DNA of 37,301 nucleotides from positions 1 to 37,301 of the forward strand of contig JAJRQB010000010.1 of the NCBI GenBank assembly GCA_024280485.1, in the 5' to 3' direction. This stretch comes from Deltaproteobacteria bacterium. GTDB lineage: Bacteria; Desulfobacterota; Desulfuromonadia; Desulfuromonadales; Geopsychrobacteraceae. A program made the translations under genes and the position numbers. The notes under the pieces were generated by a model. It made no database searches, had not been told where the DNA came from, and saw only the letters and a program-made list of their open reading frames with translations. This document shows, in pieces, positions 1 to 37,301 of the stretch (position 1 is the stretch's first letter; every line of letters starts with the position of its first letter).

Positions 1-252
1 GAACTCGAAAAGAGAACACGCCTGACAGTTTACTTCGCTGATCCTTATGCTGCATGGCAGCGGGGAGCCAACGAAAATACCAACGGTTTATTGCGGCAGT
101 ATTTTCAAAAAGGGATCGACTTTCGCAAAGTCAACGAAGATACCGTTGCAGAAGCCGTCAGACGGTTAAATAATCGGCCCCGGAAATGTCTTGGATACCG
201 GACACCCCATGAAGTGTTCTGGCCCGTAGCGCGTGGTGCACTTGCAATTTGA
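1..252 (+). CDS. IS30-family transposase, C-terminal fragment
   Basis: The frame is open from the first base and ends at a TGA at 250-252, giving 83 residues. The residues include RGANENTNGLLRQYF and RKCLGYRTPHEVF, the typical C-terminal end of the IS30-family DDE integrase fold, with the last catalytic Glu in the GANENTNG segment. The rest lies left of the window, so completeness cannot be judged. The stop codon lies inside the presumed terminal inverted repeat, as is usual for this family. Confidence 0.9.
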   Translation, partial: ELEKRTRLTVYFADPYAAWQRGANENTNGLLRQYFQKGIDFRKVNEDTVAEAVRRLNNRPRKCLGYRTPHEVFWPVARGALAI

Positions 253-259
253 ATTCACC
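235..259 (+). repeat. Right terminal inverted repeat of the IS30-family element
   Basis: The 25-bp stretch starting GGTGCACTTGCAATTTGAAT overlaps the transposase stop codon and resembles IS30-family ends. A related 25-bp sequence (20 of 25 positions identical) occurs at 36081-36105 without any transposase. The exact tip cannot be fixed because the left end is outside the window. Confidence 0.55.
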
Positions 260-430
260 ATCATAGATGTCAGGATTGCAATTTGCTGTTTGAAGTCTAT
301 AGGTGCAATGGAAATAGTCTTCCAGGAATCAACTAGAATCTTTACGAGTTTTTGCTTTTAATGTAGGTTGCCTTTGTTTTATAAAACTAATGAATCACTA
401 TTGAAAATGAAATCTAAGGAGTTTGCGATT

Positions 431-2116
431 ATGAGTTCAAAAACTAATGATCAAGTAATCCTTGAACAGATCGTCAAAGATCGGGCGGCTGAATCAGATG
501 AAGAGCTGTCATTTGAAGAATACTTTGAAATATACACAGCATCAGAGATATTGAAAGATTATGATTTAACATACGATGATATTAAATACGGTATTGTTGG
601 TAATGGTGGTGATGGAGGAATTGATTCAATTTTCACTTTTGTCAATGGTGAGAACCTTAAAGAAGACACAAATATCAACCATAACCTTAAAAAAAATCAT
701 ATTGAACTTATAATTATACAGTCTAAAACTTCACCTTCTTTCAAAGAAGATGCAATCATAAAATTCAGAGAAACTACAGAAGATTTATTGAATTTGTCAA
801 ATAATCCAGATGATTTCATCGAAAGATACAACCTAGATTTAATTGAAAAAACAAAATTATTCAGGAATGCTTACGAAGGTCTTGCAAAAACTTTTCCTCG
901 TCTGGATATAAAATTTTATTATGCAACCCAAGGTGTTGAAGTCCACCCAAATGTCGATGGTAAGGTACAAAAATTAGGCGAAGACATACGTAGCATGTTC
1001 AGCGGCTCGGAATTTACCTTTGATTTTGTGGGTGCCTCTAAGTTACTGGAAATGACGCGGAACGTTCCTTCTTCATCGAGGATTCTGGAGGTGTCTGAAT
1101 CACCGATAGGAACGGCCGCAGGGAGCTATTTATGTCTAGTAAGTCTATCAAAATATTTCGAATTCATATCTGATTCAGGTGGCTTGGCAAGGAGCATCTT
1201 TGAATCCAATGTAAGGGATTATCAGGGAAGCGTTGTAGTCAACACTGGTATCAGAAAAACCCTAGAGAACAAAGAATCGGACAATTTCTGGTATTTGAAC
1301 AATGGTGTAACAATAATTACACCCAAGGCAGTTATGGCGGGAAAGCAAATTACAATTGAAGACCCACAAATAGTAAATGGGCTACAGACCTCCCATGAAA
1401 TATACCAGCATTTTTCACAATTAGAGGATCACACCGGGGATGAAAGAGCTGTCTTAGTTAGAATCCTTTGTGAAGAAAATGAAGAGGCGAGAGATAGAAT
1501 TATTCGGGCAACTAACAGTCAAACCTCCATACCACCAGCGTCCCTAAGAAGCTCTGATCAAATTCACCGAAATATTGAAGATTTCCTGAAAGCACATGGC
1601 TATTATTATGACCGTAAAAAGAACTTTTACAAAAATCAAGGGATGCCTATCGCCAAGATAATTAGCATCCCATATCTGGCACAAACAATGATGGCTATTA
1701 CCCTTTTGAAGCCAGATAGCGCTCGAGCACGTCCTTCAACGCTGATTAATTCAGACACTGAATATAGAAAAATTTTCAGCCTAGATTTGCCAATAGATAT
1801 TTATCTGAAGGCAGTGCAAATCATGAAATCCGTTGAGCATTATCTCAAGCCAGACGTATGCAATAAAGACCTAGAGCGTAAAACAATTACAAATATCAAG
1901 TTCTATGTCGCAACTATGGTGGGTGTAAAGTTGCTTGGTGCCAAAGAGGGTCTTGCTGACAAGCTTGCTCAAATCCCGGCTATAACAACAAATAACGAAA
2001 TCCTTGAGGAAGCACTAGACGAGGTCCTACAAAAATACAACGAATTAGGTGCTTCTGATCAAGTAGCAAAAGGGACAGAATTGGTTTCACAACTATTTAA
2101 CGATAGAAGGCCCTAA
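431..2116 (+). CDS. AIPR-family protein (abortive phage infection type) with nuclease-like N-terminus
   Basis: The start is the ATG at 431, because AAGGAG lies nine bases upstream; a longer frame from a TTG at 368 lacks such a site. The product is 561 residues. Residues 59-65 (GGDGGID) followed by QSK at 97-99 match the D...QxK core of PD-(D/E)XK-type nucleases. From about residue 290 the segments NNGVTIITP, IVNGLQTSHEI and RATNSQTSIPPASLRS are typical of AIPR (PF10592), a family first found in abortive-infection proteins. Whether it cleaves nucleic acid is inferred. It lies in AT-rich accessory DNA between an IS30 fragment and a membrane pentapeptide-repeat gene, a setting that suits phage defence. 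No modification or helicase partner is visible, so it may act alone or with the next gene. Confidence 0.85.
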   Translation: MSSKTNDQVILEQIVKDRAAESDEELSFEEYFEIYTASEILKDYDLTYDDIKYGIVGNGGDGGIDSIFTFVNGENLKEDTNINHNLKKNHIELIIIQSKTSPSFKEDAIIKFRETTEDLLNLSNNPDDFIERYNLDLIEKTKLFRNAYEGLAKTFPRLDIKFYYATQGVEVHPNVDGKVQKLGEDIRSMFSGSEFTFDFVGASKLLEMTRNVPSSSRILEVSESPIGTAAGSYLCLVSLSKYFEFISDSGGLARSIFESNVRDYQGSVVVNTGIRKTLENKESDNFWYLNNGVTIITPKAVMAGKQITIEDPQIVNGLQTSHEIYQHFSQLEDHTGDERAVLVRILCEENEEARDRIIRATNSQTSIPPASLRSSDQIHRNIEDFLKAHGYYYDRKKNFYKNQGMPIAKIISIPYLAQTMMAITLLKPDSARARPSTLINSDTEYRKIFSLDLPIDIYLKAVQIMKSVEHYLKPDVCNKDLERKTITNIKFYVATMVGVKLLGAKEGLADKLAQIPAITTNNEILEEALDEVLQKYNELGASDQVAKGTELVSQLFNDRRP

Positions 2117-2244
2117 CCACCCTAAAGCCAGAGACCCCGACAAAGCGTTTAGCCGTCAACTGATTGATGAGGTACGAAATGTTGCAAGGGTCCGAAAGAC
2201 AAGTCTGATTTAAACAGATCAATAAGTCTATTGGAGAAATTAGT

Positions 2245-3303
2245 GTGGACGAAAAACCACCACGCGTTATCAAGCGGAAGGTCAGGCCAAAATCTTGGAC
2301 TGTCCAATTCAAGATACTATTGAATCAAGGATGGGAGAAAGTTACCAAAAAACAGCTATTTACTTTGCCCATAGCCAGCCAATTTGGCCCCGAGCCTGCT
2401 TGGCAACAGAAAGTGGCCTATTACTGGAACGTGTTTTACAAACAATCAAATTTAGCCTTCGCGGTAGCCCTATTAATTGTCTGTTTTGCCATACTGGGAG
2501 GCTGGAGACTCTATTTCCCCGACGTTCAAATTGATTTAAGGGTGGAATTCTGGGGCCTCATTTTCGACATTTTTTTTATTTTGATTGTATTTTCTTTCTT
2601 TGAATATCGTCGGCAACGTTCGCAGAATATTCAGCATCAACAAGAAATTATTGATGACTACAAACGGTGGGATAGTCCTGAAGCACATTTCCGAATTGCA
2701 GGTGCGATTCGTCGATTAAACAAGCAGGGTATATTTGCGCTTGATTTGGCTGGTATACGGTTAACTAATTTTTCTTTCAGCAAATGTGAAATCGGAGACA
2801 TAACAGGATCCACTTTCTATGATGGAACATGGGGCAAACCACTATTAGATAAGTCGATTGAACTGACTAATGTCAGTTTTGATCATGTGGAATGCTGCTC
2901 TGTTCAATTCTCTCCATATGAACCACTTTATTGGACAAACAGCAAAATTTCTAGACACGCAAAATTAATAGATTGCTCTTTTTTTTCAGCAACCCTCAAA
3001 AATGCCGTTTTTAACGGTGCACAATTGGAGTGGACATCTTCTCCACCGAACGCACATTATGAATATGTTTTAGATGGTGACGAGGAATCATACAAAGAGC
3101 AATTGAGCTATGGTCCCTTTTTTCAAGCAAATTTGGCGGGGGCGTCATTTATTCGAACAAAGTTTAAATATGCTGATTTTAGAGATGCTGAAGGTGTTTT
3201 GGAGGCTGATTTTACAGAAGCGATTGGCTTGGAAGACGCAGTATTTGATAGCGAAGTGATCAAAAATACAATCATGTCAAAATTTATTACTGTGAAAGAT
3301 TAA
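2245..3303 (+). CDS. Membrane-anchored pentapeptide-repeat protein
   Basis: The start is the GTG at 2245 with TTGGAG eight bases upstream. The 352-residue product has a basic N-terminus, two hydrophobic segments at about 70-90 and 102-119, a short charged linker, and from about residue 165 a region rich in A(D/N)LxxA/F-type pentapeptides (for example LTNFSF, LKNAVFNGAQL, ANLAGASF, ADFRDAEG). Such repeats form a right-handed quadrilateral beta helix. The topology suggests a membrane hairpin with the helix in the cytoplasm. It follows the AIPR gene by 128 bases on the same strand and may share its transcript. The biochemical role is unknown; an effector or sensor partner of the AIPR protein is only a guess from position. 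Confidence 0.75.
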   Translation: MDEKPPRVIKRKVRPKSWTVQFKILLNQGWEKVTKKQLFTLPIASQFGPEPAWQQKVAYYWNVFYKQSNLAFAVALLIVCFAILGGWRLYFPDVQIDLRVEFWGLIFDIFFILIVFSFFEYRRQRSQNIQHQQEIIDDYKRWDSPEAHFRIAGAIRRLNKQGIFALDLAGIRLTNFSFSKCEIGDITGSTFYDGTWGKPLLDKSIELTNVSFDHVECCSVQFSPYEPLYWTNSKISRHAKLIDCSFFSATLKNAVFNGAQLEWTSSPPNAHYEYVLDGDEESYKEQLSYGPFFQANLAGASFIRTKFKYADFRDAEGVLEADFTEAIGLEDAVFDSEVIKNTIMSKFITVKD

Positions 3304-3422
3304 TCCCAAAAAAGCCCCCCCAGCGCCACCCTAACTATCCCTCTCTCTCCACTGCACCCGGAGGCGCGTCAAAACCTGCCCCCAAAACCAACCTAGAGCC
3401 AACCTAACTCAAAAAACACAAC

Positions 3423-3456
3423 GAAAAAAGCCCCCCTACGTAAGCAGAGAGGCTTC
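3423..3456 (-). terminator. Duplicated copy of the tRNA-Glu terminator
   Basis: Read on the minus strand this is AAGCCTCTCTGC, a short loop, a GC-rich arm and a GCTTTTTT tail. It is a degenerate copy of the terminator at 3623-3656; the arm has drifted (CGTAGGGGGG instead of GCAGAGGGG). Confidence 0.5.
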
Positions 3457-3464
3457 TTCGTTTA

Positions 3465-3482
3465 ATGGCGTCCCCAAAGGGA
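3465..3482 (-). pseudogene. Detached 3' end of tRNA-Glu (putative att remnant)
   Basis: The plus-strand bases TGGCGTCCCCAAAGGGAT match the 3' end, including CCA, of the complete tRNA-Glu at 3666-3743 with one mismatch, but no tRNA body follows. Integrase-type elements that use tRNA genes leave this kind of displaced tail. Confidence 0.55.
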
Positions 3483-3622
3483 TCTGCCTGCTTCGTCGGT
3501 CGCATCACGCGTCCTCCTGCGCAGGCCCCCCTTCGCTCACTGACGCGGCCATCCCTGGCCACTTTTCTGACATTAAGTCAGCGCTCGCTACGCTTCGAAT
3601 CCCCAAATCATTGGGTACCAAC

Positions 3623-3656
3623 GAAAAAAGCCCCTCTGCGTGAGCAGAGAGGCTTC
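3623..3656 (-). terminator. Rho-independent terminator of the tRNA-Lys/tRNA-Glu operon
   Basis: On the minus strand the sequence is AGCCTCTCTGC, loop TCAC, then GCAGAGGGGCT followed by a run of T. It lies ten bases past the tRNA-Glu CCA end. Confidence 0.85.
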
Positions 3657-3665
3657 GTTCGTTAA

Positions 3666-3743
3666 TGGCGTCCCCAAGGGGATTCGAACCCCTGTCGTCG
3701 CCGTGAAAGGGCGATGTCCTGGGCCAGGCTAGACGATAGGGAC
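3666..3743 (-). tRNA. tRNA-Glu (anticodon TTC)
   Basis: The 78-nt minus-strand sequence starts GTCCCTATCGTCTAG and ends GGGGACGCCA. The anticodon arm is CGCC-CTTTCAC-GGCG with anticodon TTC, and the T arm contains GGTTCGAATCC. CCA is encoded. It is second in a two-tRNA operon and its 3' end has been an integration target (see 3465-3482). Confidence 0.97.
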
Positions 3744-3798
3744 TTAAGCTTCTAAGTGCCCTGCGGGAAATGTACCCGCAAATGACGCTATTAAAAAA

Positions 3799-3874
3799 TG
3801 GTGAGCCGGGGGGGGATCGAACCCACGACCATCTGATTAAAAGTCAGATGCTCTACCAACTGAGCTACCGGCTC
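3799..3874 (-). tRNA. tRNA-Lys (anticodon TTT)
   Basis: The 76-nt minus-strand sequence starts GAGCCGGTAGCTCAG and ends CCGGCTCACCA. The anticodon arm is ATCTGA-CTTTTAA-TCAGAT, anticodon TTT. CCA is encoded. It is separated from tRNA-Glu by 55 bp. Confidence 0.97.
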
Positions 3875-3911
3875 GTGTTACGAGAGAATCTGACTCGCGT
3901 TACGGAGTGTC

Positions 3912-3940
3912 TTTATACGCGATGATCCTGAGGGCGTCAA
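3912..3940 (-). promoter_or_regulatory. Sigma-70 promoter of the tRNA-Lys/tRNA-Glu operon
   Basis: On the minus strand TTGACG (3940-3935) and TATAAA (3917-3912) are separated by exactly 17 bases. The -10 box lies 37 bases upstream of the mature tRNA-Lys 5' end. Confidence 0.75.
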
Positions 3941-4003
3941 CACTTTTTTACGTTTTTTTTTACCCCCTTAAAATACCCTTATATGCAGGCTAGGGGCAGA
4001 CAA

Positions 4004-5353
<1,350 letters not shown>

Positions 5354-6637
5354 TTACAGCTCTTTACCTTGCAGAAGCTCTGTAAGGGTCAACGAATCTT
5401 CTTGTTTTGTGCCCGGATCGACCAGACGCAGTGGACCTTCCCCTTTAGGGACAACCAGCAACCGACGATAGTTCATCAGCTGGGCGTAGGCAAGTGCTTC
5501 GTCGATCGAGCGGTCAATCATGTCTCGTGCGGCGCTGAATCCCGCGTCACGCAGTTGCGGTGTCAGATGCTGGGCACGCACGACGGCACCTTTACAGGCG
5601 TAGACTAACAGGTCAGTCTCCGGTTTAACCTGATCTTCCAACGCCCGGTCGAGGGCAAACAACAGATTGAGCAGATCGAAGGTGAAACCGGTTGCTGGCG
5701 CAGGGCTGCCATAGTTGGCCATCAATCCGTCGTAGCGTCCGCCACTACAGACCGCCTGACCGTAACCTTGCAAAAAGCCCTGAAAGGTGATCCCGGTATG
5801 ATAATCGAGACCACGCAGTTCACCAAGGTCGAAAGTGACGTACTCAGAAATGCCGTGTTGATCGAGCAACGCAAGTACCTGAGTTAAGTTATCAAGAGCC
5901 TGTTGAGAACGTTGATTCTTGACCAGCCTTGCGGCTCTCTTCAGCACTTCGCGACCACCAAAAAGACGCGGCAGTGCCAGCACCTCTTCACGCGCGGCTT
6001 CATCAACTTCACCCTCGTCGAGCAACGCTTTGAGCTCAGTACTGTCCTTGCGGCCGATGGCACCGGCCACCCGACGGGCCAGATCAGCCGACAGCGACAG
6101 ACGATCCATCACCCCATGCAAAAATTCGACCTGACCTATATCGAGAGTGAAATCCTTAGCACCACTTCGTCTCAGGCATTCGATCGCCATAGCGATCATC
6201 TCGGCATCAGCCTCGGGCTGACCGAGACCGATCAGTTCGACACCAGCTTGAAAAATTTCGCGATTCTTACCCGCCTGCTGCTCGGTGTGACGCAACACCT
6301 TGCCTGAGTAACAGAGTCGTAAGGGGAGCGGAAGTTCGCGCATCCGGGTTGCGGCAATCCGAGCAATCTGCGGGGTGATATCAGGTGGAAATGCTAACAG
6401 CCGTCCACTCTGACGGTCATCAAAACGAAAAGCCCGAGCATGAAGATCGCCACCAAGCCCTTTTTCAAGCTGATCGAAAAATTCGAGCTGCGGTGTGATC
6501 ACCGGACGAAATCCCCAGTCATCCATCACCTGTCTCAGTTGCTGCTGCAGGTATTCGACCTTGGCGGCTTTCAAAGGCAGAAAATCGCGCACCCCTTTTG
6601 GAAGGGCAGATTCGGGCAAAGCATCAGAATTTGTCAT
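5354..6637 (-). CDS. hisZ: ATP phosphoribosyltransferase regulatory subunit
   Basis: HisZ is a catalytically inactive paralogue of histidyl-tRNA synthetase. It forms a complex with short-form HisG and makes it active and histidine-sensitive in the first step of histidine synthesis. The protein has the class II synthetase-like fold, with GVRDFLP at the N-terminus, FRFDDRQSGRLLAFPPDIT, REIFQAGVELIG and RGLDYHTGITFQGF followed by GGRYDGL. About 427 residues is normal. MTNSDALPE at 6637 is preferred over an ATG four codons upstream because GTGGA precedes it. hisG is not in the window. Spacing to serA is 43 bp, so co-transcription with serA and purA is likely. Confidence 0.92.
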   Translation of the reverse strand: MTNSDALPESALPKGVRDFLPLKAAKVEYLQQQLRQVMDDWGFRPVITPQLEFFDQLEKGLGGDLHARAFRFDDRQSGRLLAFPPDITPQIARIAATRMRELPLPLRLCYSGKVLRHTEQQAGKNREIFQAGVELIGLGQPEADAEMIAMAIECLRRSGAKDFTLDIGQVEFLHGVMDRLSLSADLARRVAGAIGRKDSTELKALLDEGEVDEAAREEVLALPRLFGGREVLKRAARLVKNQRSQQALDNLTQVLALLDQHGISEYVTFDLGELRGLDYHTGITFQGFLQGYGQAVCSGGRYDGLMANYGSPAPATGFTFDLLNLLFALDRALEDQVKPETDLLVYACKGAVVRAQHLTPQLRDAGFSAARDMIDRSIDEALAYAQLMNYRRLLVVPKGEGPLRLVDPGTKQEDSLTLTELLQGKEL

Positions 6638-6680
6638 AAATATCCACATCTATCAGCTGGTCGATGCCAGCAAAAAAGTC

Positions 6681-8297
6681 TTAATTTTCGTTGCTGTTCC
6701 AGTTCGTTGCCGGAGGAAGATTGACCGGACAGGCAAAGATAACACCATCGGCCTCCGCAAGCCGCTGCAGAACCTCAGGAACTATCAAACTGTCGATCCC
6801 GAACAACGAAATAGCAGTCCCCTCAACTCGGCGGCGGGACAAATTGAGTGTCGCAATGTTCACTTCGGCTTCAGCCAGAATGGTACTGATCCGGGCAATC
6901 ACACCAGGGCGATCTTCATTGTGTAGCACCAACAGATTTCCTTCTGGAATCGCTTCAACCAGGTAATCATCAATCCGCACCAGACGGTAGTCGTTCGTCC
7001 CGATAAGCGCACCACTGAGACTGTGACTCCCCTGATCTCCTTCAATCTGAACATGGATTGAGCTGGTAAACTCGTCGGTAGAATAGACTCGCGTTTCACT
7101 GACCTTGATTCCATGCTCACGCGCCAGGTGCGGTGCATTCACATCATTAACCTGCTCACCAAGCACCGGCCGTAACAGCCCCTTTAAAAAAACCGCAGTC
7201 AACAACTCAAGCGGATGAGTAGCCACCGTGCCGGTATATTCTATTGAAACCTCTTTGAATCGGCCGCTCCGATACTGGGACAAGAAAAGACCCATTCGTT
7301 CCGCCAGTTCAAAACAGGGACGTAACGTCTTTAGCAGATCGGCGTTAACCGAGGGAACATTCAACGCGTTTGTGATCAGATCCCGTTGCAGAAAATCGAG
7401 CACCTGTCTGGCGATCTGTACCGCGATATTAGTCTGGGCATCGGCACTGGCCGCACGTAAATGCGGCGTCGCGATGACCTGATCGAACTGCAGCAAGGGG
7501 TGATCGGCAGCAGGAGGTTCCTTAGTAAAAACATCGAGGGCCGCACCGGCAACCTGACCACTCTGGAGGGCCGCGACCAGAGCGTCTTCGTCGATCAGTC
7601 CACCCTGGGCACAATTGATGATACGGCAACCGGGCTTGACCTGCGCTAGCAGATCAGCGTCGATAAATCCTCTTGTCTCGGGATTCAGGGGAAGATGCAG
7701 GGAGATAAAATCAGAATTTTGTAGTAGTTCTGGCAGCTCAACCTGCTCACCGCCCAATTGTTGAATTGCCTCTGTCGTCAGATAAGGATCACAAACTAGA
7801 ACGTGCATTTTGAGCGCCAGCGCCCGTTCGATAACCAAACGGCCGATCTTGCCCGCACCGATCACTCCAAAATTCTTACCCGACAGCTCGACCCCGAGGT
7901 AACTATCTTTCTGCCATTCACCGCGCCGCAGGGCAGCACAGGCCTGAGGAATATGACGAGCTAAAGCCATCAGCATCGCAATAGTGTGTTCGGCACTGGT
8001 AATACTGCTACCGAAGGGGGTATTCATCACCACCACACCACAGCGGTTTGCGGCATCAAGATCGACATTTTCCGCTCCGATCCCCGCACGCCCGACAACT
8101 CGTAACGCTTTAGCTTTTTCAAAGACCCCGGCAGTGAGGCGTGTTCCACTACGAACTACGAGTGCATCGACATCGACCACGGCACTGAGCAATTCCTGCT
8201 CGTTCAACTCGGGCCGGTAATCGAGTTCAATCCCATCTGCCGCGATAAAGATATCGAGTCCTGCCTGAGACAGTCGATCTGCAACCAGAATTTTCAT
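6681..8297 (-). CDS. serA: D-3-phosphoglycerate dehydrogenase, long form with ASB and ACT domains
   Basis: The enzyme oxidises 3-phosphoglycerate to 3-phosphohydroxypyruvate, the entry to serine synthesis. The 538-residue length is that of the type with catalytic, NAD-binding, ASB and ACT domains. Visible motifs are VVRSGT, GRAGIGAENVDLDAA, the Rossmann GVIGAGKIGRLV, NCAQGGLIDEDAL, DVFTKEPP and the C-terminal ACT segment with LHNEDRPGVIARIS (likely serine-binding). The usual HLGAST after the catalytic His reads HLRAAS here, a change close to the active site. GAGGG lies just upstream of the ATG. First gene of the serA-hisZ-purA run. Confidence 0.96.
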   Translation of the reverse strand: MKILVADRLSQAGLDIFIAADGIELDYRPELNEQELLSAVVDVDALVVRSGTRLTAGVFEKAKALRVVGRAGIGAENVDLDAANRCGVVVMNTPFGSSITSAEHTIAMLMALARHIPQACAALRRGEWQKDSYLGVELSGKNFGVIGAGKIGRLVIERALALKMHVLVCDPYLTTEAIQQLGGEQVELPELLQNSDFISLHLPLNPETRGFIDADLLAQVKPGCRIINCAQGGLIDEDALVAALQSGQVAGAALDVFTKEPPAADHPLLQFDQVIATPHLRAASADAQTNIAVQIARQVLDFLQRDLITNALNVPSVNADLLKTLRPCFELAERMGLFLSQYRSGRFKEVSIEYTGTVATHPLELLTAVFLKGLLRPVLGEQVNDVNAPHLAREHGIKVSETRVYSTDEFTSSIHVQIEGDQGSHSLSGALIGTNDYRLVRIDDYLVEAIPEGNLLVLHNEDRPGVIARISTILAEAEVNIATLNLSRRRVEGTAISLFGIDSLIVPEVLQRLAEADGVIFACPVNLPPATNWNSNEN

Positions 8298-8502
8298 CCC
8301 TCAAGCTCCCACCAAAACTCGCAAATCGGCCATTTGACCGAAGGTCGCAATCTAGCAACAGTGCCTGATGATGTCAAGTTGAGCAGGACCGGGACGAGAC
8401 AATTTCCATGAGCAAAAAATTAATCACAATCTCTCCCTTTACTCCAACAACATCGCGATTCCCTGTCAATTAATTACATGATTAGCACAGATCTTGCCTG
8501 AG

Positions 8503-8609
8503 CCCTTCTCCCTGAGGGAGAAGGTGGCCGAAGGTCGGATGAGGGGGCCTTAAAGAGCCCACAATTCCCCCTCACCCTAGCCCTATCCCTATCCCTCAGG
8601 GAGATGGGA
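8503..8609. repeat. Interspersed palindromic repeat (CCCTTCTCCCTGAGGGAG type), copy 1
   Basis: The element begins CCCTTCTCCCTGAGGGAGAA and ends with the complementary CCCTCAGGGAGATGGGA, with an inner GATGAGGGGG...CCCCCTCACCCTAG pair, so the whole ~107 bp can fold into a long hairpin. A second copy lies at 13724-13854. Elements of this kind are common between genes in proteobacteria. It is noncoding. Confidence 0.75.
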
Positions 8610-8788
8610 TAAATTCGCTTTTGCGGAAGATTGATACTAATCAGCATCAATTATCACTTGTCACACATTATTTTACATATTTTCACACTAGCCATTGTCC
8701 TTATGAATTAAGAGCGATAAAGTAATCATTCACTCCGAGACATATTTCGGCGAGCTATCAATCCATTATCATTAATAAAGAGGCTGTG
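8610..8788 (+). other. AT-rich upstream region of ilvB, no leader gene seen
   Basis: The stretch from serA to ilvB has no plausible gene. Outside the repeat it is AT-rich. I saw no T-box (no AGGGTGGNACC-type sequence) and no short run of Ile/Val/Leu codons that would suggest attenuation. Confidence 0.4.
8695..8723 (+). promoter_or_regulatory. Possible sigma-70 promoter for ilvBN
   Basis: TTGTCC (8695-8700) and TAAAGT (8718-8723) are 17 bases apart, 65 bases before the ilvB start. Each box matches consensus at four of six positions, so support is modest. Confidence 0.3.
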
Positions 8789-10540
8789 ATGACTGGTAAG
8801 GAACGGCTACTACGGGCCCTTGAAAAACGTGGGGTTCGACACATTTTTGGTTATACCGGAGGCGCGATCATGCCGGTATTCGACAGCATGGACAAACTGG
8901 GGATTTTCAAGTTTGTCATGTCCCGACATGAACAAGGTGCCACCTTCATGGCCCAAGGTGTCTCACGCGCCTCCCTTTCGACGGACGATCCGCAGATTGG
9001 GGTCTGCATGGCGACTTCAGGACCAGGCGCGATGAACCTGACCACCGGCATTGCCGATGCCCACATGGATTCGGTGCCAATGATCGCAGTCACTGGTCAG
9101 GTCGCCACCGGAGTCATCGCCACGGACGCCTTCCAGGAGAGCGATGTGGTCGGCGTCATGATGCCGATCTGCAAGCAGACCTACATGCCGCTGGAAGCCG
9201 ACGAGATCGAAAAAACGGTCCATGAAGCTTTCTACGTCGCAACAACTGGGCGCCCTGGCCCTGTTTTACTCGATATCCCTAAAGATGTTCTGAACCAGCA
9301 GGTCAGCAAAGACTACAAGTTTTCCCTGGAAAATTTACGCCCTAACCTGCCTGGCTTCTTCTACCATCCGACTCCGGCACGTGCGCCGGTGAAGAAGGCG
9401 ATTGAGTTGATCAACCGCAGCGAACGTCCGGTGATCTTCTGTGGCCACGGGGTTATCGGTAGCAATGCAGGAAAACTCTTACAGGCATTAGCCGAGAAAG
9501 CCAAAATTCCGGTCGCCTTCACCCTGCATGGGCTCTCCGCCATGCAGGCAGACCACCCCTTAAGTCTCGGCATGATGGGAATGCACGGCACAGTTGAAGC
9601 CAACCGCGCGATCAGCGAAGCTGATCTGCTGATCTCTTTCGGTATGCGCTTTGATGACCGGGTGACGGGCAAACTGAATGAATATGCCCAAAATGCCGAC
9701 GTGATCCACGTTGAAATTGACCCCTCAGAAATCGATAAAAATGTAGCGACAACAGTCGCCATCAATGCCGATGTCTACCGCACTCTGCACGTGCTGGTCG
9801 GAGATCCAATGCTGACAGCCAAACCACGACGGCGCTGGCATGCACGGATTGATGAATTCCGTCAGGTAATGGCAGATGACCTGCGCAAGGAGATTAAGGG
9901 GGGCCTCGGCGACGAGGGTAAACTCCTGATGAAAACGATTGTCAGCCAACTCTCTGACATGACGCAGGGACAGGATATCGTCGTACCTGATGTCGGACAG
10001 CACCAGATGATGGCGGCACGTTTCTACAACTATCAGACGCCTAACAGTTGGTTTGCCTCAGGTGGTGCTGGCACTATGGGGGCTTCACTGCCGATGGCGA
10101 TCGGCGTCAAACTGGTGCGACCCGATGAACGGGTCTGGTCGATCAGTGGTGATGGCGGGTTCCAGATGAATATGCAGGAACTCGGCACAATCATGGAGCA
10201 TAAGATCGACGTTAAAATTGTGATTTTCAACAACGGCTACCTTGGCATGGTCCGCCAGTGGCAGACCCTGTTTTTTGATGGTCGCTACGCTGGCACCCCG
10301 ATGCTGAGCCCCGACTACGGTCAGATCGCATCAGCATACGGTATCCCCTATCGTAAAATCGAAACCCTCGACCAAATCGCACCGGCCATTCAGGAGGCGA
10401 TCGACCTTGAAGGGGCTATTATCCTTGAATTTATCTGTGATCCGTCTGAAGTCATTCTGCCGATGATCCCGGCGGGGGGCGGTTTTGACGACATGATCAT
10501 CAAACGACCGATGCCTCAGAAAAAAGGAGGCAAAAAATGA
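8789..10540 (+). CDS. ilvB: Acetolactate synthase large (catalytic) subunit
   Basis: The enzyme uses thiamine diphosphate to condense two pyruvates to acetolactate, or pyruvate with 2-ketobutyrate, for valine/leucine and isoleucine synthesis. The 583-residue product has the catalytic Glu in SRHEQGA (residue 48), the FAD-domain region with GHGVIGS, and the ThDP motif GDGGF...NNGYLGMVRQWQ from about residue 454. The start is the ATG at 8789 with AAGAGG five bases upstream; the GTG directly before it is too close to that site. The stop overlaps ilvN (ATGA), so translation is coupled. Confidence 0.95.
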   Translation: MTGKERLLRALEKRGVRHIFGYTGGAIMPVFDSMDKLGIFKFVMSRHEQGATFMAQGVSRASLSTDDPQIGVCMATSGPGAMNLTTGIADAHMDSVPMIAVTGQVATGVIATDAFQESDVVGVMMPICKQTYMPLEADEIEKTVHEAFYVATTGRPGPVLLDIPKDVLNQQVSKDYKFSLENLRPNLPGFFYHPTPARAPVKKAIELINRSERPVIFCGHGVIGSNAGKLLQALAEKAKIPVAFTLHGLSAMQADHPLSLGMMGMHGTVEANRAISEADLLISFGMRFDDRVTGKLNEYAQNADVIHVEIDPSEIDKNVATTVAINADVYRTLHVLVGDPMLTAKPRRRWHARIDEFRQVMADDLRKEIKGGLGDEGKLLMKTIVSQLSDMTQGQDIVVPDVGQHQMMAARFYNYQTPNSWFASGGAGTMGASLPMAIGVKLVRPDERVWSISGDGGFQMNMQELGTIMEHKIDVKIVIFNNGYLGMVRQWQTLFFDGRYAGTPMLSPDYGQIASAYGIPYRKIETLDQIAPAIQEAIDLEGAIILEFICDPSEVILPMIPAGGGFDDMIIKRPMPQKKGGKK

Positions 10541-11007
10541 AACGACGCGCAATTCTTGCCTATCTGCTCGATCACCCGGGTGTATTGCAGAAGGTTTCTA
10601 TGTTGATCCGGAAAAAGATGTACAACGTCGATACCCTGACCGTCTGTAAATCACGCAAACCGGGGATCAGTCGCATGACAATTACCCTGCGCGAAGACGA
10701 CGAAGCCAGGGTCAGCCAGGTGATCCACCAGCTTGAAAAGTTCACCGAAGTCATCTCCGCCAAGGAACTCGATACCGATCACAGCTACTGGCGCGAAGCA
10801 GCAATTATCAAACTAGAGATTGACAGCACCCAACTTGAGGCGCTGCACTCCGAGTACAAATTCGAGATTCTCGACCACAAAAACCACGATACCCACATTA
10901 TCCAGATTGCGGGATCAACACGAAAGATCGATGCATTTGTCGCTCAACTCGGCGAGGAACATATTATCGAAATTTCTCGCACTGGAGTGGCCGCACTGGA
11001 GAAATAA
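10537..11007 (+). CDS. ilvN: Acetolactate synthase small (regulatory) subunit
   Basis: The 156-residue protein starts with an ACT domain (DHPGVLQKVSMLIRKK, then YNVDTLTV and SRMTITL) and has a second conserved half (IKLEIDSTQLEAL ... IIEISRTGVAALEK) typical of IlvH/IlvN. It stimulates the large subunit and carries valine feedback. The HPGVL loop, where the first Asn/Asp-Pro-Gly motif is usually NKPGVL, is somewhat divergent. The start overlaps the ilvB stop by four bases and AAAAGGAGG lies upstream inside ilvB. Confidence 0.92.
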   Translation: MKRRAILAYLLDHPGVLQKVSMLIRKKMYNVDTLTVCKSRKPGISRMTITLREDDEARVSQVIHQLEKFTEVISAKELDTDHSYWREAAIIKLEIDSTQLEALHSEYKFEILDHKNHDTHIIQIAGSTRKIDAFVAQLGEEHIIEISRTGVAALEK

Positions 11008-11027
11008 AAACTCTCTCTGTAAAACGC

Positions 11028-11063
11028 AAAAAGCCGGGCCTATTCAAAGGTCCGGCTTTTTTT
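11028..11063 (+). terminator. Rho-independent terminator of ilvBN
   Basis: AAAAAGCCGGGCC, loop TATTCAAA, then GGTCCGGCTTTTTTT, 20 bases after the ilvN stop. The arm has one G-T pair. Confidence 0.9.
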
Positions 11064-11094
11064 ATTCTAGAAATGACAGACATCACAATCCAGG

Positions 11095-11211
11095 CGGATC
11101 AAAAGTGTCCATATGCAAGGCACCCGCAGCCTGAAGAGTAAGGCGTAGCACTAGCTACGTTGCAACAATGAAGGTAAGGGTAACGCCGCAGATGGGCGGT
11201 TTTCATCCGGC
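11095..11211. repeat. Palindromic intergenic element, single copy in window
   Basis: The ~117 bp between the ilvN terminator and the pepA stop centres on a perfect hairpin CGTAGC-ACTA-GCTACG (in the sequence AAGGCGTAGCACTAGCTACG), flanked by GCACCCGCAGCC and GCCGCAGATGGGCGG. The layout recalls the elements at 15219 and 18165 but the sequence differs. It is probably a repeat family of this genome; no second copy is in the window. Confidence 0.4.
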
Positions 11212-12705
11212 CTAGCACTGCCTGCGAAGATATTCAACCAGCAGCCTCACCCCCACCCCGGTACCACCCTTGGGCAACCCGGGAGTATTCTTATCGGCCC
11301 AGGCGGTCCCTGCAATATCGAGATGGGCCCAGGTATAATCTTCGGCAAACTGTTTAAGGAAGGCTGCAGCCGTGATAGTCCCTGCTGGCCGCCCACCGCT
11401 ATTCTTGATATCGCCAAAATCTCCCTTGATCTGTGCGTCATACTCTTCCCACAAAGGTAACTGCCAGAGGCGATCACCACAGCGCTCACCCGCCTTAATC
11501 AATTCTCGAATCAACCCTTCGTGGTTACCAAGGACGGCACTGGCATGACTCCCGAGGGCGATAATACAAGCGCCGGTCAAGGTTGCCAGATCGATGACCA
11601 CTCGTGGCTTGTACTGTCCGACCCAGGTCAAGGCATCGGCCAGGATAAGACGGCCCTCTGCATCTGTGTTGAGGACTTCGATCGTCTTGCCCGACAGCGA
11701 AGTCAGAACATCCCCCGGCCGATAGGCGGTGCCCGAAGCCAGGTTCTCAACAGCAGGGACGACTGCGACCAGATTGACGGGCAGCTTCAGTTCCGCCACG
11801 GCCTGCATCGCACCCAAAACTGCGGCACCACCAGCCATGTCCATCTTCATCTCTTCCATCTTATCCGCCGGTTTCAACGAAATGCCACCGGAATCAAAGA
11901 CCACTCCCTTGCCGACCAGAGCAACAGGTCGTTCGTCTTTTGTGCCGCCATGATATTCAAGAACGATTAAATAAGGATCACGCACGCTGCCTTGAGCAAC
12001 AGCCAACAATGCACCAAACCCCTGCTTCTCAAGTTCGGCTCGCGGCAGAAGAGTACAACGTAGCCCCTGATCTTTTGCAATCTGCTGCGCAGTGTCAGCA
12101 AGAAGCTGCGGGGACTTGTAATTTCCCGGCAGATTGACCAGATCACGCGCTAGACAGATGCCGCGACAAATGGCCTCAGCCTCACGAACAGCTTCTTCAG
12201 CGGCGAGCTTATCCCGTGACGAACCAATCAACAGTGACGCAGTCTGCAGAGGAGCTACAGCATCGGCTGTTTTTTCACGGTAGGTATCGAAACGGTACCC
12301 TGCGAGTAATAGCCCCTCGGAGATCGCTGCGATCCCCGCCATTTCGGCACCCTTACTGAAATGTAATAAATTCGTATCGATAAGGCAGCGAGCAATTCGT
12401 CTTTCGGTCAGGTAGGCCGCAACCTGACTGCTAAAATTGCGCAGTCCAATGGCATTGGTCTGTCGCTTTGATCCGAGGCCGACCAACAAAAATCGTTCAC
12501 AGCCTCCCTCACCGGCATGCAGCAGTAATGCTTCACCTTTTTTGCCACTGAACTCTTTGTTTCGAAATGCTTTCTGCAGTCGCCCCTGAAGTAATGCATC
12601 AAGTTCAGAGAAAGAATTTTTCAAACGCCCTTCATAGGCTGGCAACACCAGACAGGCTGTCTTCTGCTTTAATGGATTTCCAACTTTAATGGAGATTTTC
12701 GTCAC
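11212..12705 (-). CDS. pepA: Leucyl aminopeptidase (M17 family)
   Basis: This is a cytosolic di-metal aminopeptidase that removes N-terminal residues. The 497-residue product has the M17 metal and catalytic motifs GKGVVFDSGGISLKP, KMDMAGGAAVLG and the signature NTDAEGRLILADAL, plus the ALGSHASAVLGN loop. The start is GTG at 12705, with a G-rich site (AGGGGG) six bases upstream. It is alone on its strand here, between ilvN and a divergently transcribed lipoprotein gene. In some bacteria PepA also binds DNA; nothing here shows that. Confidence 0.95.
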   Translation of the reverse strand: MTKISIKVGNPLKQKTACLVLPAYEGRLKNSFSELDALLQGRLQKAFRNKEFSGKKGEALLLHAGEGGCERFLLVGLGSKRQTNAIGLRNFSSQVAAYLTERRIARCLIDTNLLHFSKGAEMAGIAAISEGLLLAGYRFDTYREKTADAVAPLQTASLLIGSSRDKLAAEEAVREAEAICRGICLARDLVNLPGNYKSPQLLADTAQQIAKDQGLRCTLLPRAELEKQGFGALLAVAQGSVRDPYLIVLEYHGGTKDERPVALVGKGVVFDSGGISLKPADKMEEMKMDMAGGAAVLGAMQAVAELKLPVNLVAVVPAVENLASGTAYRPGDVLTSLSGKTIEVLNTDAEGRLILADALTWVGQYKPRVVIDLATLTGACIIALGSHASAVLGNHEGLIRELIKAGERCGDRLWQLPLWEEYDAQIKGDFGDIKNSGGRPAGTITAAAFLKQFAEDYTWAHLDIAGTAWADKNTPGLPKGGTGVGVRLLVEYLRRQC

Positions 12706-12885
12706 AAGGACCCCCTGAGGTTCAGTTAGATGTTAAATCAGACTATCGCTTTTATAATTCTGGCCCAGTCCTACGTCGCTGATTAAAGTTTGGCGCATTT
12801 TTGACAAACTGATCAGCGCGGCTACAATTGATATCATTTTCAATATAGGCCACCCCTGTTTGCATAGTTTTAAGGAGATTACCCC

Positions 12886-13716
12886 ATGCGCCCATTACTG
12901 CTCTGTTGCCTGATTTCTCTGCTACTGCTTCCGGCTTGCGTACCAAAGATACAAACAACCGCCACCGGTGGTCAGGTGATCACAACAATGATCGATGGTC
13001 ATGGCCATACCGGTATCAGCGGCAAAATCCTGCTCAAGACCTATGCTTCACCAATGTCGGGGGCCTTTATCAATATCTATCCCGACACAATCACGAACCT
13101 GCTCGGCCCCTCGGAATATTTATCGGCACCAACCGGTGAAGATGGAAGTTACAGCATTGATGTTCCACCCGGCAACTATTATGTCGTGGCGCGAAAAAGA
13201 ACCAGCGGTTTATCAAATGGTGCACTGACAACCGGAGACTACTATTCGGATTATCAACGGATTCTTGCGCGAGTCGCTGATGGCAAACTGACTCAGGTTA
13301 ATCTAGAGATGGTTCAGATTAAATCATCAATGTTTTTCAAAAAAGATCTTTCCGACACGAAAACCGACACTGGAATCCGCGGGGTTCTTATCGATCAGAA
13401 GGGCAACCCCGTCCCTGGTGGTTTCGCCATCGCCTACACTGATAACAACCTGCAGCGTCTCCCCGAGTTCGCATCCACCCTGACTAATCAGAAGGGGGAG
13501 TTCACACTTTATCTGCCGAAGGGCGGCAGCTATTTTCTGGCCGCTCGGATTCGCGCCTGGGACATGCCACACGAAGGCGAACCCTACGGTAAATATGGCG
13601 GGGAGAATCCGCAGGAACTAAAGATCAAAGACAACAGTTTTGTCGAAGGAATCACAATAGAGATGGCCCCATTCAGCGGAACCTATAAAGAGATGAAGAA
13701 TCAGCGGCCATTTTAA
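12886..13716 (+). CDS. Lipoprotein with two carboxypeptidase-regulatory-like domains
   Basis: AAGGAG lies eight bases before the ATG. The 276-residue product starts with a lipoprotein signal: a hydrophobic stretch then LLPAC, with the lipidated Cys at 18. Two beta-sandwich repeats follow, about residues 40-140 and 160-270, each with a GEDGSYSIDVPPGNYYVVARK or QKGEFTLYLPKGGSYFLAAR-like segment as in CarboxypepD_reg domains (PF13620 type). The residue after Cys is Val, so outer-membrane sorting is likely. The function is not known; such domains often bind ligands or hold envelope complexes. Single gene with its own upstream region. Confidence 0.7.
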   Translation: MRPLLLCCLISLLLLPACVPKIQTTATGGQVITTMIDGHGHTGISGKILLKTYASPMSGAFINIYPDTITNLLGPSEYLSAPTGEDGSYSIDVPPGNYYVVARKRTSGLSNGALTTGDYYSDYQRILARVADGKLTQVNLEMVQIKSSMFFKKDLSDTKTDTGIRGVLIDQKGNPVPGGFAIAYTDNNLQRLPEFASTLTNQKGEFTLYLPKGGSYFLAARIRAWDMPHEGEPYGKYGGENPQELKIKDNSFVEGITIEMAPFSGTYKEMKNQRPF

Positions 13717-13723
13717 CAAAGTG

Positions 13724-13854
13724 CCCTTCTCCCTGAGGGAGAAGGTGGCCGAAGGCCGGATGAGGGGGGACAGGGGACAGGCCCTAATTGCCACGGCTTC
13801 CCCCCTCACCCTAGCCCTCTCCTTTAGGCCCTGTGGGTCCTCAGGGAGAGGGGA
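13724..13854. repeat. Interspersed palindromic repeat (CCCTTCTCCCTGAGGGAG type), copy 2
   Basis: The first ~45 bp are nearly identical to copy 1 (8503-8609): CCCTTCTCCCTGAGGGAGAA then GGTGGCCGAAGGCCGGATGA. The 3' arm (CCCCCTCACCCTAGCCCTCT ... TCAGGGAGAGGGGA) is complementary. The centre is longer than in copy 1. It lies between convergent genes and may act as a terminator for both. Confidence 0.75.
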
Positions 13855-13890
13855 TTTAAACCTCTCGCCTCGCGTTTCTCGGTTCAGTGT

Positions 13891-15198
13891 TTAAAGCCCT
13901 GAACTGGTCAGCGAATCTGTAATCGCCATCTCCTTCATGCGCAACGCCATCCGCTGACGGATCAACGTCGGGATCTCAACATGCATACATCCCGCGCAAC
14001 TGTACAGCTTACAAGCTTGCATCCTTTGCAAAGCGTTAGCACCGGCACTCGGGAGCCAACGAACATCCTCGGGCATCAGGTAGTTGCGCTCTTCCCCCTT
14101 AATCAAATTTCTGAGCTCCCGGCGAGGATCGAAAATTCGACCCTGAAGACTCAGATCCTCCTGCATTTCCAGATGATAACCTTGATGACTGTCGACACAA
14201 AATTGCACCACAATTTCTGGAGAAAGCTCTCGGATCATCTCAAGTCCTTGACGTAATCGGCCGTCTGGGTCGAGCTGAACCTGCTTATCAACAACCTCTA
14301 GATCGCCCATATTTTGCGGATCAGGATATGGCGGCAGACCACCGAGCCCGACAATCACCCGCCGGTCATCGGTACTGGTACCCACATAACCATGCACATC
14401 AACGATTAAGACTGGAGCTGGCCCTGGAAAAAGTTTAATGAATTCGCAGAGCCTCTCCTCCTGCTTATAGCAGTACGGATGGCCACTGGCGTCGACGTAT
14501 GGATAGATGACATCAATATTGCTGGGATTAAGAGGAACCCCCCAGGCTTTCAGTTTATGCAGGTTCTGGTCGGTCAGAGGTTCGCGACCCGAAAAGCCGA
14601 GGTTGATAATTGCCCCGCGCGCACGACCTTCACGTAGAAAATAAAGGGCGACTTCAAGGGTATGGGGATCGTATGGGCCATGACTGACGGTTAACAATGG
14701 AAGTTCTAAGTCAGGGCAGTCTACCTGTATCAGCAGGCTCCCCCCCGCATCATCGGCTATATAACGACTACTGAACCCGACTAACAGCCCAGGACAAGGA
14801 GTCCAGTCGCAGGTTTCCACTGGCAGACCGCCAAAAACCCGCGTCAACACCTGCTCACGCCAACTCGGCACAAAACGGATGGTCCGTTCCGGCAGTCGAT
14901 AATAGACGTAGTAACGTTTTTTATCGAGGTAGACCCGCGCTTGAAGTTCGATCAGCAACTGCCGATTATAATTATTCTGGGTGGTGTGCAACAGCCGTTC
15001 GGTCAGATCGACCATGCCGTCGAAGGCCTCATCCGGTAATTCGACCAGCTCAACCCGCTTAAGGCCACGATAATCCTCCCCGCCGATCTCGACCTCAAGT
15101 CGGTTGAGATGACGTTTGAAGGGTGCGGCCGCGTCGACGGTAAAATCGCTGACGAAAAGTGGCGAGATTGTTTTTTTAGAGTGATTTTCTACAGCCAT
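13891..15198 (-). CDS. Uncharacterised protein, possible N-formylglutamate amidohydrolase-like hydrolase
   Basis: The 435-residue soluble protein has no signal peptide. A C-terminal portion contains VSHGPYDPHTLEVALYFLREGRARGAIINLGFSG split by loops, VDVHGYVGT, VDSHQGYHLEM and finally CMHVEIPTLIRQRMAL. The order of a first His, a DxHG motif and a late HVEI resembles the zinc-binding layout of N-formylglutamate amidohydrolases (PF05013), which is the basis for the suggestion. The N-terminal ~150 residues are not recognised. Several Cys lie near the end (CKLYSCAGCMH), which could bind a metal. It has its own strand unit ahead of mnmH with a repeat element between them. The exact reaction is unknown. 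Confidence 0.45.
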   Translation of the reverse strand: MAVENHSKKTISPLFVSDFTVDAAAPFKRHLNRLEVEIGGEDYRGLKRVELVELPDEAFDGMVDLTERLLHTTQNNYNRQLLIELQARVYLDKKRYYVYYRLPERTIRFVPSWREQVLTRVFGGLPVETCDWTPCPGLLVGFSSRYIADDAGGSLLIQVDCPDLELPLLTVSHGPYDPHTLEVALYFLREGRARGAIINLGFSGREPLTDQNLHKLKAWGVPLNPSNIDVIYPYVDASGHPYCYKQEERLCEFIKLFPGPAPVLIVDVHGYVGTSTDDRRVIVGLGGLPPYPDPQNMGDLEVVDKQVQLDPDGRLRQGLEMIRELSPEIVVQFCVDSHQGYHLEMQEDLSLQGRIFDPRRELRNLIKGEERNYLMPEDVRWLPSAGANALQRMQACKLYSCAGCMHVEIPTLIRQRMALRMKEMAITDSLTSSGL

Positions 15199-15218
15199 AG
15201 TAGACAGGATAACCTGCT

Positions 15219-15381
15219 AGGAACCTGTCCGACAATAGGGCCGAAGCGAAAATTCAGAAGTTTGAGGTCAGATTTTAGCTCGTTTGCGGGCTCATAGCCG
15301 TAGCTATGGGGCAAAAAGGAGCTGAGATATGGACCAAACTGCTGAATTTGCAGCCGGTTCTGAATTGTCGGACAGGCTCCT
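15219..15381. repeat. 163-bp palindromic intergenic element, copy 1
   Basis: The ends AGGAACCTGTCCGACAAT and ATTGTCGGACAGGCTCCT are inverted repeats with one mismatch over 18 bp. The interior has TTTTAGCTCGTTTGCGGGCT, the hairpin CATAG-CCGTAG-CTATG and CAAAAAGGAGCTG; TAGCTC and GAGCT pair across it. A related copy lies at 18165-18328. It codes for nothing credible and has no transposase, like a MITE or large REP element. Confidence 0.75.
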
Positions 15382-15410
15382 CGAAGGGCCATCGCAAGAG
15401 TGGACGAATT

Positions 15411-16577
15411 TCAATTCTGCAGAAGCTCGGAAATTGCCCTTTTGAGATCGGTCACCCCGGTATCAAGGTCGTCAACCCGAATCTCAACCCGGCGCGCCGG
15501 AAGAGTATGCAGGTAAAGCGGGTCGTAGTAGTCGACCATCAACTTCCGGGTCAGTTCTTCCCACTTTTTTTCATGCAAGAGTTTCAACAGATCTGCAACA
15601 GCAGAATTCCCAAGCCGCTCTTTCAGCGCACGCAGGGGCGGTTCGAATGCTGCGGCAAGATCATCGCGCGCGGGATAATCATCAAGAATCACTCGCACTC
15701 TATAATCGAGTGAAGCGTCAACCCAAAGACTGGGCTGCTCCTGCAGCGCCTTGTAAAAACGTGGGGGAACAACCAATCGGCCGATATGCCGGCTCTCCCC
15801 CTCAGTCAGTAAGTAATTAGCACCACGCTGCTCTTCTAATTGATCCCAGAGCCGAGCCTCAAACATCTTCTGTCCAGGCTGCTCTCCCAGACCCAGACCG
15901 CCAAAAGCGCTGCCGCGATGATTAGCCAAACCCTCAAGATCGATAACCGGATATTTTTCAGTTGCTAGGCGATGAAGTAACAGAGTCTTGCCAACACCGG
16001 TCAGACCTCGCACCACCAGAACTTTGCCGAAATCGGTCTGTTCAAAATAATCTATCACCTTGCGGCGAAAAGCCTTGTGCCCACCACTCAACTGGCGCGC
16101 AGGAATCCCTCCCAGATTGAGAAAAGAGGTCATCGCCAGAGATCGCATCCCTCCCCGCCAGCAAAAAACTACGGCCGGAGGAGAATCTGGATGACGTGCG
16201 TTTTCAATCTTCCAGAGCATTTCTGGAATTTTCGGAGCTACAATCTCAATCCCGCGCCGGCGAGCATCGCGTCGTCCCACCTCTTTATAGAGAGTCCCGA
16301 TCTCTGCTCGCTCCACATCATCCAAAACCGGGACGTTGATCGCACCGGGGATGGTCGCTTCAGCAAATTCAGCAGGTGAGCGCACGTCAACTAACAAGGC
16401 GCCACGCTGACGAAGTTTCAGGGCTTGATCGAGATCGATAACATCTTGCAAAGAGAGTCCCTTCAGCGCTATATGGTTTGGGTCAAAGTTCAAGGTCGAG
16501 GGCGTACAGGAGCCGTTTTTAGCACTTACACCCTCATGTCGACAAGGGTGAATCGGCAAGAAAGCATGCTTTTTCAT
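15411..16577 (-). CDS. mnmH: tRNA 2-selenouridine synthase
   Basis: MnmH (SelU/YbbB) uses selenophosphate to change 2-thiouridine to 2-selenouridine at the wobble base of tRNA-Lys, -Glu and -Gln, via a geranylated intermediate. The N-terminal rhodanese domain has LLVDVRSPAEF and the active loop CWRGGMRS (Cys139). The C-terminal P-loop is GLTGVGKT (191-198). Length is normal for the family. The start is uncertain: the ATG at 16577 has no ribosome site, while a TTG at 16451 has AAGGGA five bases upstream and would put the rhodanese domain about 20 residues from the start, as in E. coli. The gene implies selenophosphate supply in this organism. Its substrates tRNA-Lys(TTT) and tRNA-Glu(TTC) are encoded at 3.7-3.9 kb. 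Confidence 0.93.
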   Translation of the reverse strand: MKKHAFLPIHPCRHEGVSAKNGSCTPSTLNFDPNHIALKGLSLQDVIDLDQALKLRQRGALLVDVRSPAEFAEATIPGAINVPVLDDVERAEIGTLYKEVGRRDARRRGIEIVAPKIPEMLWKIENARHPDSPPAVVFCWRGGMRSLAMTSFLNLGGIPARQLSGGHKAFRRKVIDYFEQTDFGKVLVVRGLTGVGKTLLLHRLATEKYPVIDLEGLANHRGSAFGGLGLGEQPGQKMFEARLWDQLEEQRGANYLLTEGESRHIGRLVVPPRFYKALQEQPSLWVDASLDYRVRVILDDYPARDDLAAAFEPPLRALKERLGNSAVADLLKLLHEKKWEELTRKLMVDYYDPLYLHTLPARRVEIRVDDLDTGVTDLKRAISELLQN

Positions 16578-16596
16578 ATAATTTTAAATTAAGTGG

Positions 16597-16625
16597 TTGA
16601 CCTGCGTCAGTCAATCGGTTAGTTT
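16597..16625 (+). promoter_or_regulatory. Possible promoter of initiator tRNA
   Basis: TTGACC (16597-16602) is followed after 17 bases by TAGTTT (16620-16625), 12 bases before the tRNA 5' end. The -35 box is good, the -10 box weak. Confidence 0.4.
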
Positions 16626-16637
16626 CCGTCACGTTGT

Positions 16638-16714
<77 letters not shown>

Positions 16715-16722
16715 AAAAAATC

Positions 16723-16756
16723 AAGGGAATCCGCTTTTGCGGGTTCCCTTTTTAAT
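16723..16756 (+). terminator. Rho-independent terminator after tRNA-fMet
   Basis: AAGGGAATCCGC, loop TTTT, GCGGGTTCCCTTTTT, then an AT-rich tail; nine bases after the CCA end. Confidence 0.9.
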
Positions 16757-16923
16757 TTTTGAAATCCTGCCTGCCTTTACGACTTATCACTCAAAACTCT
16801 AATATTATTTTCTTTTCTGATTTTTCCTTTGATCTCATGGAGATTTGCACATTATCCATCTATCTGCTAATTTTCTTCAAATCGCCGGTAAAGCTGCCCG
16901 TTGCCCATTGACAGGATCAGATC

Positions 16924-18072
16924 ATGAATGAGCCAACCTTTATTGCTGAAAACCGCTACAAGCAAGCCGCTGAACTTGGAAAAACTGATGCACAGTACAG
17001 CTACGGTCGCATGTGCGAGCTCGGTGACGGAGCCCCGCAGGATTACACTGAAGCCGCTCGCTGGTACCAGTTAGCTGCTGAACAGAATCACATCCAAGCG
17101 CAGCTGGCGCTCGGTTTTCTCTATGAGCAGGGGCAAGGCGTCGAGCAGAATGATACCGAGGCGGTCAACTGGTACCGACGTGCGGCGGACCAAGGCGATG
17201 CTGACGCCCAGTACAATCTCGGCGTGATGCTCGCGTTTGGACAAGGGGTTAAGGAGGACTACCCTCAGGCTCTCATCTGGTGCCAAAAAGCGGCAGACCA
17301 AAACCACATAGATGCGCAATACACCCTGGGCCTGATGTATGCCAACGGCGAAGGGATCGAACAAGACTTCGAACAGGCGGTTCATTGGTACCGCAAGGCA
17401 GCCCAGGCCGGCAATTCTGATGGCCAGTATAATCTGGGCATCATGTATGCGTTCGGCCAAGGGGTCGAACAGGACAACACTCAAGCATTCAAATGGTGTC
17501 AGATGGCCGCCGAGCAGGGACATGTCGATGCCCAGCACAACCTGGGATTCATGTTCGCTCGCGGAGAAGGAGTCGAGGCCGACTCCTTCGAAGCAGTTAA
17601 ATGGTACCGTCTTGCTGCTGAGCAGGGCGATCTTGATGCCCAGTACAATCTGGGCAGCATGTACATCAAGGGGGAGAATATTCCCCAGGACTACACCGAA
17701 GCACGCAAGTGGTGGACCCTCGCGGCAGAACAGGGGAACGCTGCGGCTCAATACAACCTCGGAGTCATCTATGTCTTCGGCTATGGTGTCGAAAAGAGTG
17801 ATGCCGAAGCGGTGAAATGGTGGAACAAAGCGGTTGAACAGGGCTACACCGATGCACAGTACAACCTCGGTGGGATGTATGCCCTCGGCCGTGGAGTGGA
17901 CAAAGACTACATCACCGCCCACGTCTGGCTGAGTTTACCTGCCGAACAAGGGCACGAAGATGCCCAGCGGGTCCTGAAAAACCTCGAAAACAAGATGACC
18001 CCGGATCAAATCAATACAGCCAAAGCTGACGCACAACGGGTCTGCGAAAGGCTGGAAAAAAATATCGGTTAA
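16924..18072 (+). CDS. Sel1-like repeat protein
   Basis: The 382-residue protein is built almost wholly of ~36-residue Sel1 repeats. I count about nine, with the core DAQYNLGxMYxxGxGVxxDxxEAxxWYxxAAEQG. The last repeat is followed by a ~40-residue tail (NKMTPDQINTAKADAQRVCE). No signal peptide or membrane segment is visible, so it should be cytoplasmic. Sel1 solenoids bind other proteins in signalling and stress. The start ATG has AGGAT upstream. The repeats are also similar in DNA sequence, which leaves a long open frame on the opposite strand that is not a gene. The partner is unknown. Confidence 0.88.
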   Translation: MNEPTFIAENRYKQAAELGKTDAQYSYGRMCELGDGAPQDYTEAARWYQLAAEQNHIQAQLALGFLYEQGQGVEQNDTEAVNWYRRAADQGDADAQYNLGVMLAFGQGVKEDYPQALIWCQKAADQNHIDAQYTLGLMYANGEGIEQDFEQAVHWYRKAAQAGNSDGQYNLGIMYAFGQGVEQDNTQAFKWCQMAAEQGHVDAQHNLGFMFARGEGVEADSFEAVKWYRLAAEQGDLDAQYNLGSMYIKGENIPQDYTEARKWWTLAAEQGNAAAQYNLGVIYVFGYGVEKSDAEAVKWWNKAVEQGYTDAQYNLGGMYALGRGVDKDYITAHVWLSLPAEQGHEDAQRVLKNLENKMTPDQINTAKADAQRVCERLEKNIG

Positions 18073-18096
18073 ACGAGTCACCATAACTGACAAAAA

Positions 18097-18126
18097 ATGG
18101 CCGGTCCCCTAAGGGCCGGCCTTTTC
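18097..18126 (+). terminator. Terminator after the Sel1-repeat gene
   Basis: AATGGCCGGTCCC, loop CTAA, GGGCCGGCCTTTTCT; 25 bases after the stop codon. Confidence 0.8.
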
Positions 18127-18164
18127 TATCTATAATTTGCCTCCTGTCAAATGCAAAACAGGCT

Positions 18165-18328
18165 AGGAGGCTGTGGACTGTTAGAACTGAAGCGAAAATT
18201 TGGATGGTTGAGAACAGATTTTAGCTCGTTTGCAGGCTCATAGCCGTAGCTATGGGGCAAAAAGGAGCTGGGATATGGGCCAACTAGCCGGATTTGCAGC
18301 CAGGTCATGGATAGTCCGACAGTCTCCT
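18165..18328. repeat. 163-bp palindromic intergenic element, copy 2
   Basis: Ends AGGAGGCTGTGGACTG and AGTCCGACAGTCTCCT are inverted repeats with two mismatches over 16 bp. The centre (GATTTTAGCTCGTTTGC ... CTCATAGCCGTAGCTATGGG and GGCAAAAAGGAGCTG) is almost identical to copy 1 at 15219-15381, while the regions next to the ends differ. Its right end touches the cheV stop codon. Confidence 0.75.
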
Positions 18329-19286
18329 AGTCATCAATTAAAAAACGATCCATCATCCCAACCAGCTTGGGGATTTCCGGTTTAGTCGCATAGCCATCAG
18401 CCCCTACCGAATCGCACTTGGCCGCCATCTGCTCATTGATCAGCGACGAAAACAGGACCACAATCACATCCTTGAGCACCGGATCTTCCTTTATCTTCTT
18501 GCACAGTGTCAAACCATCCATCCTGGGCATCTCGATATCTGAAATCAACAGATCCAGTCGACCTCTAATCCCCTCTCCACTGACCTCGAGTTCTTTTTTT
18601 TGAGAGATTATCTCATTGTAGCAACTCTCACCATCAGCGAAACTGTGAAGATCACTATAACCTGCTGTTTTTAATATTTTTTCTATGCCGACGCGTATCA
18701 GTGGGGAGTCTTCAGCCAAAAAAATCCGCATCTGCTGACGATGCTTACCAACATCCTGTTTATTCTCATCACTTTCAAATTCTGCTTCATAGTCAAGAGC
18801 CGATTCAGGATCGAACTCGGCAATAATATGTTCCAGATCGACGATCAGAATCTCACGTTTCTCGATATTAATGCTGCCCGTGAACCGTGGACTATACTGA
18901 CCAATAAACTTGGCCAGCGGCTGAACTTCACTCCAGGTGATCCGGTGAATCTGATTAACGCCATCGACCTTGAAACCGTTGATACGTCCGTTGAATTCAC
19001 AGACTAATATCACTTCCCGAACCTCTCCCTCAGAAGAATCGTAACGCTGAGCAAGATGTTTCTTCAAATCTATCAACGGAATTGTACTGCCACGCAACAG
19101 CAATGCACCTAGGACCGAATCATCAGTCTCCGGGATTTTTGTCACTTGCTCGGTGCTAAAAGGAATAATTTCTTTAAGTTTTTGTACATTGATCCCAAAC
19201 GACTGGCCACCGAGATAGAACTCAATGATTTCCATCTCGTTCGTGCCGCTTTCAAGTAGTATCTCCTGCTTTTGTGTATTCTCCAT
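18327..19286 (-). CDS. cheV: Chemotaxis coupling protein CheV (CheW domain + receiver domain)
   Basis: CheV links chemoreceptors to CheA and tunes adaptation through its receiver. The first ~165 residues form a CheW domain (EIIEFYLGGQSFGINVQKL is split by loops, then ALLLRGSTIPLIDLK and the C-terminal ILIVDLEHI). An acidic linker precedes a receiver domain with FLAEDSPLIR, the phosphoacceptor Asp in LLISDIEMPRMDG and a Lys in YATKPEI. 319 residues is normal. AGGAG lies seven bases upstream of the ATG. No other chemotaxis gene is adjacent; the divergent neighbour is an HD-GYP response regulator. Confidence 0.93.
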   Translation of the reverse strand: MENTQKQEILLESGTNEMEIIEFYLGGQSFGINVQKLKEIIPFSTEQVTKIPETDDSVLGALLLRGSTIPLIDLKKHLAQRYDSSEGEVREVILVCEFNGRINGFKVDGVNQIHRITWSEVQPLAKFIGQYSPRFTGSINIEKREILIVDLEHIIAEFDPESALDYEAEFESDENKQDVGKHRQQMRIFLAEDSPLIRVGIEKILKTAGYSDLHSFADGESCYNEIISQKKELEVSGEGIRGRLDLLISDIEMPRMDGLTLCKKIKEDPVLKDVIVVLFSSLINEQMAAKCDSVGADGYATKPEIPKLVGMMDRFLIDD

Positions 19287-19401
19287 CTCAGCGCTCCTGT
19301 TGACTTGAGCTAAAAAACTTTATTGAATAACTCTAACCTTAGTTTCACAGGATGCAAATTATTTTACCGGTTTCCAGATACAGATCGCTATTAATATGCA
19401 C

Positions 19402-19421
19402 AATGCTGCCTGGGCAGCATT
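19402..19421. promoter_or_regulatory. Perfect 20-bp palindrome in the cheV / HD-GYP divergent region
   Basis: AATGCTGCC-TG-GGCAGCATT is a perfect inverted repeat with a two-base centre, in the 283-bp gap between divergently transcribed signalling genes. No T tract follows, so a protein-binding operator or an RNA hairpin are both possible. Confidence 0.35.
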
Positions 19422-19569
19422 CCCACTATTTCAACTAAAGCATACCCTTCGATACCCAGGAATATTTGAAATTTATAATATCTGTTATACTCGATCCAGT
19501 TCTGTGAACGTTTTTAACAGCGATTGCGGCCCAGACCAATCATTCCCAATCAATTACGGAGAATAAACG

Positions 19570-20538
19570 ATGCACAAAGTTCTGTTTGTTGATGATGAGG
19601 CTTTCATTCTAAACGCGGCCAGGCGCCTGTTTTCACTACATGACATAGAGATACTTACGGCTCAAAGTGCTAAAGAGGCTCTCGAGATTTTTAAGAAACA
19701 AAAAATTTCGCTCCTGGTAACGGATCAACGCATGCCGGAGATGCTCGGGACCGAATTGATTGAACAGGTGCGAAAATTGTATCCAGACACCGTGCGCATT
19801 ATTCTATCAGGCTATACAGACCTCACATCTTTGCTGGAAGCCATCAACAATGGAAAAATTTTCCGTTTCATTGTCAAACCCTGGAACGATGAAGAGCTCC
19901 TCCAACATGTCAACGAGGCTCTGGAACAGTTCCAGCTAAACTCAAGGCATCGCAACCAGGAAGAGCAGATGCTACTTGCATTGGCTCAGACAATTGAGTT
20001 GAAAGATGCTTATACCAAAGGGCACTGTGAGCGCGTGGCCCGCTATGCTATCGAAATATCGAAGGAACTGGGATTGTCAGAGGAGCAAATCAAGGATATT
20101 CGCTACGGGGCGTGGCTGCATGATTGTGGAAAAATTGGCCTGCACGAAGACATTCTTAACCATCCCGGGCGAGTTGAAGAGTTACAGATGCTGGAAATCA
20201 AAAAACATCCGGACAACGGAGCAAAAATCGCCGAGCAGGCCGCTCTTCCTCAGCGCGTTGTCAACATCATCCGCTTTCACCACGAACGTGTAGATGGGGA
20301 GGGATACCCTTTAGGACTGAACCGCGACAACCTCCCACTTGAGGCAAAGATCGTCGCTGTTGCAGACGTATACGATGCCCTCTCTTCTGATCGCCCTTAT
20401 CGTAAAGCGTGTAGTCAGAGACAGGTTAAACAAATCATGGCAGGATTCCGCGGTTGCGCCCTCGAAGAAGAACTGGTGGATCTTCTCATGGACAATATTG
20501 TGCCGCGGCTTTTGGCTAAGCAAGAGTCTTCGGAATGA
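19570..20538 (+). CDS. Response regulator with HD-GYP domain (cyclic di-GMP phosphodiesterase, RpfG-like)
   Basis: Residues 1-120 form a receiver domain: acidic pair D8-D9, phosphoacceptor Asp52 (LLVTDQRMP) and Lys103 (IVKPW). Residues 135-315 form an HD-GYP domain with the HD pair at 184-185 (LHDCGKIG) and HHERVDGEGYP at 237-247, all metal ligands in place, so cyclic di-GMP or cyclic GMP-AMP hydrolysis is expected. GGAG is nine bases upstream of the ATG. The sensor kinase is not adjacent. The divergent cheV suggests a link to motility control. Confidence 0.93.
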   Translation: MHKVLFVDDEAFILNAARRLFSLHDIEILTAQSAKEALEIFKKQKISLLVTDQRMPEMLGTELIEQVRKLYPDTVRIILSGYTDLTSLLEAINNGKIFRFIVKPWNDEELLQHVNEALEQFQLNSRHRNQEEQMLLALAQTIELKDAYTKGHCERVARYAIEISKELGLSEEQIKDIRYGAWLHDCGKIGLHEDILNHPGRVEELQMLEIKKHPDNGAKIAEQAALPQRVVNIIRFHHERVDGEGYPLGLNRDNLPLEAKIVAVADVYDALSSDRPYRKACSQRQVKQIMAGFRGCALEEELVDLLMDNIVPRLLAKQESSE

Positions 20539-20571
20539 AAATAATCAGAACTCAAAAGCAGGATTAACCCT

Positions 20572-20781
20572 CTAGATAATCGTGATCCGTTGTCCAGAAA
20601 ACTCAACAACTTGGCCCGAGCGAATCTTGCAACGCTTGCGTAACTCCACCTGCCCTTCAACAGATACGCGCCCTTCGGCGATTGCCAGCTTGGCGGTACC
20701 ACCACTTGAGCAAAGACCGAGCAACTTCAACAAACTGCACAATTCGACAAATTCGCGACCATTCAATTCAAACCCTTCCAC
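20572..20781 (-). CDS. Small S4-domain RNA-binding protein (YbcJ/RlbA-like)
   Basis: The 69-residue protein is a single S4 domain: FVELCSLLKLLGLCSSGGTAK, here in two parts, then AIAEGRVSVEGQVELRKRCKI and GQVVEFSGQRITI. The GxVxVNGxxExRKxxKLxxGDxV pattern is that of the stand-alone YbcJ family. The start is GTG with GAGGAG five bases upstream. Convergent with the HD-GYP gene, with 33 bp between. RNA target unknown. Confidence 0.85.
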   Translation of the reverse strand: MEGFELNGREFVELCSLLKLLGLCSSGGTAKLAIAEGRVSVEGQVELRKRCKIRSGQVVEFSGQRITII

Positions 20782-20818
20782 TGCTACTCCTCTTCACATT
20801 TTCCGAACCGCTTATCTT

Positions 20819-21523
20819 TTAGTTTCTATTCTTGCGAGTACGCGATTTCACACCGGACTTCTTTTCTGCCACCCAGACGGCATGTCGATAGCCACCCTTT
20901 CCGGGCCTTTCACAACGCACGCTGAACCCACCAGAGACCAGGCGCTCTTCAAAACCGACATCGGGGTTTTCACCCCATACCGCAAAGGTGCCGCCAGGTT
21001 TGAGCGCTGAGCACGTGCGTTCGATGGCACGGCTGCCATAGATCGGATCTTTGTGCCGATCGGTCTGAGGATGGGGGCCGCGATACAGGTCGAGAATGAT
21101 CGAATCGAACCCAGAGCTAAGCGACGTACGGATCAAATCAGCCACATCAGCAATTTCAACGGTAACGCGCGGATCACTGACGGCCCCGTTGGTCAGATCA
21201 GCAAGTGGACCAAGGCACCATTCTGCGATCTTGGGATTGAGTTCAGCGACAACGACTTCTGCCGTCTCGGGCAGAGCATCAAGCACTGCTCGCAGGGTAA
21301 TCCCCATCCCCAAGCCACCAACCAGAACCCGCGGACCTGAGAGTGCTTTAAGACCACAGCAGCCCAACTCACCGAGTGCGATTTCAGAACGTTGCGCCTT
21401 GCTGTTCATCAGCACCTGATTGCCAAGTGAGATAATAAAATCTCTCGCTCCGCGCTGACGCAGCTCAAGAATTCCCTCATCGTCGGTTATGAATCGGTCG
21501 AGCGTCTTCCAGGGCAATGCCAT
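20819..21523 (-). CDS. Spermidine-synthase-like methyltransferase-fold protein
   Basis: The 234-residue protein has a Rossmann-type SAM/dcSAM pocket with VLVGGLGMGITLRAVL, the acidic strand VVVAELNPKIAEW, and DSIILDLYRGP after it. The catalytic and putrescine-binding residues of true SpeE are not evident (the DG...E pattern is replaced), and the protein is short, so it may not make spermidine. GAGGAAATCCC precedes the ATG. Gap to the S4 gene is 37 bp on the same strand, so the two may be co-transcribed. Confidence 0.7.
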   Translation of the reverse strand: MALPWKTLDRFITDDEGILELRQRGARDFIISLGNQVLMNSKAQRSEIALGELGCCGLKALSGPRVLVGGLGMGITLRAVLDALPETAEVVVAELNPKIAEWCLGPLADLTNGAVSDPRVTVEIADVADLIRTSLSSGFDSIILDLYRGPHPQTDRHKDPIYGSRAIERTCSALKPGGTFAVWGENPDVGFEERLVSGGFSVRCERPGKGGYRHAVWVAEKKSGVKSRTRKNRN

Positions 21524-21609
21524 GGGATTTCCTCGCAGAGGCTGGAAAGAAATGGAGAACAGGAAGGAACTGCATCAAGAGCTGTTCGTGTGACGGTCTA
21601 GAAATCCCT

Positions 21610-21921
21610 TTATTCCGGAATCACGTCCTTCTCCTCAAAACCAACCGCGCACTCGAAACTTGAGGGAACCGTACGAGCCGTCGTCAAACTGACGTCGAGA
21701 TGATCGTTGCTCCACTCGCGACGAAACAGATCTTCATGGTGTCCGGGATTTCCCAGAATTTCTGAAAACATCTCATGCAGAGTCTTGCCGAAATGCTTGG
21801 CCAAGACCTCAACCCAGTTCTCAACGTCAATCCTGGCGACAACATTTTTTCGTTTACTGATTCGACAATAACCCTGTCGAGCTAGAGATTCACCGGTAAT
21901 AACCATCGATTTCTTGGCCAC
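21610..21921 (-). CDS. Hypothetical protein, 103 residues
   Basis: I do not recognise this small soluble protein. It contains SMVITGESLARQGYCRISK, IDVENWVEVLAKHFGKTLHEM and an acidic C-terminus. The start is placed at the GTG at 21921 because AAAGGA lies eight bases upstream; an ATG seven codons earlier (21942) has no ribosome site. It lies 86 bp upstream of the spermidine-synthase-like gene on the same strand. Confidence 0.5.
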   Translation of the reverse strand: MAKKSMVITGESLARQGYCRISKRKNVVARIDVENWVEVLAKHFGKTLHEMFSEILGNPGHHEDLFRREWSNDHLDVSLTTARTVPSSFECAVGFEEKDVIPE

Positions 21922-21942
21922 AGCTGGATTCCTTTCGGCCAT

Positions 21943-22147
21943 GTGGGTCTTAACTGATTAAACAGCCTTTCCCAGGTTACGCCCGCTACGCATTTATGCG
22001 TCCCGCCCTCCCGCTGACTTAGATTTAAGAATTAATCGATCTGTATATAAGTCAGATCGGCTTCTCTGTCAATTCAACCGGCTCAACTGTGACCAGAACC
22101 TTCTCTATTTGACCTGAGTCGCTAATCTTTGTACTATGGCCGGGTAT
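21943..22147. other. Intergenic stretch without recognised features
   Basis: The ~200 bp between the 103-residue protein gene and the structured leader of proV contains no credible gene. Promoters for both flanking units must lie here or in the leader region but no clear -35/-10 pair was found. Confidence 0.3.
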
Positions 22148-22297
22148 AGGCGACGCCCTGCCCGGGTGTTCCGTCCTTGCCCCGCAAGAGGATCGTCAAG
22201 AACTTCGCCCTGTGTGATGCTTCACAGATCTTCTTTTCTATCAGAGTAGCGCCTGGTTCGTGCAGTTCCTGCTGAACCGAGTCGCGGGTCGCTCTGT
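22148..22297 (+). ncRNA. Candidate structured leader RNA of the glycine-betaine transporter operon, copy A
   Basis: This ~150-nt stretch is closely similar to 25738-25885, which precedes the aminomutase gene at a similar distance (167 and 184 nt before the starts). Both fold into a multi-branched shape closed by GCGAC/GTCGC (22150-22154 with 22281-22285 or the GTCGC at 22288). Inner helices are GGGTGTTC (22164-22171) with GAACTTCGCCC (22200-22210), enclosing CTTGC-CCC-GCAAG; TGTGA/TCACA (22213-22226); and GGTTC/GAACC (22255-22278), whose inner part is GCAG/CTGC. Between the copies the inner part of that last helix changes to AACC/GGTT and stays paired, and G-T to A-T changes occur in two others. 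I recognise no known riboswitch class. Ligand and mechanism are unknown; osmotic control is inferred from the genes. Confidence 0.55.
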
Positions 22298-22464
22298 CAT
22301 TTAGAAAATCAAATAACAAATTATTATTAGGAACGCTGCGAGTCGCGGTCAACCATTCTTTCCTCCCCGGCTGTGGGCTTCAGTGTAGTTATAGTTATGA
22401 CGACACCTGACCAGCCCCCCCCCATCACCACAAAGCTAACACCCTGAACCATAAGGATAAATAT
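22298..22464 (+). other. Region between structured leader and proV
   Basis: This 167-bp stretch starts AT-rich, then carries GCTGCGAGTCGCGGTC (22334-22349), which repeats the GAGTCGCGGGTC end of the leader and could compete for pairing with its 5' GGCGAC arm. No run of T after a hairpin and no short gene were seen. Confidence 0.35.
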
Positions 22465-23694
22465 ATGAGTAATCACGTCAAAATTTCTGTCAAAAACCTA
22501 TTCAAAATTTTCGGACCGCATCCGAAAAATGCACTGCATTTACTTGAGCAGGGTCTTAATAAAGAAGAAATTTTCAAAAAAACCGAGACGACCGTTGGCG
22601 TTCAGGACGCCAGTTTCGATATATATACCGGCGAAATTTTCGTCATCATGGGACTCTCCGGATCCGGCAAATCAACCATGGTGCGGATGCTCAATCGGCT
22701 GATCGAACCGACCACAGGACAGATTCTTATTGATGGTGAAGATATCGTCAACATGAACAATGATCAGCTGGTCAAACTGCGCCGTGAAAAGATGAGTATG
22801 GTCTTTCAATCTTTTGCCCTGATGCCGCACATGACCGTATTACAGAACGCTGCTTTTGGTCTGGAGATGGACGGCATCGACAAACCAACCCGAGAAGCAC
22901 GTGCCCTACAAGCATTGGAACAGGTCGGGCTGGAATCCAGAGCGAATAGCATGCCGGATGAACTGTCCGGTGGTATGCAACAGCGGGTCGGACTGGCACG
23001 CGGACTAGCCGTTGATCCCGATATTCTGTTGATGGATGAAGCCTTCTCAGCACTTGATCCACTGATTCGAACCGAAATGCAGGACGAGCTTCTCAAACTG
23101 CAAGCCAAGGCGAAACGGACGATCGTCTTTATCTCCCATGATCTTGACGAAGCGATGCGGATCGGTGACCGCATTGCGATCATGGAAGGAGGAAGTGTCG
23201 TCCAGGTCGGCACACCTGAAGAAATTCTACAGAACCCCGCCGACGATTATGTGCGCGCCTTCTTCCGCGGTGTCGATCCGACCAATATTTTGACCGCAGG
23301 TGATATTGCAGTCGACTCACAGGTCACCATTATTGTCACCGATGGCAAAAGTCCCCGTGCGGCACTGCAGCGCTTGATCAAAAATGATCGTGATTACGGC
23401 TATGTGATCGACAGCATCCGTAAATTTCAGGGGATCGTCTCAGCCGATTCACTACGCGAACTGATCGATCGCCCTGAATACCCGCAAGAGATCAGCAACG
23501 CTTATCTTGCCGACATAGTCCCGGCCCACACAAACGATTCGATGCAGGACATTCTGCCTGAAGTCGCAAGCAATCCCTGGCCACTGCCGATCCTTGACAG
23601 TGCGGGTGGGTATCTGGGGGCCGTATCCAAAAATCTGTTCCTGCGCACCCTGCATCGCAGTGAACCAGAAGAATCAATTGAAATGACTGTCTGA
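22465..23694 (+). CDS. proV: Glycine betaine/proline ABC transporter, ATP-binding subunit
   Basis: The 409-residue ATPase drives uptake of quaternary-amine compatible solutes. It has Walker [10 protein letters not shown] (63-71), the ABC signature LSGGMQQR (167-174), Walker B ILLMDE (187-192) and the switch FISHD. After residue ~280 a pair of CBS domains follows, as in OpuAA/ProV, where they sense ionic strength. The N-terminal segment [11 protein letters not shown] is typical. AAGGAT lies upstream of the ATG. First gene of proVWX, 27 bp before proW; the transcript is probably controlled by the leader at 22148-22297. Confidence 0.96.
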
Positions 23695-23721
23695 TTAACA
23701 TAATGGAGATAAGACCGAGCG

Positions 23722-24561
23722 ATGCGAATATTTAATTTTGAAGAACAGTTGATACCGCTAGATGAATGGGTACAGACCTCCGTCGATTGGCTGGTCCTAA
23801 ATTATCGTGAATATTTTCAAATCATCAAGGCACCGGTTGCAATCAGCCTGGAGGCTCTAGAATGGCTTTTTGCGACCCTGCCACCGTTTGTTGTGATCCT
23901 GCTGTTTGCCCTGACGGCCTGGCGCTTCGCCGGTAAACGAGTGACGATTTTCAGCGTTTTGACTTTCGTGCTCATCGGTTATCTCGGTCTCTGGGAAGAC
24001 ACCATGACCACCCTGTCGATGGTGATCTGTTCGGTGGCCTTTTGTGCGGTGAGCGGCATTCCCCTCGGGATCATGGCGGGCCGCAGCAAGCGTTTCGAGA
24101 TGTTTCTGCGCCCCTTCCTCGATGTCATGCAGACCACCCCCCCCTTTGTCTACCTGGTACCGGTGGTCATGCTGTTCAGTATCGGTACCGTCTCCGGCAT
24201 TCTGGCGACCATCGTCTTTGCCCTGCCACCGATTATCCGCCTGACCAATCTCGGTATCCGTCAGGTTCATCCTGAACTGATCGAAGCGGCAACGGCCTTC
24301 GGGGCAACACCCTGGCAGGTGTTACGCAAAGTACAATTTCCGCTCGCCTTGCCCTCAATCATGGCCGGGCTCAACCAGACAATCATGATGGCCCTGTCGA
24401 TGGTGGTCATCGCCGCCCTCATTGGTGCGGGCGGATTAGGGAATCCTGTTGTCCAAGGATTGAACACTTTGGAGATCGGGCTGGCTACTATTGGTGGCCT
24501 CTCCATCGTCCTGCTGGCAATGGTTCTCGATCGAATCACCCAAGGAATCGCTCAAAGGTAG
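23722..24561 (+). CDS. proW: Glycine betaine/proline ABC transporter, permease subunit
   Basis: The 279-residue membrane protein has about six hydrophobic segments and the permease motif for contact with the ATPase (ELIEAATAFGATPWQVLRKVQFPLA, split here as EAATAFGATPWQ and VQFPLALPSIMAGLNQTIM). The N-terminal amphipathic part IPLDEWVQTSVDWL is typical of ProW/OpuAB. Start ATG with GGAG 15 bases upstream. It lies between proV and proX and forms the channel of the inner-membrane complex. Confidence 0.95.
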   Translation: MRIFNFEEQLIPLDEWVQTSVDWLVLNYREYFQIIKAPVAISLEALEWLFATLPPFVVILLFALTAWRFAGKRVTIFSVLTFVLIGYLGLWEDTMTTLSMVICSVAFCAVSGIPLGIMAGRSKRFEMFLRPFLDVMQTTPPFVYLVPVVMLFSIGTVSGILATIVFALPPIIRLTNLGIRQVHPELIEAATAFGATPWQVLRKVQFPLALPSIMAGLNQTIMMALSMVVIAALIGAGGLGNPVVQGLNTLEIGLATIGGLSIVLLAMVLDRITQGIAQR

Positions 24562-24605
24562 TCTGTTAGTTCTATTCACTCATATCGCTCAAGAGGAGAA
24601 AAAGT

Positions 24606-25625
24606 ATGAAACGTGTTTTGCTTACCCTGCTACTACTGTCTCTATGTATACCGGCCTTTGCTGACCAACAGAAACCCGGCAAAGGAATCAAGGTCCAACC
24701 GGCCCGCGCCACCTGGAACACCGGTTTCTTTCATGAAGCCATTGTTCGTGCCGGGCTGAAAGAACTCGGCTACAACGCGAAGAAACCTAAAGAATTATCC
24801 AACCCGATATTCTACCAAGGTCTCGTTATGGGTGACCTTGATTACTGGACCAACGGTTGGTTCCCCATGCATGACGGCCAGGTTCCAGAAGGTTTTTACG
24901 ACAAGGCCGAAAAGGTCGGTTATGTGGTCAAGGCCGGCGGGTTGCAAGGCTACCTTGTCTCGAAAAAAGAAGTAGAAAAGTATGACATCAAATCGATCGA
25001 AGACTTCAAGCGTCCCGAAGTCAAAAAGGCTTTCGATGCCGATGGTGATGGCAAAGCCGATCTGACCGCCTGCCCCGCTGGTTGGCAGTGTGAAAAAATC
25101 ATCAGTCACCATTTAGATGTTTATGGTCTGGAAGACCACATCAACCCGGTAAAGGCAGCCTATTCGGCCAGCATGGCCGATGTCCTGGCTCGTTACAAAT
25201 CCGGCCAACCTGCTTTCTTCTACACCTGGGCACCAAACTGGACCATCTTTAAATTCAAGCCGGGTGAAGACGTGATGTGGATCAACGTGCCTGAGATCAA
25301 GCCTTTTACCTCGCAGGCGAGCGCAGAAGAGCGCATGACGGTCAGTGATGTTACTGGTGCAGTCAGCAATCCGGTTAAACTCGGGTTCGTGGTCGCCGAC
25401 ATTCGGATCGTAGCCAATAAGAAATTCCTAGCCAAGAATCCAGCGGCCAAGGAATTCTTCAAACTCTTCACTATCCCCCTAGCTGATATCAACGAGCAGA
25501 ATACCAAAATGCAAGACGGTGAAAAGTCAGCGAAGGATATCCAACGCCACGCCAAGGAATGGATCAAAAAGAACCAGAAGACTTGGGACAGCTGGCTAGA
25601 TGCGGCACGCAAAGCTGCGCTCTAA
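24606..25625 (+). CDS. proX: Glycine betaine/proline ABC transporter, periplasmic binding protein
   Basis: The 339-residue product has a signal peptide (hydrophobic residues 3-17, cleavage after CIPAFA at 19) and a periplasmic type II binding domain of the ProX/OpuAC kind: ARATWNTGFFHEAI, VMGDLDYWTNGWFPMHD and TYTWAPNWT-like FFYTWAPNWTIFKF. The many Trp residues suit an aromatic cage for the trimethylammonium group. The DADGDGKADL stretch resembles an EF-hand loop, an insertion seen in some ProX proteins. AAGAGGAG precedes the ATG. 44 bp after proW. Confidence 0.95.
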   Translation: MKRVLLTLLLLSLCIPAFADQQKPGKGIKVQPARATWNTGFFHEAIVRAGLKELGYNAKKPKELSNPIFYQGLVMGDLDYWTNGWFPMHDGQVPEGFYDKAEKVGYVVKAGGLQGYLVSKKEVEKYDIKSIEDFKRPEVKKAFDADGDGKADLTACPAGWQCEKIISHHLDVYGLEDHINPVKAAYSASMADVLARYKSGQPAFFYTWAPNWTIFKFKPGEDVMWINVPEIKPFTSQASAEERMTVSDVTGAVSNPVKLGFVVADIRIVANKKFLAKNPAAKEFFKLFTIPLADINEQNTKMQDGEKSAKDIQRHAKEWIKKNQKTWDSWLDAARKAAL

Positions 25626-25639
25626 ATATCAGAACCAGT

Positions 25640-25668
25640 CCGGCCGGCAGGGAACCCCCTCCGGCCGG
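25640..25668 (+). terminator. Strong hairpin after proX, probable terminator
   Basis: CCGGCCGG, a one-base bulge, AGGG, loop, CCCT, CCGGCCGG form a 12-bp stem, 15 bases after the proX stop. Only a weak T-rich tail follows (GCTTACT), so it may be a processing or stabilising hairpin. Confidence 0.6.
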
Positions 25669-25737
25669 GCTTACTGCCAAGTTCAGGGACAGACACGAGG
25701 AATAATCACTATTCCTTACAATCAAGACTGATCGACA

Positions 25738-25885
25738 AGGCGACCCCCATCTGGGTGTTCCGTCCTTGCCCCGCAAGGAGATCGTTAAGAACTTCACCCC
25801 GTGTGATGCTTCGCAGATCCTCTTTCCTTACAGAGTTGCGCTTGGTTCAAACCTGCCGGTTGAACCGAGTCGCGGGTCGCTCTGT
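25738..25885 (+). ncRNA. Candidate structured leader RNA of the aminomutase gene, copy B
   Basis: This is the second copy of the element at 22148-22297. The closing helix here is longer (GCGACCC with GGGTCGC). GGGTGTTC pairs with GAACTTCACCC, TGTGA with TCGCA, and GGTTC-A-AACC with GGTT-GAACC. Single-stranded joints such as CCGTCCTTGCCCCGCAAG and CGAGTCGCGGGTCGCTCTGT are nearly unchanged between copies. It lies downstream of the proX hairpin and 184 nt before the aminomutase start. It could also be an interspersed repeat, but both copies have the same orientation and spacing to osmolyte genes. Confidence 0.55.
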
Positions 25886-26069
25886 TCCAAAACAACCGAA
25901 TAGTGACAATTTTCAGGACGCGGCTGATGGCCTGCGCCCCATCTCTTCTGTGCACCTTTGCACCTGACGGCCGAAGTGTATACATGATAGCCCTCAGCAT
26001 TCATCCCTCCTGATTTCGTCAACTCTCAAACTCCGCAGAATCGATATAACCCTAATAATGGAGAAAAGC
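25886..26069 (+). other. Region between structured leader B and the aminomutase gene
   Basis: The 184-bp stretch has no gene. TTGCAC (25959-25964) with TACATG (25982-25987), 17 bases apart, could be a promoter inside the interval; if used, the structured element would lie upstream of the transcript instead of in its leader. Confidence 0.3.
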
Positions 26070-27140
26070 ATGACTGCTCAATGGCAAAAGCAGATGCAAA
26101 ACCAGGTCAACACTCTCGAAAAACTTTCAACCTACATTAATGTCTCTGACGACGAAAAAGAAGCGATCCAGTCTTTGGACACAAAATGGGGGACGACACC
26201 CTATTTTGCCTCATTAATGGATAAAGACGATCCGACATGCCCGATCCGGATGCAGGTCATCCCTTCAATGCAGGAGAAGGTCAATAAATTCGGGATGAAA
26301 GATTACCTGCTCTTCAAAGAAAATCGTAAGACAGAAGAGGTCCGTCCCGACAGTATTGCCCGTCAGTACACCGACCGGATCGCCTTTACCGTCATCCAGG
26401 ATTGCGGAATCTACTGCCGCCACTGTTTCCGCAAGGAGTTAGTTGTAGATCAGGATCTGCAGTTGCGTTTCGATGTTGAAGAAGGCCTGACCTGGATTGG
26501 CGAGCACGACGAGATTCGTGACGTGCTGATCACCGGCGGAGATCCTTTGCTGCTGTCGGATGAAAAGCTGAAGTATCTGATCGACAGCCTGCGCGCGATC
26601 CCGCACGTTCAGATGATCCGCATCGGCTCACGCCTGCCGATCGTTCTTCCACAACGGATCACCGAAGGTTTGAAAAAAGCGATCGGCGGCTTCCACAGGG
26701 TGCCGGTCTGGATCAATACTCAGTGCAACCACCCGAAAGAGATTACCCCCGAAACCGAAAAGGCCGTATATGAGTTGATGAGTTGTGGAGTCAATGTCGG
26801 CAACCAAGCTGTGCTCTTAAAAGGGATCAACGATGATGTGCCGACCTTCAAAGAGCTACACCAGAAACTGCTGCGCACCCGGATTCGCCCCTACTATGTT
26901 TTCTATTGCGAACCGGCCCCAGGAATCGATCATTTCCGTACCCCGGTTGAAAAAGGAGCCGAGCTGATCCGTGACGCGCTGCGGGGTCACACCACCGGGT
27001 TGGCGCAACCAATGTACGTGCTGGCCACCAATATCGGCAAGATCCCGCTGATGCCGGACTACTACATTGACGACAAGAATGACGCTGAGTACACACTGAA
27101 AAACTACAAGGGCGAGACAACCCGCATTCCGAACATCTAA
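26070..27140 (+). CDS. KamA-family radical SAM amino acid 2,3-aminomutase
   Basis: The start is the ATG at 26070 with GGAG six bases upstream; that site overlaps an earlier in-frame ATG at 26058. The 356-residue protein has the radical SAM cluster motif C112-x3-C116-x2-C119 (DCGIYCRHCFRKE), ITGGDPLLL, RIGSRLPIVLPQRIT and a PLP lysine candidate Lys324 in NIGKIPLMP. Known lysine 2,3-aminomutase binds the substrate side chain with two Asp residues, one in QCD and one in the VVDAPGGGGK loop. Here the first aligns with Glu281 and the second is absent (VLATNIGK, two residues shorter). The substrate may thus not be lysine; beta-glutamate or beta-lysine production as an osmolyte is inferred from the neighbours. 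No AblB-type acetyltransferase is adjacent. Confidence 0.85.
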   Translation: MTAQWQKQMQNQVNTLEKLSTYINVSDDEKEAIQSLDTKWGTTPYFASLMDKDDPTCPIRMQVIPSMQEKVNKFGMKDYLLFKENRKTEEVRPDSIARQYTDRIAFTVIQDCGIYCRHCFRKELVVDQDLQLRFDVEEGLTWIGEHDEIRDVLITGGDPLLLSDEKLKYLIDSLRAIPHVQMIRIGSRLPIVLPQRITEGLKKAIGGFHRVPVWINTQCNHPKEITPETEKAVYELMSCGVNVGNQAVLLKGINDDVPTFKELHQKLLRTRIRPYYVFYCEPAPGIDHFRTPVEKGAELIRDALRGHTTGLAQPMYVLATNIGKIPLMPDYYIDDKNDAEYTLKNYKGETTRIPNI

Positions 27141-27162
27141 GAAAATTACGACCAGCGAACGC

Positions 27163-27208
27163 TACCGGGCCGAAGAATTCTCCCATCAGAAAATTCTTCG
27201 GCCCGGTA
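27163..27208. terminator. 17-bp perfect inverted repeat, probable bidirectional terminator
   Basis: TACCGGGCCGAAGAATT and AATTCTTCGGCCCGGTA are perfect complements with a 12-base loop, between the convergent aminomutase and GDYXXLXY genes. The T tract is poor on both strands. Confidence 0.7.
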
Positions 27209-27250
27209 AATAAAATCCAAAAAAAAGCAGAAGTGGGGTTTTGATGAAAA

Positions 27251-27745
27251 TCAGGGCTGCCCTGTTCCCAGAACAACCAAGTCCTTATCTCGCAGATTAG
27301 TCAGAATCGAGTCCCCATCCGGCGCAACCCGAAATTCACCAAACTTGGCCTTTGTATAGTCTTTGGCATGCCCTTCTTGAAAGAAGAAGGCATTGGTCGC
27401 AAACTTTGAACGACCATCACGAATACGATAACGCATCAAGACTTCGTCATCAGCCAGGGCTGAATCCGCAACAAAATGGCTGAATGTTGCGCGGTTTTGT
27501 TCATCGATGGTCAGAACCAGATGACCATCCTCCAGGGTTTTGAGATCTTTCTGCCGAAAAGCCTGATTGGCAACTTCAAAGCGCAGGGCCATGTAATCGC
27601 CCTGCATCAGTGAGCGGGGATCGACCGGTGCCAGTGCCAACAACACCAGCCGACCTTCGGTTATCAACTGTTCACGTTGATAGATATTGAAGTTAACCGC
27701 TGCCAGCACGACCAAGGTTGTGAGGAGCAGAATGATTTTACGCAT
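27251..27745 (-). CDS. GDYXXLXY-family membrane-anchored protein
   Basis: The 164-residue protein has one N-terminal membrane segment (IILLLTTLVVLAAVNFNIY) and the family signature GDYMALRF after VDPRSLMQ (PF14345 type). The start MRKII at 27745 is chosen because GGAGG lies eight bases upstream. The gene overlaps the DUF4401 stop by eight bases, so translation is coupled. Genes of this family regularly sit beside DUF2157 and DUF4401 genes, as here; the joint function is unknown. It is last in a four-gene operon that begins with an M48 protease. Confidence 0.85.
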   Translation of the reverse strand: MRKIILLLTTLVVLAAVNFNIYQREQLITEGRLVLLALAPVDPRSLMQGDYMALRFEVANQAFRQKDLKTLEDGHLVLTIDEQNRATFSHFVADSALADDEVLMRYRIRDGRSKFATNAFFFQEGHAKDYTKAKFGEFRVAPDGDSILTNLRDKDLVVLGTGQP

Positions 27746-28835
27746 CGACTTGCCCTCCGCCAATAGGTGGAAAAAATCTGGACGGCCAGAATCTATTTAT
27801 CAGCAATCGACTCACAAGCAGCAGAGCACCCAGACCGAACAACAACATCGATTTTGTCAACAAAGTCGACTGCATCATGTAGTAGTAATTGGATAAAAAC
27901 CCACCCATAGCCAGCAGACCAAGCCCGATCATCACCCGGCTGCAAACGGCAAAGCCAACGATCAAAACCAGCAACGCTGGTGCGATTCCCGGAGCGACAA
28001 CAGATGCAGCCATAACCAGAGTTGCGCCAGCAAAAACAGTGCTCCCGGTTCGGCTGGCCGCTGCGATATCCATACGTTTAAGCAGGATGAAGACCACCGC
28101 AAAAAAAGTTACTGCAACCAGAGCCAGGCTCAACCAGGGCGAATAGATTTCAATCCAGTTCACAGCATGTCGTGATCGATGCCACCAGAGCCCGCGACCC
28201 CAGAGAATATTGACCCGGTAGAGCAGCAGTGACAGGGCGAGGCCATAGCCAACCGGACGATAGAGCGCGCTGAATTTGACCAGGCGGGTCTCCTGCAGCC
28301 AGATCCAGGCAAAAGCTGCCGCAGTAACGGCAGTTGCAATCCCGAAAACACCGAGACTATTCAAAGACAAAGAGAGCGCGAGCATTGCTGCCATACTCGA
28401 CATGACGCGATAAATAAAGTTCGGCATCAGTACAGTCAGAATCACTTCGACAACAAACGCGGCTCCAAACAGAGTAGAATCTTGACCGTCGAACAGCTTA
28501 CTCAGCCCAAAGATCAGCAACATCTGCCCGGCCAGGCCCACCGCCAGGCTGAACTGGGTGATAAAGTCGGTCTCCCGTTTGAACCTGAAAAGTGCAAATG
28601 CCCCGCCGCTGATGCAAACGCCAACAACCAGAGCAGCCAGAGCACTCTTCATCACAAACGCGAAACCGGCGCCAACAAAGCCGAGCAAAAACAGCGAGCC
28701 GATCCAGCCGGCAAACCCGAGCATCACGCGAATGTACCAGGGGGAGTCAATCTCATTGCCGCGAGGAAGATTCCCCTCAACCAATCCACCGGCTTGCAGC
28801 TTTTGCCACAATGCTTGACGGGCAAGAGCTTTCAT
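27738..28835 (-). CDS. DUF4401 integral membrane protein
   Basis: The 365-residue protein has about ten hydrophobic segments after a short soluble N-terminus (ALWQKLQAGGLVEG) and a first membrane segment starting WYIRVMLGFAGWIGSLFLL. This pattern and the neighbours fit DUF4401. It overlaps the upstream DUF2157 gene by four bases and the downstream GDYXXLXY gene by eight. Start ATG with AGGAGGAGAC upstream. Function unknown. Confidence 0.82.
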   Translation of the reverse strand: MKALARQALWQKLQAGGLVEGNLPRGNEIDSPWYIRVMLGFAGWIGSLFLLGFVGAGFAFVMKSALAALVVGVCISGGAFALFRFKRETDFITQFSLAVGLAGQMLLIFGLSKLFDGQDSTLFGAAFVVEVILTVLMPNFIYRVMSSMAAMLALSLSLNSLGVFGIATAVTAAAFAWIWLQETRLVKFSALYRPVGYGLALSLLLYRVNILWGRGLWWHRSRHAVNWIEIYSPWLSLALVAVTFFAVVFILLKRMDIAAASRTGSTVFAGATLVMAASVVAPGIAPALLVLIVGFAVCSRVMIGLGLLAMGGFLSNYYYMMQSTLLTKSMLLFGLGALLLVSRLLINRFWPSRFFPPIGGGQVDA

Positions 28836-29815
28836 GATGTCTCCTCCTGGGCCAACGCTTTCAGCCAGTAGCCACCAGCCGCCGACATGCCGATCACCGC
28901 CATACCAAGAAACAACAAACCTCCAGCGCTAAAACTATTTAAAATCATCATCCTGACCAGACCAGTTGTGACAACAATGATGGTACTCAAGACCCCACCT
29001 GCCAGCACAAAGATATCCTGAAACTTATGCCGATAGAGAGCATAGGCCGCTGCCAGCCAGACGCAGTAAACGAGTGGCCCGGCAATCCCAAATGAACGGA
29101 ATTCGACAATCGACCACACCGCCAGGGTTGTAATTAAACTGCCACTGGCAAAGGCCAACACCCGCAGAGCCCAACGCTCGTTCAAACAAACGACTCCGCG
29201 CTGGGCAGCAAACTCCCATAAACAGAGAATGACGGTATTAAAGATAAAGAAAGTCCAGAGCAAGGTCTCGGAGCCGAACAGTAAGCCGAAAAAACCGAAG
29301 AAACGCGGAAAGGTTTGAAAGTAGAGCAGCATGGAAAGATTGACCAGCCCGACCCAAAACAGCAGCAAACCACCAAAGCGAGCGATGACAACCCAGGGAA
29401 GAATCATCAGCGCCCAGCTTGCAAAGAGTTGCCAGGGATCGGCCCCGGTCTGATAAGTCTGCCCCACCAGCGCGAGCAGTGCACCGATCAGCAGGGTTGC
29501 AGAGAACAGGGTCGCTTTACCCGACAGTCGATCCAGACCGATTTTCCAGCAGATGCCGACCGTGATCAGGATCAAGATTTCAACCAATCCAAATTTGGCG
29601 TAGCGCCCCATCTCCTGCCAGTTATATGCGAAGAAAAAGATCACTCCGACTGCCATGAAGATGGAGCCGAGCCACAACATCAGGCGATCGAGAAAGCATC
29701 GCCAGTCGTTCGGAGCGGGATCCGCTTCCGTCAATTTCAGAGCATCACAGAGCGAGCCTTCACCGAGCTGGCCATGCTCGGCCCAATCCAGAATCTGTTT
29801 GCGATCGGATCTCAT
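28832..29815 (-). CDS. DUF2157 integral membrane protein
   Basis: The 327-residue protein begins with a ~45-residue cytoplasmic part (ILDWAEHGQLGEGSLCDAL) typical of DUF2157, followed by about ten membrane segments; the first contains MAVGVIFFFAYNW, a family hallmark. Its start overlaps the stop of the M48 protease gene by one base (TGATG type). It forms a membrane trio with DUF4401 and GDYXXLXY proteins. No catalytic residues are apparent. Confidence 0.85.
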   Translation of the reverse strand: MRSDRKQILDWAEHGQLGEGSLCDALKLTEADPAPNDWRCFLDRLMLWLGSIFMAVGVIFFFAYNWQEMGRYAKFGLVEILILITVGICWKIGLDRLSGKATLFSATLLIGALLALVGQTYQTGADPWQLFASWALMILPWVVIARFGGLLLFWVGLVNLSMLLYFQTFPRFFGFFGLLFGSETLLWTFFIFNTVILCLWEFAAQRGVVCLNERWALRVLAFASGSLITTLAVWSIVEFRSFGIAGPLVYCVWLAAAYALYRHKFQDIFVLAGGVLSTIIVVTTGLVRMMILNSFSAGGLLFLGMAVIGMSAAGGYWLKALAQEETS

Positions 29816-31080
29816 CAGTTCTCCTTCGCCAGGTCGTTGCCAATGCTCTCAATCGTCCTCAGATTCCGCACTCGTTCCACCACCGGGGGATGCGAATAGT
29901 AGAAGCGCGCATAGCTGGGATGAGGATGCAGGTTGGCGAGGTTCTCTTTACTCATCTTGACCAGAGCTGTCGCCAGATCTTCGGGATTGCCATGCAGCTC
30001 ACAGGCAAAACGGTCAGCCTCATATTCATCCCGACGCGACAGAATACTGAACAGGGGTGTAAGTGGAAAAGTCAGGATGCCGGAGAGGAAGAAGAGAATC
30101 ACCAGCCGCGCATAAAAACTGGCTTCAGCCATACCAACGAGCAGCGGCAGCCCCTGCCAGGCGATGAGGGTATGCGCCAGCCAGCAATAAAACAGCGCGA
30201 TTGCGGCCATCATGATCATCCGTTTCAAGATATGTTTCTTCTTCATGTGCCCCAGCTCGTGGGCCAAGACCGCCAGAACCTCTTCTTTGGAAAGTTGTTC
30301 CAGCAAGGTATCGAAGAGCACAACCCGCTTCTGCTTACCGATCCCGGTAAAATAAGCATTGGAGTGACCGCTGCGCTTGGAAGCATCTACCTGCAGCACC
30401 TTGCTCACCGACAGCCCCGCCTTCCCCATCATTTCACGGATATTCTCTTCCAGGCCTTCGACCTCAAGCGGCACGAACTTGAAAAAAAGTGGCTCGATAA
30501 CATAGGGCGAGATGACCATCATCAACAGGCTGAACCCGACCATCAGAACCCAGACCCAGAGCCACCAGTTTTCAGGTGACGATTGAATCAACCAGAACGC
30601 GGCTGAAGCAAGGAGAACAAAGAAGAGGCTGGAGAGCAACAGCGACTTAAGCTGATCAGCACCCCAGAGCCTGAAGCTCATATTATTGAAACCGAAGCGG
30701 GTCTCGATCCTGAAATGATTATAAAGATCGAAAGGCAGATCGATCAGCGTCTTCGCCAGTGACAAGAGTAGAAAAAAAGCGAGCCCAGCGGTAATAAAGT
30801 GAAGAGCATAGCCAGCCAACCAGCCGTCATACCAGACCATGAGTCCACCGTAGACAAAGACTAACGTCAAGGCGCTGTCGAAGAGACTCTGTATCAAAGA
30901 GACCTGCCCCTTGGCCAGCGTATAATCGGAAGATTTAGCCAGAGTTTCGGGATCGATAGCCCCCTCAAATTCCAGGGGGATCTGATGCCCATGCTGTTTG
31001 AGATGACGGTTATTCAGAAAGTGAAGTCCGCAGCCAAAAGCGAGGACGGCCAGATAGAGACAAATGATAAATGCGGTCAT
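29815..31080 (-). CDS. M48-family (Ste24-like) integral membrane zinc metalloprotease
   Basis: The 421-residue protein has an N-terminal M48_N region of five or so membrane segments (including ETRFGFNNMSFRLW), zinc motif HELGH at 274-278 and the third ligand Glu354 in DEYEADRFACEL. SNAYFTGIGKQKRVVLFDTL, shown in parts, is the usual segment before the active site. This is CAAX prenyl protease 1/HtpX-related architecture; bacterial members act in membrane protein quality control. It is first in an operon with DUF2157, DUF4401 and GDYXXLXY genes, all overlapping, so the protease may act on or with those proteins. Confidence 0.9.
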   Translation of the reverse strand: MTAFIICLYLAVLAFGCGLHFLNNRHLKQHGHQIPLEFEGAIDPETLAKSSDYTLAKGQVSLIQSLFDSALTLVFVYGGLMVWYDGWLAGYALHFITAGLAFFLLLSLAKTLIDLPFDLYNHFRIETRFGFNNMSFRLWGADQLKSLLLSSLFFVLLASAAFWLIQSSPENWWLWVWVLMVGFSLLMMVISPYVIEPLFFKFVPLEVEGLEENIREMMGKAGLSVSKVLQVDASKRSGHSNAYFTGIGKQKRVVLFDTLLEQLSKEEVLAVLAHELGHMKKKHILKRMIMMAAIALFYCWLAHTLIAWQGLPLLVGMAEASFYARLVILFFLSGILTFPLTPLFSILSRRDEYEADRFACELHGNPEDLATALVKMSKENLANLHPHPSYARFYYSHPPVVERVRNLRTIESIGNDLAKEN

Positions 31081-31294
31081 GAAGAGCCTGTTGGTGAATG
31101 GTTTTATGGCAGCCCTGATAGTCCGATAGGCTGCCAGGAGTATACAGAAATCTGCGCCAGCGCCAAGGCGGTATTTCCTTCAGTTTTGGTCACGACTTAA
31201 CAGCAGGGGCACAGCCGTGTTAATTTATATCAAATGACGACGATAAGCGCTGGCTTTCAGCACCACCCAACATACCCCCCAAGGCATACATTTA

Positions 31295-32073
31295 ATGGAT
31301 ATCGCTCAACTCACTGACCTGGTTGATAAATTTAATTACATCCAGGCAAAAATAAGTAAATATCTGAAAAACAATCAGTACATCTATCTCCGCGTATTCG
31401 ACAGCTGGCAGGAGAGTTACAACTCTTTAGCGAAGCAACTCAATGCAGATAAAACCTTGACGGTTCCCACCTTTAAACTGGGGCCTTTCGATTATTCACC
31501 ATCGGGAAAATCGATCAAAAAGACCAGCGTCGAAAAATTCTACAGAACTATCAACCACCAGGTCATCCGCCTCGAAGAAAAGCTTGAAGCTTTGAACAAA
31601 GCGGTTGAAGAGAAGTTGATCGCATCGCGCCCTCTCGAAAAGTTTTTCCAACGCGACGCTGACGGATCTCTGATCACGCCACTGCAATCAGACAACCGGG
31701 TCTTCCTTGCAATTCCCGCCAGTGACGCCAACCAGGAACTCTTCACGCGGGGGATTCAGCCCGCCCTGGAATCACAGAGGTTCTCTTTTTTCAAAGCCGA
31801 CCACGCCCTACTAGACGACCTTGCCCTCTGCGAACTCAGTCAAGAGCTGTACGCCTGTCGGCTGGCGATCTTCGACCTGACTGATCAGGCCCCGAACGTC
31901 ATGCTCGCCCTCGGTCTGGCCTACGGTATCGGCAAGCCGGTCATCATTCTTCAACATCAGACTGAGGTGTCACCCTCGGCCAGGTGAGCAACAACGGCTA
32001 TATCCGCTATGCCACCGCACAGGACCTCGAAACTTCCCTCACTGCAATACTGCAGCAGCACCCTGAATGTTGA
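31295..32073 (+). pseudogene. Frameshifted gene for a TIR/deoxyribosyltransferase-like protein
   Basis: The first frame runs 230 residues from ATG 31295 to TGA 31985. It has a helical N-terminal half with likely coiled coil (about 60-115) and a C-terminal nucleotide-binding-like domain (NRVFLAIPASDANQELF, ACRLAIFDLTD, APNVMLALGLAYGIGKPVIIL) as in nucleoside 2-deoxyribosyltransferase/TIR-like folds. After HQTEV the sense continues in another frame (VTLGQVSNNGYIRYAT ... LETSLTAILQQHPEC) up to the TGA at 32071. One missing base near 31966-31972 explains this. It may be a true mutation, a sequencing error or, less likely, programmed frameshifting; no slippery run is seen. The cellular role is unknown; NAD or nucleotide handling is possible. 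Confidence 0.7.
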
Positions 32074-32174
32074 ACGACACATCCCCCGGCCATTTCCGAC
32101 CGCAACCACCGGATGTTTGTTAAACTGAAGACTGATCGTCCGTTAGATCCCTACGCCGGGCAGGAGAAGACACA

Positions 32175-32702
32175 ATGACAACGAAACAAGCCAAATTCTG
32201 TAGAGAATCCCGTGCCGTAAAAGCCGCGATGGTTCTCCCTTCCGATACCAACAACTACGACACCATGTTTGGCGGCAAGGTGATGTTTTACATCGATGAT
32301 ATCGCCGCCATAGCAGCCACCCGCCATGCCCGCACCACGGTCGTCACCGCCTCAACCGATTCGGTCGATTTTCTCCACCCGATCGGCAGCGGGCAATCGG
32401 TCTGCCTTGAAGCCTTCGTCACCTGGACCAACCGCACCTCGGTCGAAGTTTTTGTCAAAGTTGTCGCCGAAAATATGATTAGTGGAGAACGCACCGTCTG
32501 CGCCACTGCATTTTTAACCTTCGTCGCCGTCGACATTAAAGGTCAAAAGCAGATGGTCCCCCCGGTTATTCCAGAAACAGAACTGGAACAGTTTCTTTTT
32601 GAGGGAGCCCCGGAGCGAGCGAAGAAAAGATTGGAAAAACGGGAGCAGTCAAAAGCCCTGGCAAAAAAGTTCGGGGTGAAGAGTGTTTTGCATGACAAAT
32701 AA
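32175..32702 (+). CDS. Acyl-CoA thioesterase, hotdog fold (YciA/YkhA/BACH type)
   Basis: The 175-residue protein hydrolyses acyl-CoA to free fatty acid and CoA. The hotdog signature is SDTNNYDTMFGGKVMFYID, with Asn and the TMFGG turn that carries the active site, then ASTDSVDFLHPI and VTWTNRTSVEV. A ~35-residue basic tail ends the protein. GGAG is eight bases before the ATG. It is convergent with merF. Confidence 0.9.
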   Translation: MTTKQAKFCRESRAVKAAMVLPSDTNNYDTMFGGKVMFYIDDIAAIAATRHARTTVVTASTDSVDFLHPIGSGQSVCLEAFVTWTNRTSVEVFVKVVAENMISGERTVCATAFLTFVAVDIKGQKQMVPPVIPETELEQFLFEGAPERAKKRLEKREQSKALAKKFGVKSVLHDK

Positions 32703-32740
32703 TTCAAAGGTGGAGTGAAACAACAAGCTAGCCAACCACC

Positions 32741-32938
32741 TTATCCCCTTCTCAGCAAAGCGTAGACTGTGATCAGGATAAAGACCGCCAGCACGGGGAG
32801 AAGGACGTAATCGAGATAACCGACGGCAGCCGACAGGCCAACGGCACCAAGAAAAACAACCAAAACCGGTGTGAAGCAGCAAAGCGCCGCGACAGCACTA
32901 CCGAAAATACCAACCCAGAGAAGTTTGCTCTTTTTCAA
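32741..32938 (-). CDS. merF: MerF-like mercuric ion membrane transporter (short form)
   Basis: The 65-residue protein has two membrane segments and the metal motif ALCCFTPVLVVFLGAVGLSA with the vicinal pair Cys20-Cys21, then VGYLDYVLLPVLAVFIL. Full MerF is about 81 residues and has a second vicinal Cys pair at the C-terminus, which is missing here. The start is TTG at 32938 with AGAGGA upstream; an in-frame stop lies just before, so no longer start is possible. It follows the [2Fe-2S] selenoprotein candidate by 13 bp, suggesting that metal passes between them. No merR, merA or merP is near, so the natural metal may be mercury or another soft ion. Confidence 0.85.
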   Translation of the reverse strand: MKKSKLLWVGIFGSAVAALCCFTPVLVVFLGAVGLSAAVGYLDYVLLPVLAVFILITVYALLRRG

Positions 32939-32951
32939 ATCTCTTCCTCTC

Positions 32952-33158
32952 TTATTGCTTCTTCACTTCGTTCACAACGCGGCGAACGTCAGCAAGGCAT
33001 CATCTGCCTTGCGGGTGTTTCGTTGAACACTGGCAGGTCCCTTTTTGTTTTTCGGCAACGATCCATTCAAGAATAGTCGATTGACCGTTATTACGCAGGA
33101 CATCATTGCAGATGTCACTTTCAGTGTAATTGAAACAGTAGCAAATCATATTTTCCAT
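32952..33158 (-). CDS. Candidate selenoprotein: small [2Fe-2S] (BFD/CopZ-N-like) metallochaperone with in-frame UGA
   Basis: The frame starts at ATG 33158 with AAAGG nine bases upstream and runs 52 codons to a TGA at 33002-33000, then continues 15 codons to TAA at 32952. The first part has CYCFNYTESDI, GQSTILEWIVAEK and TCQCSTKHPQGR, matching the bacterioferritin-associated-ferredoxin-like cluster domain with Cys at 6, 8, 42 and 44. In relatives known to me this domain goes on as NPKGR-C-C-L-GDVRRVV. Here it reads HPQGR-(TGA)-CLADVRRVVNEV, so TGA sits exactly at the first Cys of a vicinal pair and is most likely selenocysteine (residue 53). A hairpin CGTTC-loop-GAACG starts 11-12 bases after the TGA and could be the SECIS. 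68 residues in all. Partner of merF. Confidence 0.75.
32969..32988 (-). promoter_or_regulatory. Possible bacterial SECIS hairpin
   Basis: On the minus strand CGTTC (32988-32984), loop GCCGCGTTGT, GAACG (32973-32969), beginning 11 bases after the in-frame TGA. A further outer TTGCT/AGCAA pairing is available. Stem, distance and a G-T in the loop fit bacterial SECIS elements loosely. A competing 8-bp hairpin (GCAAGGCA/TGCCTTGC) encloses the TGA itself. Confidence 0.4.
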
Positions 33159-33221
33159 ATGAAGTTACCTTTGCCAACCAACCATTTAAATTTATGGCAG
33201 AACCATTTTACCGGCAGTTTG

Positions 33222-33242
33222 ATTATATCGCGGTATTACGCG
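33222..33242 (-). promoter_or_regulatory. Promoter and possible operator of the selenoprotein-merF unit
   Basis: On the minus strand a perfect TATAAT (33227-33222) lies 64 bases before the ATG. Directly upstream, in the usual spacer position, is the imperfect palindrome CGCGTAATACCGCG (33242-33229), a likely binding site for a metal-responsive repressor. The -35 box is poor, as in many regulated promoters. Confidence 0.5.
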
Positions 33243-33754
33243 TTTAAGTTATTTGATTGAGATGGAAGTTAATTTCATGTTGCCCCTCATTTTTGCAATA
33301 CAACGGGATTAAATATCCGGGTAAAGATAACCCCCTTCAAGCCCATAGACGCCTCCTTTGGCAATCTATGAATTCTACGAAAAGTGTTACCTATCTACCC
33401 AGAACGTTTTTGTATCTATCAACCTATTCGCTACAGCAATATTTATTTCTGGCTATCTACTTCGCCCCGCTGAACCCTAAAAAAAAGCCTCTTACACAAT
33501 CAAAGAGAGAATCTATTAGCCTCATGATTACTTCGAGATAAAGGCCTGATTTAAATCAAGAGAAATCAGTAAAATCTTGAAGTAATCGTGAAGCTTGGCC
33601 TTGTTTTACCAAACCTCAAGATTACTTGAGCCAAGGAGGTAACCAGTCATAAAAATTATCTAGCATCACGGACTTCCTTATGGCAAAGAGGTCAGTTTAC
33701 CCCCCGTACGTGGCAATTAATGTCGCAGGTGGAGCGAACGGGACAACCTGATAT
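33243..33754. other. Gene-free region with three copies of a GATTACTT-centred motif
   Basis: No credible gene is seen on either strand. The motif CTCATGATTACTTCGAG (33521-33537) recurs inverted at 33576-33593 (CTTGAAGTAATCGTGAAG) and again at 33615-33630 as the palindrome CTCAAGATTACTTGAG. Each is followed or preceded by an AAGGCC/CCAAGG block. Between the first two lies CTGATTT/AAATCAG (33546-33569). AAGGAGGT at 33633-33640 is a perfect ribosome site but no start codon follows. This is also the left edge of the cassette array. Confidence 0.45.
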
Positions 33755-34216
33755 TTATTTTTGTGCTTTGCCACTGATATGATCGATTTCTTTTTTCATA
33801 ACTTTTGTTACCCTTCCCATTTTCGAAATTACATTTTTACCTTCCTCGATAAACTCAGCAGAATATTTTTCTAAAAGCCACATAAGGGCGTTATCCTTCT
33901 CAGCCCCTTGCACCTCTGACGCAACTCCAAATACCATTGCACTTTCATATTTGGTTGTGAATTCGGCGGCTATAACATTCGTCTCCCCCACAACACAAAA
34001 TGAAACCTTAGAGTTATTTTGAATATTTTCAATTTTATGACCAGAGGTAGCACAATGAAAATAAATGCAGTTGTTTTTATATGTATAGCTTAAAGGCACA
34101 CCATATGGCTGCCCGTCTTCTCCTACGGTAGACAAAATTCCATATTTACAATTTGTGAGTATTTCCTCGGCCTCAGGTCGTGTAATTTCCCTGTCTTTTC
34201 TTCTTACTTTTTTCAT
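33755..34216 (-). CDS. NimA-like pyridoxamine 5'-phosphate oxidase-family flavoprotein (cassette gene)
   Basis: The 153-residue protein has the split-barrel flavin-binding fold of the NimA/PNPOx-like group: ILTNCKYGILSTVGEDGQPYGVPLSY, shown in parts as GILSTVGEDGQPY and VPLSYTY, then IYFHCATSGHKIENI and SFCVVGE. Members bind FMN or heme; some confer nitroimidazole resistance. The ATG at 34216 lies 15 bases after GTTAGGC (minus strand), an integron R'-type core, so it reads as the last gene of the minus-strand cassette array. The ribosome site is weak (AGAAAG). No attC is recognised after its stop. Confidence 0.8.
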   Translation of the reverse strand: MKKVRRKDREITRPEAEEILTNCKYGILSTVGEDGQPYGVPLSYTYKNNCIYFHCATSGHKIENIQNNSKVSFCVVGETNVIAAEFTTKYESAMVFGVASEVQGAEKDNALMWLLEKYSAEFIEEGKNVISKMGRVTKVMKKEIDHISGKAQK

Positions 34217-34231
34217 TTAATTCTTTCTGGC

Positions 34232-34238
34232 GCCTAAC
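34232..34238 (-). other. Isolated attC core (GTTAGGC)
   Basis: On the minus strand GTTAGGC matches the R' consensus GTTRRRY and directly precedes the NimA-like gene. The sequence on its right (34239-34379) does not match the other attC sites, so only the core of an older or truncated site remains. Confidence 0.4.
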
Positions 34239-34379
34239 GAGACTGTAGGGAAACCTCAGTGGTCTGAAAAATAATGCGTTTCAAGAGCGGCAGAACCATT
34301 CGGCAACAACTGCAATCGACTGCAAAGAAGATATGAGCCCCGTTTTTCCCAACCCCAAAGCCGTGGGGTTTTCCTACCG
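34239..34379. other. Gene-free cassette remnant with terminator-like hairpin
   Basis: The ~140 bp between the isolated attC core and the first full attC contains no gene. AACCCC (34351-34356) and GGGGTT (34365-34370) form a hairpin followed by TTCC, possibly a terminator. Confidence 0.35.
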
Positions 34380-34497
34380 GCTCAACGGTCGTGATAAGCG
34401 GCGGCGACGAAATTTTTCGGCTTACTACCGCAATTTAGATTTTGCTTTTTGTGGACCACACCTGCGTTTTCCGTCCGCTTGATTGCATTATTAGGGC
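34380..34497 (-). other. Integron attC site 1
   Basis: The ~118-bp site has outer core GCTCAAC on the plus-strand left and a degenerate ATTAGGGC on the right. Inner arms are AAGCGGCGG (left) and CCGTCCGCTT (right). The single extra T in the right arm corresponds to an extra base in L'' when read on the minus strand, which sets the orientation. Closely similar to sites 2 and 4. Confidence 0.8.
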
Positions 34498-34510
34498 TTT
34501 CTTGCTACCA

Positions 34511-34529
34511 TGTACCGTAACCCCGTACA
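34511..34529 (+). promoter_or_regulatory. Probable YefM operator
   Basis: TGTAC (34511-34515) and GTACA (34525-34529) form an inverted repeat just before the antitoxin ribosome site. YefM proteins are known to bind TGTACA-type palindromes, so this fits autoregulation of the pair. Confidence 0.5.
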
Positions 34530-34545
34530 GAATTGGAGGTTTTAT

Positions 34546-34818
34546 ATGGATACTGTTAGCGTTAACAAGTTTCGTGACAATTTAAAAAACTTTGTGGAGC
34601 AGGTTGCTCGCCAGCATTTGCCGCTGAAAGTCACTCGCCGAAGTGGTGAAGACTTTGTGGTCATTAGCGCGGATGACTGGGAGCGGGAACAAGAAACACT
34701 TTACGTGTTACAAAATTCCAGCCTTATGAAACAGATTGCAGAGTCCTCTCGGTCACATGCTGAGCGTTCTGGTTATTCCCCAACAAATGAGGAAACAAAT
34801 GAGATCCTTGGTCTTTGA
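34546..34818 (+). CDS. yefM: YefM/Phd-family antitoxin
   Basis: The 90-residue protein has the Phd/YefM N-terminal DNA-binding fold (VSVNKFRDNLKNFVEQVARQ, LKVTRRSGEDFVVISADDWE) and a C-terminal segment that binds the toxin. The start at 34546 has GGAGG seven bases upstream; the frame extends 12 codons further but without support. It overlaps the toxin gene by 20 bases. The pair is carried as a cassette but points opposite to the attC orientation, so it must have its own promoter. Confidence 0.9.
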   Translation: MDTVSVNKFRDNLKNFVEQVARQHLPLKVTRRSGEDFVVISADDWEREQETLYVLQNSSLMKQIAESSRSHAERSGYSPTNEETNEILGL

Positions 34819-35068
34819 AGGGACTACCTGGGCCGCTTATGAAGGCCTCAGAACAAAAGACAAGAGGTTGCATAAAGCGCTTTGTATGATTTTGAAAGAA
34901 ATGCTTCGGGGTGATCCTGCTGTTGGTACAGGTAAGCCCGAAGCACTTCGGCATAACCTTTCTGGGTTCTGGTCTCGACGAATAAGTCAAAAAGACAGAC
35001 TTATTTACAAATTCGACGACAACTACATTTATATTTTTGCAATCGGTGGTCATTACGATCAATTCTGA
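34799..35068 (+). CDS. yoeB: YoeB/Txe-family mRNA interferase toxin
   Basis: The 89-residue protein cleaves mRNA at the ribosome when free of YefM. It shows the Txe/YoeB pattern: LVFEGTTWAAYEGLRTKDK, ILKEMLRGDPAVGTGKPEALRHNLSGFWSRRIS in parts, DRLIYKF and the C-terminal GGHYDQF with the catalytic His and final Tyr-Asp region. The ATG at 34799 has GAGGA six bases upstream inside the antitoxin gene, giving coupled translation. It ends one base before attC site 2. Confidence 0.9.
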   Translation: MRSLVFEGTTWAAYEGLRTKDKRLHKALCMILKEMLRGDPAVGTGKPEALRHNLSGFWSRRISQKDRLIYKFDDNYIYIFAIGGHYDQF

Positions 35069-35069
35069 G

Positions 35070-35185
35070 CCTTAACGGTCGTGATAAGCGGCGGCGACGA
35101 AATGGTTCGGCTTACTACCGCAATTTGACTTTGCTTTCTGGGAAGCACACTTGAATTTTCCGTCCGCTTGATTGCATGGTTAGAC
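35070..35185 (-). other. Integron attC site 2
   Basis: The 116-bp site has CCTTAAC at the plus-strand left and GTTAGAC at the right. Inner arms AAGCGGCGG and CCGTCCGCTT pair with one extrahelical T. Reading on the minus strand gives R'' GTCTAAC, L'' with the extra A, L' and R'. It lies 20 bp after the stop of the AlkD-like gene in array direction. Confidence 0.85.
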
Positions 35186-35204
35186 CACCCCATGGCGACA
35201 TATC

Positions 35205-36041
35205 CTATTTTGCAGCAGCCCTAATTTGAAGTGCTATCTTATTTTGTTTTTTTGCAGGATACCTTAGAGCATGTCGAATTACCCACTTTACATCTTTTGT
35301 AGCACCGGTGAGCCACCGTTCGCAGATGCCAAAAACAATCTCTGGGTGATCTTTTGCAATATCACCGAGATGATTAGCAACACTTCGACGCACATAAAGG
35401 ACTTCATCATTTTTTAAGGCTTCCAATATTGGTAATACCGGTGATGGATCATTTATAAATGCCGGAATTCTAGGTGCCCATGGAAGTCTTGACCGAGTAC
35501 CCTCGGAACAAAGTCGCCTTACGTGAGGATCTGGATCGAATACCCATTCTTTTATTCTTGAAAGAGTACGATCTTGATATTGATTGAGAAACGGACGAAT
35601 AGAAAATTCTGATGTTGATCGTTTTGTCAGTTCATATTGAGCCTTCATCGATATTTCAAACGGATCTTCTCCTTCATTGTATTTTTCATCCACGCCATAT
35701 TCAGCAATGAAATAGCTATGAGGATGATAAAATAAAACCGCCAATCCTAGACCTTCAGTTTCGGTGTTTGGTGGAGTAAGAGAGGCTAAAATTATATTAA
35801 TCGCATTCTCGTATTTTTTAGGCAGATGTTCCCTAAGTGCTCTAGCAATATGTAATCCTCTATCATTAATTCCTAGAGGCTCTAAGTTGTCTGTGGCAAT
35901 CGTTTTAAATTCCTGAACATTAAATTCAGGGTAAACATATGAAATATTTTGTGCCAAACAATCGATTGCCTCTAAACCAAGCACATTCTTTAAGGGAACC
36001 CCTTTTTGTATTGATTTAGGTGCCTCTGGAATACGCAACAT
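35205..36041 (-). CDS. DNA alkylation repair (AlkD-like) HEAT-repeat protein (cassette gene)
   Basis: The 278-residue protein is mostly alpha-helical with HEAT-like repeats. Key segments are HVRRLCSEGTRSRLPWAPRI and VRRSVANHLGDIAKDHPE, hallmarks of the AlkD/COG4335 group that flips out or removes bulky alkylated bases. The repair Asp of AlkD was not placed. The start ATG at 36041 has AGAGAT-type weak upstream sequence. Cassette gene oriented with the array, 20 bp before attC site 2. Its upstream part contains an IS30-like end. Confidence 0.75.
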   Translation of the reverse strand: MLRIPEAPKSIQKGVPLKNVLGLEAIDCLAQNISYVYPEFNVQEFKTIATDNLEPLGINDRGLHIARALREHLPKKYENAINIILASLTPPNTETEGLGLAVLFYHPHSYFIAEYGVDEKYNEGEDPFEISMKAQYELTKRSTSEFSIRPFLNQYQDRTLSRIKEWVFDPDPHVRRLCSEGTRSRLPWAPRIPAFINDPSPVLPILEALKNDEVLYVRRSVANHLGDIAKDHPEIVFGICERWLTGATKDVKWVIRHALRYPAKKQNKIALQIRAAAK

Positions 36042-36080
36042 AGAAATATCTCTTAACTCTCAAAATGGTCTAGACAATAT

Positions 36081-36105
36081 GGTGCACTTTGAAGTTGAAT
36101 CTACC
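36081..36105. repeat. Isolated IS30-type terminal repeat
   Basis: GGTGCACTTTGAAGTTGAAT plus CTACC resembles the IS30 right end at 235-259 (20 of 25 identical). Its last 12 bases, GTTGAATCTACC, are repeated at once at 36106-36117. No transposase is near. Confidence 0.5.
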
Positions 36106-36121
36106 GTTGAATCTACCAAGC

Positions 36122-36161
36122 ACCCAACTATTTTCCATCCGTCTTCATTTTCTTGTTAGGC
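36122..36161 (-). other. Half attC site 3 (right half lost)
   Basis: On the minus strand GCCTAAC (36161-36155) then AAGACGGATGGAAAAT match R'' and L'' of the other sites (for example AAGCGGACGGAAAAT). The match then stops where the expected loop and right half should be. IS30-like sequence lies beyond. It follows the outer-membrane protein gene by six bases. Confidence 0.6.
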
Positions 36162-36167
36162 TTTTTC

Positions 36168-36662
36168 CTACCAGCGCCAGCTAAAACCTAAAGAACCTGC
36201 GGCGACGACTGAATCTTCCTGTTTGTACCCCTCTGGGATGTCTTGATCTACAACGAAGAAGTCGGCATCAAATGCCCAGTGGTCACCAAAACGCCAATTA
36301 ATACCAAGGCCACCAGACAAGCCCGTTTTGGTATCATATTTCTTGCTTCCTGCGAAAGTTGTTTCAAGAATGGTATTGGTTCCATACAGTGCGGTAAGCC
36401 GACCCCTGAACTTTGCATCACGTCCAGGGTAGTAAAGTCGTGCACCTGCGTTCCACCCGATATTTTCCGGTAGCGAACCTAAGCCTACTATTGGAGCAAA
36501 ATAGTCATTTACGCCCATTTCGTAATTTCCGCCGATGCCACCACCATACGGAAGACCGATACCGCCACCTACTACATGCTCAAGTTGATTACTGTATGCA
36601 GGCGCTGAAAAGGTAAAGGTGAGTAGAAGCGCAGAAATGATGAGATAGAGATTTTTGTTCAC
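36168..36662 (-). CDS. Small outer-membrane beta-barrel-like protein (cassette gene)
   Basis: The 164-residue product has a signal peptide (LYLIISALLLTFTFSAPAYS, cleavage near residue 24) and a Gly-rich mature part of alternating short strands (GGGIGLPYGGGIGGNYEMG, GLGINWRFGDHWAFDADFF) that ends in W, like small barrel proteins. The start is GTG with AGGAGG eight bases upstream. The gene sits between half attC 3 and attC 4 in array orientation. No specific function is recognised. Confidence 0.65.
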   Translation of the reverse strand: MNKNLYLIISALLLTFTFSAPAYSNQLEHVVGGGIGLPYGGGIGGNYEMGVNDYFAPIVGLGSLPENIGWNAGARLYYPGRDAKFRGRLTALYGTNTILETTFAGSKKYDTKTGLSGGLGINWRFGDHWAFDADFFVVDQDIPEGYKQEDSVVAAGSLGFSWRW

Positions 36663-36712
36663 GGTTGTTTCCTCCTGTGGAACAATTAAATAATTGGCTC
36701 ATCATGATTTGA

Positions 36713-36827
36713 GCCTAACGGTCATGATAAGCGGCGGCAACGCGAACTTGCGTGACCTACCGAAATTTGATTTTGCTTTTTGCGAACCACACCTGTATTT
36801 TCCGTCCGCTTCATTGCATGGTTATGT
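36713..36827 (-). other. Integron attC site 4
   Basis: GCCTAAC at the plus-strand left and GTTATGT at the right enclose AAGCGGCGG and CCGTCCGCTT with the same extra T. The central part (CAACGCGAACTTGCGTGACC) differs from sites 1 and 2, as is normal between cassettes. It overlaps the end of the 106-residue gene by a few bases. Confidence 0.85.
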
Positions 36828-37142
36828 GCTGCTTATCTTCTCTTCAAATATTTCATATGACAGGCGAACTGCTTCATTGATTTGGAAAAATGATGCTGTA
36901 AAAGTCTTAAAATCAAGTGGTTCATTTGATGATTTCAATGCATTTATGGTTTTATTTATGACCAATTTTTTCTTCGGGTCATCGATAATTTCGTTTTCAA
37001 GTATTGAATATTTCGTATAAATGATCGTTGACAGCGCGGCAGTCCCAACCATGATAGCTTCAATATCTTGGGAATCATCATTGAGTAAGTTGATGAGTTC
37101 AAGGTAGCGATTACGAATGTCTTTAATGCTTGGATTAATCAT
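36822..37142 (-). CDS. Hypothetical protein, 106 residues (cassette gene)
   Basis: I do not recognise this protein. It is helical and polar, with RNRYLELINLLNDDSQDIEA, AALSTIIYTKYSI and KTFTASFFQINEAVRLSYEI. The ATG at 37142 has GGA five bases upstream. The open frame continues 37 codons further, but that part is group II intron RNA sequence, so the true gene may start here or may have lost its original 5' end when the intron inserted. Confidence 0.6.
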   Translation of the reverse strand: MINPSIKDIRNRYLELINLLNDDSQDIEAIMVGTAALSTIIYTKYSILENEIIDDPKKKLVINKTINALKSSNEPLDFKTFTASFFQINEAVRLSYEIFEEKISST

Positions 37143-37159
37143 TATTCCATTTCTTGCAC

Positions 37160-37301
37160 AACCGAGTAGCCCGAGGCTGTTGCCAGCCCCGGGCTCTCTA
37201 AGAACCGTGCGTGCGACTTTCACCGCACACGGCTCAAGCCCTCCAAAGGCCACCCCACAGGAAGCCCGATTGCCATGCCCATCATGGCAACCTTTGCGAT
37301 A
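37160..37301 (-). mobile_element. Group II intron 3' end (domains V and VI), continues beyond window
   Basis: Minus-strand 37235-37202 reads GAGCCGTGTGCGGTGAAAGT followed by CGCACGCACGGTTC, the 34-nt domain V with a GAAA tetraloop. Next comes a GAGAGCCCGGGGCTG-GCAA-CAGCCTCGGGCTACTC hairpin (in two parts) that looks like domain VI with an unpaired TA near its 3' base. The exact 3' splice site is unclear. The intron body and any reverse transcriptase lie to the right. Confidence 0.8.

Follow-up and report, generated by a model that had tools for sequence, protein, structure and literature searches.

The control of compatible-solute genes is usually ascribed to transcription factors, transporter-based sensing, and Na+ or c-di-AMP RNAs. 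The stretch of DNA analyzed here (37,301 nucleotides of contig JAJRQB010000010.1 from a member of the Geopsychrobacteraceae, referred to as the window) carries two same-strand copies of an element of about 150 nt, one upstream of proVWX and the other upstream of a gene for a KamA-type aminomutase, which raises the question of what such a shared leader does and which signal it answers. The long blocks shared between the copies, on which the original prediction rested, were borne out by a repeat search, which paired 22164–22259 with 25753–25848 (88%) and 22268–22297 with 25856–25885 (93%), and by BLAST (83% over positions 1–150 of a 153-base query, E 2.2e-37). The predicted distances to the start codons, 167 nt to the proV ATG (22465) and 184 nt to the aminomutase ATG (26070), are correct; GGAG precedes the latter ATG, and the mechanical ORF start is at 26058. 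The four-pair swap described for the last hairpin, GCAG/CTGC against AACC/GGTT, is likewise present.

Features of the window that relate to the two copies of the element (A2, type I alignment; R1, covariance model that includes copy 1; CM, covariance model).
Feature	Position	Strand	Basis
Promoter of copy 1, TTGACC - 17 nt - TACTAT	22109..22137	+	Sequence; scan of all copies; position-specific enrichment; -10 box ends 9 nt upstream of element
RNA element copy 1, type I, proVWX leader	22147..22297	+	CM match 163 bits, E 9.1e-33 with R1 (copy 1 in R1)
P1 and hairpin P1a, copy 1	22148..22177	+	A2 columns 2-33
Loop CCCGC, copy 1	22181..22185	+	Near-invariant; possible pseudoknot partner of 22284-22288
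P2 domain, copy 1, AAGAGGATC/GATCTTCTT and inner hairpin	22186..22235	+	A2 columns 42-92
P3 domain, copy 1, CAGAGT/GCTCTG, GCGC/GTCGC, terminal hairpin GGTTCGTGCAG..CTGCTGAACC	22242..22296	+	A2 columns 99-153
GCGGG, copy 1	22284..22288	+	Near-invariant; possible pseudoknot partner of 22181-22185
Second hairpin (tentative) in the stretch from element to Shine-Dalgarno, candidate expression platform	22329..22390	+	Single fold of copy 1; weak
proV, glycine betaine/proline ABC ATPase	22465..23694	+	NF007480 527.9 bits, cut-off 444
proW, permease	23722..24561	+	NF008196 344.2 bits, best match, under cut-off 439
proX, substrate-binding protein	24606..25625	+	NF008334 431.7 bits, cut-off 215
RNA element copy 2, type I, aminomutase leader	25737..25885	+	CM match 151.1 bits with R1
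P1/P1a, copy 2	25738..25766	+	A2 columns 2-33
Loop CCCGC, copy 2	25770..25774	+	A2 columns 37-41
P2, copy 2	25775..25824	+	A2 columns 42-92
P3, copy 2, terminal hairpin with AACC/GGTT	25831..25884	+	A2 columns 99-153
GCGGG, copy 2	25872..25876	+	Sequence and alignment
KamA-family radical SAM aminomutase	26070..27140	+	TIGR00238 287.5 bits, cut-off 199.2 (scanned from 26058)

Covariance-model searches of Desulfuromonadales genomes, a check proposed with the prediction, identified 106 related elements in 75 of the 136 genomes searched in the source organism's order, with one copy in 52, two in 15, and three in 8 genomes. Model R1 was run within the order only; the class and phylum searches used Infernal's stricter filters and model R2, whose 20 input sequences were mostly of type II and included neither window copy. 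R2 recovered copy 1 at 65 bits (E 4.8e-12), copy 2 at 62.8 bits, and type I copies with E-values as low as 2e-16. Across the class it matched 75 of 277 genomes, all within the order, and in a sample of the phylum 3 of 395, all in the window's own family. The named cultured carriers are Desulfuromonadales, among them Malonomonas rubra DSM 5091 and Desulfuromusa kysingii DSM 7343. In IMG/VR, no stretch contained the exact type I tail pattern, and none of the 8 stretches with a looser type II pattern was confirmed by R2 at E up to 0.1.

The elements fell into two sub-types, I and II, with a common scaffold and core and a different P2. Two-sided compensatory changes were found in 26 of 48 pairs in type I (31 sequences, A2) and in 26 of 49 pairs in type II (20 sequences), and none of 500 shuffles reached any of five measures. 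P1 and P1a were paired in 97.8% and 97.6% of A2 cells, each with two-sided changes, one P2 pair switched from G-C to A-U in 10 of the 31 sequences, and among 99 distinct sequences one P3 pair was A-U 60 times and G-C 39 times. A mutual-information scan to which no structure was supplied placed helix pairs at ranks 1, 2, 6, 7, 8, 10, and 12. The CCCGC loop was present in 31 of 31 A2 sequences, and each of its positions was conserved in 95–99 of 100 in the wider set. At the level of sequence comparison, the compensatory changes in both sub-types establish the selection on RNA structure that had been proposed from the two window copies, and with it one conserved scaffold for two sub-types. The decisive structural support comes from this comparison rather than from single-sequence folding, in which the proV copy gave a weak signal (z -1.07, with 30 of 200 shuffles equally stable) and the aminomutase copy a strong one (z -4.3).

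The fold first proposed for the element stood in part: the swap in the last hairpin is real and structure is conserved, but two helices were outdone by competitors. The proposed closing helix, GGGTGTTC with GAAC..C(A/G)CCC, can pair in 236 of 248 cells with zero two-sided changes, whereas the hairpin CACCC/GGGTG, formed from those same bases, was paired in 183 of 185 cells with four. Similarly, the TGTGA/TCRCA helix was paired in 136 of 155 cells with one two-sided change, and the competing TCAC/GTGA helix in 119 of 124 cells with four. The original closing helix might represent an alternative state. Two partners are open to GGGTG in type I, the CACCC of P1a and the downstream C(A/G)CCC, and most of the 31 sequences allow either pairing, as would suit a ligand-free physical sensor whose fold or alternative pairing answers ionic strength or temperature directly. 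We regard such a thermosensor-like mode as improbable, since the near-invariant loop bases suggest specific recognition, and since masking of the start site, which is usual in leaders of the thermosensor type, is not predicted for the element.

The CCCGC loop may form a pseudoknot with GCGGG, a pairing that covariation is unable to prove because both motifs are nearly invariant. The sole double change (L129 and L133) creates one compensatory pair with a mismatch beside it, a U-G pair is kept in L087 and L094, and pairing is broken in L078. A long-range UUC/GAA pairing common to both types was rejected by eye, as the TT to AA change in L122, L129, L132, and L133 is uncompensated.

When the genes following the elements were listed, as had also been proposed, 94 of the 101 elements whose downstream gene could be read (within 700 nt, same strand) preceded compatible-solute genes: ProV in 49 cases, AblA in 6, KamA/Eam types in 28 + 7, and ProX, EhuB, sucrose-phosphate synthase, and NAGGN amidotransferase in one each. 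The distance from element to gene was usually about 140–240 nt. The KamA/Eam-type aminomutases, whose substrate assignment is putative, make up 35 of the 94 osmolyte contexts, and AblB (TIGR03827, above cut-off) followed AblA in each of the two loci inspected (L094 and L132). The count of 94 includes four loci (L120, L122, L123, and L132) in which a short S21-like ORF lies between element and aminomutase gene, so that the osmolyte gene is second. The other 7 downstream genes are outside the known osmolyte genes (L093, L097, L126, L131, L134, and, twice, L135). Seen from the transporter side, 27 of 72 ProX copies lacked an element in the 4 kb upstream, and for 11 of the 27 a contig start was near. 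The window aminomutase, a relative of the 2,3-aminomutases for lysine, glutamate, and arginine, scored under the Arg, Glu, and Lys equivalog cut-offs and aligned with lysine 2,3-aminomutase 2a5h (E 4.8e-86).

This distribution establishes a link between the element and osmolyte genes, and it bears on two other explanations. Two similar copies 3.6 kb apart might be taken not for an RNA regulator but for an interspersed repeat, a mobile element, or a DNA operator, and copies at random places would have spoken for that; the finding of one to three copies per genome, mostly upstream of and co-oriented with osmolyte genes and bearing compensatory base changes, makes such an origin hardly credible. 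A riboswitch specific to a single compatible solute, such as glycine betaine, would agree with ProVWX operons being the commonest context (49 ProV and 1 ProX of 101), but ectoine uptake, sucrose, NAGGN, lysine 2,3-aminomutase, and other KamA-type enzymes are also represented among the genes after the element and have no solute in common, and we find this explanation very improbable. A single RNA upstream of such different solutes suggests instead a general osmotic or ionic signal, such as K+, Na+, or c-di-AMP.

To characterize the 5′ side of the element, we counted copies whose best sigma-70-like site scored at least 9 of 12 and had a -10 box ending 7–13 nt before the element. Such promoters were found in 52 of 103 copies, and in 100 rounds of shuffling the mean was 1.3 and the maximum 3, so that comparison establishes promoter enrichment at a narrow distance. 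The remaining 51 copies had no site of this score and position, the window's aminomutase copy among them. Since the promoter ends just upstream of the element, the RNA should begin with it, and transcription would start at the element. Transcription starting downstream of both window elements had been named as evidence against a shared leader; promoters lie just upstream in about half of all copies, and in the window this holds for the proV copy and not for the aminomutase copy. Taken with gene context and compensatory changes, the promoters support the proposed shared cis-regulator of osmolyte genes.

On the 3′ side, a consensus fold of 23 relatives, with copy 1 left out, also gave a hairpin in the spacer, a weak prediction with many imperfect pairs. 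In 85 natural leaders, taken with no shuffled counterparts, the mean predicted pairing of the Shine-Dalgarno sequence was 0.43 with the spacer and 0.07 with the element. Masking of the Shine-Dalgarno sequence by the P2 strand CTCCTT, which sequence resemblance had suggested, was not supported, as P2 varies, with compensation, to sequences that do not match and predicted pairing with the element is low. An intrinsic terminator within P3 was considered because CTCTGTCCTTTT occurs after some copies, and was set aside since inspection by eye showed both window copies and several others to lack the U-tract; nor was a consistent terminator-like U-tract seen 3′ of the element.

Comparison with Rfam, which had been proposed as a check on the claim that no known class matches, gave no match in Rfam 15 for either window copy or for the elements in 10 divergent loci, and a known Rfam class was excluded for these sequences. 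Four matches in the divergent loci fell outside the elements and did not reach the gathering scores; the strongest was cspA-like, in L138 (52.5 bits, gathering score 78) at 1–404, where the element is at 2892–3046. The Na+-I riboswitch (DUF1646 motif, RF03071) resembles the element in preceding osmolyte genes: in other bacteria it is described upstream of ablA, eam, and dapB and is tied to salt stress (PMC9337991). Its Rfam model has 55 positions, and it was found in none of the 136 genomes of the order at E up to 0.001, nor in the window or the 10 divergent loci. The c-di-AMP riboswitch (ydaO/yuaA, RF00379) reads a second messenger in osmotic and K+ homeostasis, and the cyclase (DAC) domain occurs in 127 of the 136 genomes; the riboswitch itself was found in only 6, upstream of TrkA (three) or Kup (two) with one unreadable, and matched neither window copy at E up to 5, nor the 10 divergent loci. 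Two further motifs are set apart by their published descriptions, not by sequence. The proX motif (SRC-29-1) is an orphan riboswitch candidate upstream of a betaine transporter gene, with 17 representatives, primarily in Spiribacter, and a conserved ribosome-binding site that a motif stem can occlude (PMC8632094), whereas the new element is far from the start codon. The opuB motif (SRC-50-1), a structured leader of an osmolyte-type ABC transporter gene, differs in host group (mostly Enterobacteriaceae), in a P1 that contains Shine-Dalgarno bases, and in a ligand said to be relevant to shikimate/aromatic metabolism (PMC11109978). Among the matches listed in the open-access literature, the beginnings of the abstracts did not name the element. 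The Pelobacter carbinolicus genome paper reports ablA/ablB for acetyl-beta-lysine and mentions hundreds of nucleotide sequence features, part of which are given in its supplements; the element may be among these without a name (PMC3543383).

The element shares two general features with riboswitches, a structured leader with covariation and a same-strand position upstream of functionally related genes; no clear expression platform was seen, the spacer hairpin being a weak candidate. With a probability of about 0.6, we favor a cis-regulatory RNA class absent from Rfam 15, located at the 5′ end of compatible-solute mRNAs in Desulfuromonadales, a sediment-dwelling order, and sensing in the manner of a riboswitch how the cell stands osmotically or ionically. 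The scaffold has three parts (P1/P1a, the CCCGC loop, a variable P2, and P3 with a GCGGG bulge possibly pairing with the loop). We infer binding of a small ligand or ion, which would be an alkali ion (K+ or Na+) or c-di-AMP reflecting the general osmotic or ionic state of the cell; under osmotic stress the element would raise expression of the downstream gene, by way of the spacer hairpin, of access for ribosomes, or of access for Rho or RNase, this last step being a guess.

The main rival to a riboswitch-type sensor is a protein-binding leader, which would be recognized by an RNA-binding protein under osmotic control, or by a general RNA chaperone, in place of a small ligand. A trans-acting regulator would account for one RNA standing before many unrelated genes, and R2 matches confined to one order are expected if the RNA co-evolved with a protein particular to the lineage; L122, at least, has the gene for ribosomal protein S21 (TIGR00030) first after the element, and ribosomal protein genes are often under protein-RNA binding control. 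We nevertheless consider this unlikely, because about 150 nt are tightly conserved, including unpaired loop bases, which is more than most protein sites need, and because the core is kept while P2 differs between sub-types.

One RNA fold stands upstream of six or more biochemically distinct ways of raising internal osmolarity, and the element is probably an in-built sensor of salt or osmotic stress. Which signal bacteria take for osmotic stress becomes directly testable via whatever the element binds, and the 106 natural sequences, including copies from cultured strains, are a resource for probing and for salt-responsive gene tools. At slightly less than even odds stands the more specific proposal of a new riboswitch class, with two sub-types and one core, that senses K+, Na+, or c-di-AMP (the last by a second, unrelated aptamer) and co-regulates the compatible-solute regulon of Desulfuromonadales in place of the Na+-I and c-di-AMP riboswitches found before ablA/eam elsewhere. 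The boldest version of this new class would be a K+-selective riboswitch.

The original prediction held that one structured element precedes both the ProVWX transporter genes and the aminomutase gene. The two copies, each of about 150 nt, indeed proved to be related, lying on a common strand with 83% identity. A comparison with Rfam 15 gave no match for either copy, at gathering scores or at E values up to 5, in line with the view that the element fits no known class. No third copy was found in the window genome by BLAST (E up to 1) or with the two covariance models R1 and R2.

Features of the window, and profile matches of proteins encoded at single element loci
Feature	Position	Detail
46-nt dyad repeat	8502-8547; 13723-13768	98% identical; GCCCTTCTCCCTGAGGGAGAAGG...
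125-nt repeat	15236-15360; 18182-18306	85% identical
Inverted arms of first 125-nt copy	15213-15236; 15364-15387	24 nt
Element, copy 1	22147-22297	before proV
proV, proW, proX	22465-25625	
Inverted repeat	25699-25715	GGAATA-ATCAC-TATTCC
Element, copy 2	25737-25885	before aminomutase gene
KamA-family aminomutase gene	start codon 26070	
Three similar ~110-nt sequences	34381-36824	TAACGGTCRTGATAAGCGGC ... CCGTCCGCTTSATTGCAT
Toxin-antitoxin pair	34510-35068	antitoxin Phd/YefM-type, TIGR01552, 47 bits (cut-off 21); toxin Txe/YoeB, TIGR02116, 60 bits (cut-off 52)
Group II intron match	37161-37237	Rfam RF00029, 61.5 bits
Locus L071		TIGR02472, 666 bits; above curated cut-off
Locus L083		TIGR03104, 1012 bits; above curated cut-off
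Locus L094		TIGR03820, 768 bits; above curated cut-off
Locus L025		TIGR02995, 192.5 bits (cut-off 190.9); EhuC-like partial protein adjoins

At the DNA level, 31 of 98 genomes had matching sequences, counting the window's own. The type I alignment (A2) comprised 31 sequences, leaving out the second copy of genome G007 and, in G041, a 23-nt fragment at a contig edge; the model built from it, R1, found matches in 66 of the 136 genomes of the order, a divergent sub-type among them. Twenty divergent sequences (A4), including a few intermediate ones (e.g. loci L077, L083, L087 and L094), were used to build R2. Among 277 genomes of the class, R2 was positive in 75, every one inside the window's order; in a phylum-wide sample of 395 genomes it was positive in 3, each from the window's family. 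Since R2, built mostly from type II sequences, also scored type I copies at E values down to 2e-16, the two sub-types support each other. Together, the models yielded 106 elements in 75 genomes, with one to three per genome and all in the window's order. When one type I pattern was run against 84,980 species genomes, it recovered 21 stretches, the titles of which named Desulfuromonadales, Desulfuromonadaceae, Desulfuromonas, Desulfuromusa, Malonomonas, Geopsychrobacter or merely 'Deltaproteobacteria'. The cultured carriers were two, Malonomonas rubra and Desulfuromusa kysingii, both Desulfuromonadales in the NCBI taxonomy, and for this reason the order of the window is taken to be Desulfuromonadales.

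The type I layout consists of helix P1 (AGG/CCT) with hairpin P1a, a (T/C)CCCGC loop, a long helix P2 with an inner hairpin, and P3, which has an outer helix (CAGAGT/GCTCTG), an inner helix (GCGC/GTCGC), a variable terminal hairpin and a GGGT bulge. In type II, P1/P1a, the CCCGC loop and P3 are retained, and P2 differs (GAGG/CCTC plus an 11-bp hairpin). The results showed that: (i) in type I, 96.0% of 1484 cells were paired, with two-sided changes at 26 of 48 pairs, a result matched by none of 500 shuffles, and (ii) in type II, 90.6% of 955 cells were paired, with two-sided changes at 26 of 49 pairs, the 11-bp hairpin being paired in only 75.7% of cells. Both structures are consensus folds of the same alignments (type II P2 was read from A4), and the slid controls are therefore partly circular. 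A mutual-information scan of the joined 5' and 3' domains, with no structure supplied, placed helix pairs at ranks 1, 2, 6, 7, 8, 10 and 12; other columns also ranked high because the two sub-types differ. The scan covered 100 sequences (99 distinct), omitting the partial, truncated or poorly aligned copies L093, L097, L098, L099 and L137; L100 was absent from the set as well. The CCCGC and GCGGG segments are nearly invariant and might pair in a pseudoknot.

To each of the 106 elements we assigned the longest same-strand ORF (80 codons or more) whose start lay no more than 700 nt downstream, and odd cases were inspected. Five elements at contig ends (L012, L014, L066, L101 and L137) had no readable gene. 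Gene classes were determined by BLAST to reference proteins and the counts combined by hand, with the duplicates L048, L127 and the second L100 dropped. The link to osmolyte genes proposed from the two window copies held across the order: compatible-solute genes lay downstream of 94 of the 101 readable elements, or 59 of 66 when the 35 genes of KamA/Eam type, counted with the osmolyte genes on grounds of family and context alone, are set aside. The genes were those for ProV (49), ProX (1), EhuB (1), sucrose-phosphate synthase (1), N-acetylglutaminylglutamine amidotransferase (1), Eam-type KamA (28), a second KamA type (7) and AblA (6). At L132 and L094, AblB came after AblA (TIGR03827; 318 and 335 bits, cut-off 205). 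At four type II loci (L120, L122, L123 and L132), a short ORF separates the ablA/kamA gene from the element; the ORF of L122 (672-872) encodes ribosomal protein S21 (TIGR00030, 61.3 bits against 28.95), and the other three read like it. The osmolyte gene is thus second there, and the strict first-gene count is 90 of 101, a figure based on the short ORFs seen in the inspected loci. In the converse direction, 45 of 72 ProX copies had an element within 4 kb upstream.

Among the exceptions, L093 and L097, both of genome G028, are truncated elements lacking the 3' domain. They lie 13 and 25 nt ahead of methyltransferase-like genes that are close relatives of each other, and are either decayed copies or put to another use. 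L131 precedes what we take to be a polar amino-acid-type ABC transporter, and L126 a short ORF followed by a presumably SGNH-like protein. L134 has no gene close by, and L135, which counts twice, consists of two tandem copies before genes with no family assignment.

Of 103 copies with sufficient upstream sequence, 52 had a sigma-70-like best site of at least 9/12 whose -10 box ended 7-13 nt upstream of the element, as against a mean of 1.3 and a maximum of 3 in 100 rounds of single-base shuffling; at a cut-off of 8, the numbers were 69 and 5.7. This enrichment, as judged from the promoter consensus, suggests that in many copies the mRNA most likely starts at the element or a few bases off. In the window, the proV copy is preceded by TTGACC-17-TACTAT, ending 9 nt upstream. 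The promoter scan gave no good sigma-70-like site for the aminomutase copy (best 7/12). Upstream of that copy, in place of the usual -35/-10 pair, lies an inverted repeat, a possible operator.

A second hairpin, its loop rich in pyrimidines, may form in the spacer between element and gene, according to a weakly controlled fold prediction of 23 selected sequences. Predicted Shine-Dalgarno pairing in 85 leaders, likewise weakly controlled, was 0.43 for the spacer versus 0.07 for the element.

Betaine and ectoine uptake and the synthesis of sucrose, NAGGN and acetyl-beta-lysine have osmotic stress, not a metabolite, as their common trigger. A single RNA before such genes should therefore read a general signal, and the element would sense an osmotic or ionic one, with K+, Na+ and c-di-AMP as candidates. 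A c-di-AMP cyclase domain was present in 127 of the 136 genomes of the order, and the known c-di-AMP riboswitch in only six. The gene after the riboswitch is TrkA in three of them (assigned by family search in L141 and L146, by reading in L145) and Kup in two (L143 by a partial family-search match below the cut-off, L144 by reading); in the sixth, the contig ends. Genomes G019 and G026 carry both RNAs: trkA follows the c-di-AMP riboswitch, and proV follows the new element. The Na+-I riboswitch was found in none of the 136 genomes. In other bacteria, Na+-I riboswitches are reported upstream of ablA, eam and dapB, and some of them form a tandem with a c-di-AMP riboswitch (PMC9337991). The new RNA thus takes up a regulatory position that other bacteria give to those two classes.

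The element is a real structured RNA class, absent from Rfam 15 and tied to compatible-solute genes. We consider it a cis-regulator with a probability of about 0.93, and somewhat favour the view that it acts like a riboswitch and senses a general osmotic or ionic signal; it has the features generally expected of a riboswitch candidate and belongs to none of the families against which it was compared. The proX motif of Spiribacter (PMC8632094) and the opuB motif of Enterobacteriaceae (PMC11109978) are likewise RNAs before osmolyte-transporter genes, but, going by their published descriptions, differ in their hosts and in where the ribosome-binding site lies. None of the titles and abstract openings listed in the literature searches names the element.

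Near the contig end, three similar sequences lying between ORFs resemble the attC sites of a chromosomal integron cassette array, a possible array with a toxin-antitoxin pair inside it. Three of the four minus-strand ORFs around them have Pfam matches (PNPOx-like, HEAT and OMP beta-barrel). A group II intron match adjoins the possible array; group IIC introns target attC sites. Elsewhere, a 125-nt sequence occurs twice, its first copy having inverted arms on either side, and a dyad repeat recurs between larger ORFs.
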